In this document: positions 1 to 52,867 of the stretch, piece by piece
Numbering within the stretch: position 1 is the stretch's first letter
How the letters are laid out: every line of letters starts with the position of its first letter
Origin: Rhodothermales bacterium
GTDB taxonomy: Bacteria; Bacteroidota; Rhodothermia; Rhodothermales; VXPQ01
Reading direction: 5' to 3'
Length of the DNA stretch: 52,867 nucleotides
Assembly (NCBI GenBank): GCA_022825385.1
Contig: JAJDWX010000048.1
Span: 1 to 52,867 of the forward strand
Translations under genes and position numbers: made by a program
Notes under the pieces: model-generated
Told to the model about the DNA's origin: nothing
Database searches by the model: none
Seen by the model: the letters and a program-made list of their open reading frames with translations, nothing else

Positions 1-141
1 GCAGCCTCCCGAAGGGCGCGTCACGTCCCCAACGACCCGAATCTACGATTTTTTCTGCTGATTTCATCGATACAAGCATGACGACTTGTGCAGGCAAACG
101 TGACGCGCTGAGCGAAGTGGATTTAATCAGAGTATCCTTAA
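1..141. repeat. MITE-like element, right part of a copy cut by the window edge
   Basis: This stretch matches positions 21410-21549 closely along its whole length and ends with the same terminal sequence, GATTTAATCAGAGTATCCT followed by TA. The left half lies outside the window. It contains no convincing gene and sits just downstream of the stop of the glycosyltransferase gene. The family is non-coding and structured; see the complete copy at 21289-21549. Confidence 0.75.
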
Positions 142-197
142 GGCCGCCGCTGGTCAACAGCGCGAACGAAGAGGGTACCCTGCAACGACAAAACAGT

Positions 198-926
198 TCA
201 AAGGTTCTTTGGCGGGAGACGGCTTCGTTTCAAGGCGAACTTTCCGATAGTCCAGAGAATTTTTACGGAAGCCTTGACCGTTCCCGATACGGAACCGGTG
301 ACTTTGGAAACGCCGACCCGGCGGCGGTAGGATACGGGCGCTTCGAGGCACCGCAGCCCGGCCCGCGCGGCCTTGATCTGCATTTCGACCGTCCATCCGA
401 ACGTTTTGTCCTGCATGGCGAGGCGCTCCAGCGCAGCGAACCGGATGGCGCGGAACGGCCCGAGGTCGGTGAAGCGGACGCCCCATCGCCAGCGGATCAG
501 GGCGCAGGCTACGTAGTTGCCGACGAGCGCCTGGGGCAACAGGGCTCCCGGCTCCCGGGAACCCCTCATGCGCGAGCCGACGACGAAGTCCGCCTCGCCG
601 CGCGCGATCGGGGCGACGAGGCGGGGCATCTCTTCCGGATGGTCGCTGTGGTCTCCGTCGAGAAACACGATAATGTCCGGCTTGCGGGCGCGCGCATAGT
701 CGATCCCCCGGAGACAAGCCCAGCCATAGCCCTTGCGGTCCTCCCGGAGCACGGTGGCCCCCGCCGCCCGCGCATGGCGCGCCGTTTCGTCCGTGGAGGC
801 ATTGTTCACCACCACGACCTCTTCCACCGCTCCGGGGGGAATGTCCCGTATGACGCGGCCAATGGCGCGCGCCTCGTTGAAGGCGGGAATGACGACGAGT
901 ACGCGCGCGCCTTGCGTTTCGGTCAT
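198..926 (-). CDS. family 2 glycosyltransferase
   Basis: 242-residue GT-A type glycosyltransferase with no signal peptide, expected to transfer a sugar from a nucleotide-sugar donor, most like the dolichyl-phosphate/UDP-glucose transferase branch. The N-terminus has the typical strand and loop VVIPAFNEA (about 12-20). VVVVNNASTDET (about 37-48) belongs to the nucleotide-binding site, and the metal-binding DGD is at residues 90-92. The C-terminal part (about 200-230) is basic and moderately hydrophobic but has no clear membrane anchor. It is the last gene of the minus-strand run, 10 bp after the lipoprotein gene, so it is probably co-transcribed. Acceptor and product cannot be read from the sequence. 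Confidence 0.88.
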   Translation of the reverse strand: MTETQGARVLVVIPAFNEARAIGRVIRDIPPGAVEEVVVVNNASTDETARHARAAGATVLREDRKGYGWACLRGIDYARARKPDIIVFLDGDHSDHPEEMPRLVAPIARGEADFVVGSRMRGSREPGALLPQALVGNYVACALIRWRWGVRFTDLGPFRAIRFAALERLAMQDKTFGWTVEMQIKAARAGLRCLEAPVSYRRRVGVSKVTGSVSGTVKASVKILWTIGKFALKRSRLPPKNL

Positions 927-936
927 CGGGCTTTGG

Positions 937-1992
937 TTATTCTTTTTGTCCTGTTCGCCCCGCCGCCGGCTTCCATCGGTACAGGCGAAGTTCCGGCCCG
1001 GGATTCGATACGGCGACCGCGATAACGTAGGTTCCGTCCGCCCGGCGCCGGACGTCCAGGTCCTGCGGGAAGAACGAAGCGTCCCAGGCGCGTTCGGGTT
1101 CTGTCAGGCGATGGACGAGGCGGCCCGCCCGGTCGAAAGCGTCGATGCGCAGCCAGCCGGCCCGCAGATTCAGCGCGAAAAGGAGGTTGTTTGCTGCGGC
1201 GGCCGAGGGGGTCAGCAGCGGGGCTTCGTGGACTTCTCCCTGCATCCAGGCATGGCTGCGGGCCAGCATGGGCGAATCGAAGCCGCGCAGCGCAAGCGTG
1301 TCCAGCGGTTCGCCCTGCGCAAGGACATCGACGACGGGCCGAAACCCGGACAAGCTCAGGAGCGAATCTCCCCAGAACCGGAGCATGCCTGCGTGGCGCC
1401 AGTGCGGTCCGGGCAGGGCGTGGCGGGCGGCGATGGCGCCGTCGTCGTCAATCTCGGCGACGAATGCGCCGGTTTGCGGGTCTACGCGCTTGTAGTATAT
1501 GGCGCCGTTTCCGAATGCGCCGTACGTCAGCGCGGCGTTCGAGCGTTCCGGATCCCGGATCGGGACAGCGCCGACCGGCTCGCCCGCTACGAAAAAGTGC
1601 ATGGCCGGCGTTTCCGGCTCGAATAGGGCGACCGTATCCGCTGCTACGCCTGCGATCCAGGGGATGTGCGCGGCGGCGAAGGCGCCAAGGGGCGCGCCGG
1701 AGAGGTCGAAAACGAACACGCGCGCCTGCGCCGCGTCGCTCAGGTAGACGGGGCCGTCGTCCCCCGGTCCGAAACGTACGGTTCGGGGGTACGCATCCCC
1801 GCGCTCGGCGAGGATGGGCCGCGTCCAGGCCAGCGCAAGCGTGTCCATCGGGATGGACAGGGCCAGCGTGCGGGAGAGGGAGTCGGCGGGCGCGAGCGCG
1901 GTGGATTCCTGGCGGCGGCAGGAATACGGAAGGCAGCCGGACACAAGCAGGAGGGCCGCCGCGGCGAAGGCGCTCAGGCGATGCGAATTCAT
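937..1992 (-). CDS. predicted beta-propeller lipoprotein
   Basis: 351-residue exported protein of unknown function. The N-terminus is a lipoprotein signal peptide (hydrophobic AAAALLLVSGC, lipid-attachment Cys about residue 19). The body has repeated short strand-like segments such as GPVYLSDAAQARVFVFDLSG, the pattern of 6-bladed NHL-like propellers. Its ATG overlaps the stop of the HtrA-like gene by four bases (ATGA), so the two are probably translationally coupled. It may be a partner or sensor for that protease, but this rests on position only. Confidence 0.7.
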   Translation of the reverse strand: MNSHRLSAFAAAALLLVSGCLPYSCRRQESTALAPADSLSRTLALSIPMDTLALAWTRPILAERGDAYPRTVRFGPGDDGPVYLSDAAQARVFVFDLSGAPLGAFAAAHIPWIAGVAADTVALFEPETPAMHFFVAGEPVGAVPIRDPERSNAALTYGAFGNGAIYYKRVDPQTGAFVAEIDDDGAIAARHALPGPHWRHAGMLRFWGDSLLSLSGFRPVVDVLAQGEPLDTLALRGFDSPMLARSHAWMQGEVHEAPLLTPSAAAANNLLFALNLRAGWLRIDAFDRAGRLVHRLTEPERAWDASFFPQDLDVRRRADGTYVIAVAVSNPGPELRLYRWKPAAGRTGQKE

Positions 1993-3185
1993 CCGGACTG
2001 CCGACCGATGCGCAGCGTTACTTCCTGGAACGATCCGTTGCGCAGGACGCCGAAGCGCACCTCCTCTCCAGGTCGGTAATCCTGCATCTTGCCGCTCAAA
2101 TCTTCGTGTCCTTCAATGGCTTCGCCCTCCATGGACACGATTACGTCGTAGGGTTCGAAACCGGCTTCGTCCGCCGGGGAATCCGGGTCGATGTCGCGCA
2201 CGAGCACGCCCTCGTCGGAGGCCATGCCGAGGGCCTGCGCGACGCCGCGGCTGATTTCGGAGACGTACAATCCGGTGTAGAACGCCCTGTCAACCCGCCC
2301 GTGCTCGCGGAGTTCGTCGAGGATGCGCTGCGCCTTGCGGGCAGGCACGGCGAATCCGATGCCTATCGAGCCGCCGGTCCGGCTGTAGATGGCCGTGTTG
2401 ACCCCGATAACCTTGCCGAGGGCGTTGACGAGCGGGCCGCCGGAGTTGCCCCGGTTGATGGCGGCGTCTGTCTGGATCATGTCGCGGTACACGCGCCCGT
2501 CGCTTGTCGATTCGAGATTTCGGTCCACGGCGCTGACGACGCCGACGGTGACGGTGGGCTGCGCCGCTTCGAACAGGCCGAAGGGATTGCCCAGCGCAAT
2601 AACCCACTCTCCGGGGAAGGCGTCCTCTTCCGGTTCGAATGTCAGGTACGGCAACGGCTCCGGCGGCTCCACCTTGAGCAGGGCAATGTCGGAAACCGGA
2701 TCGGAGCCGACGAGGGCGCCTTCCAGCGCTTGCCCGTCCGGGAAAGCGACCGTGATTCTCGAAGCGTTGCCCGCCACATGGTCGTTGGTGACGATGTAGC
2801 CGTCCGGCGATATGACGAATCCCGAACCAAGGTTTTCCACCTCCTGTTCGAGTTGCCGCCGGCCGAAAAAGTATTCGAACCAGGGGTCGGAGAAGAAGGG
2901 GTCCTGGTACTGGACCTGTTCAATGACGTTGATGCTGACGATGGCCGGGGAGGCGGTCTCTACGGCGCGCGTGATGGCGGTGCGCCGCGAGGCTTCGATG
3001 GCGGCCTGTACCGTTTCGCTGCGCGGCGGGATTTCCGACGCCTCGGCGACGGTTTGCTCCGCGGCGGCGCTGTTTTCCGGGATCGCCTGGGATAATGCAT
3101 TGTGTTTGCATCCCAATGCAGTCAGCAGCAACAGGATGCAGCCCGGAAGGTTCGATATGCCGAAGAATGTGTTTTTCAGGCGCAT
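1989..3185 (-). CDS. HtrA/DegP-like periplasmic serine protease, lipoprotein form
   Basis: Trypsin-fold envelope protease with one C-terminal PDZ domain, 398 residues from the ATG at 3185; the open frame continues upstream to a TTG but the signal peptide fits the ATG. It starts with a lipoprotein signal (LTALGC, Cys26), so the protease is probably membrane-tethered. The catalytic triad is visible: His136 in NDHVAGN, Asp166 in SDIALL and Ser248 in GNSGGPL. Residues about 300-390 form the PDZ domain (SDEGVLVRDIDPDSPADEAG). HtrA proteins degrade or refold damaged exported proteins. The 129-bp gap before it holds the short palindrome at 3240-3280. Confidence 0.9.
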   Translation of the reverse strand: MRLKNTFFGISNLPGCILLLLTALGCKHNALSQAIPENSAAAEQTVAEASEIPPRSETVQAAIEASRRTAITRAVETASPAIVSINVIEQVQYQDPFFSDPWFEYFFGRRQLEQEVENLGSGFVISPDGYIVTNDHVAGNASRITVAFPDGQALEGALVGSDPVSDIALLKVEPPEPLPYLTFEPEEDAFPGEWVIALGNPFGLFEAAQPTVTVGVVSAVDRNLESTSDGRVYRDMIQTDAAINRGNSGGPLVNALGKVIGVNTAIYSRTGGSIGIGFAVPARKAQRILDELREHGRVDRAFYTGLYVSEISRGVAQALGMASDEGVLVRDIDPDSPADEAGFEPYDVIVSMEGEAIEGHEDLSGKMQDYRPGEEVRFGVLRNGSFQEVTLRIGRQSG

Positions 3186-3239
3186 TTCGCTGCCGTAACG
3201 GGGCCGGGCGTAAAGAGACTGCAACGCGGGTTGCGTTGT

Positions 3240-3280
3240 AAGGATACGCTGATTAAATCCGCGAAGATCAGAGTATCCTT
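3240..3280. repeat. minimal derivative of the MITE-like element
   Basis: A 41-bp near-palindrome in the gap between the TauE/SafE and HtrA genes. The first 27 bases match the left end of the 21289-21549 element with few changes. The last 14 match its right end (ATCAGAGTATCCTT). It looks like an internal-deletion copy with the two ends joined. As RNA it would form a hairpin and could act as a weak processing or termination signal between two genes transcribed in the same direction. Confidence 0.7.
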
Positions 3281-3314
3281 TATTACGAGATCGCCGGGGG
3301 CTGGTTTCGGAAGT

Positions 3315-4145
3315 TTATCCTGTGGCTACGTCCCAAAGCAGTCGCAGCGCGACGACAGCGGCCAAGGCGGCGAACAGCAACTGCAACATGCGTTGATTCA
3401 GGCGATGCGCCACGCGGACGCCCAGCCGGGCGGTAAGCGCGGCGGGGGTCGCCAGAAAAAGCCCCCGTATGGCGTCCACGTAGCCGAGCGCGTGGTCCGG
3501 CGTGTTGGCTCCCTGTCCCAGCCAGGCGTAGATCAGCGTGCCGGCGAGGGAAATGAATACGATGGTGGCGCTGGAGGTGCCCGTGGCTACGTGCATGGGC
3601 AGGCGCAGGAAATGATGGTACGCCGGGACGAGCGCTACGCCGCCGCCCACGCCCGCCGCCGAGGCAATGGCCCCCGCCGCGGACCCCGTCCCCGCCAGTA
3701 CCCCGGCCCGAAGCCGCCGGGGATTGAAGGCGTCGGGCTCCGGCGCGGATTCGAATCGCACCGCCATGCGCGCCGTCAGCGCAAGCAGGACCATGCTGAA
3801 AACGATCTGGAACGCCTCCCCGTCGTACCAGGGCTGCGTGGTGACCCAGCGGGTCATGACCAGGACGACGGCGGCGCTGAACACGCCCACGATGACGGCC
3901 ACCCGGGTTATCACCGCCTTCTTCTCGTACTGCGCCCAGGCGGTGACGGCGGCGGCGATCATGGTGCAGAACAAACTCGACCCGATCGTGAGCGGCGCAA
4001 GCGCCTCCGGGGAAACGCCGGTGTGGTGGTAATAGAAGAAAAGCACCGGGGCGAAAATAATGCCTCCGCCGACGCCGAAAAGCCCCGCCACGAATCCCCC
4101 GCCGAGCCCGGCGGCGACCAGAAGCATCAGGTGCAGAATATCCAT
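3315..4145 (-). CDS. TauE/SafE family permease
   Basis: 276-residue integral membrane protein of the TauE/SafE (DUF81) family, whose members export sulfite, sulfoacetate or related anions. It has the two glycine-rich signature repeats, GLFGVGGGIIFAP (about 22-34) and ASAAGVGGGVALVP in the second half, and about eight hydrophobic segments. It is 44 bp downstream of the CtpA-type protease gene and on the same strand. No sulfur-metabolism genes are nearby, so its substrate is unassigned. Confidence 0.87.
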   Translation of the reverse strand: MDILHLMLLVAAGLGGGFVAGLFGVGGGIIFAPVLFFYYHHTGVSPEALAPLTIGSSLFCTMIAAAVTAWAQYEKKAVITRVAVIVGVFSAAVVLVMTRWVTTQPWYDGEAFQIVFSMVLLALTARMAVRFESAPEPDAFNPRRLRAGVLAGTGSAAGAIASAAGVGGGVALVPAYHHFLRLPMHVATGTSSATIVFISLAGTLIYAWLGQGANTPDHALGYVDAIRGLFLATPAALTARLGVRVAHRLNQRMLQLLFAALAAVVALRLLWDVATG

Positions 4146-4189
4146 GACGGTTGGGCGAGCGGCGCCCGGCGCGGTTCGCGCGACAGGCT

Positions 4190-5848
4190 TTACCGGGGCG
4201 CCAGAATCCGGGTATAGGCGGGCGTATCTTCCAGCAGGCGCACCGCCGCCAGAATGTGTTCGTCGTGGTCGAGGGAGGCGGCGATTCGGGCGGACTGCCC
4301 GAAATACCGGGACAGAATTTCTTCGCGAAGCTGTTTTTTCAAGTGTTCGCGGCGCCGCTCGAAGACAGCGTGTTTTTCGGACAGCATGGCCTCGCGCAGC
4401 GTCGCTATCTCGTCTTGCATGGATTCGTATCCGTTGCGGTCAAGCTGCTCTTCCAGCGTGGCGAGCGCATGTTCGGCTTCGGTCCGGTAGCTGAATTCTT
4501 CCTCTTCGAGCCATGCCGCAAAATCGTCCAGGATCGCGTCGGATACGGCGAAGCCGGGCGGGATCGAGTCGTTGCGGGCTGCAAAACGGTTGGCGTAGAA
4601 GAAAAAGGCGGCTTCTCGCACCAGCGCCTTCTCCAGTTCGCTTTTGGGGTCGAGGGACGTCAGGGTGTCCGGTTCGACGCCGCGGCCGCTTCGGACCGGT
4701 CGTCCGTTGCGCGTGGCGAACCGTTGTCGCAACGAATCGGCGGGGGGCGCGTCGCCTGCGCGCCGCTGGTCGTAGTCGATTGCCTGAATGCTCCGTCCGC
4801 TCGGCGTGTAATACTTCGAGGTCGTCATTTTCAGGGACGTGTTGTACGGAAGCGGCTTGACGACTTGCACCAGGCCCTTTCCGAAGGTGGGCGCGCCCAG
4901 CACGACGGCCCGGTCCAGGTCCTGCATGGCGCCCGCCACGATTTCTGCGGCGGAGGCGGTGATGTTTCCGACCAGCAGCGCGAGCGGGAGGTCTGGCGCG
5001 ACGGGCGGGTTCTCGCTGCGATACGCCCGCTCGTTCCGGAGCGTTCGGCCTCGCGTGGATACGATGACGGAGCCTTGCGGGACGAACAATTCCGCGGCTT
5101 CTACCGCTTCGTCGAGCAGGCCGCCCGGATTGTCCCGGAGGTCAAGCACCAGGCCCCGGAGCCGATCCGTTTTTTGCAGGGTTTGCACCGCTTCGCGGAG
5201 TTCCGCGGCGGCCCCGCGCGCAAACCGGTCGAACTTGATATACCCGATGCCCGCCGCCGAGTCGGCGAAGGCCGCGAACGACACATTTTTCAGGGTAACC
5301 TGCTGCCGGGACAGCCGAAACCGTATCGGTTCGGGCGCGCCCTCGCGTTCGACGGCGAGTTCGACGGCGGTTCCGGGTTCGCCCCGCATCAGATTCCGCA
5401 GGTCGCTGAGCGTCATGCCTTCCGTCGAGCGGCCTTCTATTTCTGTGATGACGTCTCCGGCGCGCACGCCCTGTTTGTACCCGCTCGTCCCCTCGATCGG
5501 CGCGACGACGATAATTTTTTCGTTGCGCACGTCGATGTTCAGCCCGACGCCTCCGTAACTGCCCCGCGTTATGATGTGAATCTGCGTATTGTCCGCCTCG
5601 TCCATGAATGTGGTGTACGGATCCAGGTCCTCCAGCATGGCGTGGATGCCCACCCGCATGAGCCGCTGCGGGTCCGGGCGATCCACATAGCCGGTGACCA
5701 GTTCCTCGTAGACCGATCCGAAGATTCGGAAATTTTTTCGCAGCGCGAAGAAATCGTCGTCTTTCGCGGAGAAAAAACCGGTCGCGAGGACGGCGACCGC
5801 AAGGACGATGAGCGTGGGGCGTTTTTTCGCCGCAAGAGGTATGCGCAT
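4190..5848 (-). CDS. CtpA-type carboxyl-terminal processing protease (S41)
   Basis: S41 peptidase of 552 residues taken from the ATG at 5848, which gives an N-terminal signal anchor (about 10-27). An upstream in-frame extension would run through tatC and is rejected. A PDZ domain covers about 88-175 and the S41 core about 195-370. The Ser/Lys dyad is Ser299 in GNITASAAE and Lys324 in FGKGLVQ. A helical C-terminal extension of about 150 residues follows. Such enzymes trim or degrade exported proteins at their C-termini. It starts 13 bp after tatC ends. Confidence 0.93.
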   Translation of the reverse strand: MRIPLAAKKRPTLIVLAVAVLATGFFSAKDDDFFALRKNFRIFGSVYEELVTGYVDRPDPQRLMRVGIHAMLEDLDPYTTFMDEADNTQIHIITRGSYGGVGLNIDVRNEKIIVVAPIEGTSGYKQGVRAGDVITEIEGRSTEGMTLSDLRNLMRGEPGTAVELAVEREGAPEPIRFRLSRQQVTLKNVSFAAFADSAAGIGYIKFDRFARGAAAELREAVQTLQKTDRLRGLVLDLRDNPGGLLDEAVEAAELFVPQGSVIVSTRGRTLRNERAYRSENPPVAPDLPLALLVGNITASAAEIVAGAMQDLDRAVVLGAPTFGKGLVQVVKPLPYNTSLKMTTSKYYTPSGRSIQAIDYDQRRAGDAPPADSLRQRFATRNGRPVRSGRGVEPDTLTSLDPKSELEKALVREAAFFFYANRFAARNDSIPPGFAVSDAILDDFAAWLEEEEFSYRTEAEHALATLEEQLDRNGYESMQDEIATLREAMLSEKHAVFERRREHLKKQLREEILSRYFGQSARIAASLDHDEHILAAVRLLEDTPAYTRILAPR

Positions 5849-5861
5849 GGGGTCGGGAAGG

Positions 5862-6737
5862 CTATTCGAGCGCTTTTTCCAGCCGTCGTTTTTCGCGGCG
5901 CTCCACATGCTTCGATATCCATATGGAAAGTTCGTAGAGCCCCGCCATGGGGACGGCCACAAGCAATTGCGAGACCGGATCCGGAGGCGTCAGAAACGCG
6001 CCGAGAATCAGGATGCCGATAAGCGCGTATTTGCGCCCTTTCTGCAGGACGCCGGCGTTGACAATGCCTATTTTCGCCAGAAAAAACATGACCACCGGCA
6101 ATTCGAAAAGCAGGCCCACGCCGAATACCCATGTGGTCACCAGGCTGAAATACTTGGTGATGTCGAACTCGTTGACGATCTGTTCTGAAATGACGAAATT
6201 CGCAAAGAATTGCAAGGCCATCGGGGTGATGACGCAGTAGCCGAAGCCGACGCCCAGCACGAAAAATCCGGTGGCGAAGAAGGACGCGAAGCGCATCCCC
6301 CTTTTTTCTTCGGGATACAGGCCCGGCTCGATGAATTTCCAGAATTGATAGATGGTAATGGGCGCGCCGATAATGATGCCCACCACGAGCACCGATCCCC
6401 AATACGCGAAAAACTGGCCCGTCACGGTGCGGTTTTGCAAAATCAGCGCCTTCGCTTCGAAACCGAAGAGCTGATACATGAAGAAGTCCTCCTTCGTGGG
6501 GCCGAGAAGAATCTGGTCTATGACGAATTCGTCGTAGATGGCGCAGAAGACAGCGCCCAGGACGACGCCCCCGAGGCCTTTGAAAATGCGCCACCGGAGT
6601 TCTTCGAGGTGGTCGAGGAAAGACATTTCTTCCAGCGCATCGGCCAGATTGAATTCATTCGACGCGTCGCCTTCTGCGCCGTCCCGGATCGTATTCCCGG
6701 CGGGGGTCGGTTTTTTTCGAAAGCCGAAAAGGTTCAT
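5862..6737 (-). CDS. tatC: Sec-independent protein translocase TatC
   Basis: 291-residue polytopic membrane protein with about six hydrophobic helices. The diagnostic start of the core is SFLDHLEELRWRIFK (about 38-52), and F/LEELR is the signal-peptide-binding region. TatC recognises twin-arginine signals. Genes in this window with such signals are the isomerase at 20355-21236 and the two TRAP binding proteins. The gene lies 3 bp after the phosphoribosyltransferase gene. No tatA or tatB is present here. Confidence 0.96.
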   Translation of the reverse strand: MNLFGFRKKPTPAGNTIRDGAEGDASNEFNLADALEEMSFLDHLEELRWRIFKGLGGVVLGAVFCAIYDEFVIDQILLGPTKEDFFMYQLFGFEAKALILQNRTVTGQFFAYWGSVLVVGIIIGAPITIYQFWKFIEPGLYPEEKRGMRFASFFATGFFVLGVGFGYCVITPMALQFFANFVISEQIVNEFDITKYFSLVTTWVFGVGLLFELPVVMFFLAKIGIVNAGVLQKGRKYALIGILILGAFLTPPDPVSQLLVAVPMAGLYELSIWISKHVERREKRRLEKALE

Positions 6738-6740
6738 CGG

Positions 6741-7340
6741 TTACGCCGGGTCGGATGGGTCTCGTTTGTCTTCGCGCAGATTCAGTTCGAGCAGGGAATC
6801 CACCCAGACCCCTTCTTTTTCTACCTGCGCCTTGCCGTCGCTCCAGGCAAAGTGGAAGAGGGTCATCACCCCCGCTACCTCGAATCCCTCCTGTCGGAGC
6901 TGGGCGATGGCCCGCAGGGCGCTTTGGCCGCTGTTGAGAATATCGTCCAGGAGCACTACGGGCCGCCGCCGGTCGAGCGGTCCTTCGATGAGCCGCTGTC
7001 GCCCGTGCGGTTTGCGATTTTCCCGTACGAAACCTGCCGTAAACGGCGGGGATCCTTCTGCGGCGAGCGCCGAGCACACCATGGCGTACGCGCCGAATCC
7101 GCCCCCGGCCACCTGGCGCACGCCCTTGTTGCGGAGCCGGTCCGCCAGCGCCTGCCCGACTTCTCGGAACATGGCGGCCTCGAGCATGGGCATGCGTATG
7201 TCCAGCAGCCACCCGATAGGCCGTCCCCGCGGGTCGGTGATGTTTTCCTCGCTGCGGCGAACAAGCGCCCGCTCGTACAAGCGGCGACCCAGGTTGGCCA
7301 GATCCGCGCTGGCGGAGGGAGATGATACGCCGTTCGGCAT
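6741..7340 (-). CDS. PyrE-like phosphoribosyltransferase
   Basis: 199-residue type I phosphoribosyltransferase, most like orotate phosphoribosyltransferase, which joins orotate to PRPP in pyrimidine synthesis. The PRPP loop VVLLDDILNSGQSA is at about 135-148, and the upstream FVRENRKPHG resembles the PyrE lysine loop. The ATG at 7340 is chosen because the reading frame beyond it continues into glyA in the wrong frame. The gap to glyA is 53 bp. It could also be a related PRTase with another base, since the substrate pocket cannot be judged. Confidence 0.82.
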   Translation of the reverse strand: MPNGVSSPSASADLANLGRRLYERALVRRSEENITDPRGRPIGWLLDIRMPMLEAAMFREVGQALADRLRNKGVRQVAGGGFGAYAMVCSALAAEGSPPFTAGFVRENRKPHGRQRLIEGPLDRRRPVVLLDDILNSGQSALRAIAQLRQEGFEVAGVMTLFHFAWSDGKAQVEKEGVWVDSLLELNLREDKRDPSDPA

Positions 7341-7393
7341 GGTCTGTACAGGCCGGTTTGATCTCCGGGGCAGAGGAACTGGGGTATGCGGCT

Positions 7394-8701
7394 TCACGCG
7401 ACGGCGAAATCGTATAGCGGGAACCGTTCGCACAACGAACGCACTTCTGCCTGTACGTGGCGCAGCGTGGTTTCGTTGCCTGGGTCGGCAAGAATGCGGT
7501 CCATCAATTCGACTACCCATTCGAACTCTGCTTCTCCCAGGCCGCGCGTGGTCATGGCGGGCGTCCCGATGCGCATGCCGCTGGTTACGAACGGACTCGT
7601 TTCGTCGAAGGGCACCATGTTTTTGTTTACCGTGATGTCCGCTGCTTGCAGCGCCGCCTCGGCGTCCTTGCCTGTGAGCCCCTTGCTGCGCAGGTCGATG
7701 AGCACCAGATGATTGTCCGTCCCCCCCGAAACCAGGTCGTATCCCCGATTCAGGAAGGCCCTGGCCATGGCCCGGGCGTTGGCGACGACCTGCTTGCCGT
7801 ATTCGACGAAATCCGGTTGCAAGGCCTCTTTGAAGGCCACGCCCTTGGCGGCGATCACGTGCATGAGCGGCCCGCCCTGCATGCCTGGAAACACCGCCGA
7901 ATCGAACAATTCGCTCATCTGCTTGACGCGCCCGGAGGCCGGCGCCTTCTTGCCGAAGGGATTTTCGTAATCCGAACCCATGAGGAGCATGCCGCCCCGG
8001 GGTCCGCGCAGCGTTTTGTGCGTGGTCGTGGAAACGATATGGCAATGCGGCATGGGGTCGTTCAGCAAGCCCGCCGCGATCAGCCCCGCCGTGTGCGCCA
8101 TATCCATCCACAGGAAGGCTCCTGTCTCGTCGGCGATGTCGCGAAAGGCGGCGTAGTCGAAGTCGCGGGAGTAGGCGCTGGCCCCGATGGAGATCATGCG
8201 GGGTTTTTGTTTCCGCGCCAGATCGCGGACCTTGTTCATGTCGATGCGTCCGGCCAGCGGACCCTCCTTTTCGACGCCGTAATGGGTGGATTCGTACAGG
8301 ATGCCCGAAAAGTTGACCGGGCTGCCATGCGTGAGGTGCCCGCCGTGCGACAGGTCCAGTCCAAGGAAGGCGTCGCCGGGTTTCAGGAGGGTCAGAAACA
8401 CCGCCGCGTTTGCGTTGGCCCCGGAATGCGGCTGCACGTTGACCCAGTCGCAGCGGAACAATTCCTTTGCGCGTTCCCGCGCCAGGTTTTCCGCCGTGTC
8501 CACGTGCAGGCATCCGCCATAGTATCGCTTGCCGGGCAGCCCCTCCGCATATTTGTTGGTCAATGGCGTGCCCAGCGCTTGCAGCGTCGCCCGGCTGACG
8601 AAATTTTCGGACGCAATCAATTCAAGCCCTTCGTTCTGACGATACACCTCCTGCTGGATGGCTTCGTACATTCGAGGGTCGTTTTTCTGCAAATCGTTCA
8701 T
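7394..8701 (-). CDS. glyA: serine hydroxymethyltransferase
   Basis: 435-residue PLP enzyme that interconverts serine and glycine and charges tetrahydrofolate with a one-carbon unit. Full-length family features are present: [10 protein letters not shown] near the start, PHSGANAN (about 91-98), and the PLP lysine Lys229 in [14 protein letters not shown]. It follows the DUF4159 gene by 10 bp. Its product, methylene-THF, is the cofactor used by the ThyA encoded at 36903. Confidence 0.98.
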
Positions 8702-8711
8702 GGCGTTGCGG

Positions 8712-9446
8712 TTAATTGGTCATAGCGTAGACGAGAATGTTGGTCCCCATGCGGAACGCGGTTTCGCGCGTCTCGGGAGAATCGTTATGCACTTGCGGAG
8801 ATTCCCACCCGTCGCTGATGTTTGTTTCGTAGGTGTAGAACGCGACGAGGCGCCCTTCGTGAAACAGGCCGTACCCCCTCGGCGGCGCGTTGTCGTGTTC
8901 GTGAATTTTCGGAAGTCCGTTCGGAAACACGTAATGGGCGCGGTAAATTTCATGGTCGAACGGGATTTCCACGAAGGATTTATCGGGAAAGACTTTTTTC
9001 ATCTCCCGGCGGATGTATTCGTCGAGTCCGTAGTCGTCGTCCACGTACAGAAATCCCCCGTTTTGCAAATAACGCCGGAGCCGCGCCGCTTCGTCGTCCG
9101 ACAATACGATGTTGCCATGGCCGGACAGGAACAGGAACGGAAACCCGAATATCCTGTCGCTGGAAAGCTCGACCGCGTCCGGGCGGGCGTCGACCTGCAG
9201 GAGCGTGTGGCGGCGGACGTATTGCAGGAAATTGGGCAGGGGCGTACTGGCCTGGTACCAGTCCCCTCCTCCGTTGTATTTTACGGCGGCGATGCGCAGG
9301 AGGCCGGGGTTCGAGATGGCGGCTTGCTCCTGCGCTTGTATATTTACGGCCTGTCCGTTCGCATGCCGCTCCAGGGCGAGATGCGCCAGCAGGCACAGCG
9401 CGAGCGCGCGCAACCCGGCGCCTGTTCGGGAAATATGCATCCGCAT
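8712..9446 (-). CDS. exported DUF4159 protein
   Basis: 244-residue protein with an N-terminal signal peptide (hydrophobic about 9-28, then ANGQA). It has the DUF4159 signatures [14 protein letters not shown] (about 51-64), [12 protein letters not shown] and GGFLYVDDD, and the conserved [12 protein letters not shown]. The domain is related to glutamine-amidotransferase-like folds found near MoxR/BatA gene sets in Bacteroidota-like genomes. Its function is not established. It is first in the minus-strand run and diverges from the zinc-ribbon gene across 63 bp, which should hold promoters for both. Confidence 0.85.
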
Positions 9447-9509
9447 GGGGTCGCGTTACGGTGTGTTCGGAGGGGTTCCTATTAAAGAAGAAAACAGCGA
9501 TGCGGTTTC

Positions 9510-9698
9510 ATGTTCGAGCGTTCTGCGCATAGGGAATGTCCTTCTTGCGCGCTGTCCATCGACGCGCAGGCGGACGTGTGTCCGTATTGCGGGTACGACC
9601 TGCCCCGGACCGCCGCTTCGATCAAGGCGGCGGCGGTCGTTTTCGCCCTGTTGATGCTCTGGCCGCTCTTTGAACTTGCGCGGCTTATCTTTCGCTGA
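9510..9698 (+). CDS. small zinc-ribbon membrane protein
   Basis: 62-residue protein. Two CxxC pairs (Cys10/Cys13 in CPSC, Cys24/Cys27 in CPYC) form a rubredoxin-like zinc ribbon. One membrane helix follows (about 38-58, rich in A, V, L and F). Function unknown. It stands 30 bp before the cupin hydroxylase gene on the same strand and may be co-transcribed with it. Confidence 0.7.
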   Translation: MFERSAHRECPSCALSIDAQADVCPYCGYDLPRTAASIKAAAVVFALLMLWPLFELARLIFR

Positions 9699-9728
9699 AA
9701 TTTTTCCTCGACAACCCTGCGCGCCCAC

Positions 9729-10922
9729 ATGCCGCCGTCCAGTAATTCGCCCGATCTGCCCGAATGCTTGCCGGGAGGCATGCCTGTCGATACGTTTCTG
9801 CGCGACTGGTGGCGGAAAAAACCGCTCCTCGTTCGGAACGCGTTTCCGAATTTCGAATGCCCCCTCACGCCGGAGGAGCTGGCGGGCCTGGCGATGGAGG
9901 AAGAGGCTGTTTCGCGGCTCGTTCTGGAGCGCGGCGGGGACTACCCCTGGGAACTTCGCCATGGCCCGTTCGCGGAGGAGGATTTTGCGAATCTTCCCGA
10001 AACGCACTGGAGCTTGCTGGTGCAGGAGGTGGATCGCTGGGTTCCCGAGGCGGCGGCCCTTTTCGAGCGTTTTCGGTTTGCGCCGTCGTGGCGGTTCGAC
10101 GACATTATGGCGAGTTACGCGCCGGACGGCGGGAACGTGGGGGCGCACGTGGACCGCTACGACGTGTTTCTGATTCAGGGGCTGGGGCGGCGCGAATGGC
10201 GGATCGGGTCCCGGCCGCTGTCCGCCGAAGAGGAAGTGTCCGTGCCGGATATAGATGTGGATATGCTGGCGGATTTCGAGCCGGACGAGAGGCTTGTGCT
10301 GGAGGAGGGGGACATGCTGTATCTTCCGCCCCGCGTGGCGCATCACGGCATTGCGCTGGGGCCGTGCATGACGTTTTCGGTCGGATTTCGCGCGCCGAGC
10401 CCTGCGGAATTCCTTGACGCGGCGTTGCGGCGGGCGGTCGTCGCCGCCGATCCGATGGGGAGTTTGTCCGGGTCCGAAGCGTCGGTTCCCGATCATCCGG
10501 GTCGCATCGGGGAAGATGTGCTGGATCAGTTGTACCGTTTGGTATGGGATTCGCTGACGGTCCCCGTTCTTGCGGAAGCCTTCGGCGCGCTTGTTACCGA
10601 ATCAAGGCGCGGGGAGGAGGCGCCTGCGCCCGAACAGGAATGGACCGGGGAGGGGCTTGCCGCAGCGCTTCGGGCGGGCGGCGAACTGGCGCGGGTGGCG
10701 CCGAACCGCTTTGCGTTTATTGCGGAACGAGACGGGCGGGCCACGCTGTTTGCCCATGGCGAGGCGTATCCGCTGGCGCCGGACCTGGCGTACGCCGCGC
10801 CGCTGCTTGCGGGTCGGGAGGCGCTGGATGCGAAAACGCTCGGGCGGGCGCTGGAGGACGAGGATTTTCTGAAACTCCTGACGGCGCTGGCGAATGCGGG
10901 GGGTTTGGAGGTTTTGGGGTAG
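9729..10922 (+). CDS. RoxA-like cupin oxygenase (ribosomal protein L16 hydroxylase family)
   Basis: 397-residue JmjC/cupin 2-oxoglutarate- and Fe(II)-dependent hydroxylase, similar throughout to YcfD/RoxA, which hydroxylates an arginine of ribosomal protein L16. The iron ligands are His140 and Asp142 in GAHVDRYD and His205 or His206 in RVAHHG. GDMLYLPPRVAHHG is typical of the family. The C-terminal dimerisation and winged-helix part (about 245-395) is present, so the length is normal. The substrate is inferred from the family. Confidence 0.88.
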   Translation: MPPSSNSPDLPECLPGGMPVDTFLRDWWRKKPLLVRNAFPNFECPLTPEELAGLAMEEEAVSRLVLERGGDYPWELRHGPFAEEDFANLPETHWSLLVQEVDRWVPEAAALFERFRFAPSWRFDDIMASYAPDGGNVGAHVDRYDVFLIQGLGRREWRIGSRPLSAEEEVSVPDIDVDMLADFEPDERLVLEEGDMLYLPPRVAHHGIALGPCMTFSVGFRAPSPAEFLDAALRRAVVAADPMGSLSGSEASVPDHPGRIGEDVLDQLYRLVWDSLTVPVLAEAFGALVTESRRGEEAPAPEQEWTGEGLAAALRAGGELARVAPNRFAFIAERDGRATLFAHGEAYPLAPDLAYAAPLLAGREALDAKTLGRALEDEDFLKLLTALANAGGLEVLG

Positions 10923-10984
10923 GGGGTAAGAATTCCCCGCGAAAATCGATGCAATATTGCTGTTAATGTGTGAAACAGGTTGCA

Positions 10985-11018
10985 TTTTGTCAGAAATAAC
11001 CTTATTTTTCTGACAAAA
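10985..11018. promoter_or_regulatory. perfect palindrome, likely operator of the AbiEi-like gene
   Basis: Two 12-base arms, TTTTGTCAGAAA (10985-10996) and its exact reverse complement (11007-11018), are separated by 10 bases. The site ends 16 bp before the ATG of the AbiEi-like antitoxin gene. AbiEi-type antitoxins bind inverted repeats in their own promoters. Size, symmetry and position fit an autoregulatory operator, but no binding evidence is available. Confidence 0.65.
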
Positions 11019-11034
11019 CACAGAAAAGGTGATC

Positions 11035-11631
11035 ATGCGTAGCCTGCCACATCGCATTCTGGAATACGCCGAGGCATTGCCTGAGGCAACCCCGATATGC
11101 CCCGGGGCCCTTCTTCACTTGGGAAGTCGGGGCGCCGTGGATCAGGCATTGTCGCGGTTTGCTCGCGAAGGAAAGCTTATGCGCATTTGTCAGGGCGTAT
11201 ACATGCGTCCGGTCGAAACGCCTTTCGGACGCCGGGCGCCGGGCCTGGATAAGGTTGCCGCCGAGCTTGCTATGCTATGGGGCGAAACGATCGTGCCTGG
11301 CGGCGCATCCGCAGCAAATGTTCTTGGGTTGACGACCCAGGTACCCGTTCAATTGGTTTACTTGACATCGGGGCCGAACCGACGCTTGCAACTGGGTGCG
11401 CACACGGTTCATCTTCGTCATGCTCCGCGCTGGCAGTTGGCCGCTCCGCATAGTGTGGCGGGGGTTGTTATTCGTGCTTTAGCCTGGATGGGACCGGAAG
11501 AGGTCGCGGATGGGCTCAAGTGCATTGTCCCGAGGCTTTCCTGCGAAGAGTTCGATAAACTGGCCAGGGCCCGCGCCATCATGCCCGCATGGATGGCCGA
11601 GCCTGTGAGTGCGTTGATGGTTCATGCCTGA
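11035..11631 (+). CDS. AbiEi-like (DUF6088) antitoxin
   Basis: 198-residue protein of the DUF6088 / type IV AbiEi antitoxin family. The N-terminal winged helix (about 1-60, ending GKLMRICQGVYMRP) is the DNA-binding part. The C-terminal domain carries the family pattern GGASAANVLGLTTQVP and LTSGPNRRLQLG. The ATG at 11035 has AAGG just upstream; a GTG six bases earlier is possible. The usual downstream partner, an AbiEii nucleotidyltransferase, is missing. A 59-codon frame and then darT follow. It could regulate this transcription unit through the palindrome at 10985-11018. Confidence 0.8.
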   Translation: MRSLPHRILEYAEALPEATPICPGALLHLGSRGAVDQALSRFAREGKLMRICQGVYMRPVETPFGRRAPGLDKVAAELAMLWGETIVPGGASAANVLGLTTQVPVQLVYLTSGPNRRLQLGAHTVHLRHAPRWQLAAPHSVAGVVIRALAWMGPEEVADGLKCIVPRLSCEEFDKLARARAIMPAWMAEPVSALMVHA

Positions 11632-11803
11632 AATGCTTTTCCATACTTTTTCGTCCAATGATCGGCGCCATTCGGCGCTCGAAGATGGTGCCGTTGGCGG
11701 GGTAAAGGGGGTTAGATGCGAAGAGTTACATTATTGGATAGACGCGGCGTCTGTCCCTCATTGCAAGGGTAATGGCCCGGCAGCCCATGATAAAGATTCA
11801 TGA
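11624..11803 (+). pseudogene. 59-codon frame, possible AbiEii toxin remnant
   Basis: The ATG overlaps the end of the antitoxin gene and the TGA overlaps the darT start (ATGA at 11800-11803). The first residues, LFHTFSSNDRRHSALEDGA, loosely resemble the start of AbiEii-type nucleotidyltransferases, which sit exactly here in intact operons. The rest shows no similarity I recognise. It is either a truncated toxin remnant or a chance frame that keeps translational coupling into darT. Confidence 0.35.
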
Positions 11804-12444
11804 TCGTGCCTGTCCCGGAAAATCCGAAAATATACCACATTGTCCACATTGATCGGCTGAAGCGGATCGTTGATGACGAGTGCCTCTGGTGCGATGCGGC
11901 AATGGCGCAGCGGGCGCCCGCTGGTACGGTTATTGGCATGGATGAGATCAAGCGACGGCGCCGCAGACTTGCACTGAGCAGCCACGATGGTCTTTGTGTT
12001 GGCGATTGCGTTCCATTCTATTTCTGCCGGCGCTCCGTAATGCTTTATGTGATTCACAAGGCAAACCATCAAGAGTTGTCATATCATGGCGGCCAAAATT
12101 CCATTCTTCATCTCGAAGCCGATCTGCACAAAACGGTTGTTTGGGCAGAACAGCAGGGCAAGCGTTGGGCTTTTACTTTGTCGAATGCCGGGGCCAACTA
12201 TTTTGAAGACCGCTGTGATTTGGGGAAGTTGAACGAAATCGACTGGTATGCCGTCAAAGCCAAAGATTGGCAAGGGTGCAAGGAGAGAAAGCAGGCGGAG
12301 TTTTTGGTGGAAGGGTCGTTTCCCTGGACGCTCATAGAGCGGGTAGGGGTGTATTCCGAGAAGGAGCGTCAGCAGGTCGTGGAGGCTATGCGGTCATGCG
12401 CAGACAAACCGCTTGCAGAAGTCAAGAGGGTTTGGTATTATTAA
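11800..12444 (+). CDS. darT: DarT-like DNA ADP-ribosyltransferase toxin
   Basis: 214-residue DUF4433 protein. DarT toxins use NAD+ to ADP-ribosylate thymidine in single-stranded DNA and so block replication, in many cases as phage defence. The N-terminal NAD-binding motif IYHIVHIDRLKRIV (about 11-24) is present. The candidate catalytic glutamate is Glu167 in KQAEFLVEG. The length matches the family. It lies directly before darG with a 16-bp gap and overlaps the preceding short frame by ATGA. Confidence 0.93.
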   Translation: MIVPVPENPKIYHIVHIDRLKRIVDDECLWCDAAMAQRAPAGTVIGMDEIKRRRRRLALSSHDGLCVGDCVPFYFCRRSVMLYVIHKANHQELSYHGGQNSILHLEADLHKTVVWAEQQGKRWAFTLSNAGANYFEDRCDLGKLNEIDWYAVKAKDWQGCKERKQAEFLVEGSFPWTLIERVGVYSEKERQQVVEAMRSCADKPLAEVKRVWYY

Positions 12445-12460
12445 CCAAGAGGAGGCTACC

Positions 12461-13513
12461 ATGATCGATTTCAAGACGGGAAACATCCTCGCCGAAGACG
12501 CGGAGGCCTTGGTCAACACGGTTAACTGTGTTGGGGTCATGGGGCGTGGCATAGCCCTTCAGTACAAGAAGGCCTACCCGGACAATTTCAAGGCCTATGC
12601 CTCTGCCTGCAAGCGGGAGGAAGTGCGCCCTGGCCGTATGTTTACCTTCGAGACGGGCCAACTGACGCACCCGCGTTATATCATCAACTTTCCCACCAAG
12701 CGTCACTGGCGCGCCAGGAGCCGGATAGAGGATATTGAGGCAGGTCTCGCCGATCTGGCCCGGGAAATCCATGAACGCAATATCCGATCCATAGCTATTC
12801 CTCCTCTGGGAAGCGGGTTAGGCAAGTTGGACTGGTCCGATGTTCGGGCGCGAATTGAGGAAGCGTTGGGGCAATGCCATCATGTGAAGGTCACTGTATT
12901 CGAGCCCAACCCCACATTTGAAGATGCGAGGCCCAACCGTTCAAGCAGACCGCCTCGAATGACCCCCGGGCGGGCGGCGCTGGTTGGATTGATGCATCGC
13001 TATCTCGGCGGATTTATGGACCCCTTCGTAACGCTGCTCGAAGTGCACAAATTGATGTATTTTATGCAGTATGCCGGGGAACCGCTTCGTCTTCGGTTTA
13101 AGGAAGGGCCTTATGGGCCATACGCCGAAAACCTTCGGCATGTCCTGAGGGCGATGGAGGGACATATGATATCCGGTTATGTCGATGACGGCGACCAACC
13201 CGACAAGACCTTGAATTTGCTGCCGGACGTTGCGGAAGAGGCGTTGACGTTTCTCGATAGACACCCTGAATCGCATCAGCGTTTCGCAAAGGTGGCGGAC
13301 CTGATAGAGGGGTTCGAATCCTCGTTCGGCCTTGAATTGCTCGCCACGGTTCACTGGCTGGTTGACCGCGACGAATCCATCAAGAGCAGGCAGGACTTGG
13401 TAAATCGGGTGTACGACTGGAACGACGCGAAACGGCGGTTCACTCCCCGCCAGATTGGCATTGCGGCGGATATGCTTGCCCGGAAAGGGTGGATGCGGGA
13501 AGTGGTGGCGTGA
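12461..13513 (+). CDS. darG: DarG-like macrodomain antitoxin
   Basis: 350-residue antitoxin. Residues about 1-155 form a macrodomain (NTVNCVGVMGRGIALQYK, then PPLGSGLGKLDW) that removes ADP-ribose from DNA. The C-terminal domain (about 165-350) binds and blocks DarT in characterised systems. The ATG at 12461 is preceded by AGGAGG at good spacing, stronger than any signal before darT, as expected for antitoxin excess. An alternative start 16 codons upstream lacks this. Confidence 0.94.
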   Translation: MIDFKTGNILAEDAEALVNTVNCVGVMGRGIALQYKKAYPDNFKAYASACKREEVRPGRMFTFETGQLTHPRYIINFPTKRHWRARSRIEDIEAGLADLAREIHERNIRSIAIPPLGSGLGKLDWSDVRARIEEALGQCHHVKVTVFEPNPTFEDARPNRSSRPPRMTPGRAALVGLMHRYLGGFMDPFVTLLEVHKLMYFMQYAGEPLRLRFKEGPYGPYAENLRHVLRAMEGHMISGYVDDGDQPDKTLNLLPDVAEEALTFLDRHPESHQRFAKVADLIEGFESSFGLELLATVHWLVDRDESIKSRQDLVNRVYDWNDAKRRFTPRQIGIAADMLARKGWMREVVA

Positions 13514-13542
13514 GGCCGAGGGGTAGATTTGGACTTTGGGTG

Positions 13543-13570
13543 TGCAGGTGGTTCGGATTGATTGGACAGG
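13543..13570 (+). repeat. solo end of an IS3-like element
   Basis: The 22-base core GTGGTTCGGATTG-TTGGACAG matches positions 52142-52165 with one change (A for T after GGATTG). There it precedes a recognisable IS3-family OrfA fragment. Here no transposase frame follows. It lies 30 bp after the darG stop and may mark a past insertion at the island edge. Confidence 0.5.
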
Positions 13571-13619
13571 ATTTTGAGATTGACCGGGTGCCGTGTAACA
13601 TCTTCAAGGCCCACCTGTG

Positions 13620-13637
13620 CGGGCGCAGCGCCCGTTT
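13620..13637 (+). terminator. weak terminator-like hairpin after darG
   Basis: CGGGC, a five-base loop and GCCCG, followed by only three T residues. It lies about 105 bp after the darG stop. The short T run makes it a poor intrinsic terminator. Confidence 0.25.
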
Positions 13638-13688
13638 CGAACGCCATCCCGAGTGACGACCGCTGCCTGTGAGCAATTGCAGGCGTGA

Positions 13689-13949
13689 TCAATGGCGCGA
13701 TTTTGCAAGATTGTCAATGGCTTTCCGGTTATCCCGAATATCCTGCCGGATATCTGTCATTGCATCTCGCATTTCCTGCTTGTTATCTCGAATATCCTGA
13801 CGGATTTCCGAGAACCTGTTTTCCATTGTTTGCTGGAGTTCTGCCCTGTCCGCCCGTTTTTCGCTTCGGCGGGTAAAAACAAAACTGGAGAGTAACGCTA
13901 AAGCCGCGATACCCAAACTCGAGAAGGTCGTTATGTCCTGCACGTCCAC
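13689..13949 (-). CDS. small membrane protein with coiled-coil tail
   Basis: About 86 residues from a GTG at 13949 (a second GTG at 13943 is equally possible). One N-terminal membrane helix (SLGIAALALLSSFVF) is followed by a charged coiled coil with repeats of the type EIRQDIRDNKQEMRDAM. I do not recognise the family. The frame has no in-frame ATG after the promoter-like sequence at 14056-14061, and the roughly 107-base leader matches that of the larger coiled-coil gene at 14370-15098. The two look like parallel units with opposite membrane topology: the helix is N-terminal here and C-terminal there. Confidence 0.55.
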   Translation of the reverse strand: MDVQDITTFSSLGIAALALLSSFVFTRRSEKRADRAELQQTMENRFSEIRQDIRDNKQEMRDAMTDIRQDIRDNRKAIDNLAKSRH

Positions 13950-14009
13950 TGTACTGGGCAAGTTTTGAGCGTCTGAACGGATACGCCCGCCCGTTGCGAG
14001 CTGACCGGG

Positions 14010-14079
14010 TGTTTCGCGTTCTGATGCAGCGAGGGCGCACCCAGAACGCAACAATATTATACGGCAAGAAAACGAGAAA
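14010..14079 (-). promoter_or_regulatory. duplicated promoter and leader hairpin, copy A
   Basis: Read on the minus strand: a TATAAT box (14061-14056), then a leader with hairpin arms GCGTTCTG and CAGAACGC around GCCCTCGCT. It matches 15166-15235 over 70 bases with about six differences, some of which keep the stem paired. The -35 region is weak. It precedes the small membrane protein gene at 13689-13949. Confidence 0.6.
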
Positions 14080-14166
14080 GTTATGGATTTTTCCCTTTTT
14101 TGCGGCGAACGTGAGGAAAAACCCATGCCCCAACACGCCTCTGGACGCTCCGGCAGAGCCCGCATT

Positions 14167-14288
14167 TTACCCCCTCAAAACCACCTCCTCCGCAGGTTGA
14201 CGATCTCGTGCCAAGTTCCGTAGAGGGCCGGGCGGATGAGCGAGTTCATGCCGGTTTCGACGCCTACGTAGCCCGTCGCGCCTTTTCA
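14167..14288 (-). pseudogene. duplicated, deleted fragment of the lysC-lysA 3' end
   Basis: Positions 14167-14197 match 17612-17642, the last codons of the lysC-lysA gene. Positions 14195-14288 match 17821-17914, about 5 differences in 90. The roughly 180 bp between them is missing, with AGG at the junction. The fragment has the same orientation as the intact gene and cannot encode a working enzyme. Together with the intact end at 17613 it brackets the coiled-coil and GHKL genes. Positions 14289-14369 between it and the next gene show nothing recognisable. Confidence 0.85.
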
Positions 14289-14369
14289 TAATCGCACGGA
14301 TAGCGAAGGCCGCTGCCTGGCGGGCGAATCACTCTGCATCAAAGGGGAGCGGCGCAGGCGTATCGGCGG

Positions 14370-15098
14370 CTACAAACTCGACAAGTACGCCATGACAAGG
14401 GCAAGAATACCAGTTGCAAGGATTCCGCCCGCGATCATCGTCGTTATTAGCCAACCCTGCATATTCCTTGCCCGCGCTTCAAGCGTTTCGCCCATTTTCG
14501 CAATTTCCGTATTCTGTTTGCCGAATTGCTCGGCAAGGGCCACATCATGCTTGCTGAATCGCTCGGCAAGGGCCGCATCCTGCTTTCTGAATTGCTCGGC
14601 AATGGTCGCATCCTGCTTGCTGAATCGCTCGGCAAGGGCCATATCCTGCTTTCTGAATTGCTCGGCAATGGCTACATTCTGCTTGCCGAATTGCTCCGCA
14701 ATGGCTACATCCTGCTTGCTGAATCGATCGGCAAGGGCCACATCATGCTTCCTGAATTGCTCGGCAATGGCTGCATCCTGCTTGTTGAATCGCTCCGCAA
14801 GCATTTCGTTAACTTTGCCGAACTGCTCCGCAAGTTCGATGCGAATCCCGTTCGTTTCGGCGCGGACTTCGGAGCGCACAAAGTCAGAAACGCTGATCGC
14901 CGAGGGGGCTGTATGTCCGGTCTCCTGTGCCATGTTTTCGACCTTTTCGGGAGATTGCTGTGCTTCGCCTACGTCGGGCGCGGCACCCGTGTTTCCCGTT
15001 TCATCGGGCTGTTCGCCGTTCTTTGCCAGCCTCGCTGTTTCCAGCGAGGCTGCATCCTGTTCCATCGCGCTCGCTTGCGCCTCTTCAGTTTCGGGCAT
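14370..15098 (-). CDS. hendecad coiled-coil membrane protein
   Basis: 242 residues from the ATG at 15098 (earlier in-frame codons lie too close to the promoter). After a low-complexity acidic region (about 1-75) comes an array of about ten 11-residue repeats of the form AEQFRKQDAAI / AERFSKQDVAL (about 95-205), a pattern typical of long parallel coiled coils. A single membrane helix follows near the C-terminus (LITTMIAGGILATGILALVMA). Tail-anchored topology with a cytoplasmic rod is likely. I do not recognise a function. The near-identical 33-bp repeats suggest repeat-number variation. Confidence 0.65.
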   Translation of the reverse strand: MPETEEAQASAMEQDAASLETARLAKNGEQPDETGNTGAAPDVGEAQQSPEKVENMAQETGHTAPSAISVSDFVRSEVRAETNGIRIELAEQFGKVNEMLAERFNKQDAAIAEQFRKHDVALADRFSKQDVAIAEQFGKQNVAIAEQFRKQDMALAERFSKQDATIAEQFRKQDAALAERFSKHDVALAEQFGKQNTEIAKMGETLEARARNMQGWLITTMIAGGILATGILALVMAYLSSL

Positions 15099-15165
15099 TG
15101 CCGTTAGGATTTCGGGATTGGACGGAAAAGCCCGTCCGGTTCCCGAACAGGCGTTCCGCATGGCT

Positions 15166-15235
15166 TGTTTCGCGTTCTGGTGCAGCGAGGGCGCACCCGA
15201 AACGCAGCAATATTATACGGCAAGAAAACGAGAAA
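15166..15235 (-). promoter_or_regulatory. duplicated promoter and leader hairpin, copy B
   Basis: On the minus strand, TTGATT (15240-15235, just past the repeat edge), a 17-base spacer and TATAAT (15217-15212) form a good sigma-70-type promoter. A leader of about 110 bases follows, with hairpin arms GGTGC and GCACC around GCCCTCGCT and outer GTTTCG/CGAAAC. It drives the coiled-coil gene at 14370-15098 and is a duplicate of copy A. Confidence 0.65.
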
Positions 15236-15348
15236 ATCAAGGGTTTTTTAGGCTGAACAGGCGGGCGCAAGACATGGAAATAAAGATTCCGCTACTCTTT
15301 ACCCTGTTCGCCCCCAGCTTCCGCTTCCCCAAACCCGCATTCTCTACC

Positions 15349-17553
15349 TTAGCCCTCCGACGGTACTTGCAGCTTATGGGCGTCTGGCAGGAAGTTTGTG
15401 ATCAACCGGCTGTATTCGGCGTAAAAATGGTCCCAGTCGGCGTCTTCGTACTCTCCCGGATTGGCGCGTACATTGTCGCTGATAAGCCGGGCGCACACCG
15501 CGTCTGCGATGACTTCGGCCAGAACGACTCGAAAATGTTTGGCGTCCTGGCCTTCGAACTCCGGCGGAGGTCCGAGATACCGTTGTAGCGCCGGGTGGCG
15601 AGCCGCTATCTCAAGCACGTTTTGCCTCCACCGATAACGCTGGTTTCCGAATCTGATATCCTCAAGATTGATTTTGATGCCCGCTCCCAGTGGCTGGACG
15701 GCAAAAACTTCAGCCGTAGCTTCCTCGTTTTCGATTCTTGCGGTTATGATTCCACTGGTTTCTTCTGTCCCCGTTACCCCTATTCGCAGGTCGCACATCG
15801 CCACGCCGAGATTTTCCCTGGGGTGAAACATTGGATCGCCGGACAACCTGAAACGACTGTTGTCCACGGACACTTCGACGCGTCCGGGATCGCTGATCAG
15901 CGCGATTGGAGCCAGAATCTGCACTCGTTTCCTGCTCCCGCCCAACTTGAGGCGGTATCGCTGTTTCTGAAATTGGAGCGCGTCGATATCGCTATACCGG
16001 TCTGCCTCGGATTCCAGTACCTCAACCATACATTCCACCGAGACAGGCCCAATCCTGACAACCATGCCCGTCGCCGGCGTAGAACGAACTCCTGTGAGTT
16101 TCCATGTCGCCTGCAACACGTCTTCTTCAACAGCATGCGGCTGTAGCGGGGCAAAGCGTTTGTCGACGGCGACCTCATCGGTGAGGCAATCGACCTGGAC
16201 CGCTGCCCTGCTCTCAATCTCCGGGAAGACGCTTTGTTTGATGCGAAGGCAACATCGGATGGAATGCCCCTGGACGATCTGAGCGAAAGGCGGGCTGAGA
16301 TTGTAGCCTCGCTCCTGAAAGAGTCGCCCGCTTGCGCCTTCCGGGTCGCGCGACGACTCCTGCTCGGCCCCGAAGCGCTCCATGAATCGCGTCGCTGCCT
16401 GTTCAAGCGCATCCAGGCGTTTGCGCGTGGCCCTGCTTTCGATCGTGGCGCGCTCCTTTTCCGCCCTTTGTCTTTCTTCTTCAATCAGCGGTCTGAGGCG
16501 TTTGAGCGCCTCGGCGAACAATGCCTTCGCAAACGGATGCTCCCGGGTAAGCCCCGAACGCCTTGACGGATCAAGAATGGGGGTTGGATTACGAGGGTCG
16601 TCCCCCGCGCGTTCTTCGACGCGTTTATCGAAGTCGTTCCAAAGATGGTCTATGTAGTCGCAGGTGAGTCGTCCGAAGAATCTAAGGGCGTGCGGATCGG
16701 TTTCGAGGTCCTTGTCGAACAGCGTCGCTTCGTGAACGGCATGCCGGGACTTGACCAGAATGCCCCCGCGCCGAAAACGCTGTTGCTCCCGTTCGAGCGC
16801 CTCGCTGGTTCGTTTTATCGTGAGCTTTGCCCTGGCGTCGGGATATCCGGGTATTCCAAAGGACTCCTTAAGCCGGTCTTTGCCGCCAAGAGGAGGAGAT
16901 TCAATACGGATTGAAGCCTTTCCGCCGTCCTTGAGGTAAACTTTTCGCCGCGAATCGTTCAGAATGTCTCGCAAGGCTACGAGGCGGTCGAGATTCTTCC
17001 GCAGGTTTTGGGCATTGGGAATTCTCCGGCTCGGGTCTATTTTGATTGTTACGAGCGTACCGGTTCCTTCGGTAATCCCCAGTCGTTTTCGTTCCCCAAA
17101 CGTGATTTCAGCGGATTCGAAGAGTTCAAAATCGAAATTTTGCGTTATGCTGCATTTGTGCAGCCTGCCGTCCTGGGCTATCGACTCGAACGTAACCTTG
17201 CCAAGGGCGGCAATATCCTTCGCGCCGCGCGAGTTGGTCCCGCGTACCGCCAAACCCCGTTCCAGGCCACTCACTCTGCCGCCCGTTCGACCGATTTTTT
17301 GCATCATGACTTCCGACGTCATCCCATCGGCAAAGTCGCGTACCCGAAGCGTGGTTGGATCGCCCGTCGCGCGCCGCCTCAAAAGTTCGATTTCGATCCT
17401 GCCGGCAATATTGAGAATTTGATAGCGGTCGTCGGCATTCGTGACCAGCTCGACGATCGCATCGAAAAGGTCCCTGATCGCAAGCCTGGAATCCTGGATG
17501 AGGCGCCGGGTCCCATCCAGTTCCACCTTTCTTTTGATAATCGCCTTCGCCAT
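15349..17553 (-). CDS. GHKL-type ATPase, candidate defence protein
   Basis: 734-residue protein with an N-terminal Hsp90/MORC-like ATPase domain: ELVTNADD (N-box, about 36-43), VRDFADGM (about 71-78) and a lid-like GTNSRGAKD (about 105-113). A middle coiled coil (about 345-385, rich in E, R and A) and a long beta-rich C-terminal region without a recognised domain follow. No nuclease motif is visible. Similar GHKL proteins occur in defence islands, but a role here is inferred from location: it stands alone between the duplicated lysA fragment and the intact lysC-lysA gene. Confidence 0.7.
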   Translation of the reverse strand: MAKAIIKRKVELDGTRRLIQDSRLAIRDLFDAIVELVTNADDRYQILNIAGRIEIELLRRRATGDPTTLRVRDFADGMTSEVMMQKIGRTGGRVSGLERGLAVRGTNSRGAKDIAALGKVTFESIAQDGRLHKCSITQNFDFELFESAEITFGERKRLGITEGTGTLVTIKIDPSRRIPNAQNLRKNLDRLVALRDILNDSRRKVYLKDGGKASIRIESPPLGGKDRLKESFGIPGYPDARAKLTIKRTSEALEREQQRFRRGGILVKSRHAVHEATLFDKDLETDPHALRFFGRLTCDYIDHLWNDFDKRVEERAGDDPRNPTPILDPSRRSGLTREHPFAKALFAEALKRLRPLIEEERQRAEKERATIESRATRKRLDALEQAATRFMERFGAEQESSRDPEGASGRLFQERGYNLSPPFAQIVQGHSIRCCLRIKQSVFPEIESRAAVQVDCLTDEVAVDKRFAPLQPHAVEEDVLQATWKLTGVRSTPATGMVVRIGPVSVECMVEVLESEADRYSDIDALQFQKQRYRLKLGGSRKRVQILAPIALISDPGRVEVSVDNSRFRLSGDPMFHPRENLGVAMCDLRIGVTGTEETSGIITARIENEEATAEVFAVQPLGAGIKINLEDIRFGNQRYRWRQNVLEIAARHPALQRYLGPPPEFEGQDAKHFRVVLAEVIADAVCARLISDNVRANPGEYEDADWDHFYAEYSRLITNFLPDAHKLQVPSEG

Positions 17554-17612
17554 GTCGTCTTTTTAACATCAGGTTATGCAAGCAGGAGTAACCTGAACTG
17601 TTTTTCACCCCC

Positions 17613-20195
17613 TTACCCCCTCAACACCACCTCCTCCGCAGGCGACCGCATGTTGTATGTATTGCTCATGACGCGCCCGTATGCCCCGGCGGTAGCGATC
17701 AGCATGACGTCCCCTTCCCGGGTGGTCGGCAGGCGGCGTCCGTATCCCAGCACGTCCCCCGTTTCGCAGATCGGCCCCACCACGTCGGCGGTGATTGTCG
17801 AGGGTTCGTCCAGCTGGGAGAGGTTCACGATTTCGTGCCAGGCTCCGTAGAGGGCCGGGCGGATGAGCGAGTTCATTCCGGTTTCGACGCCTACGTAGCC
17901 CGTCGCGCCTTTCCATTTGGTTTGCGTAACCCGCGCCAGCAGCACCCCTGCGCGGGCCACAAGAAAGCGCCCCGGCTCCATCCAGAGTTCCAGGTCGGGA
18001 TGCGCCTCTTTGAAGGCGTCCAGCGTTTCCGCAATGTCGATCATGTCCGGCTCCGGCGCATTCCGCCGCTCCGAAACAGGCAGTCCCCCGCCCACGTCCA
18101 GGATGCGTACGTCCGGAAAACGATCCCGCAGCGAGGCCAGGAAAACGGCTGTTTCCGCCCAGGTATCCGGGGCCACGATGCCGCTGCCCACATGGGCGTG
18201 AAACCCGACGATCCGCACGTCCGCCGCGGAGGCAAGCTCGGCCAGGCGTTCCAGTTCCGCCGCCGCCACGCCGAACTTGCTTTGCGACCCGGCTGTCTGG
18301 ACGTATTTGTGATGTCCCCGGCCTTGCCCCGGGTCCATGCGCACGAGGAGTTCCCGTCCGCGAAACACATCGGGCCACGCCTCCAGCGGATAGATGTTGT
18401 CCAGCGTAACGTACGCGCCCAGATCGTATCCCTCGACGTATTCTTCCCTCGGAGCGAAATTCGGGGTGAACAGGATGCGTTGCCGGTCGATGTCCGGGAA
18501 GAGGTCGATCAGGAACCGTATTTCGTCCGGCGATACGCACTCGAACCCGATGCCCCCGTCATGAAAAAGGCGCAGGATGTCCGGGTGCCCGTTCGCCTTT
18601 ACGGAATAGAATATGCGGTCCAGCGCGCCTATCGAAAGGACCCGCGCCAACGATTCCCGCAGCGTGTTTTCGTCGTATACGTAGACCGGGCTTGTTTCGG
18701 ACGCGATGGCCAGCAGGTCCTCCCGGCGGTCTTGCCACCAGGCGGCGCGGCTGGGCGGCTCTTCGCCCGACTTTTCCATCAATTCTCGCCAGTCGGGGCC
18801 GATCAGGGCGTCCGGCGCCCGTTTCCCGAAGAACTGCGCATGCAATTTGCGGGTGAGGCGGGCGGCCTGCTCTTCGTCCACCACGAAACTGAAATTCAGG
18901 TCGCCCGCCGCCTGGGACACCTGGTGCACCTGCTGTTCATGAAACACTTCGAACGCGGGTCCCATTTCGTGGAGAATCGACCGGATGTTGCGTCCGATGA
19001 GACTGACGATGGCGCAAGGACCGATCTGCCGGGCGTTGCAATAAGCATTCAGTGCTTCGAGCAGCGCGTCGATGCGGCCCGCTTCGAGGGCATTGGCGCT
19101 CTGGTCCAGCGAGACCGTTACGTTCGTTTCGGAGGTGGCCACGAGGTCGATGGAAAGACCGTGCTCCCTGAACGTAGCGAACACGTCGGCGAGGAACCCG
19201 ACTTCTTGCCACATCCCCGTCGATTCCATGGAGATCAGCGTGACGGCGGCCTTCGTGGCGATCGCCTTGATTTGCGCCCCGACATCGGAAATATCATTGG
19301 AAATAACCGTTCCCGGCAGGTCGGGGGCGCTGGTGCATTTGATGTGAATGGGAATGCGCCGCCGCCAAGCCGGTTCGATGGAGCGGGGATGCAGCACCTT
19401 GGCCCCCATGGTCGCCAGTTCCTGCGCTTCGGCGTAGTCCAGTTGGCGGAGGAGGCGGGCCGAGGGAATGTCGCGCGGATTCGCGGTGAACATGCCCGGC
19501 ACGTCCGTCCATATTTCGATGCGCTCGGCGCCCAGCGCGGCGCCGAGGCAGGATGCGGAGGTGTCGGAACCGCCTCGTCCCAGCAGCGCCGTTTCTCCGG
19601 CCTTGTTCGAAACGATAAAGCCTTGCGTAAGGACGAGGTCGCCGCCGAGGTGGGCCAAATCTTCCTGCAACTTCGTATCCGGGTCGAACAGGCAGGCGAC
19701 CGACAGGTATTGCCGCCGCTCCGGGAGCAAGCGGTTTTCGTCTGCCCGCAGCATGTCGCGGGCGTCCCGCCAGACGGCCTCAAGGCCCCGGGACGAGAGG
19801 AAGGCCGCGCCCAGTTTCGTGGACATGAGTTCGCCCAGCGCGAGGACCCGGGCATGGAGCCGCGGCCCGGCTTCGCGCGTGAGCGAGGCCCCAAGGGCAA
19901 GGCGCTTCAACTCGGCGAAGTCCTCTTCAAGCAGGGCCGTTCCGTCTATGTCCAGATCGGCGGCGATTTCGAGATGGCGCGCCCGAATCGTCTGGAGAGT
20001 CTCATCGTACTTTTCTCCGACCGCATCCTCCAGCAACCGTTCGAGCAGGTTGGAAATTTCGCTCAGGGCGGAGCAGACCACGACGGGCGCGAAGCCGTCG
20101 TCGATGCGCGCCCGGACGATGCGTTCGATGATATTCCAGCGGGCGCGGCTCGAAACGCTCGTGCCGCCGAACTTGAGAATGACCCAGCGGGACAT
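17613..20195 (-). CDS. bifunctional aspartate kinase / diaminopimelate decarboxylase
   Basis: 860-residue fusion of the first and last enzymes of lysine synthesis. Residues about 1-295 are aspartate kinase (KFGGTS at 8-13, GRGGSDTSA, TDVPGMFTANPR). About 310-470 are ACT-type regulatory repeats. About 490-860 are the PLP-dependent decarboxylase, with the PLP lysine in FYSVKANGHPD (about 535) and HVGSGI. Similar fusions are known from Xanthomonadaceae. One chain lets the kinase sense lysine through ACT while the decarboxylase makes it. Part of its 3' end is duplicated at 14167-14288. Confidence 0.95.
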   Translation of the reverse strand: MSRWVILKFGGTSVSSRARWNIIERIVRARIDDGFAPVVVCSALSEISNLLERLLEDAVGEKYDETLQTIRARHLEIAADLDIDGTALLEEDFAELKRLALGASLTREAGPRLHARVLALGELMSTKLGAAFLSSRGLEAVWRDARDMLRADENRLLPERRQYLSVACLFDPDTKLQEDLAHLGGDLVLTQGFIVSNKAGETALLGRGGSDTSASCLGAALGAERIEIWTDVPGMFTANPRDIPSARLLRQLDYAEAQELATMGAKVLHPRSIEPAWRRRIPIHIKCTSAPDLPGTVISNDISDVGAQIKAIATKAAVTLISMESTGMWQEVGFLADVFATFREHGLSIDLVATSETNVTVSLDQSANALEAGRIDALLEALNAYCNARQIGPCAIVSLIGRNIRSILHEMGPAFEVFHEQQVHQVSQAAGDLNFSFVVDEEQAARLTRKLHAQFFGKRAPDALIGPDWRELMEKSGEEPPSRAAWWQDRREDLLAIASETSPVYVYDENTLRESLARVLSIGALDRIFYSVKANGHPDILRLFHDGGIGFECVSPDEIRFLIDLFPDIDRQRILFTPNFAPREEYVEGYDLGAYVTLDNIYPLEAWPDVFRGRELLVRMDPGQGRGHHKYVQTAGSQSKFGVAAAELERLAELASAADVRIVGFHAHVGSGIVAPDTWAETAVFLASLRDRFPDVRILDVGGGLPVSERRNAPEPDMIDIAETLDAFKEAHPDLELWMEPGRFLVARAGVLLARVTQTKWKGATGYVGVETGMNSLIRPALYGAWHEIVNLSQLDEPSTITADVVGPICETGDVLGYGRRLPTTREGDVMLIATAGAYGRVMSNTYNMRSPAEEVVLRG

Positions 20196-20354
20196 GGTAC
20201 AGGGTTGGAGGATGAATCGGGATGCCCTCCAACGTTGGGATGCGCCGTAGAGGTTCCTTGCCTGGCGGGGGGCGGGGATGCATAGCGTCCGTCGCCGCCG
20301 GGCCTGAATCGGGACCGACCCAAAATCGGCTCGTCGCGCCGGAATGTCGCCGGC

Positions 20355-21236
20355 TCAGGCTTGCGCCAACCCGTTTTCAACAAGATACGCGAAACTTTGC
20401 GCGGCGGCCTCGAAGATGTCCGTCTCGCAATCGTCCATTTCCACGATCATCCATTCCGTGTGTCCGCGTCCCGCCGCTGCAATGGCGGGAAAATCCTGCA
20501 GGCCGCTTCCCGCCGCCACCATGGGACCTTCGGTCGAGAGCGTCTCCGCATCCTTGATGTGCAACAAGGGAGCGCGGGCGCCCCAGTCCCCCACCACTTT
20601 CGCCGGGTCGAGTCCCGCCACGTTGGCCCAGTACGTATCTATTTCGAAGAAAATGCCAGGCTCGACGAGGGGCATGATTTCATAGTACGGAAGCGCGCCG
20701 TCCGCATTTGGCTCGAATTCCCACCAGTGATTATGCAGCCCGAATTGCAGGCCATTCGCCTGGCAGAAAGCGTAGGCCTCGTTGTAGACGTCGGCCAGTT
20801 CCCTGATGCCGTCCATCGTCTGGTAGCGTTCGTCCTCGGGCCATCCATGCCACACCATGCGGTCGCAGTCGTAGGCCTCGGCGGCTTCCAGCATGGCAGC
20901 CCGGTGCGCTCCTTCGGGAATCTCTGCATGCACCGAGAACACGCTGAGCCCCGCATCCTTGAGGAGATTGCTCGCCTGCGTCAGGGTCATGCCCTCTGGC
21001 CAGAACGCTGTTTCCACGGCGGTATACCCCATTTCGGCGACGCGGGCGAGCGCGGCGGCGGCATCCGCCTCGATGGCGTCCCGAACCGTGTACAACTGGA
21101 ATCCGATCCTGGGAAGCGGCGGTTCGGGCAGGGCGGGTTCCACTTGCGGCTCGGAAGTTTCCCGGCAGCCGCCCACCACGGCGCCGGCGGCGGCTACGCC
21201 CAGCGTTTTCAGGAAAGTTCGGCGCGTATTCCCCAT
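20355..21236 (-). CDS. sugar phosphate isomerase/epimerase-type TIM barrel, Tat lipoprotein
   Basis: 293 residues from the ATG at 21236. The signal MGNTRRTFLKTLGVAAAG plus the lipobox GGC combines twin-arginine and lipoprotein features, so it is probably folded before Tat export and then lipid-anchored. The body is an AP-endonuclease-2-like TIM barrel (IGFQLYTVRDAI; metal ligands expected around HNHWWEFEP and FEIDTYW). Such proteins act on sugars or inositols, but the substrate is unknown. The frame is open further upstream only because it runs into the MITE-like element. Confidence 0.85.
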   Translation of the reverse strand: MGNTRRTFLKTLGVAAAGAVVGGCRETSEPQVEPALPEPPLPRIGFQLYTVRDAIEADAAAALARVAEMGYTAVETAFWPEGMTLTQASNLLKDAGLSVFSVHAEIPEGAHRAAMLEAAEAYDCDRMVWHGWPEDERYQTMDGIRELADVYNEAYAFCQANGLQFGLHNHWWEFEPNADGALPYYEIMPLVEPGIFFEIDTYWANVAGLDPAKVVGDWGARAPLLHIKDAETLSTEGPMVAAGSGLQDFPAIAAAGRGHTEWMIVEMDDCETDIFEAAAQSFAYLVENGLAQA

Positions 21237-21288
21237 GGATTTTTCCGTTCTGGTCGATAATACGTCGGCGTGTTTCGGACATCCTCTC

Positions 21289-21549
21289 TTAAGGATACTC
21301 TGATTAAGTCCACGAAGCTCAGAGGCTGCGAGGGGTGCGCTGGCAAGGAATGACGAAGCAGCATGGCAGGCCCCATGTAATGAGGAATGACACAGCCAGC
21401 GTGCCCATCGCAGCCTCCCGAAGGGCGCGTCACGTCCGCACCGCACTGAATCTACATATTTTCTGCTGATTTCAACAATGCAAGCATGACGGCCTGCACC
21501 GGCAAACGTGACGCGCTGAGCGAAGTGGTTTTGATCAGAGTATCCTTAA
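21289..21549. mobile_element. MITE-like element, complete copy (261 bp)
   Basis: The terminal inverted repeats start TTAAGGATACTCTGAT (21289 on) and end ATCAGAGTATCCTTAA (to 21549), extending with mismatches to about 31 bases. Taking AGGATAC...GTATCCT as the ends leaves TA on both sides, as in Tc1/mariner/IS630-type insertions. Inside are two further inverted pairs: 21325-21344 with 21395-21414 (17 of 20) and 21425-21435 with 21506-21516 (11 of 11). The whole folds as a three-arm structure. No protein-coding frame is supported. Related copies are at 1-141 and 3240-3280. Confidence 0.8.
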
Positions 21550-21693
21550 ATAAACGAAAAAACCGGCTGCATTGACAATGAAATGCCCCGTTTTCGGGCG
21601 CTAATTCGGGCAAACCTTAATTTTTTAAGTCCAGATTTTCGCGCCTTACTTTTTTAGGTTGTGATTTTTGGAGAGGGATTTTCGGCGCTTTCC
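21550..21693. other. AT-rich intergenic spacer
   Basis: Between the MITE-like element and the HIRAN remnant. It contains several T runs and a short GCCCCG/CGGGCGC pairing, but I see no gene and no clear promoter. Confidence 0.4.
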
Positions 21694-21790
21694 CTACCCC
21701 GCCGCCTCGACCAATGGAAGGAAATCTTCGTCCGCCATCGGTTCGTGCTCGCCGAGATTGCCGCGCAGTTCGATGAGGCAGCCTGCGGGC
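21694..21790 (-). pseudogene. 3' remnant of a HIRAN-domain gene
   Basis: On the minus strand this encodes LIELRGNLGEHEPMADEDF plus LPLVEAAG and a stop. This is almost identical to the C-terminus of the HIRAN protein encoded at 24250-25005, with matching DNA. Everything upstream of these about 28 codons is gone. The remnant and the intact gene lie in opposite orientation on either side of rarA and the HipA-like gene. Confidence 0.85.
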
Positions 21791-21861
21791 CGTAAATGGA
21801 AAAAATCGCAAAAATCCTTGACTTGAACATATATTATTGGACGTTAATCAACGCTTTTCCC

Positions 21862-23232
21862 ATGCCCGATTTGTTCAAGGAAGCCGCCGACCGGTATATT
21901 TCGCGGAATGCGCCGCTGGCGGATCGCATGCGTCCTCGTACGCTGGACGAATTCGTCGGGCAGGAACACATCCTCGGGCCGGGCAGGCTTCTGCGCCGGG
22001 CCATCCAGGCGGATCGCATTACGTCCGTAATCTTCTACGGCCCGCCGGGCAGCGGCAAAACCACCCTCGCCCGCATTGTTGCAAACACCACCAAAGCGCA
22101 TTTTACGTCGCTCAATGCGGTGCTGTCCGGGGTCAAGGACATCCGCGAGGCGATCAGAGACGCAAGAACCCGGCTGGAGCAGCATCAGCGGCGGACCATC
22201 CTGTTCATTGACGAGGTGCACCGGTTCAACAAGTCGCAGCAGGATGCGCTCCTGCCGCATGTCGAGAACGGGACGGTGGTGCTGATCGGGGCTACGACGG
22301 AGAATCCGTATTTCGAAGTGAACAAGGCGCTCGTGAGCCGGTCCCGCATTTTCGAATTGCGGACGCTCGACGAACCGGCGCTGCGGCAGATCGCGGTCTA
22401 TGCGCTCGAAGATAAGGAGCGGGGGTACGGGAGCTACGACGTACAGATCGCCCCAGAGGCGCTGGATCATTTGATCGACACGGCGAACGGCGACGCGCGT
22501 TCGGCGCTGAATGCGCTGGAACTGGCCGTGGAGACAACCGCTCCGGACGAGGCGGGCGCCATTCGGATCGATCTGGCAGTGGCGGAAGAAAGCATCCAGC
22601 GGCGCGCCGTCCTGTACGACAAGGAAGGGGACGTGCACTACGACACGATCAGCGCGTTCATCAAGAGCCTTCGCGGGTCCGATCCCGACGCGGCCCTGTA
22701 CTGGATGGCGAAAATGCTGTACGCCGGAGAGGACCCCCGTTTCATCATTCGCCGCATGTTCATCTTCGCGGCGGAGGACATCGGCCTGGCGGATCCCCGC
22801 GCGCTTCAGATCGCGTCGGCTACGGCGCACGGATTCGACTATGTGGGCATGCCCGAAGGGCAGTTCATGCTATCCGAGTGCTGCCTGTATCTGGCCACGG
22901 CGCCCAAAAGCAACTCCACCATGTCGTATTTCAGCGCGCTTTCCCATGTCCGGCAGGAGCGGTCCGACGACGTGCCGAATCATCTCAAGGACGCCAGTCG
23001 GGACAAGGAAGGATTTGGCCACGGGAAGGGCTACAAGTACCCCCATGCATTCCATGAACACTATGTGCCCCAGCAATATTTGCCCGACGAAATGCGGGGC
23101 ACGTACTTTTACGAACCCGGCGAAATAGGCTACGAGGCGGAGGTGGTTCGCCGCATGGAGGCATTTCGCCGCCGCGACGCCGAAGAAGAATTCGACCGCC
23201 GCGTCCGAAAATACGCGGAAGGGGAGGAATAG
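21862..23232 (+). CDS. rarA: replication-associated recombination protein RarA (MgsA)
   Basis: 456-residue AAA+ clamp-loader-like ATPase acting at stalled forks and on single-stranded DNA ends. The ATG at 21862 gives the family N-terminus (MPDLF...[19 protein letters not shown]). Walker A is GPPGSGKT (60-67) and Walker B is [10 protein letters not shown]. The C-terminal tetramerisation domain is present ([28 protein letters not shown]). It is a core gene between two accessory pieces. Confidence 0.95.
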
Positions 23233-23308
23233 GGCCCCGCGGATTTGCAGGAACGTTTACAAGGGGTTGCGGATATGGATAGCCTTCCGACCATGAAATA
23301 GTTACGCC

Positions 23309-24253
23309 ATGTCTGAATTTTATCCCATCGTTACCGTAGAGCCGGAATGGGTGCTGGGAGGCGAGGACATGGGCAGCAAGGAAAAGTTCTGGTACCGCGA
23401 TACCGCAGGGCGTAACAAGAATTGCCTGTTCAAATACTCAAGAAGGGATACGGGCGAGCATTGGGCTGAAAAGATCGCCGCAGAAGTAGCGGCATGCCTT
23501 GGGACATTGCATGCCAAGGTGGAATTGGCTGAATTTATGGGAGAGCAAGGGTCCGCAACGGAATCTTTCGCTGATGGCTTGGGCGTACTGGCGCATGGAT
23601 CGGCGACGGAATCCTTCGATCATGATGACTGTGTCTTGATTCATGGCAATGAATTATTGGCCATTCTGATATCCGATTATAATCCCGGAAAAAAATTTCG
23701 CCAGTCGGCCCATACGCTTGACAATATCCTGGCGGCATTGGATTGCGTATTCACAAACAGCAAGGATGCCGTACGAGCGATACGGCTCTTGGCAGAGTAC
23801 CTGGTGTTGGATGCGGTGATCGGCAATACGGATCGCCATCACGAAAACTGGGGCTTGCAACTACGCAAACAAGGCGAGAAAGATGGGTACATATCTCTGG
23901 CGCCCTCCTTCGATCATGCGTCTTCTCTGGGTCGAGAACTCAGAAGCGAGCGGCGTGATCGGCTGATGGCTGAAGATCGCGTAGGACGCTATGCGGAAAA
24001 GGGTCATGGCGGAATCTACTGGTCCCCGGACGAACGACGCGGCCCCAGTCCGCTTGAGCTGGTGCGAAGAGCCGCCAGCACGTATCTGGACCTTTTCCGA
24101 CCGGCGCTGGCGAAACTGAACAGGCTGGATGAGGGTTCATTACGCAACATAATCGACCGCGTACCTTCCGACTGGATGTCTCCATCGGCCCGGAAGTTCG
24201 CATTGGCGTTGATGTGTTATAACCTGGAACAATTAAGACGACTTGAACCATGA
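23309..24253 (+). CDS. HipA-like kinase-domain protein
   Basis: 314-residue protein with the HipA C-terminal kinase motifs: GNTDRHHENW (about 172-181, catalytic Asp and Asn) and PSFDHASSLG (about 199-208, metal-binding Asp). HipA proteins are Ser/Thr kinases that inactivate tRNA synthetases or other targets. The usual HipA N-terminal domain and a HipB antitoxin are absent. Instead the stop overlaps the start of a HIRAN gene by ATGA. Residues 81-96 and 97-112 form a 16-residue tandem duplication, each beginning GSATESF. Whether this is a toxin, regulator or defence kinase is unknown. Confidence 0.78.
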   Translation: MSEFYPIVTVEPEWVLGGEDMGSKEKFWYRDTAGRNKNCLFKYSRRDTGEHWAEKIAAEVAACLGTLHAKVELAEFMGEQGSATESFADGLGVLAHGSATESFDHDDCVLIHGNELLAILISDYNPGKKFRQSAHTLDNILAALDCVFTNSKDAVRAIRLLAEYLVLDAVIGNTDRHHENWGLQLRKQGEKDGYISLAPSFDHASSLGRELRSERRDRLMAEDRVGRYAEKGHGGIYWSPDERRGPSPLELVRRAASTYLDLFRPALAKLNRLDEGSLRNIIDRVPSDWMSPSARKFALALMCYNLEQLRRLEP

Positions 24254-25005
24254 ACGAAAGGACCCTCTTTCTTGCCTGGCAGGACAAGGGCCGTCAATGG
24301 TTTCCGATCGGTCGGCTGGATGTGGGCCGCAACCTGTCGGGGTACCGTTTTCGTTATACCGGCGGCGCCCTGCGAGCGCAGAAGGAAGCCTATTTCCGCA
24401 CCCTTCCGGAATTTCCAAAGATGGAGAAGGAGTATTTCTCGCCAGAATTGTTTTACCTGTTTCAAAACCGGGTTATGAAGCCAAACCGTCCGGATTTTCG
24501 CGAACACGTCAAGCGCTTGGGGCTTTCTGGGGATACCAACCCTGATCCTTTTCAGATTTTGTCGGTTAGCGGTGGTCAGCGAGCCACGGATTTTTACGAG
24601 GTTTTTCCGAAAATCGAGACGAATGCCGCTGGCGATTTTACCACCCGTTTTTTTCTTCACGGCTGGCGGTACGCCAATGAAGCCGCCCAAAACCGCCTTG
24701 CCCAATTGGAGGCCGGGGAAGAACTGTACGTGGCTCTGGAACTGAACAATCCGGTGACCAGGGTGGCCGTGCAGCTCCAGACAACAGATTATCACATGAT
24801 TGGTTGGGCTCCGCGCTATCTTGTGTCGGACCTTGCGAAGTCAATCGCTGGTTCGCCCGGCGAGTATGAGGCGAAGGTTGTTCGGCTTAATCCTCCGCCA
24901 GCCCCCATGAAGCAGCGGGTGCTCATCGAACTGCGCGGCAATCTCGGCGAACACGAACCAATGATCGGCGAAGATTTCCTTCCGCTGGTCGAGGCGGCGG
25001 GGTAG
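24250..25005 (+). CDS. HIRAN-domain protein paired with HipA-like kinase
   Basis: 251 residues. The C-terminal half (about 140-230: FFLHGWRYANEAAQNRL, LELNNPVTRVAVQL, YHMIGWAPRYLVSDL) fits a HIRAN domain, known to bind 3' DNA ends in HLTF/Rad5-type proteins. The N-terminal half (about 1-60, FLAWQDKGRQWFPIGRL) recalls the N-terminal domain of HipA proteins. HipA function may therefore be split across two chains. Translational coupling by ATGA supports a complex. A second decayed copy of this gene's end is at 21694-21790. Confidence 0.75.
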   Translation: MNERTLFLAWQDKGRQWFPIGRLDVGRNLSGYRFRYTGGALRAQKEAYFRTLPEFPKMEKEYFSPELFYLFQNRVMKPNRPDFREHVKRLGLSGDTNPDPFQILSVSGGQRATDFYEVFPKIETNAAGDFTTRFFLHGWRYANEAAQNRLAQLEAGEELYVALELNNPVTRVAVQLQTTDYHMIGWAPRYLVSDLAKSIAGSPGEYEAKVVRLNPPPAPMKQRVLIELRGNLGEHEPMIGEDFLPLVEAAG

Positions 25006-25103
25006 GCAGGTCAAGCCTCTTAAATCTAACCCCTTTCTGATGGGCTGGCATAGCGGACTTTCATTACTGTACTACAACACACGGAGAAAAGCACGAAGTC
25101 AAC

Positions 25104-26909
25104 ATGGCAACGTTTGATAGCACCAAGGCGTCGCTAAGCGACCTACTGCGTGAGATTAAGAAAGGTAAAATCCAATTGCCCGACTTCCAGCGAGGCTGGA
25201 TATGGGATGATGATCATATCCGCGACCTCCTTGTCAGCATTGCTCAGTCGTTCCCGATCGGTGCGGTCATGCTTCTGGAAGCTGGTGGAGAGATTCGGTT
25301 TGAAACCCGACCCGTCGAGGGGTTGGAAAACGAGGTGTCCAAGAGTCAGCTACCTGAGCAATTGATTCTTGATGGGCAGCAGCGTCTCACGACCCTGACC
25401 CAGGCCATTTCGCTCGACGGACCCGTTCGCACAAGGACTGCGAAGGGAAAGGAGATTAAGCGCTACTACTACTTCAACATCAGAGGAGCAATAGACTCAC
25501 CTGAAGCGTTGGAAGAAGCCGTGGTTGCGGTGGATGAGAACCGGCAGTTACGTACGAACTTTGGGCGCGATGTGGAATTGGATTTGTCGACGACGGAATT
25601 GGAATGTCGTCAACTCTACTTTCCGTGCAGCCAAATCATGGAATCGGACGACTGGGAGAATACGCTGTTCCAGTGTTCGCCAGATGAGTATCCTGTTTAC
25701 ATGGAGTTTCGCAAAAAAGTACTCAATCCTTTCCGGACCTACCATCTACCCGTCATCCAGCTGAAGAAGGAGACTACGAAGGAAGCAGTGTGCCTGGTTT
25801 TCGAGAAGGTGAACACCGGTGGGGTGTCGCTGACCGTTTTTGAACTGGTGACAGCAAGCTTCGCTGCGGACGGATACAATCTACGAGATGATTGGTTCGG
25901 GCCACGGCAGCGAAAAATCGAGTCGCGCAGGGAACGATTGGAGGAGCACGGGCTCCTCAAAGAGATTAAGGCAACCGAGTTTCTTCAAGGAATCACTTTA
26001 CTACATACGCACGAACTCAGAAAGGCAGACGTGGTAGACGGCAAAACCGGGAAGCGGGTACGACCGGTCAGCGCAAAGCGAGCCGATATCCTGAGGTTGC
26101 CACTCGAAGCTTGGCACCAATGGGCCAACGATTTAGAGAATGGGTTTCGCAATGTCGCACGGTTCTTGCGGCAGGAGTGCTTCTACCACCGGCGTGAATT
26201 GCCGTATAGCACCCAGCTCGTACCACTCGCGGCGGTGCTCACACGTCTGGGTGATCGATGGCGCGAGCCTCTCATCTATGACAAGTTAGCCCGCTGGTTC
26301 TGGTCTGGAGTATTGGGAGAACTCTACGGTGGCGCCGTTGAGACCCGCGTGGCCAACGACTATGAGGAACTACTTGGCTGGTTCGAGGACGACGCTGCCG
26401 TACCCCGGACAGTCCGTGATGCAAACTTCCAACCAGAGCGTTTCGACACACTTCGGTCACGTCTAAGTGCGGCTTATAAGGGCATCAATATTCTGGTGCT
26501 GCGAGAGGGTGCCAAGGACTGGTTTTGGAAGGCTGGTATCCAGGAGTTGGATGCCGACGAGGTCACGTTGGATATCCACCACATTTTTCCACGTAACTGG
26601 TGTAAGAAGGAAGGTATTGATCAAGGGCGTTATGACAGCATCCTTAACAAGACACAGATATCCTACAAGGCCAATCGTAAGATCGGCGGCGACGCACCTT
26701 CCAAGTATCTGCCAAGGATCCAAGCGGAGAAGCATGTACAGTTAGACAACATCGCCATGGATCAGTTGCTCGATAGCCACGCTCTCTCACCAGAGTTGCT
26801 GCGGAAAGATGCGTTTGATGAATTTCTCGAGGATCGCCGTCATCGATTGAGCCGATTGGTCGAAAGAGCGATGGGCAAGCCAGTCGTGTATTTCACAGGC
26901 TTGGCCTAA
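25104..26909 (+). CDS. GmrSD-like DUF262/DUF1524 nuclease
   Basis: 601-residue single-chain protein of the GmrSD/BrxU type. The N-terminal DUF262 domain has IQLPDFQRGWIWDDDHI (about 23-39) and the nucleotide-cleaving DGQQR motif (about 90-94). The C-terminal DUF1524 domain has the HNH-like site DIHHIFPRNW (about 490-500) followed by a conserved Asn (LNKTQISYKAN). Such enzymes cut phage DNA carrying modified bases, powered by NTP hydrolysis. No partner gene is adjacent. It closes island 2. Confidence 0.88.
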   Translation: MATFDSTKASLSDLLREIKKGKIQLPDFQRGWIWDDDHIRDLLVSIAQSFPIGAVMLLEAGGEIRFETRPVEGLENEVSKSQLPEQLILDGQQRLTTLTQAISLDGPVRTRTAKGKEIKRYYYFNIRGAIDSPEALEEAVVAVDENRQLRTNFGRDVELDLSTTELECRQLYFPCSQIMESDDWENTLFQCSPDEYPVYMEFRKKVLNPFRTYHLPVIQLKKETTKEAVCLVFEKVNTGGVSLTVFELVTASFAADGYNLRDDWFGPRQRKIESRRERLEEHGLLKEIKATEFLQGITLLHTHELRKADVVDGKTGKRVRPVSAKRADILRLPLEAWHQWANDLENGFRNVARFLRQECFYHRRELPYSTQLVPLAAVLTRLGDRWREPLIYDKLARWFWSGVLGELYGGAVETRVANDYEELLGWFEDDAAVPRTVRDANFQPERFDTLRSRLSAAYKGINILVLREGAKDWFWKAGIQELDADEVTLDIHHIFPRNWCKKEGIDQGRYDSILNKTQISYKANRKIGGDAPSKYLPRIQAEKHVQLDNIAMDQLLDSHALSPELLRKDAFDEFLEDRRHRLSRLVERAMGKPVVYFTGLA

Positions 26910-26984
26910 AAAACGGATGAACCAGAGGTGATCGTCGAGAACGCAGTTGTCAGGGCTCCCGTCTGAAGGGTCATGCGCCTGAGC

Positions 26985-27001
26985 AGGTGCTCAAAGCACC
27001 T
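26985..27001. terminator. short hairpin between the nuclease and TRAP genes
   Basis: AGGTGCT and AGCACCT with a three-base loop, in the 212-bp gap between convergent transcription units. No T run follows on either strand, so it is at most a weak terminator. Confidence 0.3.
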
Positions 27002-27121
27002 TCGGAAGAAAAATATTGCTGCCCATCGTGCTCGACAATGAAAACGAACTCCCCAAACAAGCCGTCTGATCCACGACCCGAAGATACCGAGTGTCAAATA
27101 AATAATATCAAATGAACCCCC

Positions 27122-28453
27122 TCACGACATCCACGTAGCGATTCCAGGAAAAAGGATCACCAGAATGAGCCCGACCGCCTGGATGCCTATGAAAGGGATG
27201 GCGCCGCGGTAAATCTGGGTGGTGGCGATTTCAGGGGGCGCCACCCCGCGCAGGTAGAACAGCGCAAACCCGAACGGCGGCGTCAGGAAGGACATTTGCA
27301 GGTTCATGGCGATCATCACCCCGAACCATACGAGGTCCACGCCGAGGAACGCCGCCGCGGGCGCCAGCAGGGGCACGATAATGAACGCGATCTCGAAGAA
27401 ATCGATAAAGAAGCCGAGCAGGAAAATGGTGAGGTTCGCCACCAGAATCAGCCCGATCACGCCGCCGGGCAAGCCGGTGAGCAATTCCTCGATCCACAGG
27501 TCGCCGTTCAGCCCGATGAATACGAGCGAAAAAGCCCGCGCGCCGACCAGAAGAATCAGGATCATGGCGGTCAACTTGGCCGTTTCCTTCATGGTTTCCC
27601 GGAGCGCCGTCAGGGTAAGCCGGCGGTTGGCGGCGGCGAGGATCAAGGCCCCCAGCGCCCCCAGCGCCCCGGCTTCCGTGGGCGTTGCGACGCCCGCGAA
27701 GATGCTGCCCAACACCACGACGATAAGCAGCAAGGGCGGCAGCATGACGAGCGCCACGCGGCGCATCAGTTCCCCGGAAGGCAGGCTGCGTTCCTCGGCG
27801 GGCAGGGCCGGCGCCGCGGACGGCTTGAAGAAGGCCACGCCCGCCGCGTAGAGCGCAAACAGCCCGGCCAGGAGCAAACCGGGAACGAACGCGCCCAGAA
27901 ACAGGTCGCCGACAGAAATCCGTCCCGCCACGCTGAGTTGATCCGCCAGCACGATCAGCACGATGCTGGGGGGAATGATTTGCCCCAGCGTACCCGATGC
28001 GGAAATTACCCCGGCGGACAAGGCGTGCGAATAGCCGTAGCGCATCATAACGGGCAGGGAAATGACCCCCATGGCGACCACGGATGCCCCCACCACGCCC
28101 GTCGCCGCGGCCAGCAGCGCCCCCACGAACACCACTGCAATGGCCAACCCGCCGCGCATCCGCCCAAACAACAAGCCAATGGTCTGGAGCAGGTCTTCCG
28201 CCAGGCGAGATTTTTCCAGCATGGCCCCCATGAAGATGAAATACGGCACCGCCAGCAGCAGCGTATTCGACATGACGTCGAAGATGCGATCCGGCATGGC
28301 CAGCAGAAGATGCCAGCTGAAATAGCCCAGTTCAATGCCCACGAAGGCGAAAATCAGGGCGGCGCCTCCGAGGGCGAAAGCAACCGGAAACCCCGAAAAG
28401 ATGAAGATCAACGCCGCAACGAACATGAGCGGCCCGAGCCAGTCGCCCATCAT
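27122..28453 (-). CDS. TRAP transporter large permease, DctM-like
   Basis: 443-residue membrane protein with about 12 helices, the transport subunit of a sodium-driven tripartite (TRAP) carrier for carboxylates or similar solutes. Typical patterns are FSGFPVAFALGG, MLEKSRLAEDLL, SASGTLGQIIPPSIVLIVLAD and MNLQMSFLTPPFGFALFYLRG. Its start overlaps the end of the small-permease gene by ATGA (28450-28453). The full set of small permease and two binding proteins is upstream. Confidence 0.95.
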   Translation of the reverse strand: MMGDWLGPLMFVAALIFIFSGFPVAFALGGAALIFAFVGIELGYFSWHLLLAMPDRIFDVMSNTLLLAVPYFIFMGAMLEKSRLAEDLLQTIGLLFGRMRGGLAIAVVFVGALLAAATGVVGASVVAMGVISLPVMMRYGYSHALSAGVISASGTLGQIIPPSIVLIVLADQLSVAGRISVGDLFLGAFVPGLLLAGLFALYAAGVAFFKPSAAPALPAEERSLPSGELMRRVALVMLPPLLLIVVVLGSIFAGVATPTEAGALGALGALILAAANRRLTLTALRETMKETAKLTAMILILLVGARAFSLVFIGLNGDLWIEELLTGLPGGVIGLILVANLTIFLLGFFIDFFEIAFIIVPLLAPAAAFLGVDLVWFGVMIAMNLQMSFLTPPFGFALFYLRGVAPPEIATTQIYRGAIPFIGIQAVGLILVILFPGIATWMS

Positions 28454-29028
28454 GCGTCTCCTTGCATTTTTTCAAGGATGCCTGGCCCGGTTTTCGGAGC
28501 ATATTCCTCCGCCGCCCCGCGCAGAAAGGCGATTTGCTTGATCGCAAGGCTGACCCCCTGCAGGAACAGCAGGAAAAACGCGACGGGGATGACCGTCTTG
28601 ATCGGATATCGGGGCAAGCCGCCCGGATCGGGCGAGACTTCCCAGACCGCCCACGAGTTATGCACGGTGGGCCAGGACGTCCAGATTACGAACAGGCAGA
28701 AAGGCAAAAGGAAAAGCGCCGCGCCGCCGAGGTTGACCCAGGCGCGTCCCCGGGGCGCGAGGCGGGCGAACAGCACGTCCACGCGCACATGGGCGTCGTG
28801 CTTCAGGGTCCAGGCGGCGCCCAGCAAAAAAATCAGGCTGTACATATACCACTGGAGCTCGATGTAGGTGTTCGAACTCAGGCCCAGCCCGGTGAAGCGG
28901 TCCAGATACCGCACGAGCGTATTGTAGGCGCCCACCCCCACCATGGCGAGCGTCAGCCAGTATGCGATCCGCCCGATCCACTCGTTGATTCGGTCGATGC
29001 GGTGAGCAATGCGAAGCAGCGCGCGCAT
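28450..29028 (-). CDS. TRAP transporter small permease, DctQ-like
   Basis: 192-residue membrane protein with four hydrophobic segments, the small permease subunit. The conserved pattern ELQWYMYSLIFLLGAAWTLKHDAHVRVDVL is family-typical. It follows the second binding-protein gene by 27 bp and is coupled to the large permease gene by a 4-bp overlap. Confidence 0.92.
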   Translation of the reverse strand: MRALLRIAHRIDRINEWIGRIAYWLTLAMVGVGAYNTLVRYLDRFTGLGLSSNTYIELQWYMYSLIFLLGAAWTLKHDAHVRVDVLFARLAPRGRAWVNLGGAALFLLPFCLFVIWTSWPTVHNSWAVWEVSPDPGGLPRYPIKTVIPVAFFLLFLQGVSLAIKQIAFLRGAAEEYAPKTGPGILEKMQGDA

Positions 29029-29055
29029 GGAATATCCTGGATTACGAGCGAATCC

Positions 29056-30138
29056 TTACCGGTTTCCCGTACCGAAAACATAATCGCCGTACGCCAGTTC
29101 GGCGGTTCCGAACCACCGGTAGGCGTCGTCGCGCCATGCCTTGCAGGCTGCGTACACCTTGCGATACGCAGGATCGCTGGCGAATTCTTCAAGCACTTCT
29201 TCGGTAATCCTTCTCGCCGCCGTCATCACTTCTTCCGGGAACGGATGCAACTGCACTCCGCCCGCCACCAGTCGCCGCAAGGCCGGTCCGTTGCGGGCGT
29301 CGTAGAGCGCCAGCATATGTTCGTTGGCCTCGGCGGCGGCCGTCCGGAAGGCTTCCTGGTACGCGCTCGGCAAGGCGTCCCAGGCATCCCGATTCACGTA
29401 GAACGAAAGGCCGGGTCCGGGTTCCCACCATCCCGGGTAGTAATAATGTTTCGCAATCTCCTGAAACCCGAGTTTTTCGTCGTCGTACGGCCCTACCCAT
29501 TCCGTGGCGTCGATGGCGCCGCGTTCGAGCGCCAGGTAAATTTCGCCCCCCGGAATGACCTGCACCGTCACGTCCAGACGATTCATGACTTCGCCGCCCA
29601 GTCCCGGAATGCGCATTTTCAGGCCGCGCAGGTCCTGGAGCGACCCGATTTCTCGCCGAAACCAGCCGCCCATCTGCGCGCCCGTATTGCCGCCGGGAAA
29701 ATTGATCACATTGAAATCCGCAAACAGTTCTCGCGTAAGCGCAAGGCCTTCCCCATAGTAGAACCACGCGTTGAGTTGCCGCGCGGATAGCCCGAACGGG
29801 ATCGTGCAATCGAACACGAGGGCGGGGTTCTTACCCTGAAAGTAGTAGCTTGCGCTGTGTCCCGCCTGGACCGTTCCGTTCTGCACGGCGCTTAGCACCT
29901 CCAGCGGCGGAATGAGTTCTCCGGCGGGATACGAGCGGATGCGAAAACGCCCTTCCGTAAGCGCCTCCACGCGGCGGGCCAGCGTTTCGGCGGCGCCGTA
30001 GATCGTGTCCAGACTGTTCGGGAAACTGGACGCCAGGCGCCACGCAACGCGGGGCCGGGTTTGTACGGCGGGCGCTTCCGAAAGGGGCGCCTCTTGCGAA
30101 CCCGGCGCGGCGGCGCGAAGAAAATCTCGTCGTTTCAT
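29056..30138 (-). CDS. TRAP binding protein, DctP-like paralogue 2, signal peptide altered
   Basis: 360 residues from the ATG at 30138, which overlaps the stop of the first paralogue (ATGA). The mature part has the DctP fold pattern (EVLSAVQNGTVQAGHSASYY, MRIPGLGGEVM, ATEWVGPYDDEKLGF). The N-terminus MKRRDFLRAAAPGSQEA keeps the twin-arginine box but lacks the hydrophobic core and lipobox seen in the neighbour. Export is therefore doubtful unless another start is used. It is a tandem duplicate of the gene at 30135-31256 and may bind a related substrate. Confidence 0.88.
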   Translation of the reverse strand: MKRRDFLRAAAPGSQEAPLSEAPAVQTRPRVAWRLASSFPNSLDTIYGAAETLARRVEALTEGRFRIRSYPAGELIPPLEVLSAVQNGTVQAGHSASYYFQGKNPALVFDCTIPFGLSARQLNAWFYYGEGLALTRELFADFNVINFPGGNTGAQMGGWFRREIGSLQDLRGLKMRIPGLGGEVMNRLDVTVQVIPGGEIYLALERGAIDATEWVGPYDDEKLGFQEIAKHYYYPGWWEPGPGLSFYVNRDAWDALPSAYQEAFRTAAAEANEHMLALYDARNGPALRRLVAGGVQLHPFPEEVMTAARRITEEVLEEFASDPAYRKVYAACKAWRDDAYRWFGTAELAYGDYVFGTGNR

Positions 30139-31256
30139 GAAATCGCGCGGGGATACGCAAAGGAAGCAAAGGCATGTTCTGACGCAGCGAACCAGGCGTA
30201 CGCATCTTCCCGGAAGGCCCGGAACGAATCGTATACTTGCCGATAGGCGGGGTCTTGCGCCGCGTCGCTTTCTATCAGGTCCATGGTAATGCGTTCCGCT
30301 TCCTGCATCGTCTCTTGGGAAAAGGGCCTGATCCAGATGGCGTTTTCCTCGCGCATTTCCCGAAACGCTTCCTGATTGCGGGCGTCGTACCGCGCAAGCA
30401 TGCGCAGGCCCGCCTCGGCCGTGGCGGCTGCGAGGGCTTCCTGGTATACGGAGGGCAGCGCGTCCCAGGCGTTCCGGTTGACCATAAAGGATACGCCGGG
30501 TCCGGGCTCCCACCACCCCGGATAGTAATAATACGGCGCGATTTCATGGAAGCCGAGGCGCATGTCGTCGTGCGGACCGCCCCACTCCGCCGCGTCGAGC
30601 GCGCCGCGCTCCAGCGCCTGGTACAGTTCGCCCCCCGCTATGAGCTGCACGGTTACGCCCAGTTCGTTCATGACCTGGCCTCCCAGCCCCGGAATGCGCA
30701 TTTTGAGGCCCTGCAAGTCTTCGAGCGTATTTATTTCCCGTCGGAACCAGCCGCCCATCTGCGCGCCCGTATTGCCCCCGGGAAAATTAATTATGTTGAA
30801 ATCCGCGTAGATCGATCGAATCAACTCCAGACCGCCGCCATGGCGGAGCCAGGCTGTTTGCTGGCGCGAGGAAAGGCCGAACGGCGTACCCGTATCGAAG
30901 ACGAGCGCCGGATGGTGTCCCGTATAATAGTAGCTGGCCGAATGGCCCATTTCCACGGCCCCTTTTTGCACGGCGCCCAGCACTTCGGTCGCCGGGGCCA
31001 GTTCGCCCGGCGGGAAAACCTGAATCTGAAAGCGTCCTTCCGTCAAGGCGGCCACGCGCCGCGCCGCCTCTTCCGACACGCCGAAAATCGTGTCGAGGGC
31101 TCGGGGGTAACTGGATATGAGGCGCCAGCGGACCTGCGGGCGGGTTAGCGCGCCGGGGGCGTCGCCGGTTTCGTTGGCCCCTCCGCCGCATCCGGCGAGG
31201 AGGCTGCTTCCGGCTATTCCGGCGGCGGCCGTTTTGAGAAAAGCGCGGCGTTTCAT
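30135..31256 (-). CDS. TRAP binding protein, DctP-like paralogue 1, Tat lipoprotein
   Basis: 373 residues from the ATG at 31256. The signal MKRRAFLKTAAAGIAGSS followed by LLAGC has a twin-arginine box and a lipobox, so it is a membrane-anchored periplasmic binding protein. The pattern GAVQKGAVEMGHSASYYY, MRIPGLGGQVM and AAEWGGPHDDMRLGF matches the alpha-keto-acid/large-carboxylate DctP group. First gene of the TRAP operon. It shares a 165-bp divergent region with the oxidoreductase gene. Confidence 0.93.
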   Translation of the reverse strand: MKRRAFLKTAAAGIAGSSLLAGCGGGANETGDAPGALTRPQVRWRLISSYPRALDTIFGVSEEAARRVAALTEGRFQIQVFPPGELAPATEVLGAVQKGAVEMGHSASYYYTGHHPALVFDTGTPFGLSSRQQTAWLRHGGGLELIRSIYADFNIINFPGGNTGAQMGGWFRREINTLEDLQGLKMRIPGLGGQVMNELGVTVQLIAGGELYQALERGALDAAEWGGPHDDMRLGFHEIAPYYYYPGWWEPGPGVSFMVNRNAWDALPSVYQEALAAATAEAGLRMLARYDARNQEAFREMREENAIWIRPFSQETMQEAERITMDLIESDAAQDPAYRQVYDSFRAFREDAYAWFAASEHAFASFAYPRAIS

Positions 31257-31421
31257 GGGGTCTGATTTGCGTGATTCGGCGGGGGCGGCTGCGGCCATGC
31301 ATCGCATGCCTGCGGCGCGCCAGGAAATTTCTTTGCCTGAATTCTACGCACGGGAACGCATGAAATGCCTACTTTGTTTGGCTATACGCACCATCCTGTA
31401 CGCAAAAACCCGAATTCAAGC

Positions 31422-32663
31422 ATGGCTCAACGACGACTTGGCGTAGGTTTCATCGGCAGCGGGTTCATTACCCGGTTTCATTTGTTGTCCTGGCAGGCGG
31501 TTCGCGATGCGGACGTGCTGGGGATATGGAGTCCGAATCGCGAGCGGGCGGCGAGCACGGTCGCCTATGCGCGCGAACTTCGCGTAGGCGAAGCGAAAGC
31601 CTACGGTTCGATCACCGAAATGGTGGCGGACCCCGCCATCGACGCGCTCTGGATATGCGGCCCGAACCACAAGCGCATCGAGAACATGGAAGAAATCGTG
31701 GCGGCGCTCAAGTCCGGCAAGGGCGAGCTGGTCGGCATCGCTTGCGAGAAACCGCTGGCCCGCAACGTGCGAGAGGCGAAGCGGGTCGTCGAACTGATCG
31801 AGGAGGCGGGCGTCCTGCACGGCTATCTTGAAGATCAACTTTTCGAGCCGGGCCTGGTGCGCGGCCACGAAATCGCGTGGCGGCGGGCGGCGGCCATTAC
31901 GGGTCGTCCCTATCTGGCTCGCGCCGCCGAAGAGCATAGCGGTCCGCACGCGCCCTGGTTCTGGCAAGGGGAGATGCAGGGCGGCGGCGTACTGAACGAC
32001 ATGATGTGCCACAGCGTGGAGGTCGGTCGGTACTTGCTTACGGCGCCGGGCGCGCCCCGGGGCAGCATTCGCCTGAGGAAAGTCACGGCCAATATCGCCA
32101 GCCTCAAATGGTCGCGTCCGCAGTACGTGGAGGACCTCAAAAGGCGATTCGGGCCAGAGGTAGACTACGCCCATCGTCCCTCGGAGGATTTTGCGCGCGC
32201 CACCATCGAATACGAAGACGCGGAGGGGCGTCCGTTGATTGCGGAAGTGACCACGTCGTGGAGTTTCGTGGGCGCGGGGTTGCGGCTCAGTTCGGAATTG
32301 CTGGGCCCCGAGTATTCCATGTACCACAACACGCTGGACGCTGGTACGAAGCTGTTCTTCAGCCGGAAAGTGTCGGGGGGAGAGGGGGAAGACCTGGTCG
32401 AGAAGCAGAATGCCGAGCAGGGACTGATGCCGGTGGTGGGCAACGAGGCGTGCGAGTACGGCTACGAGAACGAGAATCGCTACTTCGTGCAGCAGTTTCT
32501 GGACGGGAAGCAGTCCGACGTGGACTTCCATGCCGGGCTTGAGGTGGTGGAACTCCTTATGACGGCGTATATGAGCGCCGAAATGGAGCGCACCCTGCCC
32601 TGGAAACCGGAAGGCCTGGATGATTTCGTCCCCGCCGTGGCCCAGGGAACCTGGAAGCCGTAG
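31422..32663 (+). CDS. Gfo/Idh/MocA family oxidoreductase
   Basis: 413 residues from the ATG at 31422. The N-terminal Rossmann domain carries GVGFIGSGFITRFH (about 6-19), and the family catalytic lysine is expected in ACEKPLARNVREA (about 110-122). The C-terminal substrate domain has NDMMCHSVEVGRYL. These enzymes oxidise or reduce sugars and cyclitols with NAD(P). It diverges from the TRAP operon and converges with the 2-oxoacid oxidoreductase genes with a 7-bp gap. It might act on the TRAP substrate, but this is positional inference. Confidence 0.9.
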   Translation: MAQRRLGVGFIGSGFITRFHLLSWQAVRDADVLGIWSPNRERAASTVAYARELRVGEAKAYGSITEMVADPAIDALWICGPNHKRIENMEEIVAALKSGKGELVGIACEKPLARNVREAKRVVELIEEAGVLHGYLEDQLFEPGLVRGHEIAWRRAAAITGRPYLARAAEEHSGPHAPWFWQGEMQGGGVLNDMMCHSVEVGRYLLTAPGAPRGSIRLRKVTANIASLKWSRPQYVEDLKRRFGPEVDYAHRPSEDFARATIEYEDAEGRPLIAEVTTSWSFVGAGLRLSSELLGPEYSMYHNTLDAGTKLFFSRKVSGGEGEDLVEKQNAEQGLMPVVGNEACEYGYENENRYFVQQFLDGKQSDVDFHAGLEVVELLMTAYMSAEMERTLPWKPEGLDDFVPAVAQGTWKP

Positions 32664-32670
32664 GACTCCC

Positions 32671-33900
32671 TTAAATCTCCCACGTATTTCCGCCGTTCAG
32701 CAAGGCGGCGAGGTCCCCTTCGCCGCGCCGGGCGGTGACGTCGTCGATTTGCCGCTGCACGAGTTCGTCGTAGGAAGGCCGATCTTCCCGGAAAAACACC
32801 CCGAACGGGCGCGGAAGGTCTTTCTGCCAGGACATCCGCGATACGATGTTCGCCAGTTCGATGCTGCCTTCGTCGTATACCAGGCAGTCGTCCACGGACC
32901 ATTTCCCGCTGGATAGATCGATGGATTCGAGCGCGAAACTCTTCAGGCGCAGGCCGCGCTGTCCGTTGTCGTATACGAGCGGCTTGCCGTGCTCCAGGAA
33001 AATCGCGCTGTGCGCCTTCGTGTTCCGTTCCGTGAATTCGAAGAAGGCCCCGTCGTTGAAAATGTTGCAATTCTGGTAGATTTCCAGGAACGCGGCGCCC
33101 TGGTGGTCGTGCGCCCGCCGCATCATCGCCTGCATGTGTTTGGGATCGCGGTCCATGGTGCGCGCAACGAACGTGGCGTCTGCGCCGAGGGCGAGCGGTA
33201 CGGGATAAAATGGGTGGTCCACAGACCCGTACGGCGTGCTTTTCGTGACTTTGCCCTGCTCCGACGTGGGGCTGTATTGCCCTTTCGTCAGCCCGTATAT
33301 CTGGTTGTTGAACAGGAGCAGTTGCACGTTTACGTTCCGGCGCAACAGGTGGATGAGATGGTTTCCGCCTATGGAAAGCGCGTCGCCGTCGCCTGTGACG
33401 ATCCAGACGTCCAGGTCCGGGCGGCTGGCCTTGAGTCCCGTGGCGATCGCCGGGGCGCGTCCATGGATGGAATGCAGTCCGTACGTATTCATGTAGTACG
33501 GGAAACGGCTCGAACAACCGATTCCGCTGACGAAGACGGTTTTTTCCCTGGGGACGCCCAGTTCGGGCATGAGCCGTTGCATGGTGGCGAGGATTGCGTA
33601 GTCTCCGCATCCCGGACACCAGCGCACGTCCTGATCGGTCGCAAAATCCTTTCTGGCGAGGCCGGCGGGCGCGCCGTCGCCGCCCGCGCCCATCGGGAGG
33701 GACGGTTTTTTTCCTCCGCCGGGCCCCGCGGGCTTGCGACCGGGCAGGCCTGCGGGCTTTTTGCCGCCGGGCGGCAGCGAGGGCTTTTTGCCTGCCGAAG
33801 GCAGCGTCGGTTTTTTGCCTGCGGGCGGCATGGCCGGCTTTTTGCCAGCCTTTTTACCTGAAGGCGAAACAGGATCGGGTTTTCCGTTGACGTCGTGCAT
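32671..33900 (-). CDS. 2-oxoacid:ferredoxin oxidoreductase, beta subunit with K/P-rich tail
   Basis: 409 residues. The catalytic part (about 83-409) binds thiamine pyrophosphate and an Fe-S cluster: WCPGCGDYAIL (Cys95, Cys98), GIGCSSRFPYY, TGDGDALSIGGNH and the Mg/TPP region FNNQIYGLTKGQYSPTS. It decarboxylates a 2-oxoacid, probably 2-oxoglutarate, to acyl-CoA with ferredoxin. Residues about 10-75 are an unusual extension of repeated GKKP / GRKP units rich in Pro and Gly. It follows the alpha gene by 40 bp. Confidence 0.93.
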   Translation of the reverse strand: MHDVNGKPDPVSPSGKKAGKKPAMPPAGKKPTLPSAGKKPSLPPGGKKPAGLPGRKPAGPGGGKKPSLPMGAGGDGAPAGLARKDFATDQDVRWCPGCGDYAILATMQRLMPELGVPREKTVFVSGIGCSSRFPYYMNTYGLHSIHGRAPAIATGLKASRPDLDVWIVTGDGDALSIGGNHLIHLLRRNVNVQLLLFNNQIYGLTKGQYSPTSEQGKVTKSTPYGSVDHPFYPVPLALGADATFVARTMDRDPKHMQAMMRRAHDHQGAAFLEIYQNCNIFNDGAFFEFTERNTKAHSAIFLEHGKPLVYDNGQRGLRLKSFALESIDLSSGKWSVDDCLVYDEGSIELANIVSRMSWQKDLPRPFGVFFREDRPSYDELVQRQIDDVTARRGEGDLAALLNGGNTWEI

Positions 33901-33940
33901 AACGAACAGGGACCGCGTCGTCCCGGCGGATGGCAGGGTT

Positions 33941-35818
<1,878 letters not shown>

Positions 35819-36012
35819 GACGCCGGCGTCTTTACAAATAATTTCCGTGGGAAAGGGGCAACCTGATTGCGCTGATTACGGGCGAGGTCGAATCGTATCG
35901 AGGGGCGCTCCGGGCGATGGCGTCATCGGGCGGGCCGGTTGCGGGTGCAGATGGGTGGAAGGTATAATTAGACTTGCAACGCCGAATAAGGCGACAAGTT
36001 CGCGCCAGGCCC

Positions 36013-36043
36013 AAATCCTTCGCCGCCGATATAAGGATTTTTT
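36013..36043 (+). terminator. terminator-like hairpin
   Basis: AAATCCTT (36013-36020) pairs with AAGGATTT (36033-36040) around a 12-base loop, followed by TTT. No plus-strand gene ends here. On the minus strand it lies between the small gene at 36060 and the oxidoreductase operon, where it lacks a proper T run. Confidence 0.3.
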
Positions 36044-36059
36044 GTGAAGTCGCGTGCGA

Positions 36060-36320
36060 TCAGATCATTTCTACGTCGATCAGGCAGTCCTCTGTGTCGA
36101 GCTGGATGGTGCGGTAGTCGTTCGCGATGCGATATTTTCTGATCTTTTTCGGGATCATTTCCGCAGGGGTGTCCATCCTGAAGAGCGCGTCGGCCACCAC
36201 ATGCCAGTCCTCCTGCGTCAGGTGCACCGTAGCCTTGCCCTCCTCGGCGACGAACGGGGCGTAGTCCAGCACCTTGTTCAGGTGATTCATGGCCTGTTTC
36301 TGGTGCAGGTTCGGGTCCAT
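36060..36320 (-). CDS. small hypothetical protein
   Basis: 86 residues from the ATG at 36320 (MDPNLHQKQAMNHLNKVLDY). Acidic, soluble, with no signal, membrane segment or metal motif. The body alternates short strands and helices (KATVHLTQEDWHVVADALF, YRTIQLDTEDCLIDVEMI). I do not recognise the family. An in-frame start 21 codons earlier is possible. It is isolated in a mostly non-coding stretch. Confidence 0.5.
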   Translation of the reverse strand: MDPNLHQKQAMNHLNKVLDYAPFVAEEGKATVHLTQEDWHVVADALFRMDTPAEMIPKKIRKYRIANDYRTIQLDTEDCLIDVEMI

Positions 36321-36497
36321 TTGCTTTGCGATGCAGGGAAAGGGCTGTGTCGGGCGCGCCGGAAAATCTTCTGGCCCCGCCAAATATCCGCATGCGAGCC
36401 GTTCCGGTCAAGCGATTTCGCTGTTTTCCGCGCCGCCTTAAAATATTAGGCGCGAAAAATTGGCGCCTAAATAATTAAAGCTGGGCGGTTTTAGGGA

Positions 36498-36595
36498 CCT
36501 GGGGTGCGCCTTTCACGAATACATAAGTGTAGGCAGGTTCATGGGTTGGCGTGTGTATTCGGGACCCGATGTTTCGTGAAAAGGCGCACCCCAGG
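36498..36595. repeat. long palindromic repeat, copy 1
   Basis: About 98 bp with near-perfect ends: CCTGGGGTGCGCCTTTCACGA opposite its reverse complement ending at 36595, the right arm having one extra base. The 120-odd-bp unit, including the tail after the palindrome, is repeated in tandem at 36625-36713 and beyond. Non-coding, in the spacer before thyA; the frames running through it are by-products of the repeat. Confidence 0.8.
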
Positions 36596-36624
36596 CCCCG
36601 GCGTTCATCGTTGGACAAATCTGT

Positions 36625-36713
36625 GGCGCGCCTTTTCACGAATACATAAGTGTAGGCAGGTTCATGGGTTGGCGTGCGTATTCGGGACCCGATGTTTCGT
36701 GAAAAGGCGCGCC
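36625..36713. repeat. long palindromic repeat, copy 2
   Basis: Second tandem copy of the 36498-36595 element with ends GGCGCGCCTTTTCACGAA and reverse complement, about 95 percent identical in the shared core. Differences in the arms are compensated (GGCGCACC/GGTGCGCC in copy 1, GGCGCGCC in copy 2), so the stem is conserved. The unit tail (CCGATGTCC...AATCTGTGACGCGCC) continues to about 36755. From there to thyA I see no further feature. Confidence 0.8.
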
Positions 36714-36902
36714 CCAGGCTCCGATGTCCAACCTTGGGCGAATCTGTGACGCGCCGCCGCCCGAGGCGCTTGACAAGATGTGGAAAACTATCGGTGCCGT
36801 CTGATGATAATGCGGTGCAGATTCCATAATTTGCACTTTCCGCAACCCATATTTCAGTCCGGCGCCCAAGCGCCAACGCCAACCCTGGTCCATCCCTTCC
36901 CG

Positions 36903-37697
36903 ATGCGCCAGTATCTTGATTATCTCCAGCACATTCTGGACCGCGGCGTTCGCAAGAACGACCGTACGGGCACGGGTACGATCAGTGCCTTCGGGTATCA
37001 GATGCGCTTCGATCTGGCGGAGGGATTTCCCCTTTTGACCACCAAGAAACTGCACCTGCGGAGCATTTTCCACGAGTTGTTCTGGTTTCTGAACGGGGAT
37101 ACGAACGTTCGCTACCTGAACGACCACGGCGTGACGATCTGGGACGAGTGGGCGGACGAGGACGGCGACCTGGGCCCCGTGTACGGAAAGCAGTGGCGCC
37201 GCTGGGAAGGGGACAACGGGAGCATTCACGACCAGATCGACGCCGTGCTGCGAAGCCTTCGGGAGAATCCCGATTCCCGCCGCCATATCGTCAGCGCCTG
37301 GAAGGTGGACGAACTGGACCGGATGGCGCTTCCGCCCTGCCACGCGCTCTTTCAGTTCTATGTGGCCCAGGGGCGGTTATCCTGCCAGCTCTACCAGCGA
37401 AGCGTGGACAGTTTTCTGGGCTTGCCGTTCAATATTGCGTCCTATGCCATCCTGACGCACATGTTCGCCGAGCAGTGCGAACTGAAGCCGGGGGAATTCG
37501 TATGGACCGGCGGCGATTGCCATATTTATCTGAATCATCTGGACCAGGTCCGGGAGCAGCTCCGGCGCGAGCCGACGTCCTTGCCGCGTTTGATCATCCG
37601 TCGCAAGCCACCCTCCATCTACGACTATGCGTACGACGATTTCAAGATCGTGGATTACTACCCCCACGCGCACATCCGGGCCCCGATCGCGGTGTGA
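36903..37697 (+). CDS. thyA: thymidylate synthase
   Basis: 264-residue ThyA that methylates dUMP to dTMP with methylene-tetrahydrofolate. The ATG at 36903 gives the standard length. The catalytic Cys146 is in [12 protein letters not shown], and the substrate motifs [16 protein letters not shown] and [11 protein letters not shown] are intact. The open frame extends upstream without support. It borders the third defence island. Confidence 0.98.
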
Positions 37698-37804
37698 AAG
37701 GGGATGGGGCTCTTGAATTGCAACCTGGCGGCCCCTTCGTTAGTATATAGTCCCGGTTAAGGGCATTATAACTTCCAGCGTAAAGCATTGCAGGCGAACG
37801 ACAT

Positions 37805-40504
37805 ATGACAGTCGAGCAAATTAATCCAAATCGTGCTTTATCGGAGCCTATCCAGGCTGCGCTGCAGCTTTCCGGCGGTGCGCGTTTTTATCGCTGCGCC
37901 TTGCAGATCAATCCTTTTGCCTATCTCGCAAGGCACAACAAGCAAACAACCTTCACGTCCGAGGCAGATTATAACGCGGCGATTATCAAAGCGTGCAAGG
38001 AAAAAGATATTGAGGTAATCGGCGTCACGGATCATTATCGGGTACAAGATTCCTGGACATTGGTGCGCGCTGCTCGTGACGCGGGCCTACGGGCGTTTAG
38101 TGGATTCGAGGCCGTCACGAAGGACGGTGTTCATTTTCTATGCCTTTTCGATCCCGACAAGGACGGAGTGCTGGAAAGATTTATTGGCGATTGTGGGGTA
38201 CACGATATGAATGCACACTCGCCGACGGGAAATCTTGATTCTACCGAATTGCTGGAAAATTCAAAAAAATGGGGTGCTGTATGTATCGCTGCCCATGTTA
38301 TATCCAATGGGGGGCTGCTCAAAAAACTCTCTGGAGAAACACGTATCAATGTTTGGAAATCGCCACATTTACTCGCTTGTGCGTTGCACGGATCTGTTGA
38401 TGCAACTCCTCAAGAGTTTAAGCAAATTCTTCAGAACAAGAACAGTGACTACAGGCGTTCACGCGCCTTGGCGGTCATCAACTCGTCGGATGTAAATTCC
38501 CCGGAAGACCTGTGCGAAGACCGCTCTTCCTGTTTCATTAAGATGTCGCATGTTTCGGTAGAAGCTTTACGACAGGCATTTCTGGATCCGGCATCCCGGA
38601 TTCGATTACACAGTGATCCGATGCCAGAGCCGCACGCCGAACTCCTTGCCATGACATGGGAAGGAGGATTCCTACGAGACACCTCCGTTCATTTCAATGG
38701 CAATCTCAACGCAGTGATTGGGGGACGTGGCACAGGTAAATCGACCATGATTGAGAGCATACGCTATGTGCTTGGCCTTGACCCGCTCGGAGAGGATGCA
38801 CGGAAGGCACATGAAGGGGTTATCCGTCATGTGCTGAAATCTGGGACAAAAATCTCGTTGCTTGTGCAGTCGCATAAACCGTCCGAGCGTTGCTATATGA
38901 TCGAACGTTCGGTACCGAATCCGCCAATCGTCAAGGATTCAGCCGGGGAAATATTGACCCTTTCACCACGAGACGTGATGCCCGGCGTGGAAGTATTCGG
39001 TCAGCATGAAATCTCTGAACTCACCAAAAGCCCGGAGAAACTCACCCTGTTACTGGAACGGTTCGTGGACCGCGACCCGTCCATGCCCGGACGCCAGGCA
39101 AAACTCCGTCTGGAACTCGAAAGATCGCGCAATCGAATCATTGATGTTCAGCGTGAGATGGAAATTCTTGAAGAGCGGCTTATCGCTCTGCCTGGTCTCG
39201 AAGAAACCGATAAACGCCTCCGGCAAGCCGGGTTAGAGGAGCGTTTCAAAGAAAAAAGTCTTCTTATTAAGGAGGAACGCCTGTTTTCCGATCTCCGCGA
39301 AAAGTTGGAGCCGTTTCGGGAGTTGCATCGTGAATTGGGTGAGGCTCTTCTGATCGATTTGGCGTTCGTCTCCAGTAAAGCACTTGACGGGTGGCCAAAC
39401 GCAGAAACACTGGGCGAAATAGAACAAGTTCTTGAAACTCTGAATCTGCGTTTCAAGGCGATTGGCGAACAGTTTGACGAAGCCTTGTCTCAGGCCGATA
39501 ACACGATTTCAAAAATCAGGTCACGATGGGAAGCGCAACGAAAAGATATCGATGAGCGTTACGAAAAACTGTTGCGTGATCTTCAGAAATCGAACATTGA
39601 CGGGGCAGAATTTATTCAACTTCGTCAGCAGATTGAGGCATTGCGGCCACTGAGGGAGCGAATGGAAGGTCTGAAGCGCGATTTGGCAACGCATAAGGCG
39701 CATCGCCGCAAATTGGTCTCGGAGTGGGAAGACATCAAGGCTAGCGAATACCGCCAATTTGAAAAAGCAGCGAGAAGGGTTTCGCGCAAGCTTCGCGACA
39801 AAGTTCGGGTCGAAGTTATAATGGCCGGAAACCGCGATCCATTGGAGCAAATTTTGCGTGATAGGGTGGGCGGGAGATTATCTGATGCCCTTGAGCGTCT
39901 TCGTGAGCAAGATCAACTGTCTCTGTCCGCGTTTGCACAGCATTGTCGGGAAGGCAAGCCATCACTAATGGAACATTACCGTTTTCCCTCTGGTGCGGCA
40001 GAACGAATTGCGAGCACTAGCCCCGATGTGTTTATGCAAATCGAGGAATTGAACCTGTCTGCAACAACTCAGATCGAGTTGAATACGGCCACGGAAGGGG
40101 AATCGGTGGCATGGCAGACATTGGAAGCACTTTCCACCGGACAAAAAGCGACGGCCGTATTATTGCTTCTGTTGCTAGAATCCGAAGCCCCACTTGTGGT
40201 TGATCAGCCTGAAGACGATCTCGACAACCGTTTCATCACCGAAGGCGTTGTACCAATTATGCGGCAGGAAAAACGGCGGCGCCAGTTTGTTTTCTCGACC
40301 CACAATGCAAACATCCCGGTACTCGGCGATGCTGAGCAGATTCTTGGCCTTGATGCTTCCGGTGGTGCCAAGGAGGGTCAAGCGAGAATTGCATCTGAGC
40401 ATATGGGTTCCATTGATTCTGAACCCGTGCGGGAACTGGTTGAGGAAATACTGGAAGGGGGGAAGGATGCTTTCGAGATGCGCCGCTCCAAGTACGGGTT
40501 CTGA
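37805..40504 (+). CDS. TrlF-type PHP/SMC-like ATPase
   Basis: 899-residue protein. An N-terminal PHP-like phosphoesterase domain (about 65-260: VIGVTDHYRVQ, GFEAVTKDGVHF, AAHVISNGG) is followed by an SMC/RecN-type ATPase: Walker A GGRGTGKST (about 306-314), a long coiled coil (about 420-690), signature LSTGQKATA, Walker B PLVVDQPEDDLDN (about 795-805) and FSTHNANIPV. The combination matches the TrlF family of defence-island ATPases. The PHP part may be a nuclease, the SMC part a nucleic-acid sensor. The downstream gene starts 2 bp later. Specific activity is not known. Confidence 0.83.
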   Translation: MTVEQINPNRALSEPIQAALQLSGGARFYRCALQINPFAYLARHNKQTTFTSEADYNAAIIKACKEKDIEVIGVTDHYRVQDSWTLVRAARDAGLRAFSGFEAVTKDGVHFLCLFDPDKDGVLERFIGDCGVHDMNAHSPTGNLDSTELLENSKKWGAVCIAAHVISNGGLLKKLSGETRINVWKSPHLLACALHGSVDATPQEFKQILQNKNSDYRRSRALAVINSSDVNSPEDLCEDRSSCFIKMSHVSVEALRQAFLDPASRIRLHSDPMPEPHAELLAMTWEGGFLRDTSVHFNGNLNAVIGGRGTGKSTMIESIRYVLGLDPLGEDARKAHEGVIRHVLKSGTKISLLVQSHKPSERCYMIERSVPNPPIVKDSAGEILTLSPRDVMPGVEVFGQHEISELTKSPEKLTLLLERFVDRDPSMPGRQAKLRLELERSRNRIIDVQREMEILEERLIALPGLEETDKRLRQAGLEERFKEKSLLIKEERLFSDLREKLEPFRELHRELGEALLIDLAFVSSKALDGWPNAETLGEIEQVLETLNLRFKAIGEQFDEALSQADNTISKIRSRWEAQRKDIDERYEKLLRDLQKSNIDGAEFIQLRQQIEALRPLRERMEGLKRDLATHKAHRRKLVSEWEDIKASEYRQFEKAARRVSRKLRDKVRVEVIMAGNRDPLEQILRDRVGGRLSDALERLREQDQLSLSAFAQHCREGKPSLMEHYRFPSGAAERIASTSPDVFMQIEELNLSATTQIELNTATEGESVAWQTLEALSTGQKATAVLLLLLLESEAPLVVDQPEDDLDNRFITEGVVPIMRQEKRRRQFVFSTHNANIPVLGDAEQILGLDASGGAKEGQARIASEHMGSIDSEPVRELVEEILEGGKDAFEMRRSKYGF

Positions 40505-40506
40505 AT

Positions 40507-41718
40507 ATGATTACGAAAACGGAACTTCTGGAAATCATCGCGCATGGCGAGAATTCCGAAATTGAGTTCAAACGCGATGTCGAGGAAAACCACCAAATTG
40601 CCAAAGAGCTTGTTGCATTCTCGAATTTCGAGGGCGGTATGGTACTGTTGGGGGTGGATGACGATGGGACAATCGCCGGACTAGCGCGGGACAAGTTAGA
40701 GGAGTGGGTGATGACCGCCTGCCGGGACAAGATTCGTCCGGCTATTATTCCGGCTTTTCAAACAATCAGGGATGTAGAACCTGGAAAAGACGTGGCCGTG
40801 ATTCGGGTATCGCGTGGCGCTAATGTGCATAGTCAGTGGCACAACAACAGAAACACCTATTATATTCGGGTGGGTTCGCAAAGCCGGGAGCCGACCCCCG
40901 AGGAACTGAGCCGACTGTTCCAGCGACGGGGCACATTTCGTGCCGAATTGCGACCCATTTTGGGTACGTCGATCAAAAATCTGGATCGTCGCCGACTCAA
41001 GGATTATTTTGGGCGGGTTCGTCAGCAGGACGTACCGGAAGATGACGATGCTGGGAGATGGCAAACCCTTCTGGTGAACACAGAGATCATGGTCGAGGAG
41101 GGAGTGACCCTTTCGGGTATGCTACTCTTTGGAAATACACCAAATCGGTTTTTGCCACAGGCAGGTATCGACGCGGTAGTTTTTCCAGGGACGGAAAAGG
41201 ACTATGCTGCCAAAGAGCGACTAACGTTGCGTGGTCCAATGACCCCGCTTATGGGCATGGACGGCGAGATTCTCGAAGCGGGGCTTGTCGAGCAGGCAGC
41301 CGCATTCGTCCAACGAAATATCTCTATGACGGCCAATCTTGAGGGTGATGTGCGGCGCCTAGAGCGGTTTACCTATCCGGCAGAGGTGGTGCGCGAGACC
41401 GTGGTCAACGCCTTGATTCACAGAGATTATCTTCTGGCGAATACCGACATTGAGTTGGCGATATACCAGGATCGGATGGAAGTTATCTCGCCGGGTAAAC
41501 TCCCGAACGGCATAACGCCGGAACATATGCGCGCCGGCACGAGGGCTGCGCGAAATCAACTGCTGAAAGATGTGATGCGGGACTACGGCTACCTGGAGCA
41601 CATGGGGATGGGCGTACCCCGCAAGATCGTTCAGGGCATGCGCAAACACAATCAGACCGAACCCGACCTGATCGAAGCGGGAGAACGATTCATCGTGCGG
41701 CTGTATGCCGGCGGGTGA
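40507..41718 (+). CDS. AlbA_2 (Schlafen-like) ATP-binding protein
   Basis: 403 residues. The N-terminal AlbA_2 domain (about 15-125: SEIEFKRDVEENHQIAKELVAFSN, GGMVLLGVDDDG) is related to the Schlafen core, which in some proteins is a nuclease. The central and C-terminal part is a GHKL-like ATP-binding domain (VVRETVVNALIHRDYLL, about 305-321, then ISPGKLPNGIT). Such proteins are often called transcriptional regulators or helicase-like, with little proof. Gap of 2 bp to the TrlF-like gene, so they form an operon and probably one system. Confidence 0.8.
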   Translation: MITKTELLEIIAHGENSEIEFKRDVEENHQIAKELVAFSNFEGGMVLLGVDDDGTIAGLARDKLEEWVMTACRDKIRPAIIPAFQTIRDVEPGKDVAVIRVSRGANVHSQWHNNRNTYYIRVGSQSREPTPEELSRLFQRRGTFRAELRPILGTSIKNLDRRRLKDYFGRVRQQDVPEDDDAGRWQTLLVNTEIMVEEGVTLSGMLLFGNTPNRFLPQAGIDAVVFPGTEKDYAAKERLTLRGPMTPLMGMDGEILEAGLVEQAAAFVQRNISMTANLEGDVRRLERFTYPAEVVRETVVNALIHRDYLLANTDIELAIYQDRMEVISPGKLPNGITPEHMRAGTRAARNQLLKDVMRDYGYLEHMGMGVPRKIVQGMRKHNQTEPDLIEAGERFIVRLYAGG

Positions 41719-41832
41719 ATAGGCAGGTATTTAGCTTATTTATGGAACCTTTCAAAATGTTTGAATTCGACAGAACTGTTTTTTGACACACACGTACAAG
41801 GCAAGCTCATCTATATAAATCCCAAAATAGTC

Positions 41833-43245
41833 ATGCAAAAACGCCGTCTTGTCTTTATTAGTCACGCCAATCCTGAAGACAACGAGTTTACTTCCTGGAT
41901 AGGCACACGGTTGACTGCTGCTGGCTATGAAGCATGGGCAGACATCCTTAATCTGACCGGCGGTGAGACATTCTGGCGAGATGTTGGGGATGTGATCAGG
42001 AAAGAGGCCGCTGTCGTTATTGTTGCCGTAACCCGTGCGTCTTATCGGAAAGACGGTGTTCTTGATGAAATTGCTCTTGCCATAAACACAGGTCGGCAAC
42101 TCAATAAACAACAATTTGTCATACCTATACGTCTTGATGATCTTCCGTTCTCGGACTTTCCTGAACAGTTGATTCGTTTAAATGTGATCGATTTCTCTCC
42201 TAGCTGGGCGGACGGATTCAGTACACTTCTGGAGGCTCTCGAGGACATCCATATTCCGCGATTAAGTAGTGCAGAGATAGAGCCTTTAGATGATTGGCGG
42301 AAGTTTAAATTGCAGCAAAGTGCTACTATCTCTGATATACCGGAAATTGTGTTGTCAAACTGGTTCACAATAAGGTCCCTACCGTCCTATATTTATTTTT
42401 CACGTTTCAACACACGGCAAGAGACCATACTCCGCGCTTTTAAGCAATTCCAGATTCCAGCCGCTCAGCACCTGCGACTGGCTGTTAGTTTTGCTGATGC
42501 AGATACACTTCAAAAGGATATACCCAATATTTCACTTGAACATGCTTATCGTGCTCAATTGACAGAATTTATGAATGGTCGCATTATAAATGGACCACAC
42601 ATATTACGGCGGGATGCTCGAAATATAATAACTGGAATTCTTCATAAAGCATGGAATCAATTTGCTAAAAGCCGGGGCCTCTTGCTTTGTGAATTTGCTC
42701 ATGGCAGTGCTTGGTTTATTCCTCTTGATATGATCGAAAAGAACGTTGTCGTTTTTCATGACGAAAACGGTAGAAGGCGATGGCGAAAGTTAGTTGGCCG
42801 AAGCGAGACAAGGAGTGTGTATTGGCATTTTGCGGTATCAGGGAGGATAAGTATCTATGACCCAAAGCACCTTCTATTACGTCCTCACGTCGTCTTCACA
42901 CAAGATGGCAGGACACCGCTCGATAGCAAATCTCGTGCTGCTCGCCTCCGAAAGAGTTTCTGCAGAAGTTGGTGGAATGATCGTTGGCGCGACCTGCTTC
43001 GGGCTTTCGTAGTTTTCCTATCGAACAGTGAAGAGGAGTTCTTCCTACCTCTTGGCGGTGATGCCGTGGTGAGAATAGCCGCCTCACCAATGTGTTTTGA
43101 CACGCCTCTATCTATTATGGAGGATGACTCAGTGCTTATAGCCGAAGAAGATTATGCAGAAGATGAAACCGAGGCTGATGCCCTGGATGATTTCGACAAT
43201 GACTTGAATGAAAAGGATTTTGAAGGGGATTATATAGGAAAGTAA
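41833..43245 (+). CDS. TIR-APAZ effector of a SPARTA system, 3' end altered by transposon
   Basis: 470 residues from the ATG at 41833. Residues about 1-140 are a TIR domain (RLVFISHANPEDNEF, then the helix YRKDGVLDEIAL with candidate NADase glutamate Glu79). About 165-430 is an APAZ region (RSLPSYIYFSRFNT, FAHGSAWFIPL). The last 40 residues are strongly acidic. In SPARTA systems this subunit pairs with a short Argonaute and depletes NAD+ when guide and target DNA are bound. The stop TAA (43243-43245) lies inside the transposon end. The uninterrupted gene would end FEGLLDDEGDKYGGAV instead of FEGDYIGK. Confidence 0.88.
   Translation: MQKRRLVFISHANPEDNEFTSWIGTRLTAAGYEAWADILNLTGGETFWRDVGDVIRKEAAVVIVAVTRASYRKDGVLDEIALAINTGRQLNKQQFVIPIRLDDLPFSDFPEQLIRLNVIDFSPSWADGFSTLLEALEDIHIPRLSSAEIEPLDDWRKFKLQQSATISDIPEIVLSNWFTIRSLPSYIYFSRFNTRQETILRAFKQFQIPAAQHLRLAVSFADADTLQKDIPNISLEHAYRAQLTEFMNGRIINGPHILRRDARNIITGILHKAWNQFAKSRGLLLCEFAHGSAWFIPLDMIEKNVVVFHDENGRRRWRKLVGRSETRSVYWHFAVSGRISIYDPKHLLLRPHVVFTQDGRTPLDSKSRAARLRKSFCRSWWNDRWRDLLRAFVVFLSNSEEEFFLPLGGDAVVRIAASPMCFDTPLSIMEDDSVLIAEEDYAEDETEADALDDFDNDLNEKDFEGDYIGK
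43217..43224. repeat. 8-bp target-site duplication, left
   Basis: ATTTTGAA, directly repeated at 47245-47252 on the other side of the transposon. Eight-base duplications are characteristic of IS1595-family insertions. Confidence 0.9.
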
Positions 43246-43250
43246 CCGCC
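43225..43250 (+). repeat. left terminal inverted repeat of the transposon
   Basis: 26 bases starting GGGGATTATATAGG and ending AGTAACCGCC, identical to the reverse complement of 47219-47244. It supplies the last five codons and stop of the present TIR-APAZ gene. Confidence 0.93.
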
Positions 43251-43256
43251 GCGCCA

Positions 43257-43583
43257 TCACCGGGTGCGCTCCACGCGCTGGCCATCGCGGTAGCCAGCGG
43301 AATACCCTTCGTCATAGCCATCAGCCTTACCATCACAATAGCCGAACCACAGAGCAAGGAAACCCGCAATGGCTGTAAAGAACACGTTTGTTTTCCATTC
43401 ATCCTTCTCTTCCCAGTATCGTGCCCTCTGCTCGTACTCCATGGCCCGTTGACGGTACTGGAATGCTGCCTCCTTGTCATTGCAGTTATCCGCCTCTTGT
43501 GCCCGCTCCCACAGGCGCGTGGCTTCGCCTTGTGCGGCCTTGATTTCCAGACTATGAAAACCATACTTACGTCTCTTGCGCAT
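43257..43583 (-). CDS. small membrane protein, transposon passenger
   Basis: 108 residues. A charged N-terminal helical region (about 10-60, ALA/GLU-rich with QYRQRAMEYEQRARYWEEK) is followed by one membrane helix (about 67-84) and a glycine/tyrosine repeat (YCDGKADGYDEGYSAGYRDG) recalling short GY-rich tails. Function unknown. It lies outside the internal inverted-repeat-like copy at 43594-43619 and so may be a later addition to the element. Confidence 0.6.
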   Translation of the reverse strand: MRKRRKYGFHSLEIKAAQGEATRLWERAQEADNCNDKEAAFQYRQRAMEYEQRARYWEEKDEWKTNVFFTAIAGFLALWFGYCDGKADGYDEGYSAGYRDGQRVERTR

Positions 43584-43593
43584 CCTTCGCCCG

Positions 43594-43619
43594 CTGGATA
43601 AGTTTAGAAAGTAACCGCA
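43594..43619 (+). repeat. internal degenerate copy of the transposon end
   Basis: Aligns with the 26-bp terminal repeat at 18 of 26 positions, including GGAT and the 12-base run GAAAGTAACCGC. Orientation is the same as the left end. It may be an older end of a shorter element. Confidence 0.5.
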
Positions 43620-43625
43620 TTCGGG

Positions 43626-43784
43626 CTACTTGGGTTTCTTGATCGGCGTAACGAGGCATTTCGCCAGGTGCTCCGGCGTCGCGTCGATCTTTAGAACACG
43701 GGTCTCCGGGCGACCGCGCTTGCGCTTCTTCTGGGCTGGCTTGGGTTTCGGCATGGCGTTCATTTCGATTTGCAAGGTTGTCAT
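43626..43784 (-). CDS. 52-residue basic protein, transposon passenger
   Basis: Starts MTTLQIEMNAMPKPKP. The middle is very basic (QKKRKRGRPETRVLKID), then a short helix (TPEHLAKCLV). Similar tiny KRGRPE...LKIDATPE proteins occur near mobile elements. They may bind DNA through the AT-hook-like KRGRP. It is 10 bp downstream of the heptad-repeat gene on the same strand. Confidence 0.5.
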   Translation of the reverse strand: MTTLQIEMNAMPKPKPAQKKRKRGRPETRVLKIDATPEHLAKCLVTPIKKPK

Positions 43785-43794
43785 TCTGCTTCCG

Positions 43795-44442
43795 CTAACG
43801 CCTCCTCCGCAACCGCTTCCCACGCCCGCGCTGCCGCTTCCCAGGCGCGGGGGCTCCCGCATCACATAGCACCACCTCTTTAACCCACGCTGTACGCGCT
43901 GCGCCCTGCGCCTTCGCCGCCCGCTCCCATAAAGCCGCATACCGTCCGTCCGCGTTCGCCTGCGCTTTCATCATACTCGCCTCCGCAACCGAAGCATTCT
44001 CCCGTGCATTCGAAGCACTCTCCCGCGCAAACGAAGCCATCTTCCGCGCAAACGAAGCCATCTTCCGCGCATCCGAAGCGTCCGCCCGCGCTTGCAAAGC
44101 ATACTTCCGCGCATCCGAAGCGTATTCTCGCCTATTTGAAGCCTCCTCCCGCGAGTACGAAGCATATTCCCGCGCTTCCGAAGCATACTTCCTGTATTCC
44201 GAATATTTAGCTGATTCAGATGATTCCCCTACGGCCTGCCATGCCAACGATGCGAGTATTCTCTTATTGTTCGCTGCCGCCTGCGCCTCCAACGCCGCCG
44301 CATCCGCCTCCAACGCTGCTGCTTCCGCTTCCCACGCCGCCGTAACCTGCTTTTGTAGCGCAGTTTGGGCTTGCGCAGGACAGGCCGCCAGAACGCATAG
44401 TATCGCGCAGGCTGCCACAAGGCAAAGGATTCGGGGTCTCAT
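43795..44442 (-). CDS. exported heptad-repeat protein, transposon passenger
   Basis: 215 residues with a signal peptide (ILCLVAACAILCVLAACPAQAQ) that may be of lipoprotein type. The middle (about 82-160) is a run of about eleven 7-residue repeats of the form KYASEAR / KMASFAR / ENASVAE, an unusually regular alanine-rich helix or coiled coil. The C-terminus is basic (GKRQRGRGKRLRRRR). Function unknown. The 21-bp DNA periodicity is coding, not a CRISPR. Confidence 0.6.
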   Translation of the reverse strand: MRPRILCLVAACAILCVLAACPAQAQTALQKQVTAAWEAEAAALEADAAALEAQAAANNKRILASLAWQAVGESSESAKYSEYRKYASEAREYASYSREEASNRREYASDARKYALQARADASDARKMASFARKMASFARESASNARENASVAEASMMKAQANADGRYAALWERAAKAQGAARTAWVKEVVLCDAGAPAPGKRQRGRGKRLRRRR

Positions 44443-44643
44443 GGGGTCGGGGGGCTGGGTGGAAAACGGAGTATACGGACACGGGCAGAAGGATGCAAAC
44501 CGGGCGGCTACCAGAGGGGAATTGCCCGAATCCGGATCGGCATTATGTGAAAATTACGTGAAGAAATGAAGGTTTTTTTGGAAATCACGCCTTGGTGCGC
44601 GAAATTCATCACTCCCGCTAATGAGAACATGACTTGCCGAACC

Positions 44644-44844
44644 ATGAGCCAAGACCAGATTAATAGTATCCTTGCGAGACTGGACAAAACCAATGAGACT
44701 CTTGGCAAGATCATAGCGATCATAGGTCAGCATCACAAGGATCTACAGGAACTCAAAAGGCAAGTGAAAGTCATGGACACCCGTATTGCCGTTGTTTTTG
44801 AGACCTTGCCAGTAGACGATCCCTTTGATGAAATCCCTTCCTGA
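44644..44844 (+). CDS. small coiled-coil protein, transposon passenger
   Basis: 66 residues from the ATG at 44644 (MSQDQINSILARLDKTNETL). It is helical with heptad-like spacing up to DLQELKRQVKVMDTRIAVV, and acidic at the end. An ATG five codons upstream is possible. The stop touches the stop of the convergent transposase gene without a gap. Unknown function. Confidence 0.5.
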   Translation: MSQDQINSILARLDKTNETLGKIIAIIGQHHKDLQELKRQVKVMDTRIAVVFETLPVDDPFDEIPS

Positions 44845-45777
44845 TCACGCGATCAGGTCTTCGTACTTGAGGCGTTTCTGGTCCATGCCCTTGGCGAGGG
44901 CGGCCATCTGGGACACAGTGCCCAGGTCCCGGTGGTTGTGCCTGCCCGTGAACTCGTCCAAGTAGCGATGCAGGTGCTTGTCGCTCATGTGGTGGTACGT
45001 CCCCACGATACCCCGCTTGAACATCGACCAGAACGATTCGATGGTGTTGATGTGCACCCGACCACGGACATACTCTTCCTCCGAGTGCTTCACCGTCTTG
45101 TGGTCGTAATGCCGCTTCAGCGCGTTGTAACTCTGGTGCTCGTCCGTGTAAACGGTCTGGCCCTCGGCCACCGTCTCCTGAACGAAAGCGGCGAACGTGT
45201 CGTCCAGTTCCCGTCCGAGGGGGCGAGCGACGACCTTGCCGTCCCGCTGCTTCGCGCCCATCACCGTCGTCTTGCCCTGCGTTCCACGATTGCCTGTGCG
45301 CTTCGACTTCGCCTTGTTCTTTTCCTTCCCGCCAACGTAGGTTTCGTCCACCTCGACCTCGCCTGACAGGATCGGGTCGTTCTCGGCATACGCTTCCCGG
45401 ATGCGCGAGATAAGGAACCACGCAGTTTTCTGCGTAACGCCCAACTCCCTGTGGATTTTCATGCTACTGACCCCTTTCAGGCTGGTCGTAGCCATGTAGA
45501 CAACGATTGCCCACGTCTGGTAGCCCAGCTTCGTGGCTTCCATGACGGTGCCTTTGCGTACAGAGAAGAACTTGCGGCAATCCTTGCATCGTAGGCTCAT
45601 TGTGGGGTGCGTGGTGCGGGTGGCCCGCATACCGCCGCAGTTCGGGCAAACGGGGCCGTGAGGCCAGCGTTGCCGCTCGAACCAGCGTTCAGCAGTGTCG
45701 TCGTCGGGAAACATAGCGAACAGTTGGCGGATAGTCAAGCCTTTTCTGTGCGAGCGTCCGGGGGCGTGTTGGGGCAT
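44845..45777 (-). CDS. IS1595-family transposase
   Basis: 310 residues. An N-terminal zinc ribbon (CPNCGG about 41-46 and CKDC about 61-64) binds the ends. The DDE-type core has Asp in VDETYVGGKEK (about 143), Asp in VYTDEHQSY (about 211) and the N/E motif INTIESFWSMFKRG (about 245). This is the ISXO2/IS1595 group, which inserts with 8-bp duplications. The gene is intact, so the element may still be mobile. Confidence 0.95.
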   Translation of the reverse strand: MPQHAPGRSHRKGLTIRQLFAMFPDDDTAERWFERQRWPHGPVCPNCGGMRATRTTHPTMSLRCKDCRKFFSVRKGTVMEATKLGYQTWAIVVYMATTSLKGVSSMKIHRELGVTQKTAWFLISRIREAYAENDPILSGEVEVDETYVGGKEKNKAKSKRTGNRGTQGKTTVMGAKQRDGKVVARPLGRELDDTFAAFVQETVAEGQTVYTDEHQSYNALKRHYDHKTVKHSEEEYVRGRVHINTIESFWSMFKRGIVGTYHHMSDKHLHRYLDEFTGRHNHRDLGTVSQMAALAKGMDQKRLKYEDLIA

Positions 45778-45815
45778 GGGTCTTTTCTCTGGTGGGTATC
45801 GTGCTTATGGTTATT

Positions 45816-45844
45816 AAGATACCACAAAATAACAATAAAGTCAA
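45816..45844 (-). promoter_or_regulatory. sigma-70-type promoter of the transposase gene
   Basis: On the minus strand TTGACT (45844-45839), 17-base spacer, TATCTT (45821-45816), 39 bp before the transposase ATG. Spacing and boxes are close to consensus. Confidence 0.6.
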
Positions 45845-46011
45845 GGGGCTGGACGGAAAATAATTTCCTGAATTCACGGTTTCTTAACAATAAATTTAGT
45901 ATACTACTGCCCGCGGGCGGTGTCTCTCCTTCGGCAAGGGGGGCGGCCCTGCCGAGATGGTAGCGAGATCCTCCCGAAAACGAGAACTTCCCCAAAAACC
46001 GGACAGCAACA

Positions 46012-46704
46012 ATGAAACTCACGCAGAGGAAAGAGCGCCAGGGCCGGCTAAACCCAGAAACCCAACGTGATACACCTCTTGATCCCTTCAACGAGAACAC
46101 ATGGTCCCAAAAGGAAAAACTGTACTTTGAAAATGCAAAAGAGCTGCTCAGAAGCGGCGATGAAGGCTGGATTGCAAATGGCAGACCCGAACATGCTGTT
46201 TTCCTGATTGCTGGCTTTTTCGATCACGCTAAGGAGAAAGTGCGCCTTTTTAGTGGCTCGCTAACAAGGAAAGAGGAATTTCGTAATTTCGACATTTATG
46301 CCAATCAGGGTGTGATAAATGCCTTAATATGTTTTCTTAGAAAGGATGGAAAAGAATGCAATATAATCCTTGAGAAGGAACTTGATCTGGACGAAACAAT
46401 GCAACACCCTCTGATAGAAGCAGTAAAGCAACTTGATAAGGGGGGACACATGAGAGGAAAGTTCAAAATTGCAAAAGCCAAAGAAAGTACATTAAAATTC
46501 ATGAAGGAACGTAACATCGGTCAACACTTCATGTTAATGGACACAAGTGCTCTGCGACTTGAAACAAATCAGGAACGCGTGAAGGCTCATGTAACTTTTG
46601 GGGAATCTAATGGGTCGAAAGTAGTCGCAGAGCTATTTGATACGATTCTCGTACATGAAAGTAGCACATCTGAATATGTCAAGGAGTATCATTATGATGT
46701 ATGA
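46012..46704 (+). CDS. hypothetical protein, transposon passenger pair gene 1
   Basis: 230-residue soluble protein. The central part (about 75-215: VRLFSGSLTRKEEF, VINALICFLRKDGKECNIILEKEL, HFMLMDTSALRLE, VVAELFDTIL) has the strand/helix order of phospholipase-D-like folds but no HKD motif, so catalysis is not expected by that route. The gene is AT-rich compared with the backbone. It overlaps the membrane-protein gene that follows. Family not recognised with certainty. Confidence 0.6.
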   Translation: MKLTQRKERQGRLNPETQRDTPLDPFNENTWSQKEKLYFENAKELLRSGDEGWIANGRPEHAVFLIAGFFDHAKEKVRLFSGSLTRKEEFRNFDIYANQGVINALICFLRKDGKECNIILEKELDLDETMQHPLIEAVKQLDKGGHMRGKFKIAKAKESTLKFMKERNIGQHFMLMDTSALRLETNQERVKAHVTFGESNGSKVVAELFDTILVHESSTSEYVKEYHYDV

Positions 46705-47200
46705 TTTTGGCCAATTTGTCCCTTTCCTCGAAATATCTTTTGCATTGAATTTGGGCTTCACCCTATGGGATGAATTGCTCAAAGACCTGCAAACAAGGAT
46801 ACAAGAATCCAATGATAATCTGCAAGAAAAAATTAAATCTTCTGGCATTTTGTCAGATAATATGCTTAACTCAGATAATATGTTTAATAACGAATCGGAA
46901 AATGATGAAAAAACAACAATTGTGCGATTCGCACAGTGGTGTGGATTTTGTTTCTGTATACTCATAGTTCCTTGCATTTTGCTAATACCTCATCAAACAG
47001 ATGTCGGTTGGCTGGCGTTTGTCCTTTTGACCCTTGCACCATTTCCTGCGCTTGTTACATGCTGGGCTAAATTATGGCACCCATTTCAAGAATGGAGAAG
47101 CAATAAAAAAATTATAAAAGATGTGGACAAAGTGATAAGGATAGAAAAAAAATATACCAGCCAAGGTAAAAAGGTGGTAGAGCAAGGAAAATCGAAATAA
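46694..47200 (+). CDS. membrane protein, transposon passenger pair gene 2
   Basis: 168 residues from the ATG at 46694 (a second ATG follows directly). The start overlaps the end of the previous gene by 11 bases, which suggests coupling. N-terminal amphipathic and coiled-coil region (about 1-70), two membrane helices (about 82-100 and 105-125), then a basic cytoplasmic tail (NKKIIKDVDKVIRIEKKY). AT-rich. Together with the preceding gene it resembles a sensor/membrane-effector pair, but no function is known. Confidence 0.6.
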   Translation: MMYDFGQFVPFLEISFALNLGFTLWDELLKDLQTRIQESNDNLQEKIKSSGILSDNMLNSDNMFNNESENDEKTTIVRFAQWCGFCFCILIVPCILLIPHQTDVGWLAFVLLTLAPFPALVTCWAKLWHPFQEWRSNKKIIKDVDKVIRIEKKYTSQGKKVVEQGKSK

Positions 47201-47218
47201 TAACAACTCAAGAAAGGT

Positions 47219-47244
47219 GGCGGTTACTTTCCTATATAATCCCC
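47219..47244 (-). repeat. right terminal inverted repeat of the transposon
   Basis: Exact inverted copy of 43225-43250. It ends 50 bp before the Argonaute ATG and is followed directly by the duplicated target ATTTTGAA (47245-47252). Confidence 0.93.
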
Positions 47245-47252
47245 ATTTTGAA
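47245..47252. repeat. 8-bp target-site duplication, right
   Basis: ATTTTGAA, matching 43217-43224. It begins the orphaned last codons of the TIR-APAZ gene (FEGLLDDEGDKYGGAV and stop at 47295-47297). Confidence 0.9.
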
Positions 47253-47293
47253 GGCCTGCTTGACGATGAAGGTGACAAGTACGGAGGGGCGGT

Positions 47294-48820
47294 ATGAAAA
47301 ACTTTCTACTTCAACACATTGAAGAACCGCGTTTAGGCTTCCGCTACGACCAGGAGTTAGAACATCCCAAGGATGGCCTTTTTCTATTTGGCCCCTTGGA
47401 CGACAGAGCCAACCCTGCCGAAATGCGTATCGGTGTCATTGGGACACCGGATGGTATAAGCTGCTTTCGAGAATGGACAAGAAGCATTCAACGCTATATT
47501 CCTCCCAAGGATCAGAATAAGCCGCATCATTCTGGCTGGCCTGGTTTTCAGGCCGTTTTTGGCACCCGATGGCCGAAATGCCCTCTCGTCGAACTAACCG
47601 TTTCGGAAAACGCTATTCGCACGTCGATTCGGATCACTGATCGGCACGAAGCGATCTACAAAACGGTTAATCTATTTGAGGAACCTATACGCAAGCATTT
47701 GCGCCAGGATGAAGCACCGCCTTCCATGTGGTTCGTTATAATACCGGAAGAGGTATACCGTTATGGGAGGCCTGAATCGTCTGTGCCCAAGGAGGAGCAT
47801 ATTACGGGAAGCCAGCCTTTCTCACCTAGGACTGGGCGTCGGATTCTTCACCAGCGCCAAAGCTGGCTTTTCGCCGAAGAACAGAAAAATGCCGAAATTT
47901 ATGGTTATGAGATTAATTTTCATCACCAAATAAAGGCCCGTCTATTGGATACAAGGGCTGTCTTGCAAATTGTGCGTGATACAACGCTTGAGCCCCATCG
48001 ATTCACTAAAGACAACGGACGCCTTATTCGTGAACCAGAGGACTCCGCTACAGTTGCTTGGAATCTCTGTACGACCGCTTTCTTCAAAGCCAGTGGTAAG
48101 CCGTGGAAATTAGCTTCGGTCAGGCCGGGCGTCTGCTACGTAGGATTGGTTTACAAGATGTATAGTACTAATCCGGCTGCTGGTAATGCCTGTTGTGGCG
48201 CCCAAATGTTCTTAGACTCGGGAGATGGTGTTGTTTTTCGAGGCGCAGTTGGCCCTTGGTATTCGCAACATACACGCGAATTTCACCTCAGCAAAGAGAA
48301 GGCCTCTGAATTAATGAGCTTGGTGGTGGAGTCATATCTAGATATGCATGGGAGGTCACCCACCGAATTGTTTATTCATGGCAAGACACAATTTAATGAC
48401 GACGAATGGGAGGGTTTCAAGTCTGTTGTTCCTGATGAAACCAACTTGGTCGGGGTGCGAATTCGCCCAACCAGTGAACTGAAATTATATAGAGTGGGTA
48501 AAAAACCCGTTTTGCGTGGCACGGCTTATATGTCAACGAAACGCAGGGGATATCTCTGGACCAAGGGATTTATACCTCGGCTCGATACTTATCCTGGCTG
48601 GGAGGTGCCCAATCCTCTGTTGATTGAAATTCACAGAGGCGATGCTGATCTGCTCAGAGTCATGACAGATGTGATGGGCCTAACCAAAATTAACTTCAAC
48701 ACTTGTCAGTTCGCAGATGGACAGCCCGTTACGCTTAGGTTCGCTGATGCTGTGGGCGAGATCCTTACCGCCGCACCTGTTCCTGATCTTCCTCCTTTAC
48801 CGTTTAGACATTACATATAG
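47294..48820 (+). CDS. short prokaryotic Argonaute (SPARTA partner)
   Basis: 508-residue short pAgo with MID and PIWI domains and no N or PAZ domain. The PIWI part shows family patterns CTTAFFKASGKPWKLA (about 256-271), QMFLDSGDGVVFRGAVG and the C-terminal PVTLRFADAVGEILTAAP plus PLPFRHYI. Catalytic acidic residues are absent (YVGLVYKM where an Asp would sit), as in all short pAgos, so it is a guide-directed sensor. GGAGGGG precedes the ATG. The gene was coupled to TIR-APAZ before the transposon entered. The nearest upstream plus-strand genes are now transposon passengers. Confidence 0.92.
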   Translation: MKNFLLQHIEEPRLGFRYDQELEHPKDGLFLFGPLDDRANPAEMRIGVIGTPDGISCFREWTRSIQRYIPPKDQNKPHHSGWPGFQAVFGTRWPKCPLVELTVSENAIRTSIRITDRHEAIYKTVNLFEEPIRKHLRQDEAPPSMWFVIIPEEVYRYGRPESSVPKEEHITGSQPFSPRTGRRILHQRQSWLFAEEQKNAEIYGYEINFHHQIKARLLDTRAVLQIVRDTTLEPHRFTKDNGRLIREPEDSATVAWNLCTTAFFKASGKPWKLASVRPGVCYVGLVYKMYSTNPAAGNACCGAQMFLDSGDGVVFRGAVGPWYSQHTREFHLSKEKASELMSLVVESYLDMHGRSPTELFIHGKTQFNDDEWEGFKSVVPDETNLVGVRIRPTSELKLYRVGKKPVLRGTAYMSTKRRGYLWTKGFIPRLDTYPGWEVPNPLLIEIHRGDADLLRVMTDVMGLTKINFNTCQFADGQPVTLRFADAVGEILTAAPVPDLPPLPFRHYI

Positions 48821-51800
48821 TAGTTGTTCAATATTATTGTCTCAATCCTCCTCACCATCTCCGCAAAATACTGAACCTCCTCCGGTGACAACGCCCGCCC
48901 CAGCACATTTCTTTCCCGGTAGGACAGCCATTTCTTGAGCACCTGATAGCCGCCCAGTTTGTAGTTCCAAACGGTGGTGGGCACATTGCACCAGTAGGCC
49001 CGGTCGTTCAGGTAGATGTCGAACGTGTTTTCACCGAGGGTAGGTATGGCATTTCCCAAAGCTGTGCGTTCCTCTGGCGTATAAGGCCGTTCTACGACAT
49101 GGCCCCGCCCGGGCATCACGGCGTTACCCTGTCCGAAATGGCCCCAGCCTGCTGTCATGGCAAAGTCGTCACCGGTCATGTTGTGACCGTCTTTGGTAGC
49201 GGGCACGGCAAGAGCGGCGATCTCTGGACGTAACTTGCCTTGGGTAACCCCCGACACCGGCGCTTCGGGATCAAGTAGTTGGGCCAGTTTGCGTCCTCGC
49301 GCCGCTGATGCAGCGAGTATTTCTGCAGCGTCAGCAGCGTTGCCATCGGGCCAGCCTAGTAACGGAATGCGCGGCCATTCCATTTTGAGCGCTCCGGCAT
49401 TGGCTTTGCGGTAAGCAGGATCGTGGAGTACGGCAAGGACATAATGGAATAAGTCCTCTACTCCCGCATTGAGGCGTTGGAGATAGTGTTGCGCGATGTT
49501 GGACAAATTTGGGCGATACCCCCCGTTTCCCGAATCGTCATCGCGCAGATATGCAGAAAACCAAAGGGCACCCCGTTCAATCTTGTGATAAGAAGCGATA
49601 TGCTGTGTAAAGCACGTTTGCGGTTCTTCCGCGCCCTTTCGCAAGTGCTGTGCAGCAGACAGCCATATATTACTCTCAAATATATGCGGTCGGTAGTCGG
49701 CGCGTTTCTCGTCCAGGAGTTTCGTCTCACCCTCCCAATAAAGCCATCGGATATCGAACGGTCGGTAAGCGTAACGGACGAAACCAGCATCAATCGGCCC
49801 GCCGCGTTCGAGCAGTGAATTGCGTACTGTGCGCGCATCGAAACGTGCCGTAGCTTTCATAACGCTGGGATAACGTCTTGCAATTTCCTCGTGCGTCAAG
49901 TTCGTGTCGAAATAATCGGAGACTCGCACCTTGAGTCGATCAAGATCAGTATCCACCAGAAAACCATCGCGGCTGGTAGTTACACCGGGAAAAGAGCTCA
50001 GAAACAGATCCGGAAGCGACGGCCAATCAAACCAATCTTCGCTTACCTCTATCCGTGCGAACGGCAACCCAAGCGGCAGAATCGGCTCAATGTTTTCGTA
50101 GAGATTTTCCGGTTCTGCCTCTGCCGTTGCTGTCAGTTCCTCGCGCTTGGCCTGTCCCCAAAGATGGCGAAACCCGACCGTCTTCGCGGGCCTGTGGTTA
50201 TCCTTGCGCACCAACGTTGCAATGGCAGTGCCCACCTGAATCCCAGCCCGATTACCTTCTGTCGAAAAGATGCTTGGGTCCGGCGAGCCATCCGGTGCGA
50301 CCTTGCCGGTCTCGTACTTGTCGCCATTCAAACAGTCGATCTGTATCGTATCGAACACATCCAGAAAACGCTCGCGCATTCCGGTGAAAGACAATCTATC
50401 CAGCCAGGAATAGTTTGAAATGAAGCAGACCACTCCCCGTCCTTTACGAATGCGGCGCTCCGCCATGCAGAAGAAGCGCACGTATGGATCATTCAATCCT
50501 TGTCCTTCGGGGGTCCGTACGCGCTTGGTTATCCGGTAGGCCTCGGATAGCATACGCTCTTCCTCCACGGCCATGCCCGCGAAACCGTTGTAGGGTGGAT
50601 TTCCAAGAATCACCAGTATGGGGGTCTGCTGCTTCACATTTTCGGCTCTTTCGCGTTCCTGCTCCAGTTCTGGGAAAGCAATGGGTTTGGGCTCGGTTGC
50701 GTGTGATTCCCATCCTGTCAGCGCATTGGTCAGAAAAACGCCAGGGCGCTCCGTTCCGTCATCGGCGAGCGATGCATCCAGTTCCCGCATAGTCAGGCCT
50801 ACTTGCAAATGCGCCACGACGAAAGGTGCAGGCATGATTTCGAAACCGAACACCCGTTTCGTTGCTGCCTGTTTTACCCGTGCGCCGACAAGAGCACCCA
50901 AGCCGCTTTCTTCAAGGTTTATGGCAATGCGCCGCAGCACTTCCGCCAGATAGGCCCCGGTGCCGCAGCACGGATCAAGCACGTAGACATTCTCCCCGGC
51001 CAGCCCGTCGGCAATGCCAAGATCGTCTTTGAGGGCCTTGTCCACGCGAGCGACCATATAACGAACCACTTCGGTGGGCGTGTACCAGACGCCCAACTGT
51101 TTGCGCAAGCCCGGATCGAAGGCCGCGAGGAACGGCTCGTAGAAGTAGGGTACAGCTTCGCCTTCGTTGAAACGGGAAAAGAAAACAGTCCGATCCACTC
51201 GGTTGAGCGCAGCGGATGTCCAATCCAGTACCTCGACCAGACCAAGCGGTTGCAGCCGGCCGGGGTCGGAAAGCTGCTGAAACAACGCTCGCAGCACCGG
51301 CGCACGCAGATGCCAAACCGCAGTGCGCCAGGCGAAGTCGCCGGTGGGCGATTGTCGCGCCCACAGTACCCAAGCGGAGAAAATGCCATAGAACAGTGTT
51401 TGCACCAGCGTCGAATGAAAAAAGCGAGCGCCTTTCCTGCCTTCAAAGCGAATGCCCAGTGCTTCTTCCAATGCCGAACGCACTACGTTGAGTGACTCCG
51501 AATCTCCAGTTACCTCGACTCGCGCAAGTCCGTCACGAGCATAGGATGCAAGCAGCCAGGCCAAGTCCTTCGGTTCGGCGATTGCGGCGCGATGAGAAAG
51601 TGCGCGCAACAGATACTCGCCCAACCCCGCACCGATTTCACGGGCGAAGGTACGGGGCTTCTCCAGTTTCCGGTGAAAATCGTCTGCGCTGTCGGCCAGA
51701 CGGAACGACTCGAGTGTGGTTTCCCCAGCGTCAGGATTTGGACCGACGAGTGCGAATTCGCGCAGATTCGTCACCAGAACCAGACGATAGCGACCCCAGT

Positions 51801-52137
51801 AACGTGTCACCTGTTCACGAACGATGCTGGTTTGCGTGTCCTCGTCCGGGGACTTCACCTCCACCACGCCGCGTTCCGGAATCTGCCCCTTGCGCGGCTG
51901 GCCTTTTTGCACCTGCTTCGCCGTATAAAGACCGATGTCGGGGTGCCCGGACCCCTGGTCGGCCAACTCGATTACACAGAACACTTTCGGTTTGAGCGTG
52001 GCCCCGACAGCATTCAGCAGATTTGCGAGCGCCGGATAGTTTGAGCGTTCCCCGGTCCCTCCCCCTGATGCATAGATTCGTCTGAGGTCCTCAAAATAGG
52101 CCTCGACTGTCGCCGTCAGTTTTTTTGTTCTGGTCAT
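48811..52137 (-). CDS. type ISP/IIG-like restriction-modification enzyme
   Basis: 1108-residue single-chain enzyme. The N-terminal part (about 1-160, with RGVVEVKSPDEDTQTS as a PD-ExK-like nuclease candidate) is followed by a helical connector and an N6-adenine methyltransferase: motif I DPCCGTGAYLAEV (about 386-398) and motif IV NPPYNGF (about 512-518). A target-recognition region ends with TVWNYKLGGYQVLKKWLSYRE, typical of the type ISP family. No helicase motifs are visible, unlike LlaGI. The ATG at 52137 is used; longer frames run through IS debris. Its stop overlaps the convergent Argonaute end by 10 bp. Confidence 0.88.
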   Translation of the reverse strand: MTRTKKLTATVEAYFEDLRRIYASGGGTGERSNYPALANLLNAVGATLKPKVFCVIELADQGSGHPDIGLYTAKQVQKGQPRKGQIPERGVVEVKSPDEDTQTSIVREQVTRYWGRYRLVLVTNLREFALVGPNPDAGETTLESFRLADSADDFHRKLEKPRTFAREIGAGLGEYLLRALSHRAAIAEPKDLAWLLASYARDGLARVEVTGDSESLNVVRSALEEALGIRFEGRKGARFFHSTLVQTLFYGIFSAWVLWARQSPTGDFAWRTAVWHLRAPVLRALFQQLSDPGRLQPLGLVEVLDWTSAALNRVDRTVFFSRFNEGEAVPYFYEPFLAAFDPGLRKQLGVWYTPTEVVRYMVARVDKALKDDLGIADGLAGENVYVLDPCCGTGAYLAEVLRRIAINLEESGLGALVGARVKQAATKRVFGFEIMPAPFVVAHLQVGLTMRELDASLADDGTERPGVFLTNALTGWESHATEPKPIAFPELEQERERAENVKQQTPILVILGNPPYNGFAGMAVEEERMLSEAYRITKRVRTPEGQGLNDPYVRFFCMAERRIRKGRGVVCFISNYSWLDRLSFTGMRERFLDVFDTIQIDCLNGDKYETGKVAPDGSPDPSIFSTEGNRAGIQVGTAIATLVRKDNHRPAKTVGFRHLWGQAKREELTATAEAEPENLYENIEPILPLGLPFARIEVSEDWFDWPSLPDLFLSSFPGVTTSRDGFLVDTDLDRLKVRVSDYFDTNLTHEEIARRYPSVMKATARFDARTVRNSLLERGGPIDAGFVRYAYRPFDIRWLYWEGETKLLDEKRADYRPHIFESNIWLSAAQHLRKGAEEPQTCFTQHIASYHKIERGALWFSAYLRDDDSGNGGYRPNLSNIAQHYLQRLNAGVEDLFHYVLAVLHDPAYRKANAGALKMEWPRIPLLGWPDGNAADAAEILAASAARGRKLAQLLDPEAPVSGVTQGKLRPEIAALAVPATKDGHNMTGDDFAMTAGWGHFGQGNAVMPGRGHVVERPYTPEERTALGNAIPTLGENTFDIYLNDRAYWCNVPTTVWNYKLGGYQVLKKWLSYRERNVLGRALSPEEVQYFAEMVRRIETIILNNYYM

Positions 52138-52138
52138 C

Positions 52139-52295
52139 TGGAAGTGGTTCGGATTGTTTGGACAGTGTTTTTCGGGATTTAAAGGTGCGGGAGTGTAGCC
52201 TTGTTCCGAGTCAATCCAATGGAGGCTGTTCCATGTCCAGACGCATCTGCCGAAACTACAGCCTTGCCTGCAAGGCGACGGTAGCCTCGCGGTGA
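52139..52295 (+). pseudogene. IS3-like left end with truncated transposase OrfA
   Basis: TGGAAGTGGTTCGGATTGTT plus TGGACAGT (52139-52166) is an IS3-like end also seen at 13543-13570. Downstream, GGAGG and an ATG at 52233 open a frame reading MSRRICRNYSLACKATVASR and stop. This matches the N-terminus of IS3-family OrfA (MSRR..RN.S.A.KA.VA) before breaking off. The element end lies 1 bp from the start codon of the type ISP gene. Confidence 0.75.
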
Positions 52296-52542
52296 CGGCA
52301 CGACAGTCGGGCTTGCCTCTTGGATCCGCTACGTAAACGAAGAATATCCTCACCAGAGCCTTGACAACCTGCCCCCTACGACGTATTCTATAGACGAAAG
52401 ATATTGTCGAAGACGCCCTAACCCGTCGCGGCCCCACGCTTAAAGCGACTCTCGAAACCTTCCCGGTTTTTGGGATCATTTTTGCCATATATACCGTTTT
52501 AATAATAAAACAATCCAAAATACAACAAAGATAAATAAGACC
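52296..52542. other. intergenic, possible promoter for the last gene
   Basis: Base composition changes here from GC-rich to AT-rich. The last 60 bases (TATATACC, AATAATAAAAC) could carry a promoter for the plus-strand gene at 52543. No gene is seen. Confidence 0.35.
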
Positions 52543-52867
52543 ATGTCGCATAAAAAATCCACGAGGTTTAATTGGGATGAAGACCATGAGATGGTTTTCC
52601 AAGAAACATTATTCCATATGGATACGACAATCGATAGTCTTCTTCCACTCCTTTCGGATATACGAACTCAAGAAATTGTAAAAAATGAAAAATATGACAG
52701 CATTAAAGTTGTTCGTTTTTCGCGCAAAGATTCTCTACATATTGTTATCATGAAAACTGTTCAATTGATAAGCAATTTGCGTGCAGCAAAGATTTTGATA
52801 GATAATGGATTTGTATATGAATTTGGTGTTATGTGTAGATTATTACAAGAAGTTATAGAGGATATTT
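52543..52867 (+). CDS. hypothetical protein, cut by the window end
   Basis: At least 108 residues, open at the window edge. Starts MSHKKSTRFNWDEDHEMVF. Acidic and helical (IDSLLPLLSDIRTQEI), then VVRFSRKDSLHIVIMKTVQL and AAKILIDNGFVYEFGVMCRL. The last motif recalls uncharacterised all-helical proteins of defence islands. The gene is strongly AT-rich compared with the backbone, a sign of transfer. Confidence 0.6.
   Translation, partial: MSHKKSTRFNWDEDHEMVFQETLFHMDTTIDSLLPLLSDIRTQEIVKNEKYDSIKVVRFSRKDSLHIVIMKTVQLISNLRAAKILIDNGFVYEFGVMCRLLQEVIEDI

Follow-up and report, generated by a model that had tools for sequence, protein, structure and literature searches.

The repeat described here is very probably a non-autonomous MITE of IS5 type, a 253-bp element moved in trans by an IS5-family transposase that has the same ends. 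It lies on contig JAJDWX010000048.1 of a Rhodothermales bacterium (GenBank assembly GCA_022825385.1), the whole 52,867 nucleotides of which are called the window below. The element has the features of a MITE, as follows. It is multicopy and gene-less, it ends in 15-bp terminal inverted repeats, and its interior consists of hairpin arms. The family is a new one of a known kind, the IS5-type MITEs, and its three-arm fold is unusually well preserved for a kind of element that is otherwise well understood.

The history that we propose is as follows. An IS5-family transposase acting in trans would have inserted the element into AT-rich, mostly intergenic 4-bp targets, which were duplicated in the process. 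The parent IS would since have decayed, leaving fragments in one sister species, and full copies would later have been shortened by internal deletion, giving the 37-bp form in the window and forms of 60–190 bp elsewhere.

Anatomy and Copy Number

The features of the window are listed in Table 1. The initial annotation had recognized a complete copy at 21289–21549, which is real and consists of the 253-bp element with a TTAA on each side; the shared flank, which had been read as TA, is 4 bp. In arm 1, an internal loop has two GGAATGAC motifs opposite each other.

Table 1. Coordinates of the element, its parts and its short forms in the window.
Feature	Position	Strand	Basis or remark
Full-length MITE, GGATAC...GTATCC, 253 bp	21293–21545	+	Family alignment; at least 40 genomic copies
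Target duplication, left, TTAA (4 bp)	21289–21292	.	4-bp length known from empty sites
Target duplication, right, TTAA (4 bp)	21546–21549	.	4-bp length known from empty sites
Terminal inverted repeat, left, GGATACTCTGATTAA	21293–21307	+	
Terminal inverted repeat, right, minus-strand reading GGATACTCTGATCAA	21531–21545	-	
Internal arm 1, helix with inner CATGG/CCATG hairpin	21322–21417	+	Consensus fold, compensatory changes
Internal arm 2, GGGCGCGTCACGT/ACGTGACGCGCT helix with long variable loop	21424–21517	+	Consensus fold
Internal-deletion derivative, 37 bp	3242–3278	+	Left end apparently joined to right end at TCAGAG direct repeat
Right half of a further copy, cut off where the contig begins	1–137	+	Assembly artefact, no biological half copy

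The proposal of a multicopy family is borne out by the genome as a whole. The window's own genome (3.02 Mb in 49 contigs) contains at least 40 long copies plus fragments, with identities of 85–100%, a lower bound since 40 copies were scored out of 135 candidates. The end motif is matched 169 times in this assembly, compared with a single match for a reversed-pattern control. The copies are many and their positions variable, which is not the pattern of a sequence tied to the same genes. The family is present in every one of the six genomes of the genus and in none of 34 other genomes of the order; the core motif was absent from the viral contigs searched.

Target Sites and Duplications

Copies of G000, G001, G002, G003, and G005 were compared with the chromosome of G004 (2.4 of 2.8 Mb). 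Where both flanks could be aligned, the G004 site was empty in 24 cases and occupied in 10. An overlap of exactly 4 bp between the flanks is seen at ten empty sites, with TGTA, TGCA, TATG, and TTAA as the clean cases. The duplications at empty sites are often non-palindromic, as in TATG, TTGT, and TGTA. For example, a filled site reads ...TACTATG, element, TATGGTC..., and the corresponding empty site reads ...TACTATGGTC.... The site of the window copy is itself empty in G001 (L291), in which the flanks 20360–21289 and 21549–21777 adjoin and the sequence reads CTCTATGAATAAACG. The comparison of empty sites, which had been suggested as a check, gives clean cases in sister genomes, that of the window copy among them.

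A perfect 4-bp duplication borders 18 of the 61 full copies in G004, compared with 5.4 in shuffles (maximum 11), and duplications of 3 bp and 5 bp were not in excess over shuffles among the same copies. The target duplication of IS5 has been reported as YTAR (PMC10359306). The duplications found here (TTAA, TATA, TGTA, TATG, TTGT) are of the same length, and the targets are AT-rich but looser in sequence than YTAR, a point against an IS5 mover.

The initial annotation had taken the element for an IS630/mariner-type MITE, with duplication of TA. TTAA, which flanks many copies, does include a TA, and the base adjoining GGATAC is an A in 85% of copies. However, several duplications seen at empty sites (TATG, TTGT, TGTA) lack a central TA, and other copies have TACA, TCAA, CTAA, or GTAA in identical form on both sides. 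We consider an IS630/mariner origin highly improbable.

The Probable Transposase

A search for DDE_Tnp_1 transposases identified three genes in G004, all damaged, that have GGATACTCTGATCAA at the right end; one of these remnants, of 666 bp, has both ends. The remnants are of the IS5 family, matching the NCBIfam model transpos_IS5_4, and comparison with plasmid IS5 transposases gave thousands of matches, at less than 60% identity. A protein search with an IS5 transposase returned the three G004 remnants along with weak fragments in G001 and G002; no IS5 transposase was found in G000, G003, or G005. A complete autonomous partner was not found within the genus, which counts against an IS5 helper. 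The search for a transposase with matching ends, which the initial annotation had advised, was rewarded in part, with decayed IS5 copies in G004 and no IS5 transposase of this type in the window's own assembly.

Relatives also occur outside the genus. An intact transposase of 329 aa in another family of the order is flanked by GGATGTTCTGATTTA and GGAATGTCTGATCAA, which are similar to the ends of the MITE. In Sulfitobacter, an IS5 relative has the ends GGAAAGTCTGA and GGAACGTCTGA (GGAA..TCTGA), with the 4-bp duplication TCAA on both sides. Outside the ends, no obvious common sequence was found between the interior of the MITE and the IS, so that an origin of the MITE from this IS by deletion is no more than a possibility.

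A search of six genomes of the genus for DDE_3 transposases, the IS630/mariner type, gave no match. Because the IS5 remnants have the same ends as the MITE, because the ends of an intact relative are similar, and because DDE_3 was not found in these genomes, the IS630 prediction is rejected in favor of a helper of IS5 type, in agreement with the 4-bp duplications. A mover of another sort, the RAYT (Y1) transposase of REP/BIME-like repeats, might be considered on the grounds that the repeats are short, palindromic, and intergenic, with stable hairpins. This explanation is barely conceivable, given that the target duplications are exactly 4 bp long and that the terminal inverted repeats are held in common with an element that encodes a DDE transposase; we know of no REP element that produces such target duplications.

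The family appears to be inactive in the window's genome at present. Since the parent IS is decayed in the sister species and the window's assembly gave no match to it, the family in that assembly is probably no longer mobile, or else relies on a helper that was not assembled.

A separate observation concerns G049, a genome of the sister family f15, which has 33 matches to the IS5 transposase, most of them broken. There may have been a recent burst of the same IS group there, followed by decay.

Shortened Copies and Contig Edges

The initial annotation had counted at least three forms of the element in the window. Two of these stand, the full copy and one deletion derivative; the third, a "half copy" at 1–141, is a contig edge. 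The window corresponds to the whole of contig C2, whose first base falls within a copy. In contigs C1, C2, C3, C6, C17, C21, and C23, the sequence sets in about 140 bp before the element's end, and C3, C41, and C47 terminate likewise, inside copies. Since seven contigs start, and others end, at the same place in the element, the half copy is an assembly break, as expected for a short-read assembly broken by a repeat.

The end-to-end deletion form, first described as 41 bp long at 3240–3280, is real at a length of 37 bp and is a single copy. Its flanks, GTAA and TTTA, form no matching duplication. It is the sole match to its pattern in the assembly, and the idea that it represents an amplified subfamily was dropped for that reason. 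At the counterpart of this site in G004, both flanks align and the element is absent. The 37-bp form is best read as the product of an internal deletion.

Forms of many lengths that arose by internal deletion do occur in the genus. Copies of several reduced lengths are found in G004, that is, 37, 57–64, 75–104, and 119–189 bp, in addition to those of about 254 bp. One site shared by two genomes has a copy of 257 bp in G002 and of 167 bp in G004, with 98.8% identity across the retained part. From this difference in length at a single site, copies appear to shrink in place.

The Three-Arm Fold

The three-arm structure proposed for the full copy is real, being more stable than chance would give and displaying covariation. 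The predicted RNA fold of the window copy has a free energy of -123.9 kcal/mol (z = -8.6), and the DNA fold has z = -6.7; none of 200 shuffles was as stable. A consensus fold was derived from an alignment of 50 copies from six genomes. Among its 62 predicted pairs, 21 have changes on both sides, and 98.5% of cells are paired; neither shuffles nor slides come near this covariation. In arm 2, for example, alignment pair 150–240 is GC in 28 copies and UA in 21. The terminal repeats covary too, at pairs 5–269 and 7–267.

The two kinds of mispair, G-U and A-C, were counted in 169 copies, G-U on one strand being equivalent to A-C on the other. Mispair variants present in at least 17 copies comprise 11 G-U and no A-C, and those in 5–16 copies comprise nine G-U and four A-C. 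Among rarer variants, the numbers are 18 G-U and 17 A-C for those in 2–4 copies and 12 G-U and 19 A-C for those in one copy. As the G-U bias is confined to common variants, the fold shows up among old variants that have been inherited widely but not among recent variants specific to a site. This suggests that the structure is kept in the propagating lineages and that copies drift after insertion, with no guarding at each site. The fold may have been kept since it is helpful, or harmless, to propagation.

A different origin of the compensatory changes is mutational, that is, template switching between the arms of the imperfect palindrome, by which one arm is copied to the other. Twelve types of compensatory double change are each private to a single copy, and these suggest arm-to-arm correction, although close paralogues outside the sample could make some of the double changes look private. 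The covariation of the terminal repeats, which act as DNA, is also in accord with template switching. The G-U-only bias of the common mispairs is left unexplained by it, and we regard template switching as a possible but doubtful source of the covariation. Template switching bears on the fold alone and can be reconciled with the explanation of the element as an IS5-type MITE. A further proposal is that propagation requires the three-arm fold itself, formed by RNA or by one of the two DNA strands when single, so that there is structural selection during transposition, with some fixed copies in host use under strong constraint; this is rather unlikely.

Shared Copies and Possible Host Use

Eleven copies at sites shared by G002 and G004 were compared, with one region that is near-identical between both genomes left out. 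Seven of the eleven are 98.8–100% identical, although their flanks are at about 93% (range 87–94%); among ordinary windows of 254 bp, as few as 9.6% reach that identity. One further copy is 98.2% identical, and the remaining three have diverged more than the sequence around them. The sample is small and partly motif-chosen, and the result is reported as an observation. Two causes of the conservation were considered and set aside. Gene conversion from paralogues does not readily explain it, as in most of these pairs the closest relative is the orthologue; for several of them the nearest paralogue is only 0.92–0.98 identical. Selection by the exact 24-base search pattern or the end motif does bias which copies entered the sample, but in any one pair it can affect no more than a part of a single sequence.

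Of 101 copies in G004, one falls within a predicted gene (none of 101 in another count, with a predicted coding share of 81%). Copies lie close to the 3′ ends of genes, and in tandem gene pairs 39 of 54 point in the direction opposite to the genes. The genes come from a simple home-made caller that under-calls, and the one result relied on here is that copies are nearly absent from genes.

The strong covariation, the conserved shared copies, and the position and orientation of copies relative to genes would all suit a structured RNA used by the host, such as a regulator or a 3′ end or stability element, that was spread by transposition and is now selected at each site. The initial annotation had suggested that the folded RNA might affect neighbouring transcripts. 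Several results speak against such a role, as follows. Variants found in 1–4 copies comprise 30 G-U and 36 A-C, that is, private variants have no preference for the fold, and this weakens the case for a general RNA function at the individual sites. The majority of tested positions differ between the sister species, some copies at shared sites have been cut down to 63–167 bp, and three of the eleven shared copies have diverged beyond their flanks. An Rfam search of the window gave no match. A host-used RNA is accordingly an unlikely explanation.

As a separate matter, several kb at 1095000–1099000 of G004 (L044, L101) are about 99% identical between G002 and G004. Across all aligned parts of these genomes the difference is about 7.6%, which suggests a recent exchange between the two species.

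Relation to Known Elements

MITEs of IS5 type are known from other bacteria, namely the Neisseria ATR with ISNme1 and BrickBuilt and MITE464 of Porphyromonas gingivalis with ISPg elements (PMC4596501). The Rhodothermales family is like these in being non-coding and multicopy and in having terminal repeats that match an IS5-family element. It differs from them in its GGATACTCTGATTAA ends, its uniform 4-bp duplication, and its covarying three-arm fold, and in that its parent IS is decayed whereas theirs is intact. With IS5 itself (IS5 group), it has in common the transposase family of the remnants, a 4-bp target duplication, and ends starting with GG; unlike IS5, the element is non-coding.

No earlier description of this family, or of such repeats in Rhodothermales, was found in the literature searched. 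Intergenic hairpin-forming repeats are represented elsewhere by the ERIC and RU elements and the Correia elements, of which the Correia elements duplicate TA. To our knowledge, no sequence relation of these elements to the Rhodothermales family is to be expected. The likeness to enterobacterial ERIC/RU (for RU, see PMC2759123) and Neisseria Correia elements is that all are intergenic, hairpin-forming, and MITE-like, with lengths of about 100–260 bp.

Within its genus the family is abundant, and short-read assemblies break at it, with contigs ending inside copies. The two complete sister genomes, with chromosomes OX638293 and OX638295, allow a natural test of what conserves folded MITEs, selection or arm-to-arm correction, and of how MITE families outlast their transposase.

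Adjacent Sequences and a Subfamily

A second short repeat of about 50 bp, around AATTTTTTAAGTCCAGATTTTCGCGCCTTAC, lies a short way to the right of the element (21605–21662). It has more than 20 matching places in G000 and G001 and none in the other genomes. Further to the right, the segment 21777–24922, which includes a rarA/MgsA-like gene, is inverted relative to G001. The ends of the inversion carry a related 85-bp sequence in opposite orientation, at 21693–21777 and 24922–25006. Finally, eight copies in G002 (L296–L303) are 97–99% identical to one G004 copy; they constitute a subfamily that was amplified recently and has a loop sequence of its own.
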